Source of the DNA: Pricia antarctica
GTDB taxonomy: Bacteria > Bacteroidota > Bacteroidia > Flavobacteriales > Flavobacteriaceae
Length of the DNA: 64,000 nucleotides
Assembly: GCF_900101815.1 (NCBI RefSeq)
Contig: NZ_FNAO01000007.1
Span: forward strand, 124,001-188,000
Direction: 5' to 3'
Position 1 is the first letter of the stretch, and every line of letters begins with the position of its first letter. Below are positions 1 to 64,000 of the stretch, in pieces. Both the position numbers and the translations under genes were made by a program. The notes beneath the pieces are model-generated. The model searched no databases, was not told the DNA's origin, and worked only from the letters and a program-made list of their open reading frames with translations.

Positions 1-267
1 ATTCAGTTTGACGATATCCGTTTTATCAAGGCGGATAATGTATATTTAGAAGTAAATACAGTGGATAAGAAATTTTTGGTCCGCTCTCCATTAAAGGATT
101 ATTTGGAAAAGCTGCCCAAGAATAAATTTTATCGGGCCCATAAGTCCTATATCGTAAATGTAGACCATATCGATGCTATCAATTCGAGGGATATAATGAT
201 AAAAGATACGCTTATTCCGATATCCAAGGATTTCAAGGAGTTTATCATTTCCGCCATGAATTCATAA
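1..267 (+). CDS. LytTR-family response regulator, C-terminal fragment
   Basis: The reading frame is open from base 1, so the gene begins before the window and only its last 88 codons are present. The visible part is a LytTR DNA-binding domain. Hallmarks are the 'RFIKADNVYLEV' strand, the 'KDYLEKLP' helix and the 'FYRAHKSYIVNVDHI' segment, where the conserved R-H-S-Y-V/I-N pattern lies. Proteins of this family usually carry an N-terminal phosphoacceptor receiver domain, which would lie outside the window. A stem-loop with a T run follows at 315-348. The sensor kinase gene downstream, on the same strand, is a possible partner but is separated by about 500 bp, so the pairing is inference. Confidence 0.88.
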   Translation: MQFDDIRFIKADNVYLEVNTVDKKFLVRSPLKDYLEKLPKNKFYRAHKSYIVNVDHIDAINSRDIMIKDTLIPISKDFKEFIISAMNS

Positions 268-314
268 ACTCGTTGCAATAAAAGCGAAGACTATTTTTCA
301 AATAGTGTTCTCGT

Positions 315-348
315 AAAGGGCCATGTCTTGACGGATAAGGCCTTTTTT
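315..348 (+). terminator. Rho-independent terminator after the LytTR gene
   Basis: An AGGGCC / GGCCTT stem with one G-T pair and a 16-nt loop is followed directly by six T residues (343-348). It lies 48 bp after the stop codon of the regulator. The long loop makes this moderate rather than strong. Confidence 0.5.
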
Positions 349-668
349 AATTAAGGCGTTTATGGTACGTTCCTCTCGATAAACAAACCGTATTCGATAC
401 ATCGAGGTAGCTTACCTATCTTTACCACGAAAAAACACAGTTTCACAACATAGGCCAATGGAGTTTATTAGCCCCCTATTGGATTTGAAGAACAGCCCAA
501 AATGGTATACCAGTGTTCTGAAATCAAATGTAAATGCCTCTCGAGATCATTCGCCGTTTTGTTAACTATTTGTAAGTTAATAATTTAAAGGGAAAGAGAT
601 TGAAACTAATATCAGCTTGATTGGAAAAAGATTTTGACGAGATTTATCAAATTTGTCCGTTAAGGTTC

Positions 669-676
669 TATTTTTG
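669..676 (+). promoter_or_regulatory. Bacteroidota -7 box (TATTTTTG)
   Basis: This is a perfect match to TAnnTTTG upstream of the sensor kinase. A TTTG lies at 652-655, but the 13-bp gap is shorter than the usual 17-21 bp. Transcription would begin close to 681, giving an untranslated leader of roughly 90 nt if translation starts at 772. Confidence 0.4.
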
Positions 677-771
677 AGCTATAGATGCCAAACCTAACAA
701 TAGGCAGACAACAAAAATTAAGTAAAACTGCCGAATACCGCTACTTTTGGGTTTTTCCCCTGCTTACCGAT

Positions 772-2763
772 ATGATACAACTAAGAAGCAAGAAAACTTT
801 TTTTATTTGGCTCTTTTTCCTGGGTGCCCTTTTCAGTAGGGCGCAGCAAGAAGTGGAGACGAAAAGGAACACTTTTGTCGAATTCCAAGATTTCGAATCT
901 GCGGACGAACGCTTTAATTTCTTTTTCAATACGCCCAATAGGTATAGCGAAAATTCTACGTACGATTGGCTCGATACGGTAAACCTCTATCTCAACGACG
1001 CCATAAAAAATGGTGATACCGAACAGATCAGAAAATACGAGCTGTTACGTGCCCGAATTTATTTTGATCTTGGCGATTACGACAAGAGTCTGGCCATAGC
1101 CAAGGACCTCCACACCCATATAAAGGAATTCGATATCTATTTCAAATCCAAATTATTGGATCTGATGGACGATAATTATGGGCAATTGGCCATGTACCCC
1201 GAACAGGTAGATGTCAGAAACGAGATTCGTGAACTGGGTATTACCGACAATGTGGTCTTCTATGATATTTATTCCAATTTGGGAATGTATAGAAGGGCTA
1301 TGGAAGATTATATCGATAAGGTCAAAAGAACTATTGAGGAAAACGACTTTTATGCCCAAGCGAAATACTATAATTCGCTAGGAAATTTTTTAAGGTTAGA
1401 CGATTCGACGCCTACTGCCCTAACTAATTATAAAAAGGCCAAAAGTTTTATAACGGTTTTCTTGAACGATGCTACCCGCAAAAAAAACGAAAACGAATTG
1501 ATTCAGGCTAGCTTGTTGAACGGTCTGATCGACGGTAACATCGGCAAATGTCATCTTCAGTTAAAACAATATAAAGACGCCATACCGCATTTGGAAAGTG
1601 CCATCTCGATCATCAAGGAATTCGGCAACGGCACCCTTCCCGATGAAATAACCGAAAACAGTCTGGCCATCTCCGAGTGCTACCTGCAATTAGAAGATTA
1701 TGCCAAAGCTACCGACTACCTTAGCGATGACCTGAAAACGAGATCTACCGAGAACCTGCTTCGTAAAAATCGTCTGTTATCGATTTATTATGAAAAGACT
1801 GAAGATTATAAAAATGAGGCTATCTATCTGAGAAGAAACCATCGCATACGCGATTCGATTATCGGTTCCGAATCCCAACTGAGGAAACAACAATTGGCCA
1901 CGGTCATGCAAAAAGACCTTGAACTTTCGAGAAATTTGGTGGCGAAGCAGAAGCTTGACCTTGAAAAATCATATAAAGATATGAACGAACAAAGGCGTAC
2001 GAGCCAATTGGTATTAATCTCCTTCTTTTTTACGCTTTTGGGCTTCGCCGGCCTTGTTTATGCCTACCTCAAGAGTATCAAAAGCCAACGCTTGATCGCC
2101 GAGCAGAAATACATCATCGAGAACTCGTTGGTCGAAAAAGATTCCCTTTTAAAGGAAATTCACCACCGGGTGAAGAACAATCTACAGATGGTGTCGAGTC
2201 TATTAAGCCTGCAGACTAAAAATACGAGGAGCAAGGCCGCCATCGAGGCACTGGAGGAGGGCAAGAGCCGTGTAAAGGCCATGGCACTGATACATCAGAA
2301 ACTCTATCAGAACGAAGATCTTTCCGTAATCGAGATGCAAAGCTATATCGAGAGCCTGATCAACAGTGTTCAGTCCGTTTACCGAAAGGGCGGCCACAAT
2401 ATCGAGATTACCATCGATGCCGAAGGGGTGGAGCTCGATATCGACCGGGCGATTCCTTTTGGGCTTATCCTTAACGAACTGGTTTCAAACTCCTTCAAAT
2501 ATGCTTTTCCGGAAGATAACGATGCCGATAAAATTTCCATTCAGATTCGTAAGACCGACGATCAGGAGGGCTATTTCGAGTATTCCGATAATGGTATCGG
2601 TCTACCTGAAGACAACGATGAACACACCAATGCTTCCATGGGTATTCGCCTGATGAACCGCTTGGCGAACCAGCTTCAAACGACCTTGAATGTCGATAAC
2701 AATTTTGGTGGGGTTCGCTACTGGTTCAATTTTAAGTTGCCACCCGCTTCGAAACGCCCCTGA
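772..2763 (+). CDS. TPR-containing sensor histidine kinase, HisKA_2 type
   Basis: This is a membrane sensor kinase of about 663 residues. The start at 772 is preferred over the in-frame ATG at 685 because it opens directly with a signal peptide (basic residues, then FFIWLFFLGALFSRA). A periplasmic region of helical tetratricopeptide-like repeats spans roughly residues 40-380. It is followed by a coiled stretch, one membrane helix (about 410-434) and the kinase core. The core has the HisKA_2 motif EIHHRVKNNLQMVSSLLSLQ with His464/465, an N box NELVSNSFKYAF near 568 and a G box DNGIGLP near 606. HisKA_2 kinases with N-terminal TPRs are common in flavobacteria, usually with LytTR or receiver-only partners. 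The ligand cannot be inferred. The last 54 bp are repeated out of frame just after the stop codon. Confidence 0.9.
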   Translation: MIQLRSKKTFFIWLFFLGALFSRAQQEVETKRNTFVEFQDFESADERFNFFFNTPNRYSENSTYDWLDTVNLYLNDAIKNGDTEQIRKYELLRARIYFDLGDYDKSLAIAKDLHTHIKEFDIYFKSKLLDLMDDNYGQLAMYPEQVDVRNEIRELGITDNVVFYDIYSNLGMYRRAMEDYIDKVKRTIEENDFYAQAKYYNSLGNFLRLDDSTPTALTNYKKAKSFITVFLNDATRKKNENELIQASLLNGLIDGNIGKCHLQLKQYKDAIPHLESAISIIKEFGNGTLPDEITENSLAISECYLQLEDYAKATDYLSDDLKTRSTENLLRKNRLLSIYYEKTEDYKNEAIYLRRNHRIRDSIIGSESQLRKQQLATVMQKDLELSRNLVAKQKLDLEKSYKDMNEQRRTSQLVLISFFFTLLGFAGLVYAYLKSIKSQRLIAEQKYIIENSLVEKDSLLKEIHHRVKNNLQMVSSLLSLQTKNTRSKAAIEALEEGKSRVKAMALIHQKLYQNEDLSVIEMQSYIESLINSVQSVYRKGGHNIEITIDAEGVELDIDRAIPFGLILNELVSNSFKYAFPEDNDADKISIQIRKTDDQEGYFEYSDNGIGLPEDNDEHTNASMGIRLMNRLANQLQTTLNVDNNFGGVRYWFNFKLPPASKRP

Positions 2764-2813
2764 ACGTCGATAGCAATGTTGATGGGGTTCGCTACGGGTT
2801 TAATTTCATGTAA
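2686..2813 (+). repeat. Partial tandem duplication of the kinase 3' end
   Basis: Bases 2686-2739, coding LNVDNNFGGVRYWFNFKL, recur at 2760-2813 with 43 of 54 positions identical. The second copy would read LNVDSNVDGVRYGFNFM followed by TAA, but it lies 74 bp downstream, in a different frame from the gene, after the stop at 2761-2763. It looks like the relic of an older or duplicated C-terminus. Its last bases overlap the stop codon of the converging SDR gene. Confidence 0.8.
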
Positions 2814-3600
2814 TCTTCCGATTCGAAACCACCTTATGTAAAAGTGTGGGAAAAAATCGTTTCAAATACACCCCGAAAACTTCCTTTTGGCCCATATAGA
2901 CCTCAAGCTTTTTACGTTCGACGGCTTGGATTATCTTTTGCGCGGCGACCGCCACGGGAATTCCGTTCGCGATGGATTCGCTTTGTTCGTTTTTCGGACT
3001 GCCATCGCCCTTGAGCGCATTCTTCGCCACATTGGTGCGTACAAAACCGGGACAGACCAAGGTTACGTCAATATTATCTTTGGTATGTTCCATCCGCAGG
3101 GCATCGAAAAATCCGTGCAGCGCATGCTTTGCGGCACAATAACCGGAGCGTTGGGGCGAAGAAAACTTGCCCATCAAGCTGCTGATCGTGACGAAATGGC
3201 CTTTTTTACGTTTCACAAAATCGGGGAGTACTGCCTTTGAAAGAGCAACAGCGCCGAAAAAATCAACGTCCATAATCCTTTTGTAGACCTCCAGATCGGT
3301 ATCGATAATCAAAGAACGTTGGCTGATGCCCGCATTGTTGATCAATATATCGATACCCCCAAAAGCGGCTTGTGCGGCGATGGCTTTTTCAGATAGGGTA
3401 TCGAAATCCGAAACATCCAACGGAACAATCTTTACATTTTCGGGATGGGCACATTGCTTTTGGACCTTTTCGAGCGCATCCTTTTTTCTAGAGGATAAAA
3501 TCAATTTACAGTCTCGCTCGCTCAGGGCATAGGCCAAAGCCTCACCGATACCCGACGATGCGCCGGTAATCCATATTGTTTTGTTTTCAAGTGTTGCCAT
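2806..3600 (-). CDS. Short-chain dehydrogenase/reductase (SDR)
   Basis: A classical SDR oxidoreductase of about 264 residues. An NAD(P)-binding Rossmann fold opens with TGASSGIGEAL at residues 11-21. NNAGIS, the catalytic serine in TISSLMG and the YxxxK pair in SGYCAAKHAL follow in order, and the C-terminal PGFVRTN loop is present. The start at 3600 (MATLENK) is chosen because it places the glycine-rich motif at the usual distance; an upstream in-frame ATG at 3627 would add nine residues and overlap the menC promoter. The substrate cannot be read from the sequence. It resembles the cytosolic DltE/YqjQ-like group. The gene is divergent from menC with only 30 bp between start codons, and its end overlaps the kinase duplication. 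Confidence 0.88.
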   Translation of the reverse strand: MATLENKTIWITGASSGIGEALAYALSERDCKLILSSRKKDALEKVQKQCAHPENVKIVPLDVSDFDTLSEKAIAAQAAFGGIDILINNAGISQRSLIIDTDLEVYKRIMDVDFFGAVALSKAVLPDFVKRKKGHFVTISSLMGKFSSPQRSGYCAAKHALHGFFDALRMEHTKDNIDVTLVCPGFVRTNVAKNALKGDGSPKNEQSESIANGIPVAVAAQKIIQAVERKKLEVYMGQKEVFGVYLKRFFPTLLHKVVSNRKIT

Positions 3601-3622
3601 TCTTGAAATATACTTAAATTTG
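3594..3622 (+). promoter_or_regulatory. menC promoter (TTG-N18-TAAATTTG)
   Basis: TTG at 3594-3596 and a perfect -7 box TAAATTTG at 3615-3622 are separated by 18 bp, matching the flavobacterial consensus. The menC ATG follows only 8 bp after the box, so the mRNA leader would be a few nucleotides or absent. The -33 element lies inside the first codons of the divergent SDR gene. Confidence 0.55.
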
Positions 3623-3630
3623 GCCATTGC

Positions 3631-4683
3631 ATGAAAGCATCCTATAAAAAATATATCCTCGATTTTAAACGCCCCAGCGGAACTTCGCGTGGGCTGCTCC
3701 GCCAGAAGGAAACTTGGTTTTTGGTTTTGGAGGAAAACGGTAAAAAGGGCATTGGCGAATGTGGTCTTTTAAGGGGATTGAGTTTTGATGATGTCGACGG
3801 ATATGAGGAAAAACTTGCCTGGGCCTGCGCTAATATTGCCTTGGGACGCGATGCGCTTTGGGACGCCTTATCCGATTTTCCGAGCATTCAATTCGGGGTG
3901 GAGCAAGCTTTTTTATCCTTAAAATCCCAAAATCCTTTTATACTTTTTACATCCGATTTTTTGGAAAAAGGCCGTCCCATTCCCATAAACGGACTGATCT
4001 GGATGGGCGACGAAGAGTTTATGCACGAACAGATCCAACAAAAATTGGCGGAAGGCTTCCGTTGTATCAAAATAAAGATCGGGGCGATTGATTTCGAAAC
4101 CGAGGTTTCGTTGTTGGCATCCATCCGAAGAAAATATTCCAAAGAAGAGATTGAACTACGGGTCGACGCCAATGGCGCTTTTAATCCAATGAATGCGCTT
4201 GATAAGCTCCATATATTGGCGCAATACGATCTGCATTCCATAGAACAGCCCATCCGGCAAGGCAACCCCGAAGCCATGCGCCGTCTTTGCGAGGTCACAC
4301 CGATTCCGATTGCTTTGGACGAAGAATTGATCGGGGTAAGCAACGTAACGAAAAAGCAAACCCTGCTGCAAACCATCAAACCGCAGTACCTCATTCTTAA
4401 GCCAAGTTTTGTTGGGGGCTATCGGGGAAGCCGGGAATGGATCGATCTGGCCGAAAAACAAGCCATCGGATGGTGGATCACCAGTGCCCTTGAAAGTAAT
4501 GTCGGTTTGAACGCCATTGCCCAATGGACGTACACGTTACATAGTCAAATGCCTCAGGGATTGGGTACGGGAAGTCTGTATACCAATAATTTTGAAAGTC
4601 CGCTTGAAATAGAAAGTGGCCAATTGTTTTATAAAAAGGATAAATATTGGGAAACCGATTTAATCGATAAATTATGTATATAG
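3631..4683 (+). CDS. menC: o-Succinylbenzoate synthase
   Basis: An enolase-superfamily enzyme of 350 residues, assigned to dehydration of SHCHC to o-succinylbenzoate in menaquinone synthesis. The superfamily acid-base and metal ligands are visible in order: CIKIKIGA (KxK) near residue 145, RVDANGAF, SIEQPI, IALDEEL and the second lysine in LILKPSFVGG. The muconate-lactonizing or dipeptide epimerase families share this fold. The downstream menE and intervening CPBP gene, an arrangement seen in flavobacteria, favour MenC. The 3' end overlaps the CPBP gene by 10 bp, so menC-CPBP-menE and the next gene form one operon. No typical Shine-Dalgarno sequence precedes the start. Confidence 0.9.
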   Translation: MKASYKKYILDFKRPSGTSRGLLRQKETWFLVLEENGKKGIGECGLLRGLSFDDVDGYEEKLAWACANIALGRDALWDALSDFPSIQFGVEQAFLSLKSQNPFILFTSDFLEKGRPIPINGLIWMGDEEFMHEQIQQKLAEGFRCIKIKIGAIDFETEVSLLASIRRKYSKEEIELRVDANGAFNPMNALDKLHILAQYDLHSIEQPIRQGNPEAMRRLCEVTPIPIALDEELIGVSNVTKKQTLLQTIKPQYLILKPSFVGGYRGSREWIDLAEKQAIGWWITSALESNVGLNAIAQWTYTLHSQMPQGLGTGSLYTNNFESPLEIESGQLFYKKDKYWETDLIDKLCI

Positions 4684-5648
4684 CGCAGGCGTACAAGGGT
4701 TTAACTGAGTCATGGAGATATGTTGTGGGTATCTTGGCCGTATTCTTTTGTTGGCAAATTTTGGGCGGTGTTCCGTTAATTGCCGCTTTAGTGCTTAAAG
4801 CCGATTCAATATCGGTCTTGGCAAGCGGTGACCTTGGTGCGATGGCCAAGGTATTGGGAACAAATCCGTTTTTATTCTATATGTTGTTGATGTTTGCGAT
4901 CGGGCTGCTGTCGCTGTTCGTGTTTGTAAAATTTGTGCATAAGCAAAGTATTACACAATTGACGACCTCCAGAAAACGAATTGATTGGGGCAGAATAGCT
5001 TGGGCTTTTGGGTTATGGACGGTGATATCTACCCTTTTTATAATTATTGATATCCAACTTTCACCGGAAGATTATGTTTTCAACTTTAAACTGGAACCCT
5101 TTTTAGTTCTAGCGGTAATTGCGATAGTGATGATACCCATTCAGACCAGTATGGAAGAATATTATATGCGGGGCTATTTGATGCAAGGTTTGGGTGTAAT
5201 GGCCAAAAATAGATGGTTACCTTTACTGGTAACCTCGTTGCTTTTCGGACTGGCACATCTTTTCAATCCCGAGGTCGAAAAATTGGGGTATGGTATTTTG
5301 GTTTACTATATCGGTACCGGTTTTTTCCTAGGGATACTTACTTTGATGGATGAAGGTCTGGAACTCTCCCTTGGATTTCATGCGGCGAACAACCTCACCG
5401 CTGCACTTCTCGTAACTGCCGATTGGACGGCTTTTCAGACCGATTCCCTCTACCTTGATGTTTCGGAGCCCGTTTTCGGATGGGATGTTTTGATACCGGT
5501 TTTTGCAATTTATCCCATCCTATTATTTATCTTCTCGCGAAAATATAAATGGAACAACTGGAAAGAACGCTTAACCGGCAAAGTCCCCTCGAAAGAACTT
5601 TTTTTAGCAGAACATACCGATGAAACCACTTTACCGGAAAATCCATAG
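4674..5648 (+). CDS. CPBP family intramembrane metalloprotease
   Basis: A 324-residue multispanning membrane protein with the three CPBP (Abi/CAAX protease, PF02517) signatures. These are the glutamate pair with arginine in SMEEYYMRG (near residue 160), the histidine of FGLAHLFNP and the GFHAANN motif near 240. About eight hydrophobic segments are visible. The family includes prenyl-protein proteases and many bacterial members of unknown substrate. Its position between menC and menE, overlapping both (10 bp and 29 bp), indicates tight co-translation, but a role in quinone synthesis is not established. The hydrophilic C-terminal tail after about residue 300 is probably cytoplasmic. Confidence 0.88.
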   Translation: MYIAQAYKGLTESWRYVVGILAVFFCWQILGGVPLIAALVLKADSISVLASGDLGAMAKVLGTNPFLFYMLLMFAIGLLSLFVFVKFVHKQSITQLTTSRKRIDWGRIAWAFGLWTVISTLFIIIDIQLSPEDYVFNFKLEPFLVLAVIAIVMIPIQTSMEEYYMRGYLMQGLGVMAKNRWLPLLVTSLLFGLAHLFNPEVEKLGYGILVYYIGTGFFLGILTLMDEGLELSLGFHAANNLTAALLVTADWTAFQTDSLYLDVSEPVFGWDVLIPVFAIYPILLFIFSRKYKWNNWKERLTGKVPSKELFLAEHTDETTLPENP

Positions 5649-6828
5649 CCATTTTAAGTTGAATGGCATTTCGTTATCGCATGACGAACTCAAGGAAGTC
5701 GCCTACAGCTTGATTAAGGAAGGCGAAACTTTCGAGAAAGAAATCGGTGACTTTCTGCTGGATTGGTTAGATGATAGTCCGACTTTGCAAGTGCATTCTT
5801 CAGGCTCGACTGGTAAGCCCAAGCCTATTATGCTACAGAAACGGCATATGGTCAACTCCGCCCTGGCCACCGGTGAATTTTTCGGACTGCTTCCGGGCGA
5901 TACCGCTTTACTTTGCCTGCCCGCGACCTACATTGCGGGTAAGATGATGCTGGTCAGGGCGATGGTAATTGGGCTGGAGCTCGACTATGTAACCCCTTCT
6001 TCTAACCCGCTTGACGGCATACCCAACAAAACCTATACTTTTGGTGCGATGGTGCCGCTGCAGCTTGAAAATTCTTTGCATGACCTTGATCGGATTAATA
6101 TTTTAATTGTCGGGGGGGCACCGTTGTCCCGTAAAGTTCAATCCCAAGTTCAAGATAGAGCTCGCCCGCCGGAACGGCAGGGCCAAAAGGTCCAAATACA
6201 GGCGCAAGCACGATCTACGGAACAGGAACTAACGGCCAGAAACTTTTCCACCGCCATTTTTGAAACGTATGGGATGACAGAGACCATTACCCATATCGCA
6301 TTGAAAAAATTAAATTTCAGGCTGAGCGACCCTACAGGGCAAGGTCGAAGCACAGTCGATGCCCAAGTTCACAACCCCTCTTTCAAGACCTTGCCGAACG
6401 TAAGGCTATCGACTGATGAAAGAGGCTGTCTGGTCATAGTTGCGCCAACAATTACCGATGCTCCCGTTGTAACCAACGATGTAGTCGAACTGATTTCCAA
6501 AACAGAATTCAACTGGATAGGGCGGTTCGATAATGTCGTCAACTCCGGTGGTGTCAAGCTGTTTCCGGAACAGATCGAGGCTAAGTTGGCCACCGTTATC
6601 CCCTATCGTTTTTTTGTGGCTGGAATTCCCGATGAAGCATTGGGACAAAAACTGGTGTTGGTCATGGAAGGGGAAATTGAGGAAAAACAATTGTTTCAGG
6701 AAATCAAATTGCTAAAGCCTCTGAATAAATTTGAAGTGCCCAAAGAAATATTTACAGTTTCTGAATTCCAGCAGACCCAAAGTGGAAAAATTAAACGAGG
6801 CGAAACTCTGAAAACGATATTCCCATGA
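5620..6828 (+). CDS. menE: o-Succinylbenzoate-CoA ligase
   Basis: An ANL-superfamily adenylate-forming enzyme of 402 residues that would activate o-succinylbenzoate with CoA. It carries the phosphate-binding loop HSSGSTGKPKPI (near residue 60), the A5-type motif FETYGMTETITH, the WIGRFDNVVNSGG hinge motif and the C-terminal catalytic lysine region TQSGKIKRGE. It is shorter than many ANL ligases, as flavobacterial MenE proteins are. Two stretches do not fit the family: about 30 Gln/Arg-rich residues before FETYGMTET, and about 20 residues after IALKKLNF. They look like low-complexity insertions. It overlaps the CPBP gene by 29 bp and the peptidase gene by 4 bp. Confidence 0.9.
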   Translation: MKPLYRKIHSHFKLNGISLSHDELKEVAYSLIKEGETFEKEIGDFLLDWLDDSPTLQVHSSGSTGKPKPIMLQKRHMVNSALATGEFFGLLPGDTALLCLPATYIAGKMMLVRAMVIGLELDYVTPSSNPLDGIPNKTYTFGAMVPLQLENSLHDLDRINILIVGGAPLSRKVQSQVQDRARPPERQGQKVQIQAQARSTEQELTARNFSTAIFETYGMTETITHIALKKLNFRLSDPTGQGRSTVDAQVHNPSFKTLPNVRLSTDERGCLVIVAPTITDAPVVTNDVVELISKTEFNWIGRFDNVVNSGGVKLFPEQIEAKLATVIPYRFFVAGIPDEALGQKLVLVMEGEIEEKQLFQEIKLLKPLNKFEVPKEIFTVSEFQQTQSGKIKRGETLKTIFP

Positions 6829-8171
6829 AAAAAGCCATCCTTCTTAGCTGTCTTTCAATCGTTGTTTCCCTAAACGCCCAGCGAATTTTACCCGAAGTCG
6901 AACGGGCCAGGATAGTCGATGAAATCCTCGCCGATCGTTTTGATACGCTGTTACCTAAATTGATGGATGAAACGGACATCGATATGTGGGTAGTCATCTC
7001 CCGGGAATACAACGAAGACCCCGTTTTGCGGACTATGCTGCCCGCTACATGGCTCAATGCACGAAGAAGAACGATTCTTTTGTTTTACAGGAACGCGGAG
7101 AACAACACTTTCGAGAAACTGGCGGTGGCTAGGTACAACGTAGGCGATCAGATAAAATCGGCGTGGGACAAGGAGAAGGAGCCGGACCAGTGGAAACGCC
7201 TGATGCAGTTGATCGAAGTCCGTAATCCGAAGAAAATCGGATTGAATTTTTCTGAAGATTTCAAGATTGCCGATGGCCTTGACAAAACGGATTATGAGGC
7301 TTTTATGGATAGGCTTCCGAAAAAGTTACATAAAAATGTGGTTTCCGCCGAGCCTTTGGCCGTACGATGGATCGAGACCCGTACCGAACGTGAGATGATC
7401 ATATACAGTCAATTGGTCGATATTACACATGATATCATAGCTGAGGCCTTTTCCGAAAAAGTGATTACCCCGGGCATAACGACTACCAGTGAAGTCGAAT
7501 GGTGGATGCGACAAAAGGTGACGGATATGGGATTGAACACCTGGTTTCACCCAACGGTCGATGTGCAACGCAGCCATGACGCTGTTGTCGGGCATGGCTA
7601 TTCGTTTTCCAATCGCCCGGATGATACCGTGATACTGCCGGGAGATCTGGTACATTGTGATTTCGGTATTACCTATTTACGGCTGAATACCGATTGCCAA
7701 GAACTGGCCTACGTTTTGAAATCTGGCGAAGAAGAGGCTCCGGAATTTTTAAAGGAAGCATTGAAAGTTGGAAATACGGTGCAGGATTTCCTCACCCAAA
7801 ACATGAAAAAAGGACGTACCGGAAATGAAATCTTGGCAAATTCATTGCAAGAGGCAAAAGCGGCGGGGTTGCGACCCTCGATTTACACACATCCTTTGGG
7901 ATTATACGGCCATTCCGCCGGGACAACTATTGGTATGTGGGATTCCCAAGGCGGAGTGATGGCCGCCGATGGGGAAAGCTACCCTTTGAATGAGAATACC
8001 GTTTATGCCATTGAGCTGAATACCACCATAACCGTTAACGAATGGAAACGGGATATTCGCATCATGCTCGAAGAAGCGGGATTTTACGGAGCGGAAGGTT
8101 TCCGATACGTCAACGGCCGACAAAGGGAACTGCTTTTGATTCCCAGGATAAAATCACATCAGAAAAACTAA
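6825..8171 (+). CDS. Secreted M24-family metallopeptidase (Xaa-Pro aminopeptidase-like)
   Basis: A 448-residue protein with a cleavable signal peptide (MKKAILLSCLSIVVSLNAQ), so it acts in the periplasm or outside. The C-terminal half has the M24 'pita-bread' fold. Metal ligands are recognisable as the Asp of HCDFG, the Asp of LNTDCQE, the His of YTHPLGLYGH, the Glu of AIELNTT and the Glu of QRELLLIP near the end. The N-terminal half is the creatinase/prolidase-like domain. Exact specificity cannot be read; Xaa-Pro cleavage is the family norm. The start overlaps the menE stop by 4 bp (ATGA), so it is co-transcribed with the menaquinone genes, although a functional link is not obvious. Confidence 0.85.
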   Translation: MKKAILLSCLSIVVSLNAQRILPEVERARIVDEILADRFDTLLPKLMDETDIDMWVVISREYNEDPVLRTMLPATWLNARRRTILLFYRNAENNTFEKLAVARYNVGDQIKSAWDKEKEPDQWKRLMQLIEVRNPKKIGLNFSEDFKIADGLDKTDYEAFMDRLPKKLHKNVVSAEPLAVRWIETRTEREMIIYSQLVDITHDIIAEAFSEKVITPGITTTSEVEWWMRQKVTDMGLNTWFHPTVDVQRSHDAVVGHGYSFSNRPDDTVILPGDLVHCDFGITYLRLNTDCQELAYVLKSGEEEAPEFLKEALKVGNTVQDFLTQNMKKGRTGNEILANSLQEAKAAGLRPSIYTHPLGLYGHSAGTTIGMWDSQGGVMAADGESYPLNENTVYAIELNTTITVNEWKRDIRIMLEEAGFYGAEGFRYVNGRQRELLLIPRIKSHQKN

Positions 8172-8221
8172 AACCCTCAACTTAATCTTTCAATTCCATT
8201 TCAGTTGCGAATCCCTTGCAC

Positions 8222-8229
8222 TACTTTTG
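8222..8229 (+). promoter_or_regulatory. -7 box (TACTTTTG) abutting the MFS start codon
   Basis: A perfect TAnnTTTG match. A TTG at 8205-8207 gives a 14-bp gap, shorter than ideal. The ATG at 8234 follows after four bases, which predicts a leaderless transcript. Confidence 0.45.
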
Positions 8230-8233
8230 CCGG

Positions 8234-9442
8234 ATGCAAAAAGAAAATGTAAAACCCAACTTTGAGTTTATCGCGTTAATGGCCTCTTTGATGTCGATCG
8301 TTGCCTTGGCCATCGATGCGTTGTTGCCTGCAATTTCAAGTATCGGAATTACCATCAACAGTCTCGATCCAACGGAAAACCAGTTGTTGATTACCATGAT
8401 TTTTCTGGGATTGGGCGTCGGGCAACTGTTCTTTGGTCCGCTGTCCGACAGTTTTGGTCGAAAACCCATTGTTTACATGGGCTTCGGACTTTTTGCCGTG
8501 GCGAGTGCCATTTGCGTATTCGCACCCTCATTGGAAATTATGATTATTGGGCGGATATTGCAGGGTATCGGGCTGTCGGCACCGCGTACTATTGCTATCT
8601 CCATCATTCGAGATACCTATAAGGGCGATTACATGGCCAGGATAATGTCGTTCGTTACCGCCTTTTTTATTTTGATCCCAGTGGTCGCCCCGGCTATCGG
8701 CAAATGGATTATGGATGCTTATGGATGGGAAGCTATTTTCTATGTACAGCTCTTTTTTGCCTTGGTGGTCGCCATTTGGTTCTGGAAGCGGCAGGTAGAA
8801 ACCTTGAGGCCACAGTACAAGATTGCCTTTTCCGGAAAGGTTTTTGTAAACGGACTCCGGGAATATTTGAAATATAAGGAAACGGTTGCTTTTACCTTCA
8901 CCTCGGGATTTATTACGGGAGCATTTTTGGTCTATTTAAGTGCGTCGCAGCACGTTTTTGAAGACCAATACGGACTCGCAGCTTCTTTTCCCTATATTTT
9001 TGCGGGATTGGCATCTTCCGTTGGGTTATCCACATTTTTGAACGGCACTTTGGTGATGCGCTTTGGTATGCGAAGGTTGGCCTTGATGGCACAAACCGCA
9101 TTTTGCGCGATTGCGGTCACCTACGTCATCGTTTTTTACGGCAGTCCGAATCCGAATGTGGTGGTGCTCGTGTTGTTTTTGTTCACCCAGTTTTTCTGTC
9201 TCGGCTTTTTATGGGGTAATTTTCGTTCTATCGCGATGGAACCTATCGGGCATATCGCGGGCATTGGGGCGGCGATTAACGGTTTTGTATCCACGATCAT
9301 GGCCGTTCCTATTGCCAATTATATCGGCAGTTTTGTGCAGGAAACGGTTTGGCCGATGTTCGTCGGCCTGGCCCTTTGTGGATTGATATCGTTGGGCATT
9401 ATGTTGCTGGTCAGGAGGAGGCGGGTCATAGCTACCGCCTAA
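8234..9442 (+). CDS. MFS transporter, Bcr/CflA drug-resistance type
   Basis: A 402-residue twelve-helix major facilitator. The loop 2-3 motif A is clear (GPLSDSFGRKPIVYMG), and the N-terminal helix 'FEFIALMASLMSIVALAIDALLPA' region and PVVAPAIGKWI segment match the DHA1/Bcr-CflA subfamily. It is expected to export drugs or small metabolites by proton antiport across the inner membrane. The start at 8234 is chosen because it gives the normal short N-terminus before helix 1; a TTG 18 bp upstream is within the promoter. The gene converges with acs, the two stops lying 7 bp apart with no strong terminator between them. Confidence 0.9.
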   Translation: MQKENVKPNFEFIALMASLMSIVALAIDALLPAISSIGITINSLDPTENQLLITMIFLGLGVGQLFFGPLSDSFGRKPIVYMGFGLFAVASAICVFAPSLEIMIIGRILQGIGLSAPRTIAISIIRDTYKGDYMARIMSFVTAFFILIPVVAPAIGKWIMDAYGWEAIFYVQLFFALVVAIWFWKRQVETLRPQYKIAFSGKVFVNGLREYLKYKETVAFTFTSGFITGAFLVYLSASQHVFEDQYGLAASFPYIFAGLASSVGLSTFLNGTLVMRFGMRRLALMAQTAFCAIAVTYVIVFYGSPNPNVVVLVLFLFTQFFCLGFLWGNFRSIAMEPIGHIAGIGAAINGFVSTIMAVPIANYIGSFVQETVWPMFVGLALCGLISLGIMLLVRRRRVIATA

Positions 9443-9449
9443 TGCGCTC

Positions 9450-11357
9450 CTAAAGCGAGTTTTCCATAATTTCCTCGATTACCTCCGGGTTTAGCAAGGT
9501 GCTGGTATCCCCAAGATTTGACGTATCCTTTGAAGCAATTTTTCTTAGGATGCGCCGCATAATTTTGGCACTCCGGGTTTTGGGAAGTCCCGAAACGAAT
9601 TGGATTTTATCCAACTTGGCAATCGGACCGATATGTTCGGTAATCTGTTGGTTGATTTCCTTTCTCAGGTTGTCACGGTCCCTGCTTTCCCCTATTTCTT
9701 TTAAGATGACGAAACCGTAAAGTGCATTACCTTTCACATCATGTGGGAAACCGACAATGGCGCTTTCCGCCACCGCAGGATGTTCGTTGATGGCATCCTC
9801 GATGGGAGCGGTGCCTAAATTGTGTCCCGAAACGATAACTACATCATCGACGCGGCCGGTGATACGGTAATAACCTACAGCATCCCTAAGCGCCCCGTCC
9901 CCAGAAAAATACATATCCTTATAGGCTGAAAAATAAGTGTCCCGATAGCGATCATGGTTGCCCCAAATGGTACGGGCCATACCCGGCCAAGGAAATTTGA
10001 TGCAAAGGCGTCCCTCTACCTTGTTGCCCTTGAGCTCTTTGCCATCTTCATCCATAAGTGCAGGTTGTACGCCGATAAAGGGTAGCGTCGCGTAGGTGGG
10101 CGTGGTAGGTGTTACATAAGGAATCGGTGTAATCATGATGCCTCCAGTCTCCGTTTGCCACCACGTATCGACGATGGGGCTATTGTGTTTGCCGACATTG
10201 GTATTGTACCAGTGCCAGGCCTCTTCATTGATAGGCTCACCAACGGAACCCAAAACTTTTAGGCTCGAGAGATCGTGTTTTTCGACAAATTCAAGACTTT
10301 GTTTGGCCAGCGCACGAATGGCGGTCGGGGCGGTGTAGAATTGATTGATTTTGTGCTTCTCAATGACATCCCAAAACCGGCCAAAATCTGGGTACGATGG
10401 CACGCCTTCGAACATCACTGTGGTGGCGCCATTGGCCAAGGGGCCGTAGACAATATAGGAATGTCCGGTAATCCAGCCGATATCCGCGGTACACCAGTAA
10501 ATATCATTTTCACGGTACTGAAATACGTTTTTGAACGTGTAGGCCGTGTAGACCATATAACCGCCAGTGGTATGCACCATACCTTTAGGCTTACCCGTCG
10601 AACCTGAGGTATAAAGAATGAATAGCGGATCTTCGGCGTCCATAATCTCGGCGACGCAATCTGAGTAGGCTGCATCTAATAGGGGTTGCAGCCATTTGTC
10701 CCTTCCTTCTTTCATTTCAATGTCGCTGTTGATACGATTGACCACTAATACATTCTCGACACTAGGGCAGTCGTTCAAGGCTCTGTCCACGATTCCCTTT
10801 AAATCTATGGTTTTTGAACCACGATAAGAACCATCCGAAGTCAATACCATTTTACAATCTGAATCATTGATACGGCTTGCCAACGCATTGGAAGAGAATC
10901 CCGCAAACACCACGGAATGGATGGCCCCGATACGCGCGCAGGCCAAAAGTGAAATGGCCAGTTCGGGAATCATGGGCAAATAGATACAGACCCGATCCCC
11001 TTTTTTGATACCGTGATCTTTCAGAACGTTCGCCATTCGGCAGACCCGTTCGTGCAATTGGCGATAGGTAATGTGCTCTGCGGCTTCATTTGGATCGTTG
11101 GGTTCAAAAAGCAGGGCGGTCTTTTCGCCACGGGTGGTCAGGTGGCGGTCGATGCAGTTCTCCGTAATATTGAGTTTCGCCCCCTCGAACCATTTGATTT
11201 CGGGTTTTGAAAAATCCCAATCCAGCACATTGTCCCATTTTTTACGCCATAAGAAATGCTCTTCCGCGATTTCTTCCCAAAAACTTTCGGGGTTTCTGAC
11301 GGATTTTCGGTACACTTGAAAATATTCTTCTAGGTGTTTAATGTGATAGTTGCTCAT
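9450..11357 (-). CDS. acs: Acetyl-coenzyme A synthetase
   Basis: A full-length (635 residue) AMP-forming acetate-CoA ligase, converting acetate, ATP and CoA to acetyl-CoA in the cytoplasm. It shows the P-loop YTSGSTGKPKGMVHTTGG near residue 250, DTWWQTETGGIMI, the hinge region with YRITGRVDDVVIVSGHNLGT and the C-terminal TRSAKIMRRILRKIA. The lysine in the last motif is the one regulated by acetylation in characterised Acs enzymes. The start is supported by an ACS N-terminal region (YHIKHLEEYFQVYRKSV). It lies 166 bp downstream of the symporter gene on the same strand, which fits an uptake-plus-activation unit for acetate. No clear -7 box was found in that gap. Confidence 0.96.
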   Translation of the reverse strand: MSNYHIKHLEEYFQVYRKSVRNPESFWEEIAEEHFLWRKKWDNVLDWDFSKPEIKWFEGAKLNITENCIDRHLTTRGEKTALLFEPNDPNEAAEHITYRQLHERVCRMANVLKDHGIKKGDRVCIYLPMIPELAISLLACARIGAIHSVVFAGFSSNALASRINDSDCKMVLTSDGSYRGSKTIDLKGIVDRALNDCPSVENVLVVNRINSDIEMKEGRDKWLQPLLDAAYSDCVAEIMDAEDPLFILYTSGSTGKPKGMVHTTGGYMVYTAYTFKNVFQYRENDIYWCTADIGWITGHSYIVYGPLANGATTVMFEGVPSYPDFGRFWDVIEKHKINQFYTAPTAIRALAKQSLEFVEKHDLSSLKVLGSVGEPINEEAWHWYNTNVGKHNSPIVDTWWQTETGGIMITPIPYVTPTTPTYATLPFIGVQPALMDEDGKELKGNKVEGRLCIKFPWPGMARTIWGNHDRYRDTYFSAYKDMYFSGDGALRDAVGYYRITGRVDDVVIVSGHNLGTAPIEDAINEHPAVAESAIVGFPHDVKGNALYGFVILKEIGESRDRDNLRKEINQQITEHIGPIAKLDKIQFVSGLPKTRSAKIMRRILRKIASKDTSNLGDTSTLLNPEVIEEIMENSL

Positions 11358-11523
11358 GTCTGGAAATAGTTAATGCATTATAAGGCTAATTGTAAAAAGG
11401 GATTTATACAGTTTCCTAATTTCAATTATCTCTGGTTATATTTAGTAAAAATTTCTTTAAGGGATAAGAACTCAATTAGTAACAGGGAAGTTACTGAAAA
11501 ATCTGGTTACTGTCCAATTAAAT

Positions 11524-13218
11524 TCAATGCCCCGTAGCCTCACCTGCCCCACTGGGAATACGGATATCCTCTACAATTTCTTGCACGAGTAAAGGTGGGT
11601 CCGGTGTGAATTGCATGACGCCAATGGCCACTGCGAAATTAAAGACCATGGCTACAGATCCAAATCCCTCTGGTGATATTCCGAACCACCAGTCATCAGG
11701 AGTACCTCCTCCGAACATGTCGAATTTAAATTTCATCATGTACAGGAGCATGGACACGATACCGACAATCATGCCCGCAATGGCACCCTCTTTGTTCATT
11801 CTTTTATAAAAAATGCCCAAGATGATGGCGGGAAAGAACGAGGCCGCCGCCAAACCGAAGGCCAAGGCTACGACAGCCGCTACAAATCCGGGGGGATTAA
11901 TCCCGAAATATCCGGCGATGATCACCGCTACGGAGGCAGAAATACGGGCCGCCCAAAGTTCGCCCTTCTCCGAAATATCGGGTCGAAAGGTTTTTTTAAT
12001 CAAATCGTGCGATACCGAGGCGGAGATTACCAAGAGCAAACCGGCCGCCGTAGATAACGCCGCCGCGAGTCCGCCTGCCGCCACAAGGCCGATGACCCAA
12101 GCCGGTAGTTGGGCAATCTCGGGATTGGCCAATACCATGATATCATTATCAATCGTTAGTTCGTTGGCTTGGCCGTCCGCCACGTATTGTATTACTCCGT
12201 CCCCGTTTTTATCTTCAAAAGTTAACAGGCCTGTAGTTTCCCAGTTCTTAAACCAGACCGGCATATCGGCGTATGCGGTATCGCTCACGGTGTCGATCAG
12301 GTTCGTTTTGGCGAAAATGGCCACCGCGGGGGCGGTGGTATATAGAATGGCGATCAACAGCAAGGCCCATCCGGCGGATTTACGGGCATCCTTAACGCGT
12401 TTTACGGTAAAGAAACGAACGATGACATGGGGCAGACCCGCTGTACCGACCATCAGGGCCAAGGTAATGGCAAAGACATCGATAACGGATTTTTTTCCTT
12501 CGGTATAGGCGGCGAAGCCCAGCTCTGTCGATAATCCATCCAACTTATCCAACAAATAGGTCCCCGAACCATCGATCAAGGTAGATCCCATACCCAGTTG
12601 AGGCACGGGATTCCCGGTCATCTGTATGGATATAAAAATGGCCGGTACCATAAAGGCAAATATGAGCACGCAATATTGCGCGACTTGGGTATAGGTGATG
12701 CCTTTCATCCCTCCTAAAACCGCATAAAACAGTACAATAATCATCCCTATGACGACCCCGGTATCGATATCCACCTCTAAAAAACGGGAAAAGACCACGC
12801 CGACCCCGCGCATCTGTCCCGCTATATACGTAAAGGATACGATCAAGGCGCAGATTACCGCAACGATACGGGCAGTTTTGGAATAGTACCGATCACCGAT
12901 AAAATCGGGAACCGTAAACTTCCCGAATTTCCGAAGATACGGCGCAAGTAGCAATGCAAGAAGTACATAACCGCCGGTCCATCCCATCAAATACACCGAA
13001 CCGTCATACCCCGCAAAGGAAATAATACCGGCCATAGAGATAAAGGAGGCGGCGGACATCCAATCCGCGGCGGTGGCCATACCGTTGGCCAAGGGCGATA
13101 CCCCGCCTCCGGCGATATAAAATTCACTGGTCGACCCGGCCCGCGACCAAATGGCGATACCGATATATAGGGCGAAGGTAATGCCGACGAGCAGATAGCT
13201 CCAAGTTTGTACATCCAT
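11524..13218 (-). CDS. Sodium:solute symporter (acetate/monocarboxylate type)
   Basis: A 564-residue SSSF (PF00474) transporter with about 13 transmembrane helices. Conserved helix 2-3 (GMATAADWMSAASFISMAG) and ITYTQVAQY regions resemble the ActP cation/acetate symporters. A hydrophilic loop at roughly 300-360 contains an EF-hand-like DKNGDGVIQY segment, a feature seen in the DUF4212-partnered subgroup. The DUF4212 small subunit gene lies 31 bp upstream and acs lies downstream, so acetate or a related short carboxylate is the most likely substrate (inference from context). Large antisense ORFs over this gene are composition shadows. Confidence 0.9.
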   Translation of the reverse strand: MDVQTWSYLLVGITFALYIGIAIWSRAGSTSEFYIAGGGVSPLANGMATAADWMSAASFISMAGIISFAGYDGSVYLMGWTGGYVLLALLLAPYLRKFGKFTVPDFIGDRYYSKTARIVAVICALIVSFTYIAGQMRGVGVVFSRFLEVDIDTGVVIGMIIVLFYAVLGGMKGITYTQVAQYCVLIFAFMVPAIFISIQMTGNPVPQLGMGSTLIDGSGTYLLDKLDGLSTELGFAAYTEGKKSVIDVFAITLALMVGTAGLPHVIVRFFTVKRVKDARKSAGWALLLIAILYTTAPAVAIFAKTNLIDTVSDTAYADMPVWFKNWETTGLLTFEDKNGDGVIQYVADGQANELTIDNDIMVLANPEIAQLPAWVIGLVAAGGLAAALSTAAGLLLVISASVSHDLIKKTFRPDISEKGELWAARISASVAVIIAGYFGINPPGFVAAVVALAFGLAAASFFPAIILGIFYKRMNKEGAIAGMIVGIVSMLLYMMKFKFDMFGGGTPDDWWFGISPEGFGSVAMVFNFAVAIGVMQFTPDPPLLVQEIVEDIRIPSGAGEATGH

Positions 13219-13249
13219 AAATAATAGTAGTGGTTAGTTGGTTAAAAAT

Positions 13250-13510
13250 CTACTCATCAAAGCCATACTTCTTATCCAACTTGTTCATTAAACGGATATA
13301 GACGAATATAAGGATGACAAAAGCATAAATGGAACCCTGCTGTGCGAACCAGAAACCCAGTTTGAAGCCGCCGATACGGATACTATCCAGGGCATCTTTA
13401 AAAAGGATGCCCGCACCATAGGAAACGACGAACCAAATGGTCAAAAGAATAAAGAGATATCGGACGTTTTCTTTCCAATAGGCGGAGGCGTGTTTTTGTT
13501 TTTCTGACAT
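13250..13510 (-). CDS. DUF4212 sodium:solute symporter small subunit
   Basis: An 86-residue protein with two membrane helices (about residues 16-36 and 53-73), matching DUF4212 (putative solute:sodium symporter small subunit). The YWKENVRYL and FWFAQQGSIYAFVILI segments are characteristic. It precedes the large symporter subunit by 31 bp on the same strand, the usual arrangement. It probably stabilises or modulates the large subunit; its biochemical role is not known. A possible promoter lies just upstream. Confidence 0.88.
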   Translation of the reverse strand: MSEKQKHASAYWKENVRYLFILLTIWFVVSYGAGILFKDALDSIRIGGFKLGFWFAQQGSIYAFVILIFVYIRLMNKLDKKYGFDE

Positions 13511-13530
13511 GGGATTTTATTTTGATTGGA

Positions 13531-13560
13531 ACAAGATAGGGATTTATGATAGACTTGCAA
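13531..13560 (-). promoter_or_regulatory. Possible promoter of the acetate-uptake operon
   Basis: On the minus strand, TTG (13558-13560) is followed after 19 bp by TATCTTGT (13531-13538), six of eight matches to TAnnTTTG. Spacing is right, the -7 element is imperfect. Confidence 0.35.
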
Positions 13561-13584
13561 TGCCTTGATTTCTTCACTTGCAGG

Positions 13585-14661
13585 TCAACTCGGTAAAAAA
13601 ACCACTCCACTAGAGGAATCCCTCTTAGCCCCGGTCACCGAGCTCAAAACGTTGGTTTTCAATTCCGTTCGAAGCACGCCCATCAAGGCAAATACCAGCG
13701 CCTCCTTAAATTCGATCAATTTTTTGTCGGGGACGACCACTTGAGTGTCGCTGCCCAATTTTTCTTGCAGGGTCTGTATTAGAAAATCGTTCAAAGCGCC
13801 TCCGCCCGTAACCAAAAGAAGGTTGTCGGATTTGCGAGAATTGACCTTCACCTGAGTGGCAACCTGTTCGCAGATATGATGGATTCCGGTACACAAAGGA
13901 TTTGCCATACTATCATCGGTGCCATCCACCAATGGAACGACCTTTTCCACAAACCATTCATAGCCGGTAGATTTGGGATAGGGAAGGTGATAGTACTCCA
14001 AATGGTTCAGCTGGGTCAGCAGTTCTTTATTTGCCCTTCCGCTACTTGCCAATTGCCCGCCTTTATCGTAATCTAGCCCGTTTTTTCGGGTAATATGGTT
14101 CAGGATCATATTGGCCAGACCGATGTCGTAGGCGATACGTTGGCCATCTTTGTCGAAAGATACATTGGCAATGCCACCCAGGTTCAGGCAGAAGTCGTAT
14201 TCACCAAAGAACAAAGTATCGCCGATGGGTACCAGCGGAGCGCCCTGTCCGCCCAGGGCCACATCGTTCGTGCGGAAATCGCAAATGACCTTTTGTCCGC
14301 TGGCATTGGCCAAATGCTGTCCCGATCCGATTTGAAAGGTGAGTCCCATTTCGGGGCGGTGGTGCGTGGTATGGCCGTGACTGGAAATACATTCAACGTT
14401 CAAGGCGTGTTCCTCGATAAAGCCCTTGGATTGCTCACCCAACCAAGTGCCGTAGGAATTATGGAAACTCAACAGTTCCTCTGCGGGGAGAAAAATGGAA
14501 TTCCGCAATTTTGATTGTAATTCAGGAGAATAGGAAACGCTCTTGGTTTCCTTGATCTTGAATTTCCAGTCTGTGCCCGACTGCCAGATGTGGCAAAAGG
14601 CCAGGTCGAGCCCGTCTAATGAGGTGCCGGACATAAGGCCTAGTATTTGGTATGTTTTCAT
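13585..14661 (-). CDS. anmK: Anhydro-N-acetylmuramic acid kinase
   Basis: A 358-residue AnmK family member (PF03702) that phosphorylates and opens 1,6-anhydroMurNAc to MurNAc-6-phosphate. The N-terminal GLMSGTSLDGLDLAF signature (residues 8-22) is intact. The ATP- and substrate-binding segments SSHGHTTHHRPEMG, ICDFRTNDVALGGQGAPL and LNLGGIANVSF follow, then LLVTGGGALNDF near residue 285. It lies last in a minus-strand operon after NagZ, AmpG and a GHL10 lipoprotein, and MurQ, which uses its product, is encoded about 8 kb away. The 72-bp gap from the nagZ stop codon has no obvious promoter. Confidence 0.95.
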   Translation of the reverse strand: MKTYQILGLMSGTSLDGLDLAFCHIWQSGTDWKFKIKETKSVSYSPELQSKLRNSIFLPAEELLSFHNSYGTWLGEQSKGFIEEHALNVECISSHGHTTHHRPEMGLTFQIGSGQHLANASGQKVICDFRTNDVALGGQGAPLVPIGDTLFFGEYDFCLNLGGIANVSFDKDGQRIAYDIGLANMILNHITRKNGLDYDKGGQLASSGRANKELLTQLNHLEYYHLPYPKSTGYEWFVEKVVPLVDGTDDSMANPLCTGIHHICEQVATQVKVNSRKSDNLLLVTGGGALNDFLIQTLQEKLGSDTQVVVPDKKLIEFKEALVFALMGVLRTELKTNVLSSVTGAKRDSSSGVVFLPS

Positions 14662-14733
14662 TTTCTGTTTTTTGTTCTCCTACCTGCCTCGCCGGTAGGC
14701 CTGTTTTCAAAAGAGGAGGAGAGCTTTCACAAT

Positions 14734-16368
14734 TCACGCTCTTATCTTGACCGACAATTTTCCTTTCGCCTCCAAGTTGCCCATAAAATGTTCCGCAGCA
14801 ATTTCCTGAAACACCTCAAAATTTTGATAGGCGATTACCACGGCCTTTGTTTTTTCGTAATTGATATGGTTCAGCACATAGGGATTTCCAAATAGATAAA
14901 GCACAACGTTTTTAGTCTGAATAAGTTCGTTGATAAAGATAAGTTCCTCCTTAGCGAATCCGAATTTATGAGTGGGTTTTACCTGCGGTGGAAATAGCGC
15001 CAAAAGAATGTTTGCCCTTTCCTTTAGCACTCCATCAAACGATGAAATCGATTTAAACGCTATATTAGGGTTGATATTTTTAAAAAATTGATTATCCATT
15101 TTTTCTGGAAAACAAGCCCCTAAAAAATCAGTTTCCCTAAAATCTGAAATGAGCTTTGCCGAACCTTTGTATAGCGTCAGGCTTTCCACAGCAATTTTCC
15201 GATTTAATGTATTGGGACTTATTAAGTTTGAATTCGAGGTCAAACTTGAACTTGAACTCGAACTTGGTCTAGAACTCGAACTCGAACTCGAACTCGACAC
15301 TTGGGTGTGCACTTTTAGCTTCCAGACCCGTTCAAAACTTTCCTCGATCTGTTCTTGGGAGGCATTTTTCAGGATGGTTTCGATGCCTTCCGCGATATGT
15401 TCGGCGAAACAAAGCACATCGTTGCCGGCATCGAAGGCCAACCACTCCAGTTCGCCTTTCAGGGGATGATTTTTAGCTACGGCGTGCATGTTGAGCGCAT
15501 CGGAAATGACCACGCCTTTGTATCCCATATGCTCCCTCAGTATTCCTTTGATGATTTTTTTGGATAGACTTGAAGATTGGATTTTGCCACCTGACAGTGC
15601 CCGAACGGAAAGGTGCCCCACCATGACGGAATCCACGCCTTCATCGATCAACTTTTGAAAGGGATACAGTTCGTTTTCGAAGAGTTCCTCTTTCGATTTG
15701 TCGATAAGCGGAAGGGTTAAGTGCGAATCCGTCGCCGTATCGCCGTGGCCTGGAAAATGTTTGATGCTGGTCAGGATACCCGCGCTTTGCGTGCCTTTGA
15801 TAAAGGCCAAAGCCTTTTCGGTCACCTTGTTTTTGTCGGCCCCAAAAGAGCGATAGCCGATGACGGGATTGTCGGGATTGTTGTTGATGTCGACACAGGG
15901 AGACAGATTCCAATGTATGCCTGCTGCCCGGCAATCTTTAGCGATATTCTCCGCGACTTTATAAATTAAATCGGATTGGTCATCCGCCAAGGCTCCCAAG
16001 GTAATGGCATAGGGATATTGCGGCGTGTTTTCAATACGCATGGCCAAGCCCCATTCAGCATCGATGGCAATCAGCAGCGGATATTTGGCCGCCTTTTGAT
16101 AGCGCTTGATTAGGCTTTTCAGCGTCTCATAACTGTTCTCATTATGAACTACGGCTTTGACCCCTTCGAAATTGGTCGCCGCACTGGCGCGGCTATGAAA
16201 AAAACAGAGGCTCCCAACATCCTGGTTAGAGATCAGTTTTTCCAACTTCTGTATTTCTTCCTCCGTATCATTGATGAAAGCGGAAGGCATAAATAACTGT
16301 CCGACTTTCTCCCTGAGAGTGAGCTGTTTATTTGATTGTGTACAAGAAATTATGTTACGCATCCGCAT
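14734..16368 (-). CDS. nagZ: Beta-N-acetylglucosaminidase, glycoside hydrolase family 3
   Basis: A 544-residue GH3 enzyme that would remove GlcNAc from GlcNAc-anhydroMurNAc peptides. The NagZ signature KHFPGHGDTATDSHLTLP, containing the His/Asp acid-base dyad, lies near residue 205, and the nucleophile segment VVISDALNMHAV near 295. The protein is longer than E. coli NagZ (341): after the barrel, around residues 357-380, there is a run of serines encoded by a hexanucleotide repeat, then a C-terminal alpha/beta domain as in two-domain GH3 proteins. No signal peptide is evident, though the first residues (MRMRNIISC) are ambiguous. The 5' end overlaps the upstream permease gene by 14 bp, so translation is coupled. 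Confidence 0.9.
   Translation of the reverse strand: MRMRNIISCTQSNKQLTLREKVGQLFMPSAFINDTEEEIQKLEKLISNQDVGSLCFFHSRASAATNFEGVKAVVHNENSYETLKSLIKRYQKAAKYPLLIAIDAEWGLAMRIENTPQYPYAITLGALADDQSDLIYKVAENIAKDCRAAGIHWNLSPCVDINNNPDNPVIGYRSFGADKNKVTEKALAFIKGTQSAGILTSIKHFPGHGDTATDSHLTLPLIDKSKEELFENELYPFQKLIDEGVDSVMVGHLSVRALSGGKIQSSSLSKKIIKGILREHMGYKGVVISDALNMHAVAKNHPLKGELEWLAFDAGNDVLCFAEHIAEGIETILKNASQEQIEESFERVWKLKVHTQVSSSSSSSSSRPSSSSSSSLTSNSNLISPNTLNRKIAVESLTLYKGSAKLISDFRETDFLGACFPEKMDNQFFKNINPNIAFKSISSFDGVLKERANILLALFPPQVKPTHKFGFAKEELIFINELIQTKNVVLYLFGNPYVLNHINYEKTKAVVIAYQNFEVFQEIAAEHFMGNLEAKGKLSVKIRA
15241..15297 (-). repeat. Hexanucleotide repeat encoding a poly-serine linker
   Basis: Tandem GAACTC/GAACTT units on the plus strand, read on the minus strand as alternating TCG/AGT serine codons. 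They encode two serine runs split by Arg-Pro in NagZ. Changes in unit number would keep the frame. Confidence 0.85.
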
Positions 16369-17629
16369 CGTTGGTTTTCTTCCCGAAATCCGCGGGATAT
16401 TCGATAAATTTTAATAAGAAAACGGCGGGTAGGGCGGCGATGACCACCCAAACGAAAAATCCGCCATACCCTAGCCATTGTTGCATATAACCGGATATCA
16501 TTCCCGGAAGCATCATGCCCAGTGCCATAAAACCGGTGGCGATAGCGTAGTGGGAGGTCTTTGATTTTCCCTCGGCCACATAGATGAGGTACATTAAAAA
16601 GGCGGCAAAGCCGAAGCCATAGCCGAATTTTTCGAAAATAACGGTAGCGGTGACGGCGTAAACATTTGTGGTACCGGTCATCGCCAGAACGGCATAAAGA
16701 ATGTTGGGTATATTCAGCGAAAGTACCATCGGAAACATCCATTTTTTCAGGCCGTCCCTTGAAATCAGGATACCGCCAAGTATCCCTCCGAGCGAAAGAA
16801 AGATGACCCCCACTGCGCCAAAAATCGTTCCCAGTTGTTCGGTGGAGTAGCCCAAGCCTCCTTTTTCGGGAGCATCCAACAAAAAAGGCGCTGCCATTTT
16901 CACCAATTGCGATTCGCCCAATCGAAAAGTCAAGATGAATGCCAAGGCGATGCCAATATTCTTTTTTTGGAAGAAGGATGCGAAAACGGCAAGAAACCCT
17001 TTAGGTTTGGCCTGGGTGATAGCGGTAGAGGATTCGAATTTAGGAGTCGTAAAAAAGTTGGCTACGGTCAAGGCCAGCATCAAAAATGCGGCCGCAGTCA
17101 TGGTGATGCTCCAGGCTTTGGTATTATCGCCGTACTCGTTTTCCAGAAACCCCGCAATAACTACGATAAGACCTTCGCCCGTAACCATGGCTAGACGGTA
17201 AAAGGTGCTTCGCATACCGACGAAAAAGGACTGCTTTTGTTCCGTAAGTCCGATCATATAGTAACCATCCGAGGCGATATCGTTGGTCGCGGAGGCGAAG
17301 GCGGCCATCCAAAAGCAGGCTAGGGTAGTGGTAAAGAACATACTGGTCGGTAGGGTCAATCCTACACCCAATAGGGCAATCGCTATCAACAACTGCATCC
17401 CTAAAAACCACTTCCGTTTGGTGCTTTTGAGGTCAACGAAAGGGCTCCATAAGGGTTTCAAAACCCAGGGAAGATAGAGCAAGCTGGTGTACAGCCCGAT
17501 ATCTTCGTTGCTGACACCCAGTTTTTTATACATGATTACCGATACGGTCACCACCAGTACATAGGGCAGCCCCTGCGTGAAGTAGAGGACGGGCACCCAG
17601 GCCCAGGCCCATTTGTCTTTTTTGATCAA
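16355..17629 (-). CDS. AmpG-like muropeptide MFS permease
   Basis: A 424-residue twelve-helix MFS protein. The opening WVPVLYFTQGLPYVLV and the SLLYLPWVLKPLWSPFVD loop are typical of AmpG and related acetyl-CoA transporter-like permeases, which import GlcNAc-anhydroMurNAc peptides across the inner membrane. Co-operonic nagZ and anmK support a muropeptide or anhydro-sugar substrate. Direct proof is lacking, since other sugars have been suggested for Bacteroidota members. The gene starts 21 bp after the stop of the GHL10 gene and overlaps nagZ by 14 bp. Confidence 0.85.
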   Translation of the reverse strand: MIKKDKWAWAWVPVLYFTQGLPYVLVVTVSVIMYKKLGVSNEDIGLYTSLLYLPWVLKPLWSPFVDLKSTKRKWFLGMQLLIAIALLGVGLTLPTSMFFTTTLACFWMAAFASATNDIASDGYYMIGLTEQKQSFFVGMRSTFYRLAMVTGEGLIVVIAGFLENEYGDNTKAWSITMTAAAFLMLALTVANFFTTPKFESSTAITQAKPKGFLAVFASFFQKKNIGIALAFILTFRLGESQLVKMAAPFLLDAPEKGGLGYSTEQLGTIFGAVGVIFLSLGGILGGILISRDGLKKWMFPMVLSLNIPNILYAVLAMTGTTNVYAVTATVIFEKFGYGFGFAAFLMYLIYVAEGKSKTSHYAIATGFMALGMMLPGMISGYMQQWLGYGGFFVWVVIAALPAVFLLKFIEYPADFGKKTNDADA

Positions 17630-17650
17630 ATTGTTAGTTTTTGTTCAATT

Positions 17651-19156
17651 TTATCTTAAATCTACAACGATTGGTTCGGATTCACGACCAAATCGATCAA
17701 TTAAAATTACCGCAATCTGTTTTCGTTTTCCAAGGATTCTCTTGGGAAGAATTATCGAGCTGCTATCGACTATTGGGAATTTTACCAGCAGCTTTTTAAT
17801 CGGATAACGGGATTGTAATTTCTTTACTGATGGATAAATCGTAATAAATTGAAAGGGTTTTAAATCCCTAAAATTAATGACGATAGCGTCGTTGGTCTTT
17901 TGTGTAGATTTAATTTCAAGATGGGCCGTTGCTCGACCGGACATCCACGGAGATGTTGGGGGAAGGGCTTCTCGCTTATAGTATTTTCGGCGCAGGTGTT
18001 TGACTACATCCGCTTTACTTTCCATCAGGCTTTTGGCACTGAAAAAAGCATTGCCCTGAACCCCTTTCGTATCTCTGGCGAATCGCAACTGTTTGGGCAG
18101 TTCGTTCTTTTTGTCCCATGCCTTGTCGTTATTATTGCGAATTTTATAGGGTCCGTTACCTATGTAGAGATTACTGTTTGTGGTGTTTTCGGCCCACCAG
18201 TGCACAATCTTACGGTGGGATGCAACCGGTAGGTCCATGCTCCAGTACACTTGCGGCACCAAATAGTCAAGCCATCCTCTTTTCATCCAAAGCAGGGGGT
18301 CGGCGTAGAGGTTTTCATAGGTGGTCTGTCCCGCTTGTGTATCCGAACCTCTCGGATCTGTGGATTTATTTTTCCAAACGCCAAAGGGACTGATACCGAA
18401 CTGCACCCAAGGCTTTCGGGCCTTTATGATTTCATAGCTGTACTTGACCAAAAGATTGATATTGCTACGCCGCCAATCCCCCATCGATTGATTTTCGGAT
18501 GCATATTTATCAAAACTCAGCGAATCGCCAAAAACCTCACCGGTAATGGTGTAGGGATAAAAATAATCGTCGAAATGAACGGCGTCGATATCAAAATTGG
18601 AGACCAGCTCGTCGATAACCGAGACCATGCGTTCACGCACGTCCGGCAGGCCGGGGTCATAATAGTATTTTTTTCCATATTTCAGCATCCATTCCGGATG
18701 CCGGTGGTAATCATGCTCCGGACTCAAAATTTCCGTATTCAGATCAAAAGTCGCTCGATAGGGATTCAACCAAGCGTGGAACTCCATGCCCCTTGCATGC
18801 GTTTCCGCTATCATCCATCCCAAAATACTTTCATCCGTTTGGGGAGCTTTACCTTCTTCCCCTGTTAAAAATCGTGACCATGGGGCATATTTGGAGGCAT
18901 AGAAAGCGTCTCCCGCCGTGCGCACTTGAACGATGGCCGCATTGAAGTTGAGACTATCGTAAAAATCGAGGATTTTCAGGTAATCCGCTTTCTGCTTTTC
19001 GACGGGGTCGGAACCACTTTTGGGCCAGTCGATATTTACCACTGTGGCGACCCAAAACCCACGAAATTCCCGTTCTGGTTGCGCGATGGGGTTGAAAATC
19101 GCACAAGAATTCAACACCAACACTAAGAGTAGCAAGAGAGGAGTATACTTGACCAT
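17651..19156 (-). CDS. GHL10 (YngK/DUF187-type) glycosidase-like lipoprotein
   Basis: A 501-residue predicted lipoprotein: the signal sequence ends LVLNSC, with the acylated cysteine at residue 18. The glycosyl-hydrolase-like 10 domain (PF02638) follows, beginning EFRGFWVATVVNIDWP. It contains the family segments MEFHAWLNPYRA, DAVHFDDYFYPY and YLVPQVYWS. This TIM-barrel family is thought to act on glycans, and members cluster with peptidoglycan or beta-lactamase genes; activity here is inference. It is the first gene of the ampG-nagZ-anmK operon, suggesting it processes wall fragments outside the inner membrane before import. Its promoter contains a perfect palindrome and lies four bases from the ATG. 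Confidence 0.88.
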   Translation of the reverse strand: MVKYTPLLLLLVLVLNSCAIFNPIAQPEREFRGFWVATVVNIDWPKSGSDPVEKQKADYLKILDFYDSLNFNAAIVQVRTAGDAFYASKYAPWSRFLTGEEGKAPQTDESILGWMIAETHARGMEFHAWLNPYRATFDLNTEILSPEHDYHRHPEWMLKYGKKYYYDPGLPDVRERMVSVIDELVSNFDIDAVHFDDYFYPYTITGEVFGDSLSFDKYASENQSMGDWRRSNINLLVKYSYEIIKARKPWVQFGISPFGVWKNKSTDPRGSDTQAGQTTYENLYADPLLWMKRGWLDYLVPQVYWSMDLPVASHRKIVHWWAENTTNSNLYIGNGPYKIRNNNDKAWDKKNELPKQLRFARDTKGVQGNAFFSAKSLMESKADVVKHLRRKYYKREALPPTSPWMSGRATAHLEIKSTQKTNDAIVINFRDLKPFQFITIYPSVKKLQSRYPIKKLLVKFPIVDSSSIILPKRILGKRKQIAVILIDRFGRESEPIVVDLR

Positions 19157-19160
19157 ATAG

Positions 19161-19168
19161 CAAATATA
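19161..19168 (-). promoter_or_regulatory. -7 box (TATATTTG) of the GHL10-ampG-nagZ-anmK operon
   Basis: A perfect TAnnTTTG on the minus strand, with TTG about 16 bp upstream inside the adjacent palindrome loop. Only CTAT separates the box from the ATG at 19156, predicting a leaderless mRNA. Confidence 0.5.
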
Positions 19169-19200
19169 AAGGTCTATTTGAATCCAAAAATAGACCTTTA
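19167..19200. promoter_or_regulatory. Perfect inverted repeat overlapping the promoter
   Basis: TAAAGGTCTATTT and its exact reverse complement are separated by 8 bp (gaatccaa). The repeat covers the space between the -33 and -7 elements and touches the -7 box of the GHL10 operon. It could be an operator for a dimeric regulator, or an RNA hairpin ending nagB transcription; it lacks a T run on the minus strand, so an operator is favoured. Confidence 0.5.
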
Positions 19201-19300
19201 GATATAGACAACGTGCCTAAAGAGGCATAGAACTAGTTCCAAAAACGGTTCTTTTTTCGCTTCTGATTCCGAAATTCCTCTCGGAATTTCAGTGGTTTCA

Positions 19301-21229
19301 TTAAAACTTATACCTAACAAAGGCCTCCATCGCCGCATAATCGGCCAGGCCAAGGGCATGGTAGCGCTCGGCGGTCTCTTTGTTACGCTCTTCGGCACGC
19401 ATCCAGAATTCCCGCGAATCGTCGCCTTGGAACATGACCCCGTCTTTTTGGGATTGGTGCGCGAAAATGGCGTTCCGCTTTCGCAATACCTGACCGGGAC
19501 TCATAGGCACGGCCATTTCGATCTCGTTGATATCCCATTCATGCCATGCGCCGCGGTACAACCAGACCCAGCAGTCTTTCATGAAAGGTTCCGATTTTAA
19601 GCGTTCGATGGCCGCAAATATGGCATCTAGACATACCTTATGGGTACCATGGGGATCGGCCAGATCACCGGCGGCATAAATTTGGTGCGGCTTTATCTCT
19701 TTAATGATGTCGATGATAATCTTGATATCGGCTTCCGAAAGAGGATCCTTTTTGACGCGTCCCGTTTCGTAAAAGGGAAGGTCCAGAAAATGGACATTGG
19801 CATCGTCAAGACCGAGATATCGGACGGCGGCCAGAGATTCCCCTCTCCGAATATCCCCTTTCAATCGCAACACCTGTTTCGAGTCGTAACTACTTTCTTT
19901 TTTGGCTTTGATGTAATCGATAATTTCTTGGGCCTCTGTCGATTTGTAAATTCGCTTTGAGATCTCGGCAAATTTCAAGGCCTCTTTGTCGGATACGGCG
20001 ATATTGCCAGAGGTCTGAAAGGCGACATGTACCTCATGGCCCTGATCGATTAATCTATCGAACGTACCGCCCATGGAAATGACATCGTCATCGGGGTGCG
20101 GACTGAATATAATCACCCTTTTTTTCGTAGGTTCTGCGCGTTCGGGCCTATTGGTATCATCGGCATTGGGTTTGCCGCCGGGCCAGCCGCTAATGGTATG
20201 CTGTAGCTTATTGAACATTTTGATATTGAGGTCGTAGGAATCCTGTAACGCCAATAGGCCAGACATGCCGTTATCGTTATAATCTTTGTCCGTTAAGCTT
20301 AAAATGGATTTGCCGGTCAGGGTGCAGAGCCAGACTACGGCCTTTCCGGTGAGTTCTTCCGTCCATTCCAACGATTCATCGACCAACCAAGGCGTTTTGT
20401 TTCGGGTAAGCAGGTTACCCGCCCCGGTATCAAGAACGAACGTACAGTTTTTGTGCTCCTGAAGATAGGTTGCCGGAACTGCGGATGAAATTTCGCCTTC
20501 TATCGTCTCCTGAATAATTTCTGCCTTGTTCTGCCCCCAAGCGAGCAAGACGATGCGTTTGGCATTGCGTACCGTAGCGATTCCCATGGTAATGGCCTTT
20601 CGCGGAACATTGTCAATACCGAAAAAAGCAGGACCGGCATCTACGCGAGTGATATAATCTAATGTAATTACCCGCGTACCGGAGTTGTAATGGGATCCCG
20701 GTTCGTTAAAACCGACATGTCCCGTACGACCAATACCCAATAGTTGGAAATCGAGTCCCCCATGCTTTTTGATTTCTTCTTCATAGGATAGGCAATAGTC
20801 GATTACGGCATCGCCTTCAACCGTTCCATCAGGTATATTGATATTTTCTTTTGGAATATCGATATGGTCGAACAAATTTTCGTGCATAAAATACCAGTAG
20901 CTCTGGCGGTTTTCCTTTTCCATGGGAAGGTACTCGTCGAGGTTGAAAGTGACAACGTTCGAAAAGCTGAGTCCCTCTTCCTTATGCATCCGTACCAGCT
21001 CTTCATAAACCCGTAGGGGGGAAGAACCCGTGGCCAGACCCAACACGCATTGTTTGTCAGCCGCCTGTTTTTTGCGGATAAGGGCCGCAATTTCTTCCGC
21101 AACCTTTATCGAAGCCTCGTTAGAATCGGAGAAAATTACATTATGGATTTTCTCAAAACGGGTCTCCTCGAATTGGCCGACCGGTTTGTAGCCGATATCT
21201 ATATTTTTCTTTTGTAAAACTGTTTTCAT
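19301..21229 (-). CDS. nagB: Glucosamine-6-phosphate deaminase fused to a PIG-L/LmbE-like domain
   Basis: A 642-residue two-domain protein. Residues about 20-290 are a NagB isomerase/deaminase (GLATGSSPLRVYEELV, TFNLDEY, LGIGRTGHVGFNEPGS) converting glucosamine-6-P to fructose-6-P and ammonia. From about 375 there is a PIG-L/LmbE de-N-acetylase-like domain (IIFSPHPDDDVISMGG, later DPHGTHKVC). This long NagB form is known in Bacteroidota; whether the second half deacetylates GlcNAc-6-P is not established. The start at 21229 is preferred to an in-frame ATG ten codons upstream because it lies behind a -7 box. The gene is divergent from the deoR-murQ pair, which places it in amino-sugar recycling. 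Confidence 0.92.
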   Translation of the reverse strand: MKTVLQKKNIDIGYKPVGQFEETRFEKIHNVIFSDSNEASIKVAEEIAALIRKKQAADKQCVLGLATGSSPLRVYEELVRMHKEEGLSFSNVVTFNLDEYLPMEKENRQSYWYFMHENLFDHIDIPKENINIPDGTVEGDAVIDYCLSYEEEIKKHGGLDFQLLGIGRTGHVGFNEPGSHYNSGTRVITLDYITRVDAGPAFFGIDNVPRKAITMGIATVRNAKRIVLLAWGQNKAEIIQETIEGEISSAVPATYLQEHKNCTFVLDTGAGNLLTRNKTPWLVDESLEWTEELTGKAVVWLCTLTGKSILSLTDKDYNDNGMSGLLALQDSYDLNIKMFNKLQHTISGWPGGKPNADDTNRPERAEPTKKRVIIFSPHPDDDVISMGGTFDRLIDQGHEVHVAFQTSGNIAVSDKEALKFAEISKRIYKSTEAQEIIDYIKAKKESSYDSKQVLRLKGDIRRGESLAAVRYLGLDDANVHFLDLPFYETGRVKKDPLSEADIKIIIDIIKEIKPHQIYAAGDLADPHGTHKVCLDAIFAAIERLKSEPFMKDCWVWLYRGAWHEWDINEIEMAVPMSPGQVLRKRNAIFAHQSQKDGVMFQGDDSREFWMRAEERNKETAERYHALGLADYAAMEAFVRYKF

Positions 21230-21256
21230 ATTTTTCTGTGTTTTTGGACGGAACTG

Positions 21257-21264
21257 CAAATGTA
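21257..21264 (-). promoter_or_regulatory. -7 box (TACATTTG) of the nagB fusion gene
   Basis: A perfect TAnnTTTG on the minus strand, about 27 bp before the start codon. No clear TTG at the -33 position. It predicts a leader of about 20 nt. Confidence 0.45.
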
Positions 21265-21374
21265 GCTAATAAATGAATGTATTGCAGTTTTATGCTTCTT
21301 ATTTTGCGTCTTTTTGCTAGTTTTTAGATTTTCAAGATTTAAAACTGTAAAAAACGGCATATTGTTTTAATTCT

Positions 21375-21382
21375 TATCTTTG
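21375..21382 (+). promoter_or_regulatory. -7 box (TATCTTTG) of deoR-murQ
   Basis: A perfect TAnnTTTG about 85 bp upstream of the deoR-type regulator. The -33 element is not clear. The divergent intergenic region (21230-21467) is the natural place for autoregulation. Confidence 0.4.
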
Positions 21383-21467
21383 AACGAGAATTAAAGTTAC
21401 AAACTGATTTTTGTTCGTTGGATAGGATTGTATAAAAAAATTCAAACATAAATTTTAAACATCCAAA

Positions 21468-22217
21468 ATGCTAAAAGAAGAACGCCAACAGACTATTTTA
21501 AGCGAGGTCGAGCTTCACAACCGGATATTGCTCACTGACATCGCCGAGGCATTGGATGTCTCCATTGATACCATTCGTCGCGATGTAAAGGAACTCGATG
21601 GCGACCACAAGCTGCGCAAGGTACATGGCGGTGCCATATCGTTGGGGTTTACCACGAACAGCACCCGAAACAATAATATTTATAGGCTGGAGGACAAAAG
21701 TACCATAGCCCAAAAAGCCCTGGCATTGCTTAAAGACGGGGCCGTAATCTTTGTCGACGGCGGTACCACCTGTTTGGAGCTGGCCCGGTTATTGCCGACC
21801 GAACTTGACCTAACCTGTTTTACCCATAGCCTTCCGGTCGCTATGGAACTGTTGACTAAACCCAATGTTACCGTAATCATGGTAGGTGGACAAGTTTCTA
21901 AGGAATCCCAAACCGCAATCGGCGCCAACGCCATACACAATCTCTCCGAAATTAAGGTAGATTACAGTTTTATAGGCACGGGCTACGTAGACTCCCAATA
22001 TGGATTGACCGAATTTGATTGGGATATTGTTCAGGTAAAAAAAGCCGTCATCAAATGCGCCAAAAAAACGGTACTTTTATCCATCTCCGAAAAATTGAAC
22101 TCTCAGCATCGCTACAAGACCTGTGAGATCAATGCCATTAATACGATGATAACGGAGTTACATCCTGAAAACAAACTTTTGAATCCGTTCCGGGAACATG
22201 ATATTCGGTTATTATAA
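21468..22217 (+). CDS. DeoR-family transcriptional regulator
   Basis: A 249-residue sugar-phosphate-responsive regulator. The N-terminal winged HTH reads ERQQTILSEVELHNRILLTD then IAEALDVSIDTIRRDVKEL and LRKVHGGAI. The C-terminal DeoRC domain carries VFVDGGTTCLELARLL and IGANAIHNLSEIKVDYSFIG. It sits between the divergent nagB fusion gene and murQ (29 bp downstream, same strand). The likely job is to sense an amino-sugar phosphate such as MurNAc-6-P or GlcNAc-6-P and control the recycling genes. The inducer and operator are inference; the palindrome at 19167-19200 is one candidate site in the neighbourhood. Confidence 0.92.
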   Translation: MLKEERQQTILSEVELHNRILLTDIAEALDVSIDTIRRDVKELDGDHKLRKVHGGAISLGFTTNSTRNNNIYRLEDKSTIAQKALALLKDGAVIFVDGGTTCLELARLLPTELDLTCFTHSLPVAMELLTKPNVTVIMVGGQVSKESQTAIGANAIHNLSEIKVDYSFIGTGYVDSQYGLTEFDWDIVQVKKAVIKCAKKTVLLSISEKLNSQHRYKTCEINAINTMITELHPENKLLNPFREHDIRLL

Positions 22218-22246
22218 GTCCAACTACAATCCACAACCCTTTAAAG

Positions 22247-23053
22247 ATGTATAAAAAAATCACAGAAACCCCCTCGAACCACGATAATCTAGAGCAGTTG
22301 GATACCCTTTCCATCCTGACCAAAATGAATGAAGAGGATAGAAAAGTGGCGGATGCCGTGGCATTGGCCATTCCCGAAATCACGAAATTGGTCGATGCTT
22401 TGGCCGAACGTTTTGAACGGGGCGGGCGTTTATTCTATATCGGGGCGGGTACCAGTGGGAGGTTGGGTGTTTTGGATGCCTCTGAAATTCCTCCTACCTA
22501 CGGAATGCCGCATACCCGGGTCATTGGAATTATCGCCGGAGGGGATACCGCCATCAGGAAATCCGTGGAGCATGCCGAGGATGACACGAAACAAGCTTGG
22601 CATGATTTGATGGCCCATGCCCTCGATGCCCATGATGTCGTTGTAGGTATCGCGGCTTCCGGTACGACCCCATACGTTCTTGGAGGAATCGATGATGCCA
22701 AGAAAAACGGACTATTGACCGCGGGAATTACCAATAACCCGGGTTCGCCTTTGGACGAATCTGCAGACATCGGAATCGCCGTCAATGTAGGTCCGGAATT
22801 CGTGACCGGAAGCACCCGTATGAAAAGTGGCACCTCCCAAAAATTAGTATTGAACATGATCTCCACCGCATTAATGATAAAGATCGGAAGGGTCAAAGGC
22901 AACAAGATGGTCAACATGCAGCTTAGTAACAACAAACTCGTCGATCGAGGTACGCGCTATGTAATGGAAGGGCTGAACGTGGATTACAGCGCGGCGGAGC
23001 AGTTGTTGAAAAAGCATGGTTCCGTAAAGGCGGCGTTGGAGGCGGGGAGGTAG
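22247..23053 (+). CDS. murQ: N-acetylmuramic acid 6-phosphate etherase
   Basis: A 268-residue SIS-domain lyase that cleaves the D-lactyl ether of MurNAc-6-P to give GlcNAc-6-P. Recognisable MurQ segments are RLFYIGAGTSGRLGVLDASE, EIPPTYGMPH, VVGIAASGTTPYVLGG and the near-invariant TGSTRMKSGTSQKLVLNMIS. It is slightly shorter than E. coli MurQ (298). It follows the DeoR gene by 29 bp and is probably co-transcribed with it. Together with anmK, nagZ and ampG on the opposite strand it completes the anhydroMurNAc route. Degenerate palindromic repeats begin about 10 bp after its stop. Confidence 0.95.
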   Translation: MYKKITETPSNHDNLEQLDTLSILTKMNEEDRKVADAVALAIPEITKLVDALAERFERGGRLFYIGAGTSGRLGVLDASEIPPTYGMPHTRVIGIIAGGDTAIRKSVEHAEDDTKQAWHDLMAHALDAHDVVVGIAASGTTPYVLGGIDDAKKNGLLTAGITNNPGSPLDESADIGIAVNVGPEFVTGSTRMKSGTSQKLVLNMISTALMIKIGRVKGNKMVNMQLSNNKLVDRGTRYVMEGLNVDYSAAEQLLKKHGSVKAALEAGR

Positions 23054-23063
23054 CCGGCCGCAG

Positions 23064-23200
23064 TAATTGCGAGCAATATAGTAGTTTGAACCCGGAAAAA
23101 TCATGAATGCGACGTGGCAATTCTAGCACCCGGCATAATGAAAACCGCAGCAATCTGTTGAGGCCGTTCAGAGTCTTCAATAGATTACTCAACTCCGTTT
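23064..23200. repeat. Degenerate palindromic intergenic repeat, left copy
   Basis: Begins TAATTGCGAG and carries diverged versions of the pieces seen at 23678-23808: GTTTGAACCCGGAAAAATC, GCGACGTGGCAAT and GCAATCTGTTGA. No gene is visible. It resembles the widespread 'attgcgag...gcaatctgttgaa' repeat families of Bacteroidota. Confidence 0.6.
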
Positions 23201-23236
23201 TCTAGTGGGGGTTTGGGGCGCAATTACTGGGGATAT

Positions 23237-23647
23237 TCAATTCTCAGAAACGCTCTCGACCTCCGCTACGGTCACCATTTCCTCCGAAACATTTCCCCAA
23301 GAATTAAGAATGTAGTTCATGACATCGGCGACCTCCTCGGCTTCCAGTCCCGGATCGGGCATGGCGGTGTTGTAGGTGACGCCGTTCACTACAATTTCTT
23401 GTTGCTGCCCGAATTTTACGCCTCGGATACTGGCTTCCCGATTGGCCATCAGATAATCCGCGCCCGCAAGTGGGGGAAAGGTGTTCGTCACGCCCTCGCC
23501 TTCCTGCAAATGACAGGTTACGCAGAAGTCCGAATAAATTTCACTGCCCCGCTGCATACTTTCCGCAAGCGCTGCGTCTTGATTTTGGAAGAGGTAGAGG
23601 GATAGTGTAATAATGGCAGAAAAATAGATTAGTAGGAATGTTTTCAT
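23237..23647 (-). CDS. Small c-type cytochrome
   Basis: A 136-residue exported monohaem cytochrome. After an uncleaved or cleavable hydrophobic N-terminus (FLLIYFSAIITLSLYLF) comes GSEIYSDFCVTCHLQEGEG with the CxxCH haem site at about residues 42-46, then NTFPPLAGADYL. Near the end AMPDPGLEAEEVADVMNYIL supplies the likely axial methionine. It lies downstream of the PQQ-type dehydrogenase gene on the same strand and could accept its electrons (inference). Palindromic repeat copies flank it on both sides, and the 160-bp gap to the dehydrogenase consists almost wholly of such repeats. Confidence 0.9.
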   Translation of the reverse strand: MKTFLLIYFSAIITLSLYLFQNQDAALAESMQRGSEIYSDFCVTCHLQEGEGVTNTFPPLAGADYLMANREASIRGVKFGQQQEIVVNGVTYNTAMPDPGLEAEEVADVMNYILNSWGNVSEEMVTVAEVESVSEN

Positions 23648-23677
23648 TGCTATTTTCTATTAGGTTGTTGGTATCGG

Positions 23678-23808
23678 TAATTGCGAGCGAAGCGCGGCAA
23701 TCTGTTGAACCCGGCAAAATCTTTAAGGCGACGCTGTAATCTGTTGAACCTACTAGAATGTTCAACAGATTGCCGCGTCGTTCGCCTAAAGGCACACTCC
23801 TCGCAATT
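23678..23808. repeat. Palindromic intergenic repeat cluster, right copy
   Basis: Three related units: direct TAATTGCGAGCGAAGCGCGG followed by CAATCTGTTGAAC (23678-23710), a shorter direct unit ending TAATCTGTTGAAC (about 23724-23749), and an inverted unit (23759-23808) starting GTTCAACAGATTGCCGCG and ending CTCGCAATTA. The outer units could pair to form a long hairpin between the dehydrogenase and cytochrome genes. It shares blocks with 23064-23200. Confidence 0.8.
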
Positions 23809-24931
23809 ATTTCTTCGGAACTAACTTGTATACTCCCTTCCCCTCGACGGCCACATAAATCAAACCATCCGGTCCTTCCTCCACATTGCGTACGCGACCC
23901 AAACCGGGCATGAGTTCTTCCCGTTTGGTCACCGTGTGTCCGTCCATCGCCAGACGTTCAAGGTATTGGAATTTTAAGGAGCCGACCAGCACGCTTCCTT
24001 TCCAATCAGCCCCATATGTATCCGAAGAAATAAAGGCCATTCCACTAGGCGCAATACTGGGTACCCAATAGTGGATGGGCTGGGTCATACCTTCCATTTC
24101 GGTCTTGTCGGTAATCGGGGTGCCGCTGTAGTTGATGCCGTAGGTGACCACAGGCCATCCGTAGTTCGCGCCCGGTTCGATAATGTTAATTTCGTCACCG
24201 CCTTGGGGACCGTGTTCGTTATCCCAAATTTCCCCGGTTTCCGGATTTTTTGCCAAGCCCTGAGGATTCCGGTGTCCATAGCTGTAAATAGCTGTTTTCG
24301 CACCATCCGTACCGACGAAGGGATTATCCTCGGGAATACTACCGTCATCGTTGAAGCGGTAGATTTTTCCACCATCCCTAGTGATATCCTGGGGATTGTG
24401 ATCGCGGTCGCCACGCTCCCCAATAGAAAGAAAGAGATAGCTGTCATTGTCGAAAGCGATACGAGATCCAAAGTGCTGGCCCTTGGTGGTATTCGGTGTG
24501 GCCTTGTACAATTGCTCGATATCTACCAACGCGTTATCCTTTAATTTGGCGCGCATCAAAGCCGTATGTCCCCCTTTTTCCTTGCCTTCATCCGAAGCAT
24601 ACGAAATATAGATCCATCCCTTATTTTCATAATCAGGGTGCGTGGCAACATCCAAAAGTCCGCCTTGGCCTCTTTTATAGACTTTCGGCGCGTTAGAGAC
24701 CTTAGTTTTTTGTCCATCCTTATAATGAATAAGATCCCCCGAGATTTCGGTCACTAGCATACTACCGTCAGGCAAGAACGCCATTCCCCATGGAACGGGT
24801 ATTTCATCGATTAATAATTCTGCCGTAAACGGTATTTTTTCAGGTGTATCTACCTTGTTTACAGTATCCTGTGCACAAGATAGATTGAAGGTTAGAATGG
24901 ATAGACCAAGAAGAAGTACACTATTTTTCAT
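23807..24931 (-). CDS. PQQ-dependent aldose sugar dehydrogenase (Asd/YliI-like)
   Basis: A 374-residue exported six-bladed beta-propeller of the glucose/sorbosone dehydrogenase family (PF07995). The N-terminus is a signal with a possible lipobox (FNLSCAQ, Cys19). Family landmarks are VPWGMAFLPDGSMLVTE, GQHFGSRIAFD, IGERGDRDHNPQD, SYGHRNPQGLA and EHGPQGGDEINIIEPGANYG, and the C-terminal GRVRNVEEGPDGLIYV. It would oxidise aldose sugars in the periplasm using PQQ and pass electrons on, with the neighbouring cytochrome as a plausible acceptor. No PQQ synthesis genes are present here. No -7 box was found upstream. Confidence 0.9.
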   Translation of the reverse strand: MKNSVLLLGLSILTFNLSCAQDTVNKVDTPEKIPFTAELLIDEIPVPWGMAFLPDGSMLVTEISGDLIHYKDGQKTKVSNAPKVYKRGQGGLLDVATHPDYENKGWIYISYASDEGKEKGGHTALMRAKLKDNALVDIEQLYKATPNTTKGQHFGSRIAFDNDSYLFLSIGERGDRDHNPQDITRDGGKIYRFNDDGSIPEDNPFVGTDGAKTAIYSYGHRNPQGLAKNPETGEIWDNEHGPQGGDEINIIEPGANYGWPVVTYGINYSGTPITDKTEMEGMTQPIHYWVPSIAPSGMAFISSDTYGADWKGSVLVGSLKFQYLERLAMDGHTVTKREELMPGLGRVRNVEEGPDGLIYVAVEGKGVYKLVPKK

Positions 24932-25077
24932 GATTTGACGTTAAATGTAGTATTAAGATGACTGTAGAGACGGTCTCAAGGCTAAAGATAAACAGATTTT
25001 TATAAGTTCATAAAATTACACGAAGAATTTGTCGCCACCCAAATCGCGCCTGTTCTTGCCCAAATACGACTTAACCT

Positions 25078-28000
25078 ATGCTTCCAAAAAAACCACGGCA
25101 ACTTTTGTATGCCCTCATATTGCTTATTTTTTCTGCAGTAGGTACCACAGCCATCGCCAATACTAAGGTCCACGCCATTTTCACTGAGGTCGCTTCCGTT
25201 ATAAAGGAGGTTGCTTCGCCGGAAATGAAAGAGACTGCCAAAGCTGTGCCTGAGCTCAAGGAAACCACGGTAACTAAAAGTGCTGCGGATATTAGTGCGG
25301 CTGCGCCGATGTTCGCTACTATTATTCTGGGGGCAGATGATGTGGTAACCTGTAGTAACGATGGTGCTACCGTCGCCCGATTCAACCTATGTGGTGATTC
25401 CGACGATCGAACGATTTCACTTTCCGGTGCTTCAGGTCCTATTTCTTGGCAGAAATTGGGCGGTTCATGTAGTCCCGATATTAACCAAAACTGTCCGAAT
25501 ACTACGGGTTCATGTTACACCACAGTGGGCACGGGTTCCACATTTAATCTTGACGCCAGTGGTATCTCTGCCACGACAGGGGGCGAGTTTAGGGTCGTGG
25601 CCAATGGCCAGCCCTATTATTTCAAGGTTAAGAAAAGTACGATTACCCAAAGCTTTGTTAAAAATGACTTTGTTTGTGGCGTACCGGGCAGGATACAGAT
25701 AACCGGACTTTCAAGTGCCTACGAATTCAGTATTGACAATGGTGGTGGATTTGGCCCATGGCAGGGACCAATTTTCAATAATCTGATGCCCAACACCTAC
25801 ATTGTAAAGGCGCGCTTGCGCAATACGGCCAACACCTGTGAATATCCGTATGCGCCGATCCTCATTGAGCAGCAAGATATCGCTATCGATGTCACCTTTA
25901 CCGATGCCCAGTGTTCGGGTGAGACCGGTACCGTCACGGTAACCGCAGGTAACGTACCGGGGCCATTTAAGTATACCTTGTTGGACGACACCGGAACAGC
26001 ACAAGAGTTTACCGCTTTTATTCCCGATAATCCCTACACCTTTTCGGCCGTAGGTTTTGGTACATATACGGTACAGGTAGAAACAACGCAATGTACTGGC
26101 GATCCCTTGGCTGGAATCGATCCGCCGAGACAGGATAGGGATACCTCGAACAATCCTATAATTATAGGTGCTGGGGTTTCGGCCTTGGATGCCCGGGCGG
26201 AACCTAATAACAGCTTTAGTACCGCCTGCGGTATCAGCAGTGTCGATATTACCGTGTATACGTCGGGAGGAACGGCGCCCTATACCTATATCGTGAACGG
26301 AGCAGGACCCTCGAGTCCCAATTACGCTGCTTCAAGAGTCGAAACGGTGAACAGTCCCGGTACCTATGAATTTTTGATTACCGATGCGAATGGATGTACG
26401 ATTACGGCCTCTGCCAACGTCGCCGAACTTACTCCGCCGGATATTACCGTAGCTGGAGTTGACGGAACCTGTACCAATGGTGGGGCACGCCTTGAATTTT
26501 CGATTATCGATGCAAAAGGGTATGACCTACAGTTTAGGGCCGCTCCGGGTGATCCTTGGAGCAATAACCTCATATTAACCGTAACTGCTGGAGCCTATAA
26601 CAGCATTGAGGTGCAATATGAATCGGGTGCCTTCAGCTGTATTTTGGCTATGCCGAACACGGTAGCGGTCACCGAAGTCGGAACGATTACCGGTGACGCG
26701 ATTAAAAATTTCGATGTTTCCTGTAATTTGGGAGGCGGCACCACGGGTGGCGAGATTGAATTTACCGGTCCGTTTACGGGAGGCTCGGGCACCGGCTATC
26801 AATTCAGCCTTGACGGCACCAATTTTTCGGCTACCACATTATATTCCGGACTTTCCGCAGGGGTATATAACCCAGTTATCATCGATGACAGTGGTTGCCG
26901 GAGAGTTTTGACAGCAATTACCATTACCGGGGTAACGCCCCCGACAAACCTCGATTTTGCCCAGAGTAACATCAATTGTGGGTTGGGTTCATCCGATGTG
27001 CAGTTGACACCGACGAGTACCAACACCATTTCCACCTACGAAATTGTTAGTCCAATTACGGCGAGTAACGGCACTGGACTTTTTACCGGCCTTAACACTG
27101 GTACCACCTATACGTTTCGTATAACGGACGATAGAAACTGTAGTTATACCGAAACCTTTACCCCTGTAACCATCAGTTCAATTCGGGCGCGGGTAAAATC
27201 GGGCGGTGACCTACGGGTCTGTACCGGTGCAACGGACGGTTCCGGCACGTATCTGATAGATGGATTTGGAAATAACTATACGTATAATATTAACGGAGGC
27301 CCTGAAAGTGCTCCGCAAAATGATGCAGAAGTAGACTTGCCACCGTCTGGCGCAGGTACCTATGTAATTACCGTCACCGATGCCGATACCGGATGTACCG
27401 ATACGGCTAGTTTCGATATAGTAGAACCAGGTGCTCCGATAGATCTTACGGGTACTGTTAGAGACATGAGCTGTGCCAATGGCAATAGTGGCCGAGTTAT
27501 CGGCAACGCTACCGGAGGCTGGGGCGCTTATCGTTATACATTGACCTATCCAAATGCAAGTACGGTCGGGCCAAGATCGAACCGTACGTTCAATAACCTA
27601 ACGGCAGCCGGCAACTATCGGCTTAGTGTCGTGGATGCCGAAGGATGTACCGATACCTTTGATTTTACATTAACCCAGATTGATGCGCCGGCCATTGCCT
27701 TAGATGCCGCGGCATCCGATTACTGCTTTGTTCCCGGAACGGGAGCTACCGTTGGCGTAACCTCTACGGCGGGCTCCGCGCTATTGGCTACCCATCAATA
27801 CCGCATCAACGGAGGAAGCCTACAGGGGAGCCCTGTTTTTACAGGGCTTACGCCTGGAAACTATACCATCGAAGTAGTCGATGGTAATAATTGTAGGGAT
27901 GCCGTTAATGTTACGGTACGTCCGCAGTTACGTGTGAATACAAGTATCGACACCGATATTCCCTGTGGGGGATCACCAGGTCAGATCCGGGTAAGTATTA

Positions 28001-31000
28001 CCGGAGGCTATTTGGCCAGTGCCGCGCCAAAGGATTATCAGGTCAGTGATGACAATGGTGCAACTTACGGAATTGCGCAGCCCTTGATTGCGAATAGCTT
28101 TTTATATCCGGTAACCACTGGAGCTACTTATGTTTTTAGGGTTACGGATAACGAAGGCTGCGAAGCGTTTTCTTCTCCGTTGGTAGTAGATCCTGCGCAG
28201 CAGATCGCTGCCGCTGCAGTCGACGTAAAGGATGTAAGCTGTGCCAGAACGGATAATGGAATAGTTACCATACGGCCGGATGCCACTAGCGGAATACCTC
28301 CCTACGAGGTCAGTTTTGACGGTGGGGCGTTTACCTCCCAAACCGTGTATTCAAACTTGACCGTTGGCACCTATCCTTTTGTGGTGCGCGATGCACGTGG
28401 TTGTGAAACTCCTGCTGCCGATGCGGTAGTCGGCACCGACAACACCCCCGCACCTGATGCTACGGTCAGCGAGTTGAGCGCCACCTGTAGTCCCGGCGGC
28501 GCTGTGTCCGGGGGCATCCGGATAGACAATGTGACCAACGGTTCGGAGAATTTTTCCTTCCGTATCGAGGATAGCACAGGCACGATTGTGGTCCAAGAGG
28601 ATGATATTGCCCGCGCAGATATTATTCCCTATGACATCACCGATTCGGCATTAATCCCCGGCATGTACACCGTCATTACTTTGGATGCCAATGGTTGTAG
28701 GGATATTGATATCGTTGAGATTACGCAATCGGAAGTAACGGTAACACCATTGCCCGTACCTTCACCATCTTGTACTATCCTAGGTTTCAGCGAAACGGTG
28801 GATATCGTGGGCGGAACCGGACCTTTCTTGATCCGGTTAGAAAATGATCCTGCCGCACCGGTCAGTCCTAACGTTTCGCCAAGAAGACATACGTTTAACG
28901 GACTTCAATTCGGTGTGACCTATACCGTAGAAGTTACCGATACGTTTACAGGATGCATTTATTTGGATGAGATCCCCCCTGTTTCCGGGCCATCCCTTTT
29001 AGCGGTTACCGCAACTTCAACACCAGGCGCCTGTAATATAACGAATAGAAATGGTGAGATTACCTATGAGGTTACCGGATTTAATCCCGGTACGGACAAT
29101 CTCCGAATTGAGCTAATGGACAATGAAGACGGTTCCCTTACGCTGATCGAAACGGTTACTCCCGTTTCCGACCCCTACTCGAACACGTATGGTGCGCTCG
29201 CCGGTGACTATCAAATTATTGTTACCAATTTAACCGACAATTGTTCCAACGCAACGGCGGTGCTTATAGATGAAAACTTGCCTGCCATCGATATCCTGGC
29301 CGAAGAGGCCGCAAACTGTAATGCAGCGGGACAGATTACGGTGCAGGGCCGGGGAGGTGATGGGGGTCCCTATGAATTCGCCTATTTAAACCAAGGCGCA
29401 CCGGAACCATCGGTTGCAGATCCGGCCTGGACCACGGAGACCACCTTTGTTGCCATTGCAGGTAATTATGATATATATGTACGCGACGGTAGTGGCTGTA
29501 CCTCATTTGATATTGCAACGGTGATTCAATTAGATCCCGATTTGGTGCCCCCGACTGTCGATGTGGTGAACCAATGTATCGTTACGGCAACGGCTTTTGA
29601 TATCACGGTCTCGATGCCACTTACGGTAAATACCCCACGATTTACGCTTGCTGGCGATACCCAATTAGGTACTGACATCGGTAACGGTGTTTATGAATTT
29701 ACCTATCAGGTGGCTAGTCCCGGTTCGTATGTCGTCGATGTTACGGATGCCAATGGATGTACCAGCCAAGCGACCGCCGAGGTTTACGAATTTCTTTCCG
29801 CTTTTGGTGATTTCAGTACGATGCCCACTTGTAACGCGGCCGATGGAACAATTACCATGAACGTGATCGGCGGTAGCAATGATTTTGATTATCAATTGCA
29901 GGACAGCAGCGGAACGACGGATATCGGAGCACCGATTACAGGTACCCGATTGGACGGTATCATCACCGGGGTCGCCCCGGGTACCTATAAGGTCGAAGTG
30001 ACCGATAACGAGACCGGTTGTGTTTTTGTTGGAGATGTTCAATTGATAGCGGCCATACCTCCGGTAATAAATACCGAAGACCATCAAGATATTACCTGTC
30101 ATGATGTGAATGACGGCACCATCAACATTACGCTTCAAAGCGGTACGGATGTCGATACGCCCATTGAATTTATTTTAAGAAACGTTCCCTCGGCAAGCGA
30201 GGTGACGCGAAATAATGCGGGATCCTTTGATAGCTTGGGCGAGGGCGATTATCAAGTGGAGGTTTTGACCGCAAGAGGATGCTCCGTACTTTCCTCCATC
30301 ATTACCATCGATAATCCCGCCGATTTCATTATTACGGCCAATGCACCGGACTTTACCTGTGAGCCCGCGGCCAATCGTTTTAGTTCTACACTAATTACGG
30401 TGACTGTTGATGGGACAAATCCAGGTACTGTCGGCGGTGGCTATCAATACAGTATTGAAGGCTTTACCAATTATCAGACGGCGAATACCTTTGAGATCGT
30501 CGACGATGGTACGCCTAGAAATATTACCGTGTATGCTATCGATGGTAATGGTTGCCAGACCACTTTTGATTTGCCGACAATTAATCTGCCATTAGATGTA
30601 GTTCCTACGCTTAACGTGATTGCTCCGTTGAACTGTGCGAATCCCGAAGAAGTTGAGATATCCGTGACCGGTACTGCCGATTTTACGGTAATCACTACCG
30701 GACCTGTTACCACCAGCGTAGCCGACGTTTCGGTTATCGGTGGAAGCATTGCTACCGTTTCCTTGCCCGATGCCGGCGATTACTTCTTCGTAGTACGGGA
30801 TGATTCCCCAGGCGGATGTAGTTACCCTTTACCGGTACACTCGGTCGAGATTCCTATTAACCCGACCGTGACTATTACCCCGGCCAATCCCGTAATATGT
30901 GCCATGCCCGGTAATGATGGTGCTCTTTTTATCGAGGTATCCGATTATGTGGGAACGTATGATTATCGCGTATATGAGGCTTCCGATGTAGGTAAAACAA

Positions 31001-33615
31001 CGATTATAGCCACAGGTAATTTCGATACCGGCAACTTCCCCGATGTCAATGGGGATGCCGCGCGGATTACCGGACTACCCGGCGGTAATTATTTTGTAGA
31101 GGTAGTTGCCACGGATGTGCCTTTTTGCTCTTCCGATAGTGGTGTGGCCACCATTCGCGTACCGAACGGGCAACTTGATGTGACCGCCATAGAGATAGGT
31201 AATGTAACCTGTAGCGATAATTTAGGAACAATTTCAGCGACCGGAAGCGGGGGTTGGGATACTGATCCGTATGAATATCGCTTACTACAGAATGGTGTTG
31301 AAATCGTTCCTTTCGGTACGGTAAATATATTTAACAACTTGTCAAGTGGGGACGATTATCAAGTCGAAATTCGCGATTTTGAAGGTTGTACCGATATCTT
31401 TGACATTGATTTGCCTTCGATACCCGCGATTAACGCCGGAATACGTGAACCACAGAATCTGGTTTGCCCCGGGGGTAATAATGCAGTTTTGGAAGCCTTT
31501 AATATGACCACGGGCAATCCTGGTGCAGAAGGCGGTGTATCGGGTGCAGGTTATAAATATCAGTTGATCTACTTGGATAGTGACATGACGGGAATGCCCA
31601 CACCAAGTGGACTCGACGAGCGAGATCGCAGCGGCTTGCAGGACAGTCCTACTTTTACGGGAACATCCGGCGGTGTGATCAGTGCCGGATGGTACGCCAT
31701 TGAAATCACGTCGAGCTTTAACTGTAATTTTGTTACACCACCTTATGAAGTTATTCCGCCACCTCCCGTTCGGCCACGATTGGTTCAGACCCAGGTACCC
31801 GGTTGTGGTGGCCGTGGTGAAATGGAACTGGCCATTGAAAATCCCGATCCCGACCCGAGCGTTGTCTATGAATATGTATTGGTGGAAAATGGAGTGCAAA
31901 TAGGTGTTTATGCGGATATGGCCGGCACAAGCTTCCGATTTCCCGGGGATGCAGGTATTACGTACCAAGTCGATGTACGTAAGAAAAACCTGAGCAACGT
32001 GTGCACGGCAGTTCGTTCGAATGGTATTACCATGACCGACGCTTCGGGGATTACCTTGCTACCGAATGCTCCAGGTGATATTTCCTGTGCCTCCGAAAAT
32101 GATGGCCGTATCGAATCGTTTACTAACGGTGGGGTGGGCAACGAAGAGTTTCGCTTGTACATCGGTGATCCCGTAGATGCTTTTAGTCCCGATTCGGGAG
32201 CACGGTTGATCCGTACGCAGGATTTTGGCACCTTTGAAGGTCTGGACGAACAGTCGAACGCCTATTACATAGCAGTGACCAGTGGGGTAACCTGTAGTGA
32301 TATATTTGGACCTATTTCCATTCTCAGACCAGACCCCATAGTGTTCACATCGACCGAAACACCGGTGAGTTGTACCGGGGAATCCGACGGTTCGATTACC
32401 CTAGAGGTTACCAGCGGTGGTGAAGGCCTTATCCAATTTGCAATAGCCCCGAACTTTAACGAGTTCTTTACGGATGTCACCAATCCGGGAGTATATACTT
32501 TTGAGGATTTGGCAGCCGGAGATTACGAAATCTTGATTCAAGACGAAAATGGTTGTTTTGAAAAAGACCTCATTACCGTCATAGAACCTGCTCAACTGAT
32601 GGTGGCCGATGTCGCCACGAATCCGGAAACGTGTATCTCCGCGGCAGACGGTTCGGCGCAGTTAACGGTAACCGGAGGAACGCCGTTTGTCGATCCCATT
32701 ACGTTGGCACCCTATTACGAAACTAAATTGATGGGTCCCGGTTCCGATGGTAGCGAGGTGTTCGAAAGAAATGACAATCTGTTTTTTGACAATCTGGCCG
32801 GTGGTGTAAGCTATCTTGTTTTTATTCAAGATGCGAATAGGTGCGAGACTTTTGTCGAGGTGCCGATTGAAATCGGTGTCGATTTGACCGCCGAGCCCAT
32901 CTTACAGTACGGTTGTGAGGGTATTTTCCCGAACAGCACGACGCGTGTCGAGTTGCAGGATACTAGCCGTATCTCGGAAATCCTGTTCGCCCTGGATCCC
33001 ATCGACCCGTCGGATGCTATTACTGCATTGGCCACGGACGAACGTGCATGGGGCGACCTGCCGGTAGGTAACCATATCGTGTATATCTATCATGAAAACG
33101 GATGTACCAATACTGTGGAATTCGAGATAGACGCGTATGAACCGCTGACCTTGGACGCGCAAAAAACAGGTCCGAACGAACTGACTGCGATTGCGGCCGG
33201 TGGTTTCGGCGGCTACGAATATTTCTTTAACGGGCAATCCTACGGGAGCGAGGGCATTTATACCACCACCGATAGCGGTACCGTCGAGGTGCGCGTGGTC
33301 GATGAAAGAGGATGTGTCGTGGTAGCTTCCATTCCCTTCGAATTTACCGGTATGCTGGAAATCCCTAACTTCTTTAGCCCGAACGGTGACAATGAGAACG
33401 ATTTTTGGTCCCCGAAAAACAGGGAGTTCTTCCCCAATATCGAAGTGATCATCTATGATCGTTACGGTAGAGTAGTAGCAGAACTGAATCAGGTCAGTGA
33501 ATGGGACGGGCTGTACGACGGCAAAGAATTGCCCTCCGGTGATTACTGGTACGTGGTTAACCAGAACGATAAACGTTCGACGCGGTATGTGGGGCATTTT
33601 ACGCTCTACCGCTAG
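25078..33615 (+). CDS. Giant SprB-like surface adhesin with T9SS type B C-terminal domain
   Basis: A 2845-residue secreted protein. A signal peptide (LLYALILLIFSAVGTTAIA) is followed by a charged Glu/Lys/Ala-rich spacer to about residue 75. A Cys-containing N-terminal domain comes next, then some two dozen or more Thr/Asp/Gly-rich modules of roughly 80-100 residues, each tending to end 'GtYtv.v.D..GC'. These resemble SprB repeats and Ig/PKD-like domains. The last 85 residues (PNFFSPNGDNENDFW, IYDRYGRVV, WDGLYDGKELPSGDYWYVV) are the gliding-motility-associated/CHU_C type B sorting domain recognised by T9SS. Such proteins are moved along or anchored to the cell surface. No PorP/SprF-like partner lies next to it, which is unusual because many are paired. 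It is monocistronic, with a strong terminator. Confidence 0.93.
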   Translation: MLPKKPRQLLYALILLIFSAVGTTAIANTKVHAIFTEVASVIKEVASPEMKETAKAVPELKETTVTKSAADISAAAPMFATIILGADDVVTCSNDGATVARFNLCGDSDDRTISLSGASGPISWQKLGGSCSPDINQNCPNTTGSCYTTVGTGSTFNLDASGISATTGGEFRVVANGQPYYFKVKKSTITQSFVKNDFVCGVPGRIQITGLSSAYEFSIDNGGGFGPWQGPIFNNLMPNTYIVKARLRNTANTCEYPYAPILIEQQDIAIDVTFTDAQCSGETGTVTVTAGNVPGPFKYTLLDDTGTAQEFTAFIPDNPYTFSAVGFGTYTVQVETTQCTGDPLAGIDPPRQDRDTSNNPIIIGAGVSALDARAEPNNSFSTACGISSVDITVYTSGGTAPYTYIVNGAGPSSPNYAASRVETVNSPGTYEFLITDANGCTITASANVAELTPPDITVAGVDGTCTNGGARLEFSIIDAKGYDLQFRAAPGDPWSNNLILTVTAGAYNSIEVQYESGAFSCILAMPNTVAVTEVGTITGDAIKNFDVSCNLGGGTTGGEIEFTGPFTGGSGTGYQFSLDGTNFSATTLYSGLSAGVYNPVIIDDSGCRRVLTAITITGVTPPTNLDFAQSNINCGLGSSDVQLTPTSTNTISTYEIVSPITASNGTGLFTGLNTGTTYTFRITDDRNCSYTETFTPVTISSIRARVKSGGDLRVCTGATDGSGTYLIDGFGNNYTYNINGGPESAPQNDAEVDLPPSGAGTYVITVTDADTGCTDTASFDIVEPGAPIDLTGTVRDMSCANGNSGRVIGNATGGWGAYRYTLTYPNASTVGPRSNRTFNNLTAAGNYRLSVVDAEGCTDTFDFTLTQIDAPAIALDAAASDYCFVPGTGATVGVTSTAGSALLATHQYRINGGSLQGSPVFTGLTPGNYTIEVVDGNNCRDAVNVTVRPQLRVNTSIDTDIPCGGSPGQIRVSITGGYLASAAPKDYQVSDDNGATYGIAQPLIANSFLYPVTTGATYVFRVTDNEGCEAFSSPLVVDPAQQIAAAAVDVKDVSCARTDNGIVTIRPDATSGIPPYEVSFDGGAFTSQTVYSNLTVGTYPFVVRDARGCETPAADAVVGTDNTPAPDATVSELSATCSPGGAVSGGIRIDNVTNGSENFSFRIEDSTGTIVVQEDDIARADIIPYDITDSALIPGMYTVITLDANGCRDIDIVEITQSEVTVTPLPVPSPSCTILGFSETVDIVGGTGPFLIRLENDPAAPVSPNVSPRRHTFNGLQFGVTYTVEVTDTFTGCIYLDEIPPVSGPSLLAVTATSTPGACNITNRNGEITYEVTGFNPGTDNLRIELMDNEDGSLTLIETVTPVSDPYSNTYGALAGDYQIIVTNLTDNCSNATAVLIDENLPAIDILAEEAANCNAAGQITVQGRGGDGGPYEFAYLNQGAPEPSVADPAWTTETTFVAIAGNYDIYVRDGSGCTSFDIATVIQLDPDLVPPTVDVVNQCIVTATAFDITVSMPLTVNTPRFTLAGDTQLGTDIGNGVYEFTYQVASPGSYVVDVTDANGCTSQATAEVYEFLSAFGDFSTMPTCNAADGTITMNVIGGSNDFDYQLQDSSGTTDIGAPITGTRLDGIITGVAPGTYKVEVTDNETGCVFVGDVQLIAAIPPVINTEDHQDITCHDVNDGTINITLQSGTDVDTPIEFILRNVPSASEVTRNNAGSFDSLGEGDYQVEVLTARGCSVLSSIITIDNPADFIITANAPDFTCEPAANRFSSTLITVTVDGTNPGTVGGGYQYSIEGFTNYQTANTFEIVDDGTPRNITVYAIDGNGCQTTFDLPTINLPLDVVPTLNVIAPLNCANPEEVEISVTGTADFTVITTGPVTTSVADVSVIGGSIATVSLPDAGDYFFVVRDDSPGGCSYPLPVHSVEIPINPTVTITPANPVICAMPGNDGALFIEVSDYVGTYDYRVYEASDVGKTTIIATGNFDTGNFPDVNGDAARITGLPGGNYFVEVVATDVPFCSSDSGVATIRVPNGQLDVTAIEIGNVTCSDNLGTISATGSGGWDTDPYEYRLLQNGVEIVPFGTVNIFNNLSSGDDYQVEIRDFEGCTDIFDIDLPSIPAINAGIREPQNLVCPGGNNAVLEAFNMTTGNPGAEGGVSGAGYKYQLIYLDSDMTGMPTPSGLDERDRSGLQDSPTFTGTSGGVISAGWYAIEITSSFNCNFVTPPYEVIPPPPVRPRLVQTQVPGCGGRGEMELAIENPDPDPSVVYEYVLVENGVQIGVYADMAGTSFRFPGDAGITYQVDVRKKNLSNVCTAVRSNGITMTDASGITLLPNAPGDISCASENDGRIESFTNGGVGNEEFRLYIGDPVDAFSPDSGARLIRTQDFGTFEGLDEQSNAYYIAVTSGVTCSDIFGPISILRPDPIVFTSTETPVSCTGESDGSITLEVTSGGEGLIQFAIAPNFNEFFTDVTNPGVYTFEDLAAGDYEILIQDENGCFEKDLITVIEPAQLMVADVATNPETCISAADGSAQLTVTGGTPFVDPITLAPYYETKLMGPGSDGSEVFERNDNLFFDNLAGGVSYLVFIQDANRCETFVEVPIEIGVDLTAEPILQYGCEGIFPNSTTRVELQDTSRISEILFALDPIDPSDAITALATDERAWGDLPVGNHIVYIYHENGCTNTVEFEIDAYEPLTLDAQKTGPNELTAIAAGGFGGYEYFFNGQSYGSEGIYTTTDSGTVEVRVVDERGCVVVASIPFEFTGMLEIPNFFSPNGDNENDFWSPKNREFFPNIEVIIYDRYGRVVAELNQVSEWDGLYDGKELPSGDYWYVVNQNDKRSTRYVGHFTLYR

Positions 33616-33642
33616 TAGCTGAAACATATTGGACTTTAAAAT

Positions 33643-33673
33643 AACGGATGTTCCTTCGGGGCATCCGTTTTTT
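33643..33673 (+). terminator. Rho-independent terminator of the adhesin gene
   Basis: The stem AACGGATG / CATCCGTT is extended by partial CC/GG pairing, closed by a TTCG tetraloop, and followed by a T run (33668-33673). It is 27 bp after the stop codon. Confidence 0.85.
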
Positions 33674-33826
33674 GTTAGCTAACCGTACATGTAAGGTGCT
33701 ATTTAAAACTTTTTCATAAAAATATAATTAAAGCGTAGTACTTAGTTCTTTCATCGGCATACCTGCTCGCCCAACTATTTCCTATCCATAATTTGATACC
33801 TTTAGGACTTAAAATCAAATCTTCGG

Positions 33827-34642
33827 ATGTCTAAAAACATAATTTTTCTTCTACTCATTGCACTAACCTTCCAAAGCTGCTCCGCCCAAGCGAAATACCG
33901 CTTGATCGATGCCGAACAGGAGGTGGTTACCAAGGAAAACTTCAGCTACTATCTGTATTATCCGGAGGATTATGGGGATATTGAGGATACAACGAATAAT
34001 GACGATACAAGGGATAACGGAGCTGTCGGTGATAGAAAGGATATAGCCGATAAAAAGGATGTCGCCGATTCTGCTGAAAAAAAATTCCCCTTATTATTGT
34101 TTCTCCATGGCGGCGGCGAGTCGGGGGATAGCTTGGTCAAAGTGAGACGTAACGGACCACCGAAATTGATTGCCCGCGGCAAGAAATTTCCTTTTTTGAT
34201 ACTCGCGCCCCAAAATCCCCATAAAAAGAAATGGTGGGATACCAAGGCGATCAAACAATTGTTGGATACCATTGTAGCGAACAACCGAGTGGATAAAAGC
34301 CGTATCTATCTGACCGGATTAAGCAGGGGAGGGGGCGCAGCATGGGAAATGGCGGTGCAATATCCCGAAACTTTTGCCGCCATGGCGGTCGTCTGCGGCA
34401 TGACTCCAGTTCCATATGCTTCTTGGATCGATAAGACCATGCCCATTTGGGTCTTTCATGGAATAGAAGATCAATCCATCCCCATTTCGGAATCCGATGA
34501 AATGGTCAAAAAATTGCGGGAGATGGGGTATAATGTACGCTTTACAAGATACAAGGGAGTGGGCCACGATTCGTGGATACAGGCCTACGAAACCGAGACT
34601 TTGTACGATTGGTTTGTGCAGCAAAAACGTAAAGCCAAATAA
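33827..34642 (+). CDS. Predicted alpha/beta-hydrolase esterase lipoprotein
   Basis: A 271-residue lipoprotein (signal ending LTFQSCSAQ, Cys18) of the phospholipase/carboxylesterase 'predicted peptidase' group. The nucleophile elbow is TGLSRGGGAAWEMA. The acid is probably the Asp of FHGIEDQSIP and the histidine lies in GVGHDSWIQA. The oxyanion region is LLFLHGGGESGD. An acidic, low-complexity segment of about 35 residues (roughly residues 49-85, with an 18-bp tandem duplication coding DRKDIA/DKKDVA) interrupts the N-terminal part of the fold. Its neighbours are a sulfatase and a SusC/D locus, so removal of ester groups from a polysaccharide is plausible but unproven. Confidence 0.83.
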   Translation: MSKNIIFLLLIALTFQSCSAQAKYRLIDAEQEVVTKENFSYYLYYPEDYGDIEDTTNNDDTRDNGAVGDRKDIADKKDVADSAEKKFPLLLFLHGGGESGDSLVKVRRNGPPKLIARGKKFPFLILAPQNPHKKKWWDTKAIKQLLDTIVANNRVDKSRIYLTGLSRGGGAAWEMAVQYPETFAAMAVVCGMTPVPYASWIDKTMPIWVFHGIEDQSIPISESDEMVKKLREMGYNVRFTRYKGVGHDSWIQAYETETLYDWFVQQKRKAK

Positions 34643-34805
34643 ATTTGCAAGGTTTGAGGCCGAGCACCCGGATACCTTTCAGATCAGCCTTTCATGAAAA
34701 ACCGTGTTGATGGTCGTCCAAAAAAGGGTTCAACAAATGATTTTACCGATTTTTTCGTTAAATTCCCCTTCCAAAGCAAGTATCCTCCTTCAAAAAAGCC
34801 ATCCC

Positions 34806-36293
34806 ATGAAAAAACTCAAATTTTTAACAGTACTAACCTGCATTCTTTTTTTCGCAGGCAAGACCCAAGCCAACACGGATCCTGAAAAACCATCCAAAAA
34901 GAAACCCAGAAATGTCATTTTTATCCTCACCGACGACCATCGCTATGACTATATGGGTTTTACGGGAAAAGTACCTTGGCTCGAGACTCCAAATATGGAT
35001 AGGCTGGCATCCGAGGGAGCTTATTTGCCGAATACCTTTGTCACCACTTCGCTGTGTTCTCCCAGCAGGGCCTCTATTTTAACCGGACAATTCTCTCATT
35101 CCCATACCATAGTAGACAATCAGGCCCCGAACCCTGGAAATTTAACTTTTTTCCCTGAATATTTGGAAAAGGCCGGATACCAAACGGGATTTTTCGGCAA
35201 GTGGCATATGGGCGACCATGGCGACGAACCCCAACCGGGCTTTACCCATTGGGAGAGTTTTGTAGGGCAAGGGGTGTATTACAACCCTACCTTAAATATC
35301 GATGGAAAGCGAACGACGTATACAGATTCTACCTACATAACCGATCTCTTGACCGAACATGCCGTGGATTGGTTGGACAAACGGGACAAGAAAAAACCGT
35401 TCTTTATGTACTTGTCCCATAAAGCCGTACATGCGGGTTTTCAGCCCGCCCGTCGTCATAAGGGAAGGTATAAGGGCAATACCATAGCACTGCCCAGCAC
35501 CTATGGCCAAACGCTAACGGGAGAATACCGCGACCTAAAATGGCCCGAATGGGTCGCTAACCAGCGGGTAAGCTGGCATGGGGTGGACTATATGTACCAC
35601 GGATTTAACGATTTGAACGAAATGGTCGTCGATTATTGTGAAACGCTTTTAGGGGTCGACGAAAGCATCGGAACGGTGATGGACTACCTAAAAAAAGAGG
35701 GCCTCGACGATTCCACTTTGGTCATTTATATGGGCGATAACGGGTTTAGTTGGGGCGAACACGGGCTTATAGACAAACGCCATTTTTATGAGGAATCGGT
35801 AAAAGTGCCGCTATTGGTGCGCTGTCCAGACCTTTTCGAGGGCGGGAAGACGCCGAAACAGATGGTTCAGAACATTGATATCGGTCCTACGGTATTGGCG
35901 GAAGCGGGTGTAAAACAACCGGACAATATGCCCGGGGTCTCTTTTATTCCGATTTTGACAGGGGATACCACTGCAAAATCCCGCGATGCCATTTTTTACG
36001 AATATTATTGGGAATACGATTTTCCCATGACCCCCACGGTCTTCGGTATGCGAACGGACAAATATAAATACATTAAATATCAGGGCATTTGGGACAGAAA
36101 CGAACTTTACGACCTTGAAAATGATCCCGATGAAATGTACAACCTAATTGCCGACCCCGATAAACAGGATATCGCCAAATCGATGGCCACCGATATTTAC
36201 GATTGGCTCGAAGAAACGGGTGGTATGCAGATACCGCTAAAGCGAACGGTAAAGTACCGGTTTGGGGATTTTAAGCATGAAGGGGAATATTGA
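34806..36293 (+). CDS. Type I sulfatase (arylsulfatase family)
   Basis: A 495-residue exported sulfatase. The start at 34806 is chosen because it gives a clean signal peptide (KKLKFLTVLTCILFFAGKTQA); an in-frame ATG 34 codons upstream precedes it with non-signal sequence. The catalytic motif CSPSRASILTGQ has Cys84 for conversion to formylglycine. Calcium ligands are in ILTDDHRYD near the N-terminus and YMGDNGFSWGEHG later. FFGKWHMGDH is also conserved. The exact sulfated substrate cannot be assigned. A formylglycine-generating enzyme is needed but none is present here. Its location beside esterase and SusC/D genes suggests desulfation of an algal or animal polysaccharide. Confidence 0.93.
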   Translation: MKKLKFLTVLTCILFFAGKTQANTDPEKPSKKKPRNVIFILTDDHRYDYMGFTGKVPWLETPNMDRLASEGAYLPNTFVTTSLCSPSRASILTGQFSHSHTIVDNQAPNPGNLTFFPEYLEKAGYQTGFFGKWHMGDHGDEPQPGFTHWESFVGQGVYYNPTLNIDGKRTTYTDSTYITDLLTEHAVDWLDKRDKKKPFFMYLSHKAVHAGFQPARRHKGRYKGNTIALPSTYGQTLTGEYRDLKWPEWVANQRVSWHGVDYMYHGFNDLNEMVVDYCETLLGVDESIGTVMDYLKKEGLDDSTLVIYMGDNGFSWGEHGLIDKRHFYEESVKVPLLVRCPDLFEGGKTPKQMVQNIDIGPTVLAEAGVKQPDNMPGVSFIPILTGDTTAKSRDAIFYEYYWEYDFPMTPTVFGMRTDKYKYIKYQGIWDRNELYDLENDPDEMYNLIADPDKQDIAKSMATDIYDWLEETGGMQIPLKRTVKYRFGDFKHEGEY

Positions 36294-36331
36294 TCTAAGA
36301 GCTTAGTAGGAATAAAATGGCTATAGAAAAG

Positions 36332-36339
36332 TATCTTTG
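36332..36339 (+). promoter_or_regulatory. -7 box (TATCTTTG) close to the start of the cytochrome/FG-GAP gene
   Basis: A perfect TAnnTTTG ending 9 bp before the ATG at 36349. No clear -33 TTG. It predicts a leader of only a few nucleotides. Confidence 0.4.
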
Positions 36340-36348
36340 CAGTAATTT

Positions 36349-37869
36349 ATGAACAACAGCCTTTTTTCTTGCCTAGCGATGCTTTTCTTACTTACTGGAA
36401 TTTCCTGTTCAAATTCTGAAGGAACCAAGGGGAAAGTAATATATGAGGCACAATGCGCAAGTTGTCATATGCTTCCTGCTATCCAAGACCTGCCGAAAAA
36501 CTTATGGAAAGAAAAAGTACTACCCGAAATGGGGGCACGAATGGGAATTCGGGATTCTACCTATAATCCATACAAGGGGTATTCTTTTGAAGAACGATAT
36601 GCAGCGACACGAACCGGGGTGTACTCTGTGGTGCCTTCCATCTCAAAAGAAGAATGGCGAATGCTCGTTGAATATGTGGTTTCCAATGCACCGGACAGCT
36701 TGCGTAAAAACGATGAGGTCGGTAGTTTAAAATCGATAACTCAATTTTTACCGCATTTAGTAAATGTCGATAGCATTCGGGGCAGTTATATCACTTTTGC
36801 CGAATTCGACCCGAAAAAAGATAAAATGATAACAGGCGATATCCGGGGAAGAGTTCTTGAATACGACGCCGTTAAAAACACTATCGAGAAAAAGTTCACC
36901 CTTGATAACGCCATTACCGACCTTATCGAAACTGACAGTACAGTTTATATTACCACTGTAGGTATTCTTGAACCTTCGGAGATTTTAGCAGGTAAGATTC
37001 ATAGGGCTTCTAAGGGGTCAAGCGTCCCATTGCCTTTTGAATTTCATCGTCCCGTACATACCTTGGCCCATGATTTTAATAAAAATGGTAACCAGGAAAT
37101 AGTCGTTTGCGAATTCGGAAATCTCACGGGCCAGCTTTCGCTTTTAGTGAAAGGGAATGATTCGGTATTCGAAAAAAAAATACTGTTGAACCATCCGGGT
37201 GCACTGAGAACGATTGTTCGTGACATGGATGGAAATGGCAAGGATGATATTATCGTTATGACGGCCCAAGGCGATGAAGGCATCACTATTCTTTATCAGT
37301 TCGGCGACCTTGATTTCAGGGCAGAACAGGTCATTCGTTTTAGTCCACTTTACGGTAGCAGTTGGTTTGAAGTCTTGGATTATGATGGTGACGGGGATCA
37401 GGACATTATTACGGTACACGGCGATAATGGCGATAAAACGCCGGTACTAAAACCGTATCACGGACTACGGATTCATTTAAATGATGGGTTCAACCATTTT
37501 TCCGAAGCTTTCTTCTATCCCTTGTATGGGGCAACACGCAGTGTCAGTAGGGATTTTGATCAAGATGGGGATATTGATATCGCACTGATTTCCACTTTCC
37601 CCGATTATGATTCCCGGCCCGAAAAATCGTTTGTGTATCTGGAAAATATAAGCAGTTCCGATTTTAGTTTTCAGCCGTATGGTTTACCTGAAAATGTTTC
37701 CGGACGATGGTTTCTGATGGATGCGGGTGATGTCGACAAAGATGGTGATGAAGATATTGTACTGACGTGTTTCACTTATTCTTTTACCCCTGTTCCTGAG
37801 GATTTATCAAAAAAGTGGCGCGAATCCGATTTTGATATGGTTATTTTGGAAAATGATTTGATTGATTAA
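36349..37869 (+). CDS. Lipoprotein with cytochrome c domain fused to FG-GAP/VCBS repeats
   Basis: A 506-residue predicted lipoprotein (lipobox LTGISC, Cys20). Residues about 28-125 form a small cytochrome c domain with haem site CASCH (Cys36, Cys39, His40) and a possible axial Met in VLPEMGARMG. The rest is an FG-GAP/VCBS beta-propeller with at least five EF-hand-like calcium loops (DFNKNGNQE, DMDGNGKDD, DYDGDGDQD, DFDQDGDID, DVDKDGDED). The combination points to a surface or periplasmic redox-linked binding protein; its function is unknown. Its stop codon overlaps the converging 1198-aa FG-GAP gene (37866-37869), and both may belong to one functional locus. Confidence 0.85.
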   Translation: MNNSLFSCLAMLFLLTGISCSNSEGTKGKVIYEAQCASCHMLPAIQDLPKNLWKEKVLPEMGARMGIRDSTYNPYKGYSFEERYAATRTGVYSVVPSISKEEWRMLVEYVVSNAPDSLRKNDEVGSLKSITQFLPHLVNVDSIRGSYITFAEFDPKKDKMITGDIRGRVLEYDAVKNTIEKKFTLDNAITDLIETDSTVYITTVGILEPSEILAGKIHRASKGSSVPLPFEFHRPVHTLAHDFNKNGNQEIVVCEFGNLTGQLSLLVKGNDSVFEKKILLNHPGALRTIVRDMDGNGKDDIIVMTAQGDEGITILYQFGDLDFRAEQVIRFSPLYGSSWFEVLDYDGDGDQDIITVHGDNGDKTPVLKPYHGLRIHLNDGFNHFSEAFFYPLYGATRSVSRDFDQDGDIDIALISTFPDYDSRPEKSFVYLENISSSDFSFQPYGLPENVSGRWFLMDAGDVDKDGDEDIVLTCFTYSFTPVPEDLSKKWRESDFDMVILENDLID

Positions 37870-40800
37870 TTATTGATTTTCTTGACTCGCGTTTCTTTTC
37901 CAAAAGTGTCATAAAAACGGATTTCCAAGGCTTGTAGGGGTACCGTTACCGATCGGCTTGATTGCGATTGAAACGTACTGCCCCAGTAAAATTCCGAAAG
38001 CTGTTTTTCTCCGTTCTGAAAGCTGATCTCGGTCTTGACTTCATTAGGCCGTAATGGAATGATTTCACCCGGATATTTCTGATAACGCTCGAATACCTTT
38101 AGCGAATCATTGTTTTGGGAAGCCACTATCAGATTTTTTTCATTGTTGAGATTTAAGCGGATAAGGCTTTTGCCATCTCCGGGCACGAAGAATTGACTTT
38201 TATCCAGAGGAATAGGTTCAAAGCTGCCATTTCCTTTATTTTTAAGGGCAAGTCCAACCAGTGCGTCTGCAGGTCCTTGTTGGACTTCCATTCCGAAATC
38301 GTTGCCGACTAGCAAGAGGTCCATACTCCCATTCCCGTCTAAATCTTGTGGAAGAATTCCATAAATCGGGGCGATTTGGGCAGCAATGGGCAGGGCGTGT
38401 ATTTTGAATTTTTCACCTCCTAAGTTTTCTATCCAGGCTGTTTTCATGTAGTTCAATGAAAGTACGGTAGCATCGTCCAACAATCCATCGGGAAACATTT
38501 CGGGTAAGGTCGATTCCCCGAATTCCCCGTACGAATTGAACCTTTTTCGAATACCCACATATTGTTTGGTTACGTCTTGCCATGGGTGGTACAAATATTC
38601 TTTTTTGGTTCCAACGCTGTCCCTAAGATAAAAGGAAATCAATGGGTCCACGGAGCCATTGCCATCAAGATCTTTGGCATATATGCGAACGGGCTCCTTT
38701 TTAGTGCCTTTGAAATTGATATTCTCACCTACGTTACCGGCAATGTAGTCGATATCGCCATCGTTATCGAGGTCGGCCGCGGCCAGGCTGTTCCACCATC
38801 CCAACTCATTTGCGATTCCGGTAGCTTCCGTTACCTCTACCAGTTTCCCCGATTCATTTTTAAAAAATCGAAGGGGCATCCACTCACCGGCCAAGATAAG
38901 ATCGGGCCAAGAATCGCCGTTAAAGTCCGTCCACAGGGCGTCGCTGATCAACCCGGGAAATTCCAGTTCGGGGGACATATCTTTTGTAATATCCACAAAT
39001 TTGGGATGGCCCTTGCTGCTTTCATTTCTAAGGATATACGAACGGTCTGGCTTCGGGTAAGCGAAAGGCAAGACCCTACTGCCGACAAATAAGTCTAAGT
39101 CGCCGTCATGGTCAAAGTCTGCCGCCTTAACCGCGGAGGAATTGGTTCGCATATCGGGTAGACCATTTTGTGAATCGGTGAAATTGCCTTTGCCATCATT
39201 GATCATCAGTACATCGGTATAAAACTCATGGCCTGAGGGATATTGGGCGCAGCCACGGGCGATGTAGAGGTCTAGGTCGCCGTCATTGTCGGCATCGAAG
39301 AGTAAGGTGCCGGCGTCTTCTTCGTATCGTTCAGGGGAATTCTTATAGACCACTTCTTGCTGAACAAAGCGTTGGTCTTTTTGTTGGATAAACCATTTTT
39401 CCTTAAAACTACGGCTCGCCCCAACGAATATATCGTCAAGGCCGTCGTTGTTAATATCGCCAACGGAGAGTGCGGGACCGTATTGTGAGAATTTATGGGG
39501 TAAGGTGGCTTGGAAATTAAAGTCGATAAAATCCTGATCTTCGGCCAGATGGTTTAGGTTGTACTTTGTGTCTGCCTTTTGAAAAAGGACGGCAACAGTA
39601 GTATCCTTACTTGTTTGCTGGATGGTAGCCGATGGATTATAGGCAATGGTAAGCACGGTATCTACAGCGATTCTAACTAACTTTTGACTTTTGCCGTCCG
39701 GCCAATATATGCTAAGACTATCGATTGAACTTCTTTTCCCCAAACCGAAGTGCAGGATACTTTCGGGTTGCGAAAGATACCCACGACCGCTCAAGAGCGA
39801 TTTTTTTTGACGGAGACTGTCCGCAAAAATTTCAACGGTGGCCCCGATGCCTGCCGGATTTTTTTCGGTGCCCTTTAGTTTTATCCGAATATAATGGTCG
39901 TCGCTGTTGAGTTCGTTCGTCTTGTTTTCAAGTAAGAGGGCATTTTCGTTGATGTTGTTTACGACTAAGTCCAGATCACCGTCTTGATCGAGGTCTCCAT
40001 AAGCAGCCCCGTTCGAATAGGTCGGGAAATTAAGGCCCCATGCTTCGGTAGTATCTTCAAATTCATAGTTTCCTTTGTTGCGGAACATAAAATTGGGAAT
40101 CTTGATCTGGGGAATGGCGGATATGAGCTTTTCCTTACTTACAAATTGTTTGGCCGTGGTCCGGAAATCACTAAAATCACGGTCCGTAACATCTTTGGGA
40201 AAACCATTGGTGATAAAAAGATCCTGCAGGCCATCATTATCATAATCGGCGAATAATGGCGCCCAGCTCCAATCGGTTTCCTTGACGTTGGCGAGCATGC
40301 CTATCTCTCCGAAAACCGGGAGTCCCGTCTCGGGATTGATGCCTTGGTCGATTTGTAGCGTATTGCGGGTATATTGTTTTTCGTAGTCGAATTTTTTGGT
40401 AAAAATTTCCTTTTGATAGTTACTGGGTCCTTGAAAAAGTTTTTTACGCTTGTTATAATAAGGCTGCATCTCCGTCGTGTACAGCGACATTTGTCCATCG
40501 TTGTTCACATCGGCGATATCGCTGCCCATGGAGGAAAGGCTGAAATGCTTGAACATATTTCGCGCTTGGTTGGTAAAAGTGCCATCTTGGTTATTGATAT
40601 ATACTAAGTCGTTGCTCAAAAAATCGTTCGCAACGTAGATATCGGGCCAACCATCTTTGTTGAAGTCGTTGATAAGGGTGCTGTGGCTGTAGCCATGGTA
40701 CCGTATACCCGCCTTTTCGGAAACATTGACAAAATTGGGATGTCCCAAACTGTCGTTTTCCTGGTTTTCGTACAACCGATCTTTGCTCAAGGAGGAGCCA

Positions 40801-41462
40801 TCATCGTCTAAAGGTCTGAACTGGGTAGGGTCAATGCCTTCGATACGATTCACTCCAATGAAAAGATCGAGGTCACCGTCGTTGTCATAATCGAAAAATT
40901 GGGCATGCGATGAGTAGCTATCGTCGGCAACCCCATAAGCTTCTGCCATTTCTTCAAATAGGGGAATGCCATCTGCAGTGTTCCCTTGGTTGATATAAAG
41001 AAGATTTTTACGCCGTGTATCTCGTTTTCGAAACGTATTGCAGATATAGATATCCAATTTTCCATCGGTGTTGATATCGACGATAGAAACTCCGGAAGAC
41101 CACTGAAGGGTATCGGTTTTTCCAATTTTAGAGGGTGCGGAGCTATCTTCAAACTTGAACTTTCCTTTGTTCAGAAAGAGTTTGTTGTCTACTTGATTGC
41201 CTGCAAAAAAAACATCGTCCATTCCATCTCCGTTCAAGTCCCCTAAGGCTACGCCCGCACCGTTGTATACAAATTCACTATCTATAATGTTGATGGAATC
41301 GTTTTCGGAGAGTTGGTTGTTAAAATCAAGGCCCGATTTTGAGCTATCGATTTTTACGAAGCGGGTAGAATCCTCAGAATCGGTACAGCCGTAACTAAAA
41401 ATCAAAAAAAGCACCACTGTGATGTAACGGAAATTGATAGAAATTTGACGTAAAACTTTCAT
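37866..41462 (-). CDS. FG-GAP/VCBS and ASPIC-UnbV domain lipoprotein (CRTAC1-like)
   Basis: An 1198-residue predicted outer-surface lipoprotein (signal ending FSYGC, Cys26). It consists of two blocks of VCBS/FG-GAP repeats with calcium loops such as DLNGDGMDD, DINTDGKLD and DYDNDGDLD. They flank an ASPIC/UnbV domain at about residues 525-610 (GIGATVEIFADS, GRGYLSQPE, LHFGLG, IYWPDGK). Proteins of this architecture often accompany SusC/SusD pairs in marine Bacteroidota, but their biochemical role is unknown; glycan or protein binding is a guess. It lies 279 bp after susD on the same strand, yet a terminator and a 159-bp palindrome occupy that gap, so expression may be uncoupled or attenuated. 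Confidence 0.9.
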   Translation of the reverse strand: MKVLRQISINFRYITVVLFLIFSYGCTDSEDSTRFVKIDSSKSGLDFNNQLSENDSINIIDSEFVYNGAGVALGDLNGDGMDDVFFAGNQVDNKLFLNKGKFKFEDSSAPSKIGKTDTLQWSSGVSIVDINTDGKLDIYICNTFRKRDTRRKNLLYINQGNTADGIPLFEEMAEAYGVADDSYSSHAQFFDYDNDGDLDLFIGVNRIEGIDPTQFRPLDDDGSSLSKDRLYENQENDSLGHPNFVNVSEKAGIRYHGYSHSTLINDFNKDGWPDIYVANDFLSNDLVYINNQDGTFTNQARNMFKHFSLSSMGSDIADVNNDGQMSLYTTEMQPYYNKRKKLFQGPSNYQKEIFTKKFDYEKQYTRNTLQIDQGINPETGLPVFGEIGMLANVKETDWSWAPLFADYDNDGLQDLFITNGFPKDVTDRDFSDFRTTAKQFVSKEKLISAIPQIKIPNFMFRNKGNYEFEDTTEAWGLNFPTYSNGAAYGDLDQDGDLDLVVNNINENALLLENKTNELNSDDHYIRIKLKGTEKNPAGIGATVEIFADSLRQKKSLLSGRGYLSQPESILHFGLGKRSSIDSLSIYWPDGKSQKLVRIAVDTVLTIAYNPSATIQQTSKDTTVAVLFQKADTKYNLNHLAEDQDFIDFNFQATLPHKFSQYGPALSVGDINNDGLDDIFVGASRSFKEKWFIQQKDQRFVQQEVVYKNSPERYEEDAGTLLFDADNDGDLDLYIARGCAQYPSGHEFYTDVLMINDGKGNFTDSQNGLPDMRTNSSAVKAADFDHDGDLDLFVGSRVLPFAYPKPDRSYILRNESSKGHPKFVDITKDMSPELEFPGLISDALWTDFNGDSWPDLILAGEWMPLRFFKNESGKLVEVTEATGIANELGWWNSLAAADLDNDGDIDYIAGNVGENINFKGTKKEPVRIYAKDLDGNGSVDPLISFYLRDSVGTKKEYLYHPWQDVTKQYVGIRKRFNSYGEFGESTLPEMFPDGLLDDATVLSLNYMKTAWIENLGGEKFKIHALPIAAQIAPIYGILPQDLDGNGSMDLLLVGNDFGMEVQQGPADALVGLALKNKGNGSFEPIPLDKSQFFVPGDGKSLIRLNLNNEKNLIVASQNNDSLKVFERYQKYPGEIIPLRPNEVKTEISFQNGEKQLSEFYWGSTFQSQSSRSVTVPLQALEIRFYDTFGKETRVKKINN

Positions 41463-41482
41463 TCGAACTTTTGATTTATAAT

Positions 41483-41641
41483 GAACTCGTCTTGAGTTGC
41501 TCTTTTACCTACGATTTTCACATTTTGCGCTCTAATTTCATCTTTTTTTCTCACCATAGCTTTGGCTATGCTGATTAAAACCTTTCATTAAAGCACAAAA
41601 GCCGAAAATCTCGGTTCCAAACAACAACTCAAGAAGAGTTC
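41483..41641. repeat. 159-bp near-symmetrical palindromic element
   Basis: The outer arms GAACTCGTCTTGAGTTG (41483-41499) and CAACTCAAGAAGAGTTC (41625-41641) are inverted with one mismatch. The innermost arms CATAGC and GCTATG (41555-41570) flank TTTG. Both pairs share the same centre, 41562. The sequence between shows patchy complementarity. It holds no ORF and ends 20 bp before the ATG of the FG-GAP/ASPIC gene, so it is in that gene's leader. It may be a MITE-like repeat or an RNA structure. Confidence 0.75.
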
Positions 41642-41690
41642 ACTTCGGGGAATCACCGAACAAAGATGCGGCAATGTCTAAAAAGAAGCA

Positions 41691-41719
41691 AAAAAAAGCT
41701 GCCCGAAGAGGCAGCTTTT
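41691..41719 (-). terminator. Rho-independent terminator after susD
   Basis: Stem AAAAGCTGCC / GGCAGCTTTT with a six-base loop. On the minus strand it is followed by a T run (A run at 41691-41697 on the plus strand). It lies 22 bp after the SusD stop codon. Confidence 0.8.
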
Positions 41720-41740
41720 AAATAAACTAGTGAATTTTGA

Positions 41741-43489
41741 TTACCAACCCGGGTTTTGGGTCAATATTCCAGGTTGTAAATCTAGTTGAGTCTGGGGTAT
41801 CGGTAAATATTCGTTCTTTCCTGCCGTAAATTGACCGCCTGAATAGGCCGAGGACAAATATTGCTTTTCATAATTGATATAATCATTAATTACTTCGTCG
41901 GCAACGCCCCAACGGACCAAGTCAAAGAAACGGTGGCCTTCGCCCGAAAGTTCCAATTTACGTTCGAAACGTAAAGCCTGGGTAGCCGATTCTTTCGAGG
42001 CAAACTGTGACGGAGCGTATTCGGCAATTACATAATTAGCGGCATCAGTACCATCATCGTCCTTAACCCAGAATTCCGATTTGGCTGCCCTGGCACGTAC
42101 TTGATTGACGTAGGTTCGCGCCTGCTCCAAAGAACCGGCTTCGATTTCAGCCTCTGCGGCCATCAATAGTACGTCCGCAAATCGGATTATGGTGTAGTTC
42201 ATCGTAGCGTAACCGCGGGTCCATGAACTGGCATCGGTATACACCCCGTCTTGATTGACATAATAGACATATTTTTTTGGTGCATAAGGACCGCCGTAGC
42301 TCTGTACCCGTATCCAGGAGGCGCCTGGAAAAGGTTGCCATCCCAAATAGGGGATGCTTCTTCTTCCAATCGAAAAGTCGATTCGTGGATCTAGAGGCCC
42401 TGCATCAGCGGTGAAGGCTGCATCCGCAGCAACTCCCATATCCGTTACCAATTCATTTCCAGGGCTTCTGTAGGATTTATCCAATAAGGGGAGACCAGCA
42501 GGGGTCGTCCTAAAAGAATTGGCCAGTTCAAAACTGGGTTGAAAGAAACCGCAGCAATCGCCTGGGCCAGAACTACCTGTTTGATAGGGGTAGTTCAAGT
42601 CGTCCCACCAATTGGCGTTTAGTACGCTCCCGGTTTCGTTCGAAGACTCCACATCCATAACCACTTCGGCATGGTTATCGTTATCCGCATTAAAAATTTG
42701 TTGATAATCATCTAGCAGTTGATATTTGAGACCATTTGAGGTCTGCCCATTGGCGATTACATCATCGAACCAGGTTTTGGCTTCCGCAAATTTTTGTTGG
42801 TACAATTTTGCTTTGCCCATATAGGCCGCAGCGGCCCATTTGTTTACCCTACCTGCATCCGTTACTTCGTTAAGATTATCGTAGGCAAACTGAAAATCTG
42901 CTTCGATTTGTGCCCAAGCGTCCCCGTTATTGGGTAGCTCTGTAATCTCTGTTGACGACAAGGTTTCGTCGAACACCACGATATTGTTAAAGTGTTTTTT
43001 CAAATCAAAGTAAAAATGACCCCTCAACATTCTGGCTTGCGCCTGTAAACTTGCGGCCTTTTCGGCAGGTATCAAGTCGATAGATTTCGCAATGGTGGCC
43101 AATACGGCATTACACCTGCTCACGCCCTCGTAGCGAGCTCTCCATAGGTCATTAAACCTTCCATAGGTCGGATCGTTCTGGAATCGCTGTATGGTGGCCA
43201 GTTCGGCATCGTCTCCGGGATCCGTACCTTTGTTGGCATCCCCGCCGAGGATGGATCCGGTAATCCAATGGTTCGGCGCTGCCGCACGGTTCCCGTTCAA
43301 GTTTCCATTGATCATGGAGTAGGCACCTATTAAAAGGCCTTCAATACCATCAAGGGTACTGACTTGGGCATCCGCTAAGGTACCGGTGGGCGCCACCTCT
43401 AAAAATTCATTGCTACAAGATACCCCAGCGAGCAGGAGGATACCACCTGTAAGGGCAATGAATTTTTTTGTTCTACGTATTGTTTTCAT
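41741..43489 (-). CDS. SusD/RagB family nutrient-binding outer-membrane lipoprotein
   Basis: A 582-residue SusD-like lipoprotein (lipobox LAGVSC, Cys25, followed by NEFLEVAPTGTL). The TPR-rich SusD fold is indicated by LEGLLIGAYSMING near the N-terminus, RMLRGHFYFDLKKHFN, and the C-terminal RFADVLLMAAEAEIEAG, VNQVRARA, FERKLELSGEGHRFFDLVRW and EYLPIPQTQLDLQPG. It would bind an oligosaccharide or other ligand at the cell surface and cap the SusC channel encoded just upstream (63 bp away, same strand). The ligand cannot be assigned, since no glycoside hydrolase is encoded nearby. Confidence 0.95.
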   Translation of the reverse strand: MKTIRRTKKFIALTGGILLLAGVSCSNEFLEVAPTGTLADAQVSTLDGIEGLLIGAYSMINGNLNGNRAAAPNHWITGSILGGDANKGTDPGDDAELATIQRFQNDPTYGRFNDLWRARYEGVSRCNAVLATIAKSIDLIPAEKAASLQAQARMLRGHFYFDLKKHFNNIVVFDETLSSTEITELPNNGDAWAQIEADFQFAYDNLNEVTDAGRVNKWAAAAYMGKAKLYQQKFAEAKTWFDDVIANGQTSNGLKYQLLDDYQQIFNADNDNHAEVVMDVESSNETGSVLNANWWDDLNYPYQTGSSGPGDCCGFFQPSFELANSFRTTPAGLPLLDKSYRSPGNELVTDMGVAADAAFTADAGPLDPRIDFSIGRRSIPYLGWQPFPGASWIRVQSYGGPYAPKKYVYYVNQDGVYTDASSWTRGYATMNYTIIRFADVLLMAAEAEIEAGSLEQARTYVNQVRARAAKSEFWVKDDDGTDAANYVIAEYAPSQFASKESATQALRFERKLELSGEGHRFFDLVRWGVADEVINDYINYEKQYLSSAYSGGQFTAGKNEYLPIPQTQLDLQPGILTQNPGW

Positions 43490-43552
43490 AATTTTTTTTG
43501 TTAAATATAAACTTTTTTATGGAAATGAATATCACAGTTTTATCACGGATAC

Positions 43553-46500
43553 CTAAATTCCTATTTCAAAATTAATAAGATATTGTGGAGCTACCGGATA
43601 GTTTCCGACATCGATACCAAAATTGGTATCTGCCGCGCCACCAATTCCCGGATCTTGACCGCTATAATTGGTAATCGTCCAAATATTGTTGGCGGCTAGG
43701 CCAATTTTCATTTTGGTAAGTCCGAGTTTTTCGGTCAGTATGCCCCGAAAGTCATAGGAGAGCGACAAACGTTGCAAACGTACATAACTACCATCTTCTA
43801 TATACCAAGAGTTACCTACGGAATTGGTGCTAAAATTAGAAGCACTTTCCCAAATCGGTGCTACGGCATCATTGCCCAACTCGGGGGTCCATGATTTAAA
43901 GGCGGCTACTCCCTTGGCCGAACCTTCGAAAACCCCGTAGAAGTCAGTGTACCATTTGGATTGGTTCCAGACTTCGTTACCGAAAGAACCGTACCAATAG
44001 GTTTCGAACTCAAGCGCCTTGTATTTTAAATTTAGGGTGATGCCCCCGGTATAATCCGGTACCGGACTTCCCAAAAATTTACGGTCTTCAGGGGTAATTA
44101 CACCGTTGCCATCGACATCTTCATATCTGAAACGCCCCAAGCCTTTACCATCTTGTTCAGGGGAATTCTCGACTTCGGCCTGGGTATTATAATATCCAAC
44201 CACGTTATAGCCGAAAAAAGAGGAAAGGGAGTGCCCTTCAGCATTTCGTGTCGCTACAATATTACGAATAGATGGACCATCGAAAAACTCAAGGCCTGGT
44301 GCCAGAGAGGCAATCTCGTTTTTTAGGAAAGAGTTGGTCATACTCACTTCAAAACTAAAGTCCTCCGTAAAGTTTCCTCTTCCTATAATTTCAAAATCCA
44401 ATCCCTTATTCGACATTGCGGCGATATTGACCGAAGGAGCGGAAGCGTAGTTGCCAGTAACACCTGGCAAGGGCAGTTGATATAGTAAATCTTCCGTATC
44501 CTTAGTCCACCAATCCAAAATAAATTCCAGTCTATTGTTAAAGAAACTGGCATCGAACCCAAGGTTTAATGTGGTACTGGTTTCCCATTTGGCATCGGGG
44601 TTACCGATACGGCTTTGCGCAAAGCCTTCATCAGCACCCGAGGCCTGGCCAGTTGTCTGATAAAAGGTATTGGCCCTATCGGAAGCATATAATGAATATT
44701 GGTTGTTAGGATCGACGTTATTGGAATTCCCCATTTGGCCCCAGCCTCCGCGGAATTTAAGATCCGTGATCACATCTTGATTCTGCATAAATGGTTCGGC
44801 AATGACACGCCAGGCGGCGGATACCGCAGGGAAAACACCATACCTGTTATTTCCTCCAAAACGGGAGGCGCCATCGCGACGTAATACGCCGGTAACATAG
44901 TATTTCTCATCAAAATTGTAATCCAGTTTTCCGAACACGGAAAAGAAATTAACGCCTTTAAATTGATTGCTATTAACTACGGGACTCTGAACTACACTCA
45001 AGCTCTGAAAGTCGGGATCGGTTGAAAACGGATTCAATCCAGAACCACTAATGTTTCGACCGATACCCGTATTCAACGCTTCTACACCTGCCAAAGCCTT
45101 GATGCGATGCACACCGAATAGTTTGTCGTAACTGGCCGTATTCGTAAAGGTCCAATTGAAATTATAACCACTACCTTCACCGTAACTATTGTTTGCCTCG
45201 GGCTCGGCATCTCCCAAGTATTTATAATTATAATTATTGTAGTAATAATTGCCGTAGCCTCCACCTACGCTTGATCTTAGGGTAAGACCATCAACAGGCT
45301 TTAGAAGTACGTATATATTACCGGTACCTCCAATAGAATAACTTTGGTCATCGCCATCATTATTTTTCAATTGTCTTACCGGGTTTCTCGCATTACCGAA
45401 ACCTGCGGCCTTGGTACTCGCAAAACTGCCGAATTCGTCATACACGGGTATGATACTAGACATACGGAAAGACGAGAGAATAAAAGATTCGTCGCTCGCA
45501 CCTCCGATGCCTCCTGCACCTCCAAATCCGCCCGTCAACGAGCGATACGTCACCTGAAAATTTTCACCGATGCTTAACCATGGGGCAATGTCCCATTCGG
45601 AGTTAAACCTTGCGGTATATCTTGAAAAATTATTTTCTATCAGGATACCATTCTGATTCTGCCCCGAAATACTGGAATAGAACCTCCCATTTTCAGTACC
45701 TCCCTTGAAGCCTACCGTAAACCGGCTTATAGGGGCTATCCTAGTGATTTCCTTGTACCAATTCGTACCTCTCAAATTCGGTCGGATCAGAAAAGTGTTA
45801 TCCGGATCGTTTTCATAGGCCTGTCTAATTTCAGCTACATTGACCTGACTTGCAGAGACTCCGCTCGGGCCATTCGCATACAGGTAGTCCGGTAAGGTAG
45901 GTGTTGGGTTGGTGCCGTATTGTGGGTGGTTATATACGACCGGCTCGCCCAAGGCTGCGGCATTATTCTCATAGGCTATGTGCGTGTATCTCGCCTGATC
46001 AATAGGGCTCAGTATCTGTTTTGCACTTCCGGCGTTAGGATCGGAAACACCGCTGGAGATATTTACGGTAACTTCCGTTTTCTGTGTACCCCTAGAGCCT
46101 TGTTTGGTGGTATAGACCACGACCCCGTTAGCTGCCCTAGCCCCGTAAATCGAAGCCGCGGCCGCATCTTTCAGAACGGTAGTTGTTTCAATATCATCGG
46201 GACTTAAAAATTCGGTACTGCCCACGGGCAACCCATCCACTACATATAAAGGTTGGTTACCGCCAAAAGCGCCGAAACCACGAATACGTATTTGACTCGT
46301 TGTACCCGGTTGACCGTTGGTAATAACGGTTACACCGGCGACACGGCCTTGCAACTGCTGCTCTACGTTACCGGAAGGCACCGCTGCTAGCTCTTCGGCC
46401 TTTACAATGGATACCGCTGCAGTAGTTTCACGTTTGGTCTCCGTCTGATAACCTGTTACGATAACCTCGTCCAAGGCAGCAGCATCTTCAGCCATAGTTA

Positions 46501-46867
46501 CATTGATTGTTGATTGACCATCAACCGCAACCTGCTGCGTTTGAAAGCCAATGTAGCTCACCACCAAGGTGGCACCATCCTCGACCTCCAAAGTAAAATT
46601 ACCGTCAAAATCGGTTTGGGTACCATTGGTCGTCCCTTTTTCTAGAACGTTGGCACCTGGTAAAGGAACACCATCACTATCGAGTACTGTACCAGTTACC
46701 GTGGATTGAAGAACATCAATCGTTTTACTTGTAATCGTTGTCGCCGAATTGGCAAGGGCAAATTGAGACCCTAGACAAAGCAGCATTGAAAATAGCCCGA
46801 TACCGAAAGAAATACCTTTCCCTTTGGGCCGTAACGCATAATTTGTACGCTTTTGATTCATAATCAT
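43553..46867 (-). CDS. SusC/RagA family TonB-linked outer-membrane protein
   Basis: A roughly 1100-residue TonB-dependent receptor. After a signal peptide comes a carboxypeptidase-regulatory-like domain (VTGTVLDSDGVPLPGANVLE, ending VVSYIGFQTQQV) and a TonB-box-like DEVIVTGYQTETK. The plug follows (GRVAGVTVITNGQPG, QIRIRGFGAFG, PLYVVDGLPVG, AASIYGARAANGVVVYTTK) and then the 22-strand barrel. The ATG at 46861 (third codon) is an equally good start. It imports a ligand captured by the SusD partner, powered by TonB/ExbBD. No sigma/anti-sigma pair or other dedicated regulator is adjacent, so control of this locus is not visible here. Confidence 0.96.
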   Translation of the reverse strand: MIMNQKRTNYALRPKGKGISFGIGLFSMLLCLGSQFALANSATTITSKTIDVLQSTVTGTVLDSDGVPLPGANVLEKGTTNGTQTDFDGNFTLEVEDGATLVVSYIGFQTQQVAVDGQSTINVTMAEDAAALDEVIVTGYQTETKRETTAAVSIVKAEELAAVPSGNVEQQLQGRVAGVTVITNGQPGTTSQIRIRGFGAFGGNQPLYVVDGLPVGSTEFLSPDDIETTTVLKDAAAASIYGARAANGVVVYTTKQGSRGTQKTEVTVNISSGVSDPNAGSAKQILSPIDQARYTHIAYENNAAALGEPVVYNHPQYGTNPTPTLPDYLYANGPSGVSASQVNVAEIRQAYENDPDNTFLIRPNLRGTNWYKEITRIAPISRFTVGFKGGTENGRFYSSISGQNQNGILIENNFSRYTARFNSEWDIAPWLSIGENFQVTYRSLTGGFGGAGGIGGASDESFILSSFRMSSIIPVYDEFGSFASTKAAGFGNARNPVRQLKNNDGDDQSYSIGGTGNIYVLLKPVDGLTLRSSVGGGYGNYYYNNYNYKYLGDAEPEANNSYGEGSGYNFNWTFTNTASYDKLFGVHRIKALAGVEALNTGIGRNISGSGLNPFSTDPDFQSLSVVQSPVVNSNQFKGVNFFSVFGKLDYNFDEKYYVTGVLRRDGASRFGGNNRYGVFPAVSAAWRVIAEPFMQNQDVITDLKFRGGWGQMGNSNNVDPNNQYSLYASDRANTFYQTTGQASGADEGFAQSRIGNPDAKWETSTTLNLGFDASFFNNRLEFILDWWTKDTEDLLYQLPLPGVTGNYASAPSVNIAAMSNKGLDFEIIGRGNFTEDFSFEVSMTNSFLKNEIASLAPGLEFFDGPSIRNIVATRNAEGHSLSSFFGYNVVGYYNTQAEVENSPEQDGKGLGRFRYEDVDGNGVITPEDRKFLGSPVPDYTGGITLNLKYKALEFETYWYGSFGNEVWNQSKWYTDFYGVFEGSAKGVAAFKSWTPELGNDAVAPIWESASNFSTNSVGNSWYIEDGSYVRLQRLSLSYDFRGILTEKLGLTKMKIGLAANNIWTITNYSGQDPGIGGAADTNFGIDVGNYPVAPQYLINFEIGI

Positions 46868-47217
46868 CGTTTGTTTGTTAGTGAAAATTTAGTTGAGTTT
46901 CCGGTTTTATTAATGGCTTGAAGATTCAATTGTGTTAACAAAAACCAAAACCGACCGTAATAATACTAAAATTTTATGAAACTTTGGATGGAAAAATTTA
47001 AATCTTAATTTTTGCCATCCCTAAAAAGGGGAAGTCTTTATTCTGATATACATTTAATTTCCTGATATAGTTGAGGATATGCTATTTTGAGCTATTGTTT
47101 TTTCTGAATGTTAAATCTTCTTTGATTGTTAACGAAAACAGCCTTTCTAAAGATTTTTCTTTCACGATTGAATTGAGGTAAGTGATTACGAGATCCGAAT
47201 AGTTCACGGAAAGCCTT
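46868..47217. other. Intergenic region upstream of susC
   Basis: 350 bp, AT-rich, presumably holding the susC promoter on the minus strand, but no exact TAnnTTTG was found there; the nearest is TAAATTTT. A short CCCT/AGGG hairpin occurs near 47020-47035. A minus-strand frame at 47082-47227 is open and reads like a helical protein tail, but it has no start of its own and no recognised similarity. Confidence 0.5.
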
Positions 47218-48396
47218 TCAAGTTTTTGTACAATATAATACGGTTCGAACCTCGTTTTTATCGGTAACAAAAAATAGGTACCTATCTCCACCATCGGCAA
47301 TTTTAAATTTCTTTCGTATTTCCGCCACGCTTTCCGAAAAATTGCGAGTGCTGATATTTGCCTTGTCCAGACCCAACCGCTTGAGGTTCCTTTTTGAATA
47401 GGGGAAAGCCATATCCAATCTAAAACGTCTTCCCGGAAAATCGACAAGGGTATCGGAGGTGTAGAGATGGGTATGCACATGTAATTTATATAAACCGTAA
47501 CGATTGCCGACCATCCGAAAAGCCCCGGATTTTAAGATGGCTGCATTGGGCACATACACATAGGAGAGTGGTAACGAATAGGTTGGGCTCGCATTTTTTT
47601 CTTCATGTAGCCTAAATTGAAAGGTTTCTTTGCCAGTTTTCGAAAGGTTAATCGTTTTAACAGCGATTTCGGAAACGTATCCTTTACGTAACAGCCAAAG
47701 CAACTCTTTTACTTCGTTGTTTACCGCAATTACATGTATTTCCTGTACGTTTTTTAATTCGGCAATACCGATTGAAAAGTCCAGAAGCGGAGAGGTTTTT
47801 AATAGGATGTTATCCGATTTGGTAAATAATAATTCCAGGTCATCCAAAACGTTAGGTAAACAATCGGAAAGGCGGAATACTTTTCCTTTGCTATCATTTC
47901 TTCGGGAGGGATCGAGATAGATCCAATCAAAACGCGTTTCGGCATCCTTTAAAAATTCCATCCCGTCCGTTGGGATGGTCTTACTATTTTCCGCACCTAA
48001 AACTCTAAAATTATGGGCGGCGATTTGGGATAGGTTTTTATCGATTTCACAGTGGAAAACCCGCTCAATTTTTTGACTGAAATAATAGCTATCCACACCG
48101 AATCCCCCGGTGGCATCCAAGAGGGATTTTCCGGTAACGATTCCGGCTTTGTATCGGGCCGTAATTTCAGACGAGGTCTGTTCGATATTTAGTTTAGCGG
48201 GGTAGTAGATTTTCGGTGTTCCGAACCAAACAGGCAGTTTCTTTTCACACTTTTTTCGGGCTTCGAGCTGTTGGGCGAGTTCTTGGTTCGAAATTCCCTC
48301 GAATATAGGCTTTTTAAGAAGAACTGACATGATGTCAGTATTCTTATTATTCATTATAAATTTTTGAACACCAGTATGTAATATCTTTTTATTCAA
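47218..48396 (-). CDS. SAM-dependent methyltransferase with PG_1098 ferredoxin-like and THUMP-like domains
   Basis: A 392-residue class I methyltransferase. The SAM-binding motif I is LLDATGGFGVDSYYF (near residue 90), the acidic strand-2 end is FHCEIDKN and the catalytic-type motif is IYLDPSRR. The C-terminal part matches the PG_1098 ferredoxin-like and THUMP-like domains typical of this Bacteroidota family, suggesting an RNA substrate (inference). The start is a TTG at 48396, kept because the following MNKKILHTGVQKFI matches the family's normal N-terminus; the next ATG would cut it off. It begins 7 bp after the AI-2E transporter stop, so the two are in one operon. Confidence 0.85.
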   Translation of the reverse strand: MNKKILHTGVQKFIMNNKNTDIMSVLLKKPIFEGISNQELAQQLEARKKCEKKLPVWFGTPKIYYPAKLNIEQTSSEITARYKAGIVTGKSLLDATGGFGVDSYYFSQKIERVFHCEIDKNLSQIAAHNFRVLGAENSKTIPTDGMEFLKDAETRFDWIYLDPSRRNDSKGKVFRLSDCLPNVLDDLELLFTKSDNILLKTSPLLDFSIGIAELKNVQEIHVIAVNNEVKELLWLLRKGYVSEIAVKTINLSKTGKETFQFRLHEEKNASPTYSLPLSYVYVPNAAILKSGAFRMVGNRYGLYKLHVHTHLYTSDTLVDFPGRRFRLDMAFPYSKRNLKRLGLDKANISTRNFSESVAEIRKKFKIADGGDRYLFFVTDKNEVRTVLYCTKT

Positions 48397-48403
48397 ACTT
48401 AAA

Positions 48404-49504
48404 CTATAAACTTCTAGTGAGAGATTTCACGAGCTTATTATCGGCCAAAAACTCCTTCAAAATTACTTTTATAGCGGTATATACGGGTACCGCGACTATC
48501 ATTCCAACGATCCCAAAAAGCAATCCGGCGATGATAATGATTAAGAAAATTTCCAACGGGTGGGACTTTACGCTATTGGAAAAAATAAAGGGTTGGGAAA
48601 AGAAATTATCGACCAATTGGCCTACGGCCAGACCGATGAAAACATAGCCGGCTTTCGGCAGGATAACGGTACTAAAATCCAACCCCAAATTACTGGTCAT
48701 AGTGAGGAGTATCATGACCAGCCCACCGATGATGGGACCAACATACGGAATGATGTTGAACAGGGCGCATAAAAATGCAATGACGATAGCATTCTCGATA
48801 CCAACAATCAGCAATGTGACCATGTAAATAACAAAGAGTACAAAAATCTGGAGCAGCAGGCCGACAAAATAGCGCGATAGCAGGCCGTTGATTTTGTCAA
48901 TGGAGTGCGTGGTCCTGGTCTCTTTGGATTCCGGTACCAATGCCAAAATTCCTTTTTGCAGCAACAGGCGATCCTTCAAGAAAAAAAACGAGATGAAGAG
49001 CACCGAAAACAATCCGACACTGGCCGTGCTCAGCACACCTAGGAAAGTGTTCAAAAAATCGGGAATAAATCCCAGGTTGAAACCGTCCAAAACACTTTTC
49101 TCGAAATCCGAATTCTGCAGAAGGGCATTGAAGGTTTCCGTTGAGGCACCAAAATACTGGGTTATCTCTTGGTAGAGGGAGATCAGTTTTTGCTGCAGGT
49201 CATCAATATCGAGCAGCGACAAGTTTTTGCCCTGTTCCGTCAACAGGGGTACAAACAGCGCGATAACTCCCGCAAAAATACCCAGCATTAAGAGCATGGT
49301 GAGAATGACGGCCAACAGATTCGGGAATTTCAATTTTCGCCTTAAAAAATAGACCACTGGACTGCCGATCAATGCAATCACCGCTGCAATTGCCAAATAC
49401 GCAATTACCGACTGAATTTGCCATAAAAAATAGAGGAGCAGGGAAATACCTAAAATAATGCCCACAGCCCGTAATATTCCCGTGGATATGGTTTTCGCAG
49501 TCAT
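48404..49504 (-). CDS. AI-2E family transporter (PerM/YdiK-like)
   Basis: A 366-residue inner-membrane protein of the AI-2E transporter family (PF01594). It has about eight transmembrane helices, an N-terminal helical pair (GILRAVGIILGISLLLYFLW), a long extramembrane coiled region at about 85-150, and the conserved C-terminal segments ALFNIIPYVGPIIGG and GLLFGIVGMIVAVPVYTAIK. Members have been linked to autoinducer-2 export and to ion transport; the substrate here is unknown. It lies between the DUF4159 and methyltransferase genes on the minus strand, 95 bp and 7 bp away, probably a single transcript. Confidence 0.92.
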   Translation of the reverse strand: MTAKTISTGILRAVGIILGISLLLYFLWQIQSVIAYLAIAAVIALIGSPVVYFLRRKLKFPNLLAVILTMLLMLGIFAGVIALFVPLLTEQGKNLSLLDIDDLQQKLISLYQEITQYFGASTETFNALLQNSDFEKSVLDGFNLGFIPDFLNTFLGVLSTASVGLFSVLFISFFFLKDRLLLQKGILALVPESKETRTTHSIDKINGLLSRYFVGLLLQIFVLFVIYMVTLLIVGIENAIVIAFLCALFNIIPYVGPIIGGLVMILLTMTSNLGLDFSTVILPKAGYVFIGLAVGQLVDNFFSQPFIFSNSVKSHPLEIFLIIIIAGLLFGIVGMIVAVPVYTAIKVILKEFLADNKLVKSLTRSL

Positions 49505-49599
49505 TGCTGAAAAAAGTTTATGAGTTTATTGGGTGATGAGTTTATAAAATATGAAGTTTTCTCGTTTTGTCTACCGCTGCTGCTACCTAGTATTGAATT

Positions 49600-50277
49600 T
49601 CAGTGCTCAAAAGCATATGCTACAATATTAGCCCCCATTTCAAGTGCCTTTTGGCGTACTTCCTCGGGGTCGTTGTGTACCGAAGGGTCTTCCCATCCGT
49701 TGCCGAGGTCGCTTTCGAAAGTGAACAACAGTACCAGCCTGTTCTTATGCATAATACCAAATGCCTGAGGCCGTTTGCCGTCGTGTTCGTGTATTTTTGG
49801 AAGGCCCTCCGGAAATTTGTATATTTTCTTAAAAATGGGATGGTCCGCGCCCAATTCCTCTAATTCCGCATCCGGAAAGACTTTGACCAGTTCTTTTCTG
49901 AGATAGGGTGCCATTCCGTAATTGTCGTCGATATGTAAAAATCCGCCGGATTCCAGATAGGTACGAAGATTTTCGGCCTCCTCTTGGGAAAAGACAACGT
50001 TGCCGTGGCCCGTCATGTGCAAAAAAGGATACTGAAAAATAGCAGAACTTCCCACTTCTACAGTTTCCGGTTTTTCTGTGATTTTGGTGCCGATATGGGC
50101 ATTACAGAACCGGATCAGGTTCGGCAGCGACGTGGGGTTGCTGTACCAATCCCCACCACCATTGTACTTAAGTACGGCAATTTCCTGGGCATTGGCCATT
50201 GCCATAAAAAAGAGGCAGAAAGTCGTGCAACGCCGAATTTTTCTAAGGCTTGAACGTACAAAATAGTGTGTAACCAT
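49600..50277 (-). CDS. DUF4159 domain-containing exported protein
   Basis: A 225-residue protein with an N-terminal signal (CTTFCLFFMAMANA) followed by a DUF4159 domain. It contains VLKYNGGGDWYSNPTSLPNL, FPFLHMTGHGNVV-like text (here YPFLHMTGHGNV), GGFLHIDDNYGM, HPIFKKIYKFP and LLFTFESDLGNGWED. The fold is glutamine-amidotransferase-like but its function is unknown. The ATG at 50277 is preferred: a TTG at 50298 that lengthens the frame is part of the -7 promoter box. It heads the operon continuing into the AI-2E and methyltransferase genes. Confidence 0.9.
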   Translation of the reverse strand: MVTHYFVRSSLRKIRRCTTFCLFFMAMANAQEIAVLKYNGGGDWYSNPTSLPNLIRFCNAHIGTKITEKPETVEVGSSAIFQYPFLHMTGHGNVVFSQEEAENLRTYLESGGFLHIDDNYGMAPYLRKELVKVFPDAELEELGADHPIFKKIYKFPEGLPKIHEHDGKRPQAFGIMHKNRLVLLFTFESDLGNGWEDPSVHNDPEEVRQKALEMGANIVAYAFEH

Positions 50278-50295
50278 AATGGTGTCAATAAGTGT

Positions 50296-50303
50296 CAAAG
50301 GTA
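50296..50303 (-). promoter_or_regulatory. -7 box (TACCTTTG) of the DUF4159 operon
   Basis: A perfect TAnnTTTG on the minus strand, 18 bp before the ATG and 7 bp before the stop codon of the next gene. No strong TTG at the -33 position. Confidence 0.5.
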
Positions 50304-50310
50304 TGAATAA

Positions 50311-51021
50311 TCACAATGCGGTTGAATCGATAAAGCACTCGACATTGGTGTGCGACCACAAAAAGGATGCTGGTAACTGTTTAGTAATCCGTTTCAACAG
50401 TAATTTAGAAATCACACTTTGCTTGTTCGATCCGGTAATCAAAAGAATTATTTTTTTAGATTGGAGAATATCATCCATGCCAAGGGTCAATCCATACCTG
50501 GGCTTGATTTCCATGGTATTTGCCATAGCGTGCTGTAGCGATTGATGTGATAGGCGGGCCATATGGCAATTTGAATTCAAAGCCTCTGCCGGTTCGTTGA
50601 ACCCGATGTGGCCATTCTTTCCCAACCCCAAGATGCAGATATCGATCGGACCATTGAGCCGGATTTCCTTTTGTATCCGCTGGCATTCTTTTCTGGGGGA
50701 AACCGGATCGCTTTTAAACGCAATATACCGGTCGCTTGAAATGTGCAAAGGCCGGAGGATTTTTTCTTGGATAAAGGTTTCACATGAATTGGGGTCAGTA
50801 GAAGGTATTCCGCCCCATTCATCGAGTTTTATAATCCTTAGTTTCTTAAATACTTCCTTTTCATCGAAGTAGCTTGCTGCCAAATTTTGGTAGACCCCAA
50901 CCGGGGAATTTCCCGTAGCGGCACAAATCAATTGTCCGGGTTTTTCCCTTAAATCGGCAACGATCGAATCGCTGCCCGAACGGCTCATTTCTCCATAATC
51001 GCTACAGTACTGCACTTTCAT
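50311..51021 (-). CDS. NagB-family glucosamine/galactosamine-6-phosphate isomerase
   Basis: A 236-residue single-domain NagB/SOL-type isomerase-deaminase. Landmarks are LICAATGNSPVGVYQNL, IIKLDEWGGI, ILGLGKNGHIGFNEPAEAL and KKIILLITGSNKQ. It is distinct from the larger NagB fusion at 19301. The LDEWGG text and overall form resemble galactosamine-6-phosphate isomerases (AgaI-like), so it may handle a different amino-sugar phosphate. The Asp found at the active site of E. coli NagB (GxGxDGH) is Asn here, as in many monomeric members. The start at 51021 (MKVQYC) is favoured over an ATG ten codons upstream. It is divergent from the TIM-barrel isomerase gene, with an inverted repeat in between. 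Confidence 0.85.
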   Translation of the reverse strand: MKVQYCSDYGEMSRSGSDSIVADLREKPGQLICAATGNSPVGVYQNLAASYFDEKEVFKKLRIIKLDEWGGIPSTDPNSCETFIQEKILRPLHISSDRYIAFKSDPVSPRKECQRIQKEIRLNGPIDICILGLGKNGHIGFNEPAEALNSNCHMARLSHQSLQHAMANTMEIKPRYGLTLGMDDILQSKKIILLITGSNKQSVISKLLLKRITKQLPASFLWSHTNVECFIDSTAL

Positions 51022-51081
51022 ATCAGCAATAGTTTTGGTTAACCAGAACAAATGTCATGCGCGTACTACTTGCCCCAAGAT

Positions 51082-51117
51082 ATCCGAACAGACCCATCGA
51101 AACCTACTGTTTCGGAT
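51082..51117. promoter_or_regulatory. Imperfect inverted repeat between divergent sugar genes
   Basis: ATCCGAACAG and CTGTTTCGGAT form arms (one extra A in the right arm) around a 15-bp spacer. It lies between the NagB-like gene and the TIM-barrel isomerase gene and could be an operator or an mRNA hairpin. No T run on either side. Confidence 0.4.
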
Positions 51118-51298
51118 AATAAGTATATATGATTGGTTTTTTTAAAATTGAAAATACTATTTTTTTGTTACATTTAGGAATCAATTATAACTAGGAATCA
51201 ACCTAACTATTCGCCAATTGATAAGGGGTGATGATTTCTGGCCTGCCATGAATTACAATAAAACACTTGAAAGCAGTAATACATAAATACGGAACACA

Positions 51299-52162
51299 AT
51301 GAAAAGAAGACAATTTTTGTCCCAGGGAACAATGACCATGGCATCGGTAGGATTTCTATCGCAAATGCCGACCGCAATTTTTGCTGCTCCTATAAACAAA
51401 GGGATAGCTTTACCTATCGGCTTTCAGTCGTACGTGCTACGGGAAGATATCGGTAAGGACCTTAATGGTACGTTGAACAAAATGGCCGGAATGGGCTATG
51501 AATATGTCGAAATGTGCTCGCCCAAAGGCTATCTGGGGCCTTTTGAGCCTTTGGCCAAATATTCGGGCAAAGAACTGATGCAACAGATCACTGATACCGG
51601 AATGAAATGCAATAGCAGCCATTTTACCTGGGACGAGATGAAAGGAAACCTTGATGAGCGTATCGAATTCGCCAACGAAATGGGTCTTGAACATTTTGTT
51701 GCCTCGGGAGGGCTACATTCCGAAAGCCTGGACGATCTGAAGGAGAAATGTACCCAATTGAACGCCATGGGAGAAAAGATAAAAAAAGCGGGCATGATTG
51801 CGGGCTTCCATAACCATATCTCAGAATTCGAGACCAAGTTCGATGGCAAGTATGAGTATGACGTGATATTGGAGCTGTTGGATCCCGAGGCTGTGAAAAT
51901 GCAATATCAGACCCAGCCGATCACCATGGGTGTTCAAGGTTCTGCCTATTTTAACAAATTCCCGGGTAGGTTTATTTCAACCCATATGCAAGATTACAAT
52001 CCAAAAGATACCACCAAAGAAATCGCTTTGGGACAGGGAATTGCGGATTGGAAAGATTTCTTCGCCGCCGCTAAAAAGGGGGGTGTTCAAGTTGCCTATG
52101 TCGAGATGGAGTCGAATCCCGGTACGTTGAAGGATAGTGTTAGATATTTAAAAAATCTTTAA
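51299..52162 (+). CDS. Tat-exported sugar phosphate isomerase/epimerase (AP endonuclease 2 / xylose isomerase-like TIM barrel)
   Basis: A 287-residue protein with a twin-arginine signal (KRRQFLSQG then a hydrophobic run to PTAIFA). A xylose-isomerase-like TIM barrel (PF01261) follows, with MAGMGYEYVEMCSP, NSSHFTWDEM, IAGFHNHISEFE and VAYVEMES. Metal-binding Glu/His residues of the family are visible in YVEM, FHNH and VEME. In marine Bacteroidota such exported proteins often occur in sugar-utilisation clusters; the substrate is unknown. Divergent from the NagB-like gene, 277 bp away. A TACATTTA near-match to the -7 box lies near 51170. Confidence 0.85.
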   Translation: MKRRQFLSQGTMTMASVGFLSQMPTAIFAAPINKGIALPIGFQSYVLREDIGKDLNGTLNKMAGMGYEYVEMCSPKGYLGPFEPLAKYSGKELMQQITDTGMKCNSSHFTWDEMKGNLDERIEFANEMGLEHFVASGGLHSESLDDLKEKCTQLNAMGEKIKKAGMIAGFHNHISEFETKFDGKYEYDVILELLDPEAVKMQYQTQPITMGVQGSAYFNKFPGRFISTHMQDYNPKDTTKEIALGQGIADWKDFFAAAKKGGVQVAYVEMESNPGTLKDSVRYLKNL

Positions 52163-52184
52163 CAGTTCAATTCTAAATTCAGGG

Positions 52185-52892
52185 TTACCCATTATTGATC
52201 ATAGTCACCACCGTACACGCTACAATGGCTGCGGTTTCAGTTCGCAATCGGGCCTCTCCGAGCGACACCGCCAAAAAACCCTTATCCTCGGCGGATTTTG
52301 TTTCGTTTTCGGAGAAATCGCCTTCTGGGCCTATGAGCACGGTAACATCGTGATCGGGTGCCACCCTTCGTTTTAGTTCGACCTTCGCATCTTGCGTACA
52401 ATGGGCAATAAAAAGAAGTCCCTTGTGTTCCTTTTCCAAATAATCCTTGAAGGAGATGGCTTCGTTCAGCTGGGGAAGATAAGATCGCAGGCTCTGTTTC
52501 ATAGCGGACTGCACTATCTTTTCTGACCGTTCTTGTTTGACAGTCTTGCGTTCTGAGCGTTCACAGATGATTGGCGTTATCTCATTCACGCCGATTTCGG
52601 TCGCTTTTTCCAAAATCCACTCGAAGCGATCATTCGATTTTGGTGGCGCGACAACGAGATGGAACCAATACATTCCCCGGTGCTTTTTGGCATTGGAAAT
52701 AACCTGCGCCATACATCTTTTCGGATTGGCGTCAATTATTTTGGCCTCGAACATCTGCCCTTTTCCGTTGGTAATGTGCAAAATATCATCCGCTTTCCTT
52801 CGCAGCACCTTTATGATGTGTTTGCTTTCGTCTTCCGGAAATGTGAATTGTGAAACGCTACTGTCGAGATCGGGGTTGTAGAAGAGTTGCAT
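52185..52892 (-). CDS. rsmE: 16S rRNA (uracil-1498-N3)-methyltransferase
   Basis: A 235-residue SPOUT-class RNA methyltransferase that modifies U1498 of 16S rRNA. The N-terminal PUA-like part includes DESKHIIKVLRRKADDILHI. The trefoil-knot SAM-binding part includes VVAPPKSNDRFEWILEKATE, GVNEITPIICERSE, VLIGPEGDFSENE and VSLGEARLRTETAAI. Length and motifs are normal. A TAATTTAG box (one mismatch to TAnnTTTG) lies just upstream of the start. Confidence 0.96.
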   Translation of the reverse strand: MQLFYNPDLDSSVSQFTFPEDESKHIIKVLRRKADDILHITNGKGQMFEAKIIDANPKRCMAQVISNAKKHRGMYWFHLVVAPPKSNDRFEWILEKATEIGVNEITPIICERSERKTVKQERSEKIVQSAMKQSLRSYLPQLNEAISFKDYLEKEHKGLLFIAHCTQDAKVELKRRVAPDHDVTVLIGPEGDFSENETKSAEDKGFLAVSLGEARLRTETAAIVACTVVTMINNG

Positions 52893-53013
52893 AAAAACTA
52901 AATTACGGAAAAAAGTTCAATCGTAAGTATCCCTACACTTCGAGGGCAAGAAGTTTACAGGGCTGTCCTCCTCAAATAACAGTAATCTTTGAAATATTAA
53001 ACATTCTTCAAAC

Positions 53014-53267
53014 ATGAACTATCAGGATTATTTAAGGATTGATTCCAATAAAAGAGGAGAAAACCCTGTATTCGTGGATTGCGAATCACAGTTTATGATG
53101 TTTTGGAATACCTGGCCTCAAATATGACCGACGCAAAGACCCTCGATGATTTTAAAGACCCCACCCGTGAAGACCTGAAAGCATATATTGCCTTTGCTGC
53201 CGACCGCGAACGTAAACTAATGACTATTGCTAATGACTACCGATTCCGTACCTCGCCTTCGCGGTAA
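53014..53267 (+). pseudogene. Frameshifted DUF433 (antitoxin-type) gene
   Basis: From ATG 53014 the frame reads MNYQDYLRIDSNKRGEN and then leaves the family, stopping at 53127. The adjacent frame, read from the A run at 53060-53063, gives KPCIRGLRITVYDVLEYLAS and then an FAADRERKLMTI ending. Joined, they make a standard DUF433 protein of about 75 residues (HTH-like, usually the antitoxin partner of DUF5615 PIN-like toxins). One extra A in the run of four would restore the frame. No DUF5615 gene follows: the 3' end runs into the converging tsaD gene. It is either a decayed orphan antitoxin or a sequencing error. Confidence 0.85.
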
Positions 53268-54351
53268 CCGCTTGATTGGCAAATAACCCTTCTTGATATT
53301 TCAAATAACCCACAATGCCTATCATTGCGGCGTTGTCGGTGCAGTATTCGAATTTCGGTACGTAGGTGGTCCAACCGCGTTTTTTTTCGGCTTGCTTGAG
53401 GGCCATCCGGATACTGGAATTGGCGGATACGCCGCCACCAATTGCAATTCGGGTAATACCGGTCTGTTTCGAGGCCTTTTTGAGCTTATCCATCAAAATG
53501 CCTACAATGGTTTTTTGTATCGAAGCACAGATATCCTTTAAATTCTCGGTTACAAAATCCGGGTTCTTCGCCGTTTCCCGTTGAATGAAATAGAGAATAC
53601 TAGTTTTTAGTCCGCTAAAACTGAAATTGAGGCCGTCTACTTTGGGTTTAGGGAAGGGAAAGGCATCGGGATTTCCTTCTTGGGCATATCGATCGACTAA
53701 AGGACCGCCAGGGTAGGGAAGTCCCATTATCTTGGCACTTTTATCAAAGGCTTCCCCAACGGCATCATCTAAAGTTTCGCCCAAGATTTCCATATCGAAA
53801 TGATGCTTGACCAGAACGATCTGGGTATGACCGCCGCTGATGGTTAGCGCTAAAAACGGGAATTCTGGGACACTGCTATCCTCGTTCTTGCCTTTACGCC
53901 CTTTACTACCTTGCTGCCTACCAATTCCTTCGTCCCTACCAATTTCTTCGTCCCTGCCAATTCCTTCATCCTCATCCTCTATAAAGTGCGCCAAAATATG
54001 GGCCTGCATGTGATTGACCTCGATCAGCGGAACATTCAGTCCCAGGGCCAGGGACTTGGCAAAAGAGGTGCCCACCAACAAAGAACCCATAAGGCCCGGT
54101 CCGCGTGTAAAAGCTATGGCTGATATGTCTTTTTTGTCGATATTTGCCTTGACCAAAGCTTGGTGTACCACGGGAACAATATTTTGTTGGTGCGCCCGAG
54201 AGGCAAGTTCGGGTACAACCCCCCCGTACTCCTCATGTATTTTTTGGGTGGCCACCACATTGCTGAGCACTTTTTTATTCTTTAGAACCGCAGCGGAAGT
54301 GTCGTCGCATGACGACTCGATGGCAAGAATGTAACTATTTTTTTGTTTCAC
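53230..54351 (-). CDS. tsaD: tRNA N6-adenosine threonylcarbamoyltransferase
   Basis: A Kae1/TsaD family enzyme (about 373 residues) that forms t6A37 in ANN-decoding tRNAs with TsaB, TsaE and TsaC. The motifs are YILAIESSCDDTSAAVL at the N-terminus, GGVVPELASRAHQ, NHMQAHILAHF (metal-binding histidines), ISGGHTQIVLV and IGGGVSANSSIR. The start is taken as GTG 54351 (MKQKNSYIL), since the longer TTG frame start at 54378 lies within the -7 box. About 30 Asp/Glu/Gly/Lys-rich residues are inserted between the histidine motif and ISGGHT, partly encoded by three 18-bp repeats, making it longer than E. coli TsaD (337). It is divergent from tamB. Confidence 0.95.
   Translation of the reverse strand: MKQKNSYILAIESSCDDTSAAVLKNKKVLSNVVATQKIHEEYGGVVPELASRAHQQNIVPVVHQALVKANIDKKDISAIAFTRGPGLMGSLLVGTSFAKSLALGLNVPLIEVNHMQAHILAHFIEDEDEGIGRDEEIGRDEGIGRQQGSKGRKGKNEDSSVPEFPFLALTISGGHTQIVLVKHHFDMEILGETLDDAVGEAFDKSAKIMGLPYPGGPLVDRYAQEGNPDAFPFPKPKVDGLNFSFSGLKTSILYFIQRETAKNPDFVTENLKDICASIQKTIVGILMDKLKKASKQTGITRIAIGGGVSANSSIRMALKQAEKKRGWTTYVPKFEYCTDNAAMIGIVGYLKYQEGLFANQAVTAKARYGIGSH
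53918..53971 (-). repeat. Three 18-bp tandem repeats inside tsaD
   Basis: The units start at 53918, 53936 and 53954, with consensus CTACCAATTCCTTCGTCC on the plus strand and one to three differences between units. On the coding strand they give DEGIGR, DEEIGR and DEGIGR. Copy-number change would keep the frame. Confidence 0.9.
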
Positions 54352-54375
54352 CGTGTTTGGAATAAAATTTGGGAA

Positions 54376-54383
54376 CAAAGGTA
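54376..54383 (-). promoter_or_regulatory. -7 box (TACCTTTG) of tsaD
   Basis: A perfect TAnnTTTG on the minus strand, 24 bp before the GTG start. No clear TTG upstream at the usual distance. Confidence 0.5.
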
Positions 54384-54576
54384 TTTAAATTCAGTGCTAA
54401 CCTGAAATAATTGGTTACTTTGGTTTTTGAGGGAAAAAAATTTAATATTCAATGGGATGGCCACGATCTATGAACCTGTAGAAGGTAACGTCGCGCATTG
54501 AACTGTTTCAATATCAGCATTTAACAAATATCGCTTTATCAAAAAACTGAGAAAAATACTGATCCGGACCGTACTG

Positions 54577-57500
54577 GTGCTTTTGCTGATCAGTGTTTTG
54601 GGTACGCTGATACTCTCATTGCCCATCGTTCAAACCAGTTTTGCCCGGTATGCCGCCGATACCATCAACAAAGACTTCGGTACGCATATCAGTATCGATA
54701 GGCTGCGTATTTCGTTGATTTCCTGGGATACCAATCTAAAGGGCGTTTATATCGCCGATTATCAAAGGGATACGCTTTTCTACGTCAATGAGCTCACGAC
54801 TTCCATATTGAGCGTTCGAAACCTGATCAAGGGCCAGCTCGAATTCGGGGATATCGATATCGACCAGCTCGATTTTAAACTCAAGACCTACCGCGATACC
54901 ACAAGTACGAATCTGGAGGTGTTTATCGATAAACTGGACGATGGCCGCCCAAAAGACCCGAACAGACCGTCCTTTTTCTTTTCCTCGTCCGATGTCGAGA
55001 TAGCCAATAGTAATTTCATCCTCATAGACGAAAATCGGGAAACGGAGCAAATGCTACATTTCACCGGCCTTAATATCCGCGCGAAGGATTTTCAAATATC
55101 GGGGCCCCAGGTCACCGCAGATATCAAAGCGATGTCCTTTAAAAGCGGTAGGGGCATCGTGGTCGAGAAAATGGCAACCGAATTCAAGTATACCCGAGAG
55201 CAGATGCGCTTCGATTCGTTGCTAATCAATACCCCAAGGTCGCATTTGAAGGGGAATCTGGTATTCGATTATGAACGTACGGATTTCGAGGATTTTCTGA
55301 ACAAGGTAAAGCTGACCGCCGATTTTGACGATTCTACCGTGGCGTTCGACGAGATAAACATGCTTTACGATCAGTTCGGAAAGGGCAAGGAGGTAAATTT
55401 TTCTTCGCAGCTCAGCGGGGTTTTGAACGACCTGACCACCGAGCAGCTATTCCTGCAATCGGACAATACCGGTATTCGGGGCAATTTCAATTTCAAGAAC
55501 CTGTTTACGAAGACCAAACCTTTTATCATGAAGGCCGATATGAAAAACGTAAGCTCTAGCTATTACGAACTGCGGTCCTTGATGCCCAACATCATTGGCA
55601 AATCATTACCGCCGGTCGTTTTTCAGAAATTGGGCCAGTTTACCATCCGGGGAAATGCAACTATTTCCGATACTTCCATTGACGCCAAGGTAAATTTGAA
55701 TACCGCTATCGGAAGTAGCTATGCTGACGTAACTTTAAATGGGGTAAACGACATCAACAATGCGACCTATAAAGGATTTATTTCATTGATGGATTTTGAC
55801 CTAGGCGATTTTGTGGATAACAAAAGATTGGGAAAAACGACCTTGGATGTCAACATTGAGGGAAAAGGGTTCTTGCAAAAAACCCTGAACACCGAGGTTA
55901 TCGGTGAGGTGTATACGCTCAATTTTAACGACTATACGTATAAGAATATCAAGGTATCCGGTATTTTAAAAGATCAACTTTTTGACGGTAGCCTGGTCGT
56001 CGATGATGAGAATGTGAAATTCGATTTTAACGGATTGGCCGACTTTGGCTCTGCGCAAAACGATTTTAATTTTAATGCCAATGTAGACTACGCCGACCTC
56101 AAACGCCTACATTTTATCAATGACAGCGTTTCAATTTTTAAAGGCAACGTAAACATGAACGTTACCGGAAACACCCTGGACGATCTGATGGGGGACATCT
56201 CGTTTACCAAAACCGTTTTCAAGAACAAGAACGAGGTCTACTATTTTGAGGATTTCAAGGTGTCTTCCAGTTTCGAGAACGACTCCATCCGCATCATTGA
56301 TATCAATTCCCCCGATATAATCACCGGATACCTGAAAGGTAATTTTAAGGTGAAAGAGCTGGGTAAATTGCTCCAGAATTCCCTCGGAAGTATTTATACC
56401 AACTATCGGCCCTTCAAGATTTCCAGTGGGCAGACGTTGGCCTTTAATTTTAAGATCTACAATAAGATTGTCGATGTGTTCTTTCCCGAGGTGAAGTTTG
56501 ATCCCAATACTTTTATTAAGGGAGATATCGTGGCGGACGAGGGCGATTTTAAATTAAATTTCAAATCACCAAGTATTGAGGCCTTCGGCAATGAGGCCGA
56601 TAATATCGACATCCGGATCGACAACAAGAACCCTTTGTTCAACACCTTTATTTCCGTAGGCGATCTTTCGAACCGCTTTTATGATGTCAAGGATTTTAAC
56701 CTGATCAACACTACCTTGAAGGATACGCTTTTCTTTAGAACGGAATTCAAGGGCGGCCGAGAGTTTGACGATAGTTACAACCTTAATTTTTACCACACTT
56801 TTAACGCCGATAATAAGTCCGTTATCGGTTTAAAGACCTCTGAGGTGAGCTTTAAGGGCAATACCTGGGTATTGAACAAAGATAATGACAACAAAAACAA
56901 AGTAATCATCAATCGCACCCTGGATAGTATCGATATTCGGGAAATCGTAATGAACAACAGCCAAGAAGAACAGATCCGACTTCGTGGCGAACTGGCCGAC
57001 TCTACGTATAAAGATCTCGAACTACAGTTCAAGATCGTATCGCTGGATAAAATCACACCTGCCATTGACAGCCTGAAATTACAGGGTGAGGTGAACGGTA
57101 CCTTGAACATACTTCAAAAAGACGATATTTACCTTCCATCCTCGAACTTGGGCATCGAAGATTTTTCCATCAACAATATCCGGTTGGGCGATTTGGCGCT
57201 TGGTATCGTGGGTAATAAAGACCTTACCGAATTCTCGGTAAACACGCAGATAAAAAACAAGGGTCGTGAAAAACTAAGTGTTATAGGCACTATTAATAAT
57301 CAGGGCGACATGCCCGTGGCGGATCTTTCGGTCAGTCTCGACAGCTTTGACCTTGAGCCTTTCGCCCCATTGGGCGAGGCCATTCTTCGCAATATCAGAG
57401 GCGATGTTACCGGTACCGCCACCATAACCGGCCCTGTGAACAATCCCGATTTTGAGGGCGTCCTTACTTTAAATAATGCCGGATTGGGAGTGCCCTATCT

Positions 57501-59013
57501 TAATGTGGATTATAGTTTTGCGAATAGTTCACGGGTAAACCTGTACAAGCAGACTTTCGATTTCGATAACATACAAATAACCGATGTCGCCAAAAAAACA
57601 AAGGCGACCTTAGACGGTACGATAAGCCACTCCTTTTTCGATAATTGGTTATTAGATCTTAATGTGGATACCCAGAACGATCGATTGCTCGTTTTGAATA
57701 CCGATTTTGAAGAGGAAGTATTGTACTACGGCACTGGATTCCTAAATGGAAAAGGAAGGATTTTTGGTCCCACAAAGGCATTGAACATAAAAGTGGAAGG
57801 CGAAACGGCCCGCGGAACCTCGTTGAAAATTCCCTTGAGCGACGTGGCATCCATCGGGGATTATTCCTTCATTAATTTTGTCAAAAAAAACGGACTCGAT
57901 AGTATCGACGAAACACGCACCTTGGATGAATTTCAGGGGCTCGAGCTTACTTTCGACCTAGACGTAACCCCCGAAGCCGAGGTAGAGATCGTTACCGATA
58001 CCGAAACGGGAAGCTCCCTTAGGGGAAGCGGAGTGGGGATTATTCTCATCCGAATCAACACGCTCGGGGCCTTCGAGATGTACGGGGATTTTGTCGTGGT
58101 AGAAGGGGAATACAATTACAAGTTCGGGGGCGTGATCAACAAAACTTTTCAGGTAAAACCGGGCGGTACCATTGTCTGGGACCGCGAGCCGCTCAAAGCA
58201 ACCTTAGACCTTGAAGCAGTCTATGCCCTTAACGCGAACCCGGCACCGTTGCTCGATAATTCGGACTACAGACGGCGCATACCTACCGAGGTGGTCATTA
58301 AACTGACCAATGAACTTGAGAGTCCCGATATCGCTTTCAAGATTGATTTTCCGGGTACGAACTCCATTATTCAGTCCCAATTACAATATCGGTTACAAGA
58401 TCCCGCGGTCGAAGAACGCAATGCCCTTTTTCTGTTGGCCCAAGGCTCCTTTGTCAACGACCAGACCGGCATCAACCAACAGGCGGTGACCGGCAACTTA
58501 TTACAATCCGCATCGGGACTCCTGAACCAAGTTTTGGGCGAGAACGATAATTTCAATTTGGGTCTTTCCTACGAACAGGGCTTTATTGACCGTAGCACGG
58601 CCTTTGAGACAGAGAGCCGGGTCGGGGTCACGGTATCGACACAGATCAGCGATAGGTTGCTCTTCAATGGCAAGGTGGGCGTGCCGGTCGGGGGGACGAG
58701 GGAAACCGTAGTTGCCGGGGATTTCGAGATTGAGTTGTTATTGAACGAAGAAGGTACCTTAAGCGCTAAGTTTTTTAACCGTGAAAACGAAATACGGGAA
58801 TATCTGGCCGATAGGCTGGGGTATACCCAAGGAGTCGGTATTTCTTATGAAGTCGATTTTGATAGTTTCAGCGCGCTTTTTCGAAAACTCCTAAAAAAGG
58901 ATGCGGCCCCCAAAGAAGATTTGCCGGATCTCGATAAGGTACCTACCGCGGTGATGGGCAAAGACAGCCTGTTGCGGTTTTACCCGAAATCGAAGTTGAA
59001 TGGCGGGCGATAA
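54577..59013 (+). CDS. tamB: Translocation/assembly module TamB-like protein
   Basis: A very large (at least 1478 residues) AsmA/TamB-type protein, anchored by an N-terminal helix (LLLISVLGTLILSLPIV) and spanning the periplasm as a long beta-taco. It shows many short repeated beta strands and a C-terminal TamB domain (DUF490) with GSGVGIILIRINTLG, GDFVVVEGEYNYKFGGVINK, FQVKPGGTIVWDREPLKATL and LLFNGKVGVPVGG. The family acts in outer-membrane protein assembly or lipid transfer. The GTG at 54577 is the first usual initiator, but the frame is open upstream to 54502 and codes a convincing basic segment (KYRFIKKLRKILIR), so the true start may be a rare codon upstream. Divergent from tsaD, an arrangement common in flavobacteria. 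Confidence 0.9.
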   Translation: MLLLISVLGTLILSLPIVQTSFARYAADTINKDFGTHISIDRLRISLISWDTNLKGVYIADYQRDTLFYVNELTTSILSVRNLIKGQLEFGDIDIDQLDFKLKTYRDTTSTNLEVFIDKLDDGRPKDPNRPSFFFSSSDVEIANSNFILIDENRETEQMLHFTGLNIRAKDFQISGPQVTADIKAMSFKSGRGIVVEKMATEFKYTREQMRFDSLLINTPRSHLKGNLVFDYERTDFEDFLNKVKLTADFDDSTVAFDEINMLYDQFGKGKEVNFSSQLSGVLNDLTTEQLFLQSDNTGIRGNFNFKNLFTKTKPFIMKADMKNVSSSYYELRSLMPNIIGKSLPPVVFQKLGQFTIRGNATISDTSIDAKVNLNTAIGSSYADVTLNGVNDINNATYKGFISLMDFDLGDFVDNKRLGKTTLDVNIEGKGFLQKTLNTEVIGEVYTLNFNDYTYKNIKVSGILKDQLFDGSLVVDDENVKFDFNGLADFGSAQNDFNFNANVDYADLKRLHFINDSVSIFKGNVNMNVTGNTLDDLMGDISFTKTVFKNKNEVYYFEDFKVSSSFENDSIRIIDINSPDIITGYLKGNFKVKELGKLLQNSLGSIYTNYRPFKISSGQTLAFNFKIYNKIVDVFFPEVKFDPNTFIKGDIVADEGDFKLNFKSPSIEAFGNEADNIDIRIDNKNPLFNTFISVGDLSNRFYDVKDFNLINTTLKDTLFFRTEFKGGREFDDSYNLNFYHTFNADNKSVIGLKTSEVSFKGNTWVLNKDNDNKNKVIINRTLDSIDIREIVMNNSQEEQIRLRGELADSTYKDLELQFKIVSLDKITPAIDSLKLQGEVNGTLNILQKDDIYLPSSNLGIEDFSINNIRLGDLALGIVGNKDLTEFSVNTQIKNKGREKLSVIGTINNQGDMPVADLSVSLDSFDLEPFAPLGEAILRNIRGDVTGTATITGPVNNPDFEGVLTLNNAGLGVPYLNVDYSFANSSRVNLYKQTFDFDNIQITDVAKKTKATLDGTISHSFFDNWLLDLNVDTQNDRLLVLNTDFEEEVLYYGTGFLNGKGRIFGPTKALNIKVEGETARGTSLKIPLSDVASIGDYSFINFVKKNGLDSIDETRTLDEFQGLELTFDLDVTPEAEVEIVTDTETGSSLRGSGVGIILIRINTLGAFEMYGDFVVVEGEYNYKFGGVINKTFQVKPGGTIVWDREPLKATLDLEAVYALNANPAPLLDNSDYRRRIPTEVVIKLTNELESPDIAFKIDFPGTNSIIQSQLQYRLQDPAVEERNALFLLAQGSFVNDQTGINQQAVTGNLLQSASGLLNQVLGENDNFNLGLSYEQGFIDRSTAFETESRVGVTVSTQISDRLLFNGKVGVPVGGTRETVVAGDFEIELLLNEEGTLSAKFFNRENEIREYLADRLGYTQGVGISYEVDFDSFSALFRKLLKKDAAPKEDLPDLDKVPTAVMGKDSLLRFYPKSKLNGGR

Positions 59014-59123
59014 TTTTTCAACTTATTGTCAGTTTCCATCTATTATTTCTACGAAAACGTTTGAGATGCTACGAATAATTCAAATTAGCAGCCTGCGCCC
59101 TACTTGAATTGGAACAAGTTTTG

Positions 59124-59131
59124 TAATTTTG
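59124..59131 (+). promoter_or_regulatory. pfkA promoter (TTG-N17-TAATTTTG)
   Basis: TTG at 59104-59106 and a perfect -7 box at 59124-59131, 17 bp apart, with the ATG 16 bp after the box. One of the best consensus matches in the window. Confidence 0.6.
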
Positions 59132-59147
59132 CAGCTTAGTTTTTTTA

Positions 59148-60134
59148 ATGGGTCCAGAAATAAAGAAAATTGGGGTTTTGACTTCCGGTGGCGATTCCCC
59201 CGGCATGAATGCGGCCATACGGTCCGTCGTTCGTACCTGTGCTTATATGAAGGTCGATTGTGTAGGTATCTATAGAGGATATCAAGGTATGATCGAGGGC
59301 GATTTCAAACCTATGGATGCCCGAAGCGTCAACAACATCATTAATAAGGGAGGTACGATATTGAAGTCCGCCCGATGTGACGAGTTCCGCACGCCCGAAG
59401 GCCGTAAGATGGCCTATGAACAGCTACGTGCCGAAGGTATCGATGCCTTTGTGGTCATCGGAGGCGATGGTAGCTTTCATGGGGCAATGACGTTCAACGA
59501 AGAATACCACTTTCCGATTATCGGTATACCCGGAACGATCGATAACGATATTTTCGGTACCTCGAACACCGTAGGTTTCGATACGGCAATGAACACCGTG
59601 GTAGACGTCATCGACAAGATCAGGGATACCGCAAGTTCGCACAACAGATTGTTCTTTGTAGAGGTGATGGGCCGTGATGTCGGCCATATTGCGCTAAACG
59701 CCGGCGTAGGTGCCGGAGCCGAGGAGATATTGATTCCCGAGGAAAACCGGGGCTTGGAACGTTTGTTGGAATCGTTGAAGCGCAGTAAAAAATCCGGGAA
59801 ATCATCAAGTATCGTAGTGGTTGCTGAAGGTGACAAGATAGGCAAAAGTGTTTTCGAGCTCAAGGAATATGTCGAGGAACACCTTCCTATATATGATGTA
59901 CGCGTTTCCGTACTGGGGCACATGCAGCGAGGCGGCGCACCTTCGTGCTACGATCGCGTGCTTGCGAGCAGAATGGGGGTGAAGGCCGTGGAAAGCCTGT
60001 TGGAGGGCATGACGAATTTTATGGTCGGTGTTCAAAATAATAAGATTATTCTGACCCCGATCAGTAAGGCTATCAAAGGGCATACCAAAATAGATAAAGA
60101 ACTTATACGCGTCTCAGAAATCATGACCACCTAG
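59148..60134 (+). CDS. pfkA: 6-phosphofructokinase
   Basis: A 328-residue ATP-dependent phosphofructokinase (PF00365), the committed step of glycolysis. ATP- and substrate-binding motifs are intact: LTSGGDSPGMNAAIRSVVR, VVIGGDGSFHGA, the catalytic GIPGTIDNDIFGTSNTVGFD with the PGTIDND core, FFVEVMGRDVGHIALN and LGHMQRGGAPSCYDR. The glycine in the GGDGS motif suggests ATP rather than pyrophosphate as donor. It is followed by gap on the same strand, but gap has its own -7 box 107 bp after the pfkA stop. Confidence 0.97.
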   Translation: MGPEIKKIGVLTSGGDSPGMNAAIRSVVRTCAYMKVDCVGIYRGYQGMIEGDFKPMDARSVNNIINKGGTILKSARCDEFRTPEGRKMAYEQLRAEGIDAFVVIGGDGSFHGAMTFNEEYHFPIIGIPGTIDNDIFGTSNTVGFDTAMNTVVDVIDKIRDTASSHNRLFFVEVMGRDVGHIALNAGVGAGAEEILIPEENRGLERLLESLKRSKKSGKSSSIVVVAEGDKIGKSVFELKEYVEEHLPIYDVRVSVLGHMQRGGAPSCYDRVLASRMGVKAVESLLEGMTNFMVGVQNNKIILTPISKAIKGHTKIDKELIRVSEIMTT

Positions 60135-60240
60135 TTGTGGCACTCGGGAATCGAACCAAAACAGCTGCGTTTTTCGAAAATTGAACATAGACTCCTATGT
60201 ATTGAACAACTTTAGTTTAGGAGTTTAGAAGGAAAACAGA

Positions 60241-60248
60241 TAGTTTTG
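60241..60248 (+). promoter_or_regulatory. -7 box (TAGTTTTG) of gap
   Basis: A perfect TAnnTTTG, with TTTA at 60216-60219 at a suitable distance (21 bp). It predicts a leader of about 75 nt before the ATG at 60328. Confidence 0.5.
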
Positions 60249-60315
60249 AAACGATAATCATTAGCATACCGCACCCAACATGGGTGTAATACATAAAACA
60301 TAATTTTAATCCTAA

Positions 60316-61329
<1,014 letters not shown>

Positions 61330-61351
61330 TTTTTAAGGTATTTTTTTAACT

Positions 61352-61398
61352 GAATCCTGAGATTAGGCAAAATTTTGCTTATTTTCAGGATTCTTTTT
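61352..61398 (+). terminator. Terminator after gap
   Basis: GAATCCTGA (61352-61360) pairs with TCAGGATTC (61385-61393); the loop contains a smaller GCAAAATTTTGC hairpin. A run of five T follows. Confidence 0.75.
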
Positions 61399-61515
61399 GT
61401 TACGTTTTACCGATTACGATTTTTTCTAAACACACTCTGAATGTCTATTCATTTCATTACGTTTTTCAGAATTTGGAATTTGAGATTTGGTGCTTGAAAT
61501 TAAATTACACAGCTT

Positions 61516-62367
61516 ATGATATTAATTGTAGATAGCGGGGCAACAAAATCCGACTGGATAGCCTTAGACAAAAATGGCAACCAATTGTTCATCACCCAGA
61601 CATTGGGACTGAGTCCCGAAGTTTTGACCCGGAACGTCATCGAAGACCGATTGGCCAACAATTTCGAGCTCTCCAAGAATAAAGATGAGGTGACCCAGTT
61701 GCATTTTTACGGTGCGGGCTGCGGTACCGATCGCATGAAAAAGTTTTTGGCCGAAATTTTTAAGGATTTTTTTCCCAAAGCCAAGGCCGATGTCAAGGAA
61801 GACACCTTTGCCGCCATTTTTTCAACGACCAAGGTAGGGCATCAAGGTATTGTCTGTATTTTGGGCACCGGTTCCAATTGCAGTTATTATGATGGTGAGC
61901 GCCTGCATCAAAAAGTGACCTCTTTGGGGTATATTCCCATGGATGACGGAAGCGGTAATTTCTTCGGAAGAAAATTGATACGGGATTATTATTTTAACAA
62001 GATGCCGCAAGATTTGGCGGAAAAATTCGCCGAGGGATACGATCTCGAGGCCGATGTTATTAAGGAGAACCTCTACAAGCAGCCCAATCCGAATACGTAT
62101 TTGGCCACCTTCGCCCGGTTTCTTGTGGAGAACAAAGATCACCCGTATTCAAAGGGTGTTATCGATAAGGGCTTTCAGCAGTTCATCAATAACTACATCA
62201 TGCAATTCGATTTGGCCACCAAGGTGCCCATCAACTTTGTGGGAAGCATTGCCCATTACCTCCGCAAAGAACTGACCGCCGTTCTCGAGCGCAATGATTT
62301 GATCGTAGGGGTTATCCGCCAGAGGCCCATTGAGGGCTTGATGGAGTTTCACCGGGAGACGCTGTAA
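61516..62367 (+). CDS. N-acetylglucosamine kinase (BadF/BadG/BcrA/BcrD ATPase family)
   Basis: A 283-residue sugar-kinase-type ATPase. The phosphate 1 motif is MILIVDSGATKSDWIALD and the phosphate 2 region is IVCILGTGSNCSYYDG. MDDGSGNFFGRKLI and INFVGSIAHYLRKEL follow. Family members phosphorylate GlcNAc or glucosamine. The pfkA-gap-kinase order is common in flavobacteria, and with the NagB and MurQ genes earlier in the window this enzyme would salvage GlcNAc released by NagZ. Substrate assignment is by family and context. No clear -7 box was seen in the 186-bp gap after the gap terminator. Confidence 0.88.
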   Translation: MILIVDSGATKSDWIALDKNGNQLFITQTLGLSPEVLTRNVIEDRLANNFELSKNKDEVTQLHFYGAGCGTDRMKKFLAEIFKDFFPKAKADVKEDTFAAIFSTTKVGHQGIVCILGTGSNCSYYDGERLHQKVTSLGYIPMDDGSGNFFGRKLIRDYYFNKMPQDLAEKFAEGYDLEADVIKENLYKQPNPNTYLATFARFLVENKDHPYSKGVIDKGFQQFINNYIMQFDLATKVPINFVGSIAHYLRKELTAVLERNDLIVGVIRQRPIEGLMEFHRETL

Positions 62368-62513
62368 CAAAATCAAAATCAAATTCAAAAACCAAATTTA
62401 ATTACAAGGCTGGCTAAAGTCATCATTGTAGTGCCCGTGGTTTAAAGTATAATCGCTATTTCGCAGCTGTTCAAGGTTGCAAGTATTTCATTTTTTCCGT
62501 GAACGTTCAACTT

Positions 62514-64000
62514 CTATCGTCGCCTTCTAGATGGCTGACTGCGGTTCTCCCATTTCAGATCGCTAAGCAGGGAGCTTTTTATCCCGATAAAAAAGTACCA
62601 GCGGGAGTAGGTGCCGAACGGGGTCCAATTGAAGTTCATGCGGAAACTTTTCAGGTCGCGCTCGAACCGGAGCTGGGTCAGGGTGAACCCTTTATTCTTA
62701 AAATCATAGCCCGATGACCCGCCGACCTTCCACCGTGGCGAAAGTTCGATATCACCGGAGAACATGAGGGAATGGCTGCTGAATTCGTTCTGACGTGCGG
62801 AATTGAAGTAGCTGGCGGAATAGGCTAGTCGGAAATTCCATGGGATTTTTGTGGCGTAGGGCGGGTTTTCGACATCCTCGTCCTCATCTTCCCCATACTT
62901 GTCATCGATCAATCGATTGTCGTAATTATCGGCACGTCCGAAAAGGTCATCGTCCCGGCCGCCACTCTGGGCCACATAATCGTAGGCACCCGCTTCATCC
63001 TCTTCCTCTTCTTCCTCTTTCTTTTTGCCAAAAGTCTTGCTATCAATGGAATATCCGATATTGATATTGGCGGCCGTTAAGCGTAAAAGACTTCCACCGT
63101 TATTTATATTAAACGTATTGATGCGCCTTCCATTATTGTCGATAGCATACGGATCAAGGCCTGCGGAAAAATTGATAGACATTTTATTGTTCAGTATGTT
63201 GGTGCCGCCGTTGATGCGCAAGGGACTTATTTTGAGCGAGTCGGACTCAAAATTATAGCCCGTAGAAAGATTGAAATTGCTCAGAATGGGCACCTTTTTG
63301 GCCTCGGTGGCCGTAGAATCCTTATCCGTTACTTTGGCCTCGAGGGTGTTGGCCAACGAAAAACTGAGACTGTTCGATTTACCAAGACTGGGCGCGCCGT
63401 TCAAAGTACCTTCGAACCGGCTATATTGTACCAGTTCGTCAAGGTCGGAGTTGAAATATTCATCATAAAACTGATCGAACGAGGGGGCATACCCGTAACT
63501 TAGGGACGGCCGCATCACGTGTCGAATGGCCTGTATCTTCTTATCTTCCCCGAAAGTAAAGGTGCCGTAGATCGTGGTGCCGATACTCGCGCTAAGATTA
63601 TAGGTGTTATATCGGTCGAAACCGGGTATGGTATCCCTTACCACAATGCCCCGGTCAGCATCGGTAGCCGGTTGATAGCGCTGACGAAAGGTTTCCAACG
63701 CCCAAACATCCTCATAACTACCGCCCATACTGACACTAAAAAATTTGGCGACCTTAAAATTCGTGCTGATGGGGATACGGTGCCGGGCGCCGAACTTTGC
63801 GTCGTCGAACATTTTGGCCGTAAAAAACTCCGCATCGTTCGTTGTCAGTTGGTTGCGGGCGTTGACATCGTACTGAAAGTTAACGTTCTGTATCACGCCT
63901 TTCTTGATGCCATCGCGTTTGGCAAAGGGAAAAATCCGCTCCATACTCGCCTGAAAGGTGGGCAAGGTCATTTGAATGTTCTTTTCATCGGGATTTTCTC
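62514..64000 (-). CDS. Putative LPS-assembly protein LptD, C-terminal part
   Basis: The frame is open to the window edge (495 codons visible), so the N-terminus lies outside. The visible part is a beta-barrel sequence in the style of Bacteroidota LptD: ENPDEKNIQMTLPTFQASM at the edge, IRHVMRPSLSYGYAPSFDQF, alternating strand/loop segments, an acidic flexible loop (Lys/Glu run then Asp/Asp-rich text, about 63000-62870), and a typical ending NWTPFGTYSRWYFFIGIKSS. It would insert lipopolysaccharide into the outer leaflet. A SprA-like assignment was considered but the strand pattern and C-terminus fit LptD better. It converges with the kinase gene; no terminator was seen in the 146-bp gap. Confidence 0.75.
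   Translation of the reverse strand, partial: ENPDEKNIQMTLPTFQASMERIFPFAKRDGIKKGVIQNVNFQYDVNARNQLTTNDAEFFTAKMFDDAKFGARHRIPISTNFKVAKFFSVSMGGSYEDVWALETFRQRYQPATDADRGIVVRDTIPGFDRYNTYNLSASIGTTIYGTFTFGEDKKIQAIRHVMRPSLSYGYAPSFDQFYDEYFNSDLDELVQYSRFEGTLNGAPSLGKSNSLSFSLANTLEAKVTDKDSTATEAKKVPILSNFNLSTGYNFESDSLKISPLRINGGTNILNNKMSINFSAGLDPYAIDNNGRRINTFNINNGGSLLRLTAANINIGYSIDSKTFGKKKEEEEEEDEAGAYDYVAQSGGRDDDLFGRADNYDNRLIDDKYGEDEDEDVENPPYATKIPWNFRLAYSASYFNSARQNEFSSHSLMFSGDIELSPRWKVGGSSGYDFKNKGFTLTQLRFERDLKSFRMNFNWTPFGTYSRWYFFIGIKSSLLSDLKWENRSQPSRRRR

Follow-up and report, generated by a model that had tools for sequence, protein, structure and literature searches.

A dispersed palindromic MITE family with IS5-type ends in Pricia antarctica and other Flavobacteriaceae

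The ERIC sequence of enterobacteria has a length of 127 bp. In the portion of the literature drawn upon here, it is described as a miniature inverted-repeat element (MITE) that takes the form of a short intergenic palindrome, and occurs in many genera, with copy numbers per genome in the tens to hundreds (PMC10969869). The same source describes the Correia elements of Neisseria as MITEs that are often located upstream of genes, and whose RNA is cleaved at the terminal repeats by RNase III (PMC10969869). In Porphyromonas gingivalis, the elements BrickBuilt, MITE464/PgRS, MITE239 and MITE700 are IS5-related MITEs, according to the excerpt cited (PMC4596501).

An earlier note on a stretch of the Pricia antarctica genome (64,000 nucleotides in length, hereafter 'the window') called attention to a palindrome in the leader of a gene encoding an FG-GAP protein. 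The analysis described below indicates that this palindrome is very probably a copy of a non-autonomous MITE of approximately 160 bp, which corresponds to one long imperfect palindrome in intergenic DNA, is most likely moved in trans by an IS5-family transposase with matching ends, and retains its hairpin in the lineage of copies that jump; the copy in the window represents an insertion that is absent from three congeners.

The palindrome and its surroundings

The near-symmetrical palindrome reported in the earlier note (159 bp, 41483–41641, centred at 41562, and ending 20 bp ahead of the start codon at 41460–41462 of the minus-strand FG-GAP gene) was borne out by its coordinates and its predicted fold (Table 1). 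The outer arms were likewise present, but the 17 bp originally assigned to them proved too short: they span 24 nucleotides each (41482–41505 and 41619–41642) and are 88% complementary, as is expected of the terminal inverted repeats of a MITE and as is also seen in the arms of the family consensus. Further towards the centre lie inner arms (41513–41536 and 41587–41610; 79% complementary) and innermost arms (41545–41560 and 41565–41580; 81% complementary). When folded as RNA, a check that the note had proposed, the palindrome is far more stable than shuffled sequences on both strands, with energies of -48.7 kcal/mol for the plus strand (z -8.1) and -69.6 kcal/mol for the minus strand (z -10.2) that were equalled by 0 of 200 shuffles in either case. 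The copy was assigned to the minus strand on two grounds: its fold is the more stable of the two, and it is the coding strand for the FG-GAP protein. It is without coding capacity, the list of open reading frames containing no long frame within it, and a search of Rfam produced only sub-threshold matches, with none at or above the gathering threshold in the window or in 16 loci of the element.

Table 1. Features of the window around the palindrome
Feature	Position	Strand	Basis
MITE copy, 159 bp	41483..41641	-	arms, fold energies, family searches
Outer terminal arm, gene-proximal end, ends GAACTC	41483..41505		arm search
Outer terminal arm, susD-proximal end, ends GAGTTC	41619..41641		arm search
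Apical hairpin CATAGC-TTTG-GCTATG	41555..41570		sequence, folds of both strands
Flanking AAT, presumed target duplication	41480..41482		sequence and family rule; 2 of 3 bases match other flank
Flanking ACT, presumed other target duplication	41642..41644		sequence and family rule
FG-GAP / ASPIC-UnbV protein gene, 1198 aa	37866..41462	-	ORF list, Pfam
susD-family gene, 582 aa	41741..43489	-	ORF list, Pfam
Terminator-like hairpin 3' of susD	41694..41719	-	11 pairs, then T run
Candidate native promoter TTTG-20-CATCTTTG, upstream of element	41661..41692	-	inferred

The terminator that had been placed behind susD is recognizable as a terminator-like hairpin (minus strand, 41719–41694). Beside the SusCD pair, on the other strand (34704–37869), translation reveals a sulfatase-like frame and an FG-GAP-rich frame with a CxxCH motif. 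The suggestion that the palindrome itself supplies a promoter found no support in a scan of positions 41300–41800, which detected no sigma-70-type site, and a candidate native promoter is located upstream of the element. Promoters of the Bacteroidota take the form TTTG / TAnnTTTG, which the candidate (TTTG-20-CATCTTTG) resembles with one mismatch; by eye, its spacing is kept in the aligned congeneric genomes G001 and G003 and not in G002, and a loosened version of the pattern occurs in the window at the level of chance (5 found versus 4.4 expected). If the candidate is a real promoter, then the element lies within the 5' UTR and its hairpin within the mRNA. The copy would accordingly sit between that promoter and the FG-GAP start codon, and its transcript would probably form a hairpin of great stability in the 5' UTR; it might in this way affect the expression of the FG-GAP gene, for instance as the attenuator suggested in the earlier note. 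Processing of such a transcribed hairpin by RNase III is plausible, by analogy with the Correia elements as described in the cited portion of PMC10969869.

Copies, insertion sites and host range

A DNA search of the P. antarctica genome (4.85 Mb, in 52 contigs) with the element gave at least 40 matches, 40 of 68 candidates having been scored, and a covariance model (R1) was built from 34 of these own copies, the remaining 6 being dropped from the corresponding alignment (A1) as decayed or ill-bounded. With an E-value threshold of 0.01, the model produced at least 85 matches (150 of 2462 candidates scored); as a palindrome is matched on either strand, these correspond to at least 55 separate places. 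Copy numbers throughout are lower bounds, with 14 candidates scored per genome in the draw of family genomes and 7 in that of the class. This genome-wide search, which the earlier note had suggested, establishes its miniature inverted-repeat reading as the right one, as do a 3-bp target duplication relative to an empty site and the IS5-type ends, both described below. A further search of the same genome, which looked for a parent IS by way of the end pattern and allowed up to 3 mismatches, located 35 places but no such IS; of 7 new ones examined, 4 were additional full copies (L048, L050, L051 and L054) and 3 (L049, L052 and L053) were one-ended stretches with no transposase nearby.

The copies of the P. 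antarctica genome are not confined to 157–161 bp: by the end calls of this analysis they measure approximately 149 to 165 bp, with one outlier of 172 bp, and 0 of 101 copies from this, congeneric and other genomes lie within an open reading frame of 90 or more amino acids. In the congener G002, where R1 gave 30 matches, several copies, such as those at G002:C1:2627364-2627533 and G002:C2:255504-255674, are 169–171 bp in length and appear to represent a lengthened subfamily in that one congener. The congener G001 gave no R1 match, yet contains short remnants detectable by BLAST (for example, 92 bp at 77%). At L037:2559-2616 and L082:5558-5656, the middle of the palindrome is deleted and the ends are left, as in hairpin-type deletion derivatives.

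The susD/FG-GAP neighbourhood is present in three congeneric genomes (G001, G002 and G003), and in all three the orthologous leader is without the element and contains a short spacer instead, while the terminator-like hairpin behind susD is still present (as judged by eye in the alignment). The other proposal of the earlier note was that the leader hairpin is a structured RNA with a regulatory role at the FG-GAP gene, adjusting how much SusCD is made relative to the accessory protein; the very stable fold of the coding strand, so close to the ATG and in a probable 5' UTR position, speaks in its favour. An RNA conserved upstream of orthologous genes is contradicted by the three empty leaders, which were taken to rule that candidate out, and the occurrence of the element at at least 55 genomic places, in other contexts, as well as the lack of a match in Rfam, likewise count against what must be considered a highly improbable explanation. 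The element was inserted ahead of the FG-GAP gene, and did not evolve to control that gene.

The nature of the insertion event is visible at the copy at C18:306265, where AAT, 160 bp of element and a second AAT are found at the position of a single AAT in the uninterrupted site of G003. For the copy at C18:312795, the match coordinates in G001 leave no room for the element, but the alignment is unusable and this site does not enter into the evidence. The 3-bp flanks of 40 own copies agree at 0.625 of their bases, versus 0.412 when shuffled (z 5.7), and exact 3-bp duplications were found in 10 of these 40 copies (shuffled mean 3.1, largest 9) and in 25 of 40 copies of other genera from 23 genomes (mean 4.3, largest 11; 2000 shuffles each). 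The flanks of the window copy, AAT and ACT, agree at two of three bases, which was counted against the MITE account. Insertion would duplicate 3 bp of an AT-rich target.

The same duplication bears upon the possibility that the element belongs to the palindromes of REP/RAYT type, which a Y1 (HUH) transposase moves via single-stranded DNA, a class to which its dispersed and extragenic distribution would be suited and for which Y1 genes are at hand (1 in the own genome, 5 matches in G003 and 14 matches in G009). Y1 elements are not known to make a target duplication. The presence of a 3-bp duplication at the empty site, and the ability of G002 to carry the element (in 30 matches) with no Y1 match, were the grounds on which this candidate was rejected; the element, at 160 bp, is also far above the 20–40 bp of REPs as given in the excerpt cited (PMC3733652), and such an origin is extremely unlikely. 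The one Y1 (RAYT-like) transposase of the own genome (L125, G000:C17:290302-290661) has an open frame and is, as far as could be seen, unrelated to the palindrome.

The MITE is widely distributed, being found at E 1e-5 or better in 32 of 199 Flavobacteriaceae genomes (31 of 198 genera). Of 395 genomes drawn from the class, 15 were positive, 13 of them outside the family and distributed among 8 families, although these class-wide matches may in part be unrelated palindromes. In a check by sequence only, 2 of 8 class-wide loci reached E 1e-10, 4 fell between 1.8e-6 and 1.4e-4, and 2 were weak; under the same conditions 40 of 40 family loci scored 1.8e-9 or better, and the best of 40 artificial palindromes reached E 1.6. 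No published description of the element was found in the literature searched, a body of work that lay outside ISfinder.

IS5-type ends and a candidate helper

Two insertion sequences in G003 resemble the element at their ends. The first (918 bp) begins and ends with GAAGTGATTTAGACTTTTT and GAAGTCATTTAGACTTTTT between ATT/ATT flanks, while the second (927 bp) is flanked by ACT/ACT; both carry a DUF4096/DDE transposase according to Pfam, and that of the 918-bp IS scores above the NCBIfam cut-off for IS5 family transposases. The ends of the 918-bp IS agree with the own-copy consensus at 17 and 19 of 20 bases. In G139, the ends of the element and of the IS are identical over 19 bases, and in both G139 and G152 the sequence GAACTCATTTAAACTTTTT is wholly common to an IS end and to element ends, while G003 and its genus display a TTTAGAC form in the ends of both. 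Variation at the ends of the element is thus matched by variation at those of the IS. The subfamily to which the window copy belongs (ends GTCTTGAGTT) agrees with the best IS end at 15 and 16 of 19 bases at most, a poorer fit that counts against this account.

Relatives of the 275-residue IS5-type protein of the 918-bp IS were found at E 1e-20 in 10 of the 199 family genomes, and among the loci so found 10 distinct insertion sequences of 902–929 bp with paired ends were delineated, 6 of them with an exact 3-bp duplication. The element is present in 5 of the 10 genomes that contain such an IS and in 27 of the 189 that do not (Fisher p 0.011), a co-occurrence that is only suggestive of movement by an IS5-type transposase. 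Counted against such a helper is the finding that 27 of 32 carrier genomes have no relative of the transposase at E 1e-20; since most carriers are now without it, the involvement of other IS5-type enzymes, or the loss of former helpers, has to be assumed. Also counted against it is the state of the own genome, in which the IS5-type transposase is present only as one broken fragment, although an intact IS could have been lost at a contig break, given an assembly of 52 contigs. The interior of the MITE has no demonstrated source in the IS, which was likewise held against this account. From the matching ends we infer that the MITE is mobilized in trans, such that an IS5-family transposase would act upon an element that encodes nothing itself.

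In G087, the remnant of a transposase lies within a stretch of 538 bp (L241:1426-1963) that has ends of the IS5 type and is flanked by ATT on both sides; this stretch may represent an intermediate between IS and MITE. Congeners and the own genome also contain other DDE_Tnp_1 transposases (L139, L142, L147 and similar), whose open frames measure 516–533 residues; a scan of the DNA near them for element-like ends found none.

Maintenance of the hairpin and comparison with described elements

The hairpin was followed across genera in an alignment (A4) of 35 copies, comprising 4 own copies and 31 of 40 fetched loci (9 near-duplicates having been dropped), where the 40 loci, chosen among high scores, derive from 23 of 32 positive genomes. 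Within A4, 84.6% of cells pair and 48 of 65 pairs change on both sides (shuffled mean 32), with a covariation score of 0.326 versus 0.119 for shuffled and 0.05–0.09 for slid controls, so that the covariation check proposed in the earlier note came out positively across genera; the structures counted on A1 and A4 had been derived by folding individual members of these very sequence sets, which favours them. On A1, RNAalifold returned no pairs, and in one measure of covariation (further pair types) 24 of 500 shuffles did as well as the alignment. Across genera, blocks of mismatch persist (CCT or GCT opposite TCG).

Close copies behave otherwise than distant ones. Among own copies that are 85–95% alike, 75–82% of differing pairs are one-sided breaks and 3–4% are compensated, and pairing falls with divergence (Spearman 0.49, p 0.004, n=34), whereas among cross-genus copies less than 70% alike, 36–41% of differing pairs are compensated; the A4 bin at or above 90% identity (7 cells, non-independent) runs opposite to this trend, at 43% compensated. 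Because covariation is found across genera while pairs are broken among close own copies, the constraint upon the hairpin seems to act on the jumping source lineage rather than on landed copies. The hairpin would be maintained among copies that keep jumping, and each copy, once landed, would decay; we infer that it is selected for mobility.

Arm-to-arm correction is known for palindromes. The same MITE might have unselected arms that are homogenized, as any palindrome would be, by template switching or hairpin repair, and the small compensated fraction (3–4%) among own copies 85–95% alike also speaks for that explanation. The persistence of mismatched blocks across genera counts against it, as correction should erase them, and so does the lean of non-Watson-Crick cells in A4 towards one strand beyond 500 shuffles, although the own-genome set displays no such lean. 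Correction of unselected arms is possible, if doubtful.

The strand lean itself consists of 145 A-C cells (G-U on the other strand) versus 71 G-U cells in A4, distributed over 30 pairs versus 10, although one of ten slid controls (+7) matches that ratio (306 to 145). The A-C share of 0.671 in A4 exceeds all 500 column-keeping shuffles (mean 0.579, largest 0.614), and that of A1 does not (0.601; mean 0.584, largest 0.616; 500 shuffles). Of the 35 copies, 34 fold more stably on the strand that corresponds to minus in the window, which is also the strand towards which G-U cells lean in A4, and in 35 of 51 tandem gene pairs the genes run in the direction of this strand (p 0.011); two other orientation tests gave 64 of 108 (p 0.067) and 52 of 85 (p 0.050), all three p values being uncorrected and based upon mechanical ORF calls. 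The count of 35 of 51 speaks for the possibility that hosts have co-opted the hairpin of the MITE as an mRNA-stabilizing or processing signal, with landed copies kept by host selection. That explanation is improbable, given that landed copies lose pairing as they diverge, that close copies mostly break pairs, and that one of the three groups tested (17 loci, mostly congeners) gave 4 co-directional and 5 anti-directional copies.

Strand lean and orientation are pointers to a single-stranded role, and no more. A bolder proposal, offered tentatively and on balance unlikely, is that the whole 160-nucleotide hairpin acts in single-stranded form and in one polarity, whether as ssDNA or as RNA, and is a working part of the mobile element across many families of the class, being needed for movement or for tolerance after landing, and selected through jumping copies and not at any one site; under this proposal, bulges and a near-constant length would persist over approximately 30 genera while the ends follow different IS5-type transposons.

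The element constitutes a new IS5-type MITE family of an ordinary kind; what makes it notable is how widely it is spread and that its hairpin is maintained. The Flavobacteriaceae thereby gain an ERIC-like repeat with a likely helper transposon and the proof of an empty site, and the testable question is raised of why a gene-less transposon keeps a full, bulged hairpin of 160 nucleotides over many genera while its single copies decay. The locus also calls for caution, since a leader hairpin that covaries and is highly stable can turn out to be mobile DNA instead of a riboregulator.

As described in the portions of the sources cited, REP elements with GTAG/CGTC tags are likewise dispersed extragenic palindromes, but are 20–40 bp in length and tied to RAYT proteins, whereas the present element is approximately 160 bp and produces a 3-bp target duplication (PMC3733652). 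ERIC is similar by description, as a short, intergenic, palindromic MITE of multiple genera (PMC10969869), from which the present element differs in length (approximately 160 bp), hosts, likely IS5-type helper and 3-bp duplication. The Correia elements are likewise MITEs, often upstream of genes, and RNase III cutting would be expected of a transcribed hairpin here; promoters and an IHF site are described for them and not for this element (PMC10969869). The MITEs of P. gingivalis, in the excerpt cited, are likewise of the Bacteroidota and have terminal repeats that match IS5-family insertion sequences; their ends (GAGACTGTTGCA, ACGTCAGTTCGA and the like) differ from the GAACTC/GAAGTG ends seen here, and BrickBuilt and PgRS hold internal tandem repeats, whereas the present element is a single hairpin (PMC4596501).
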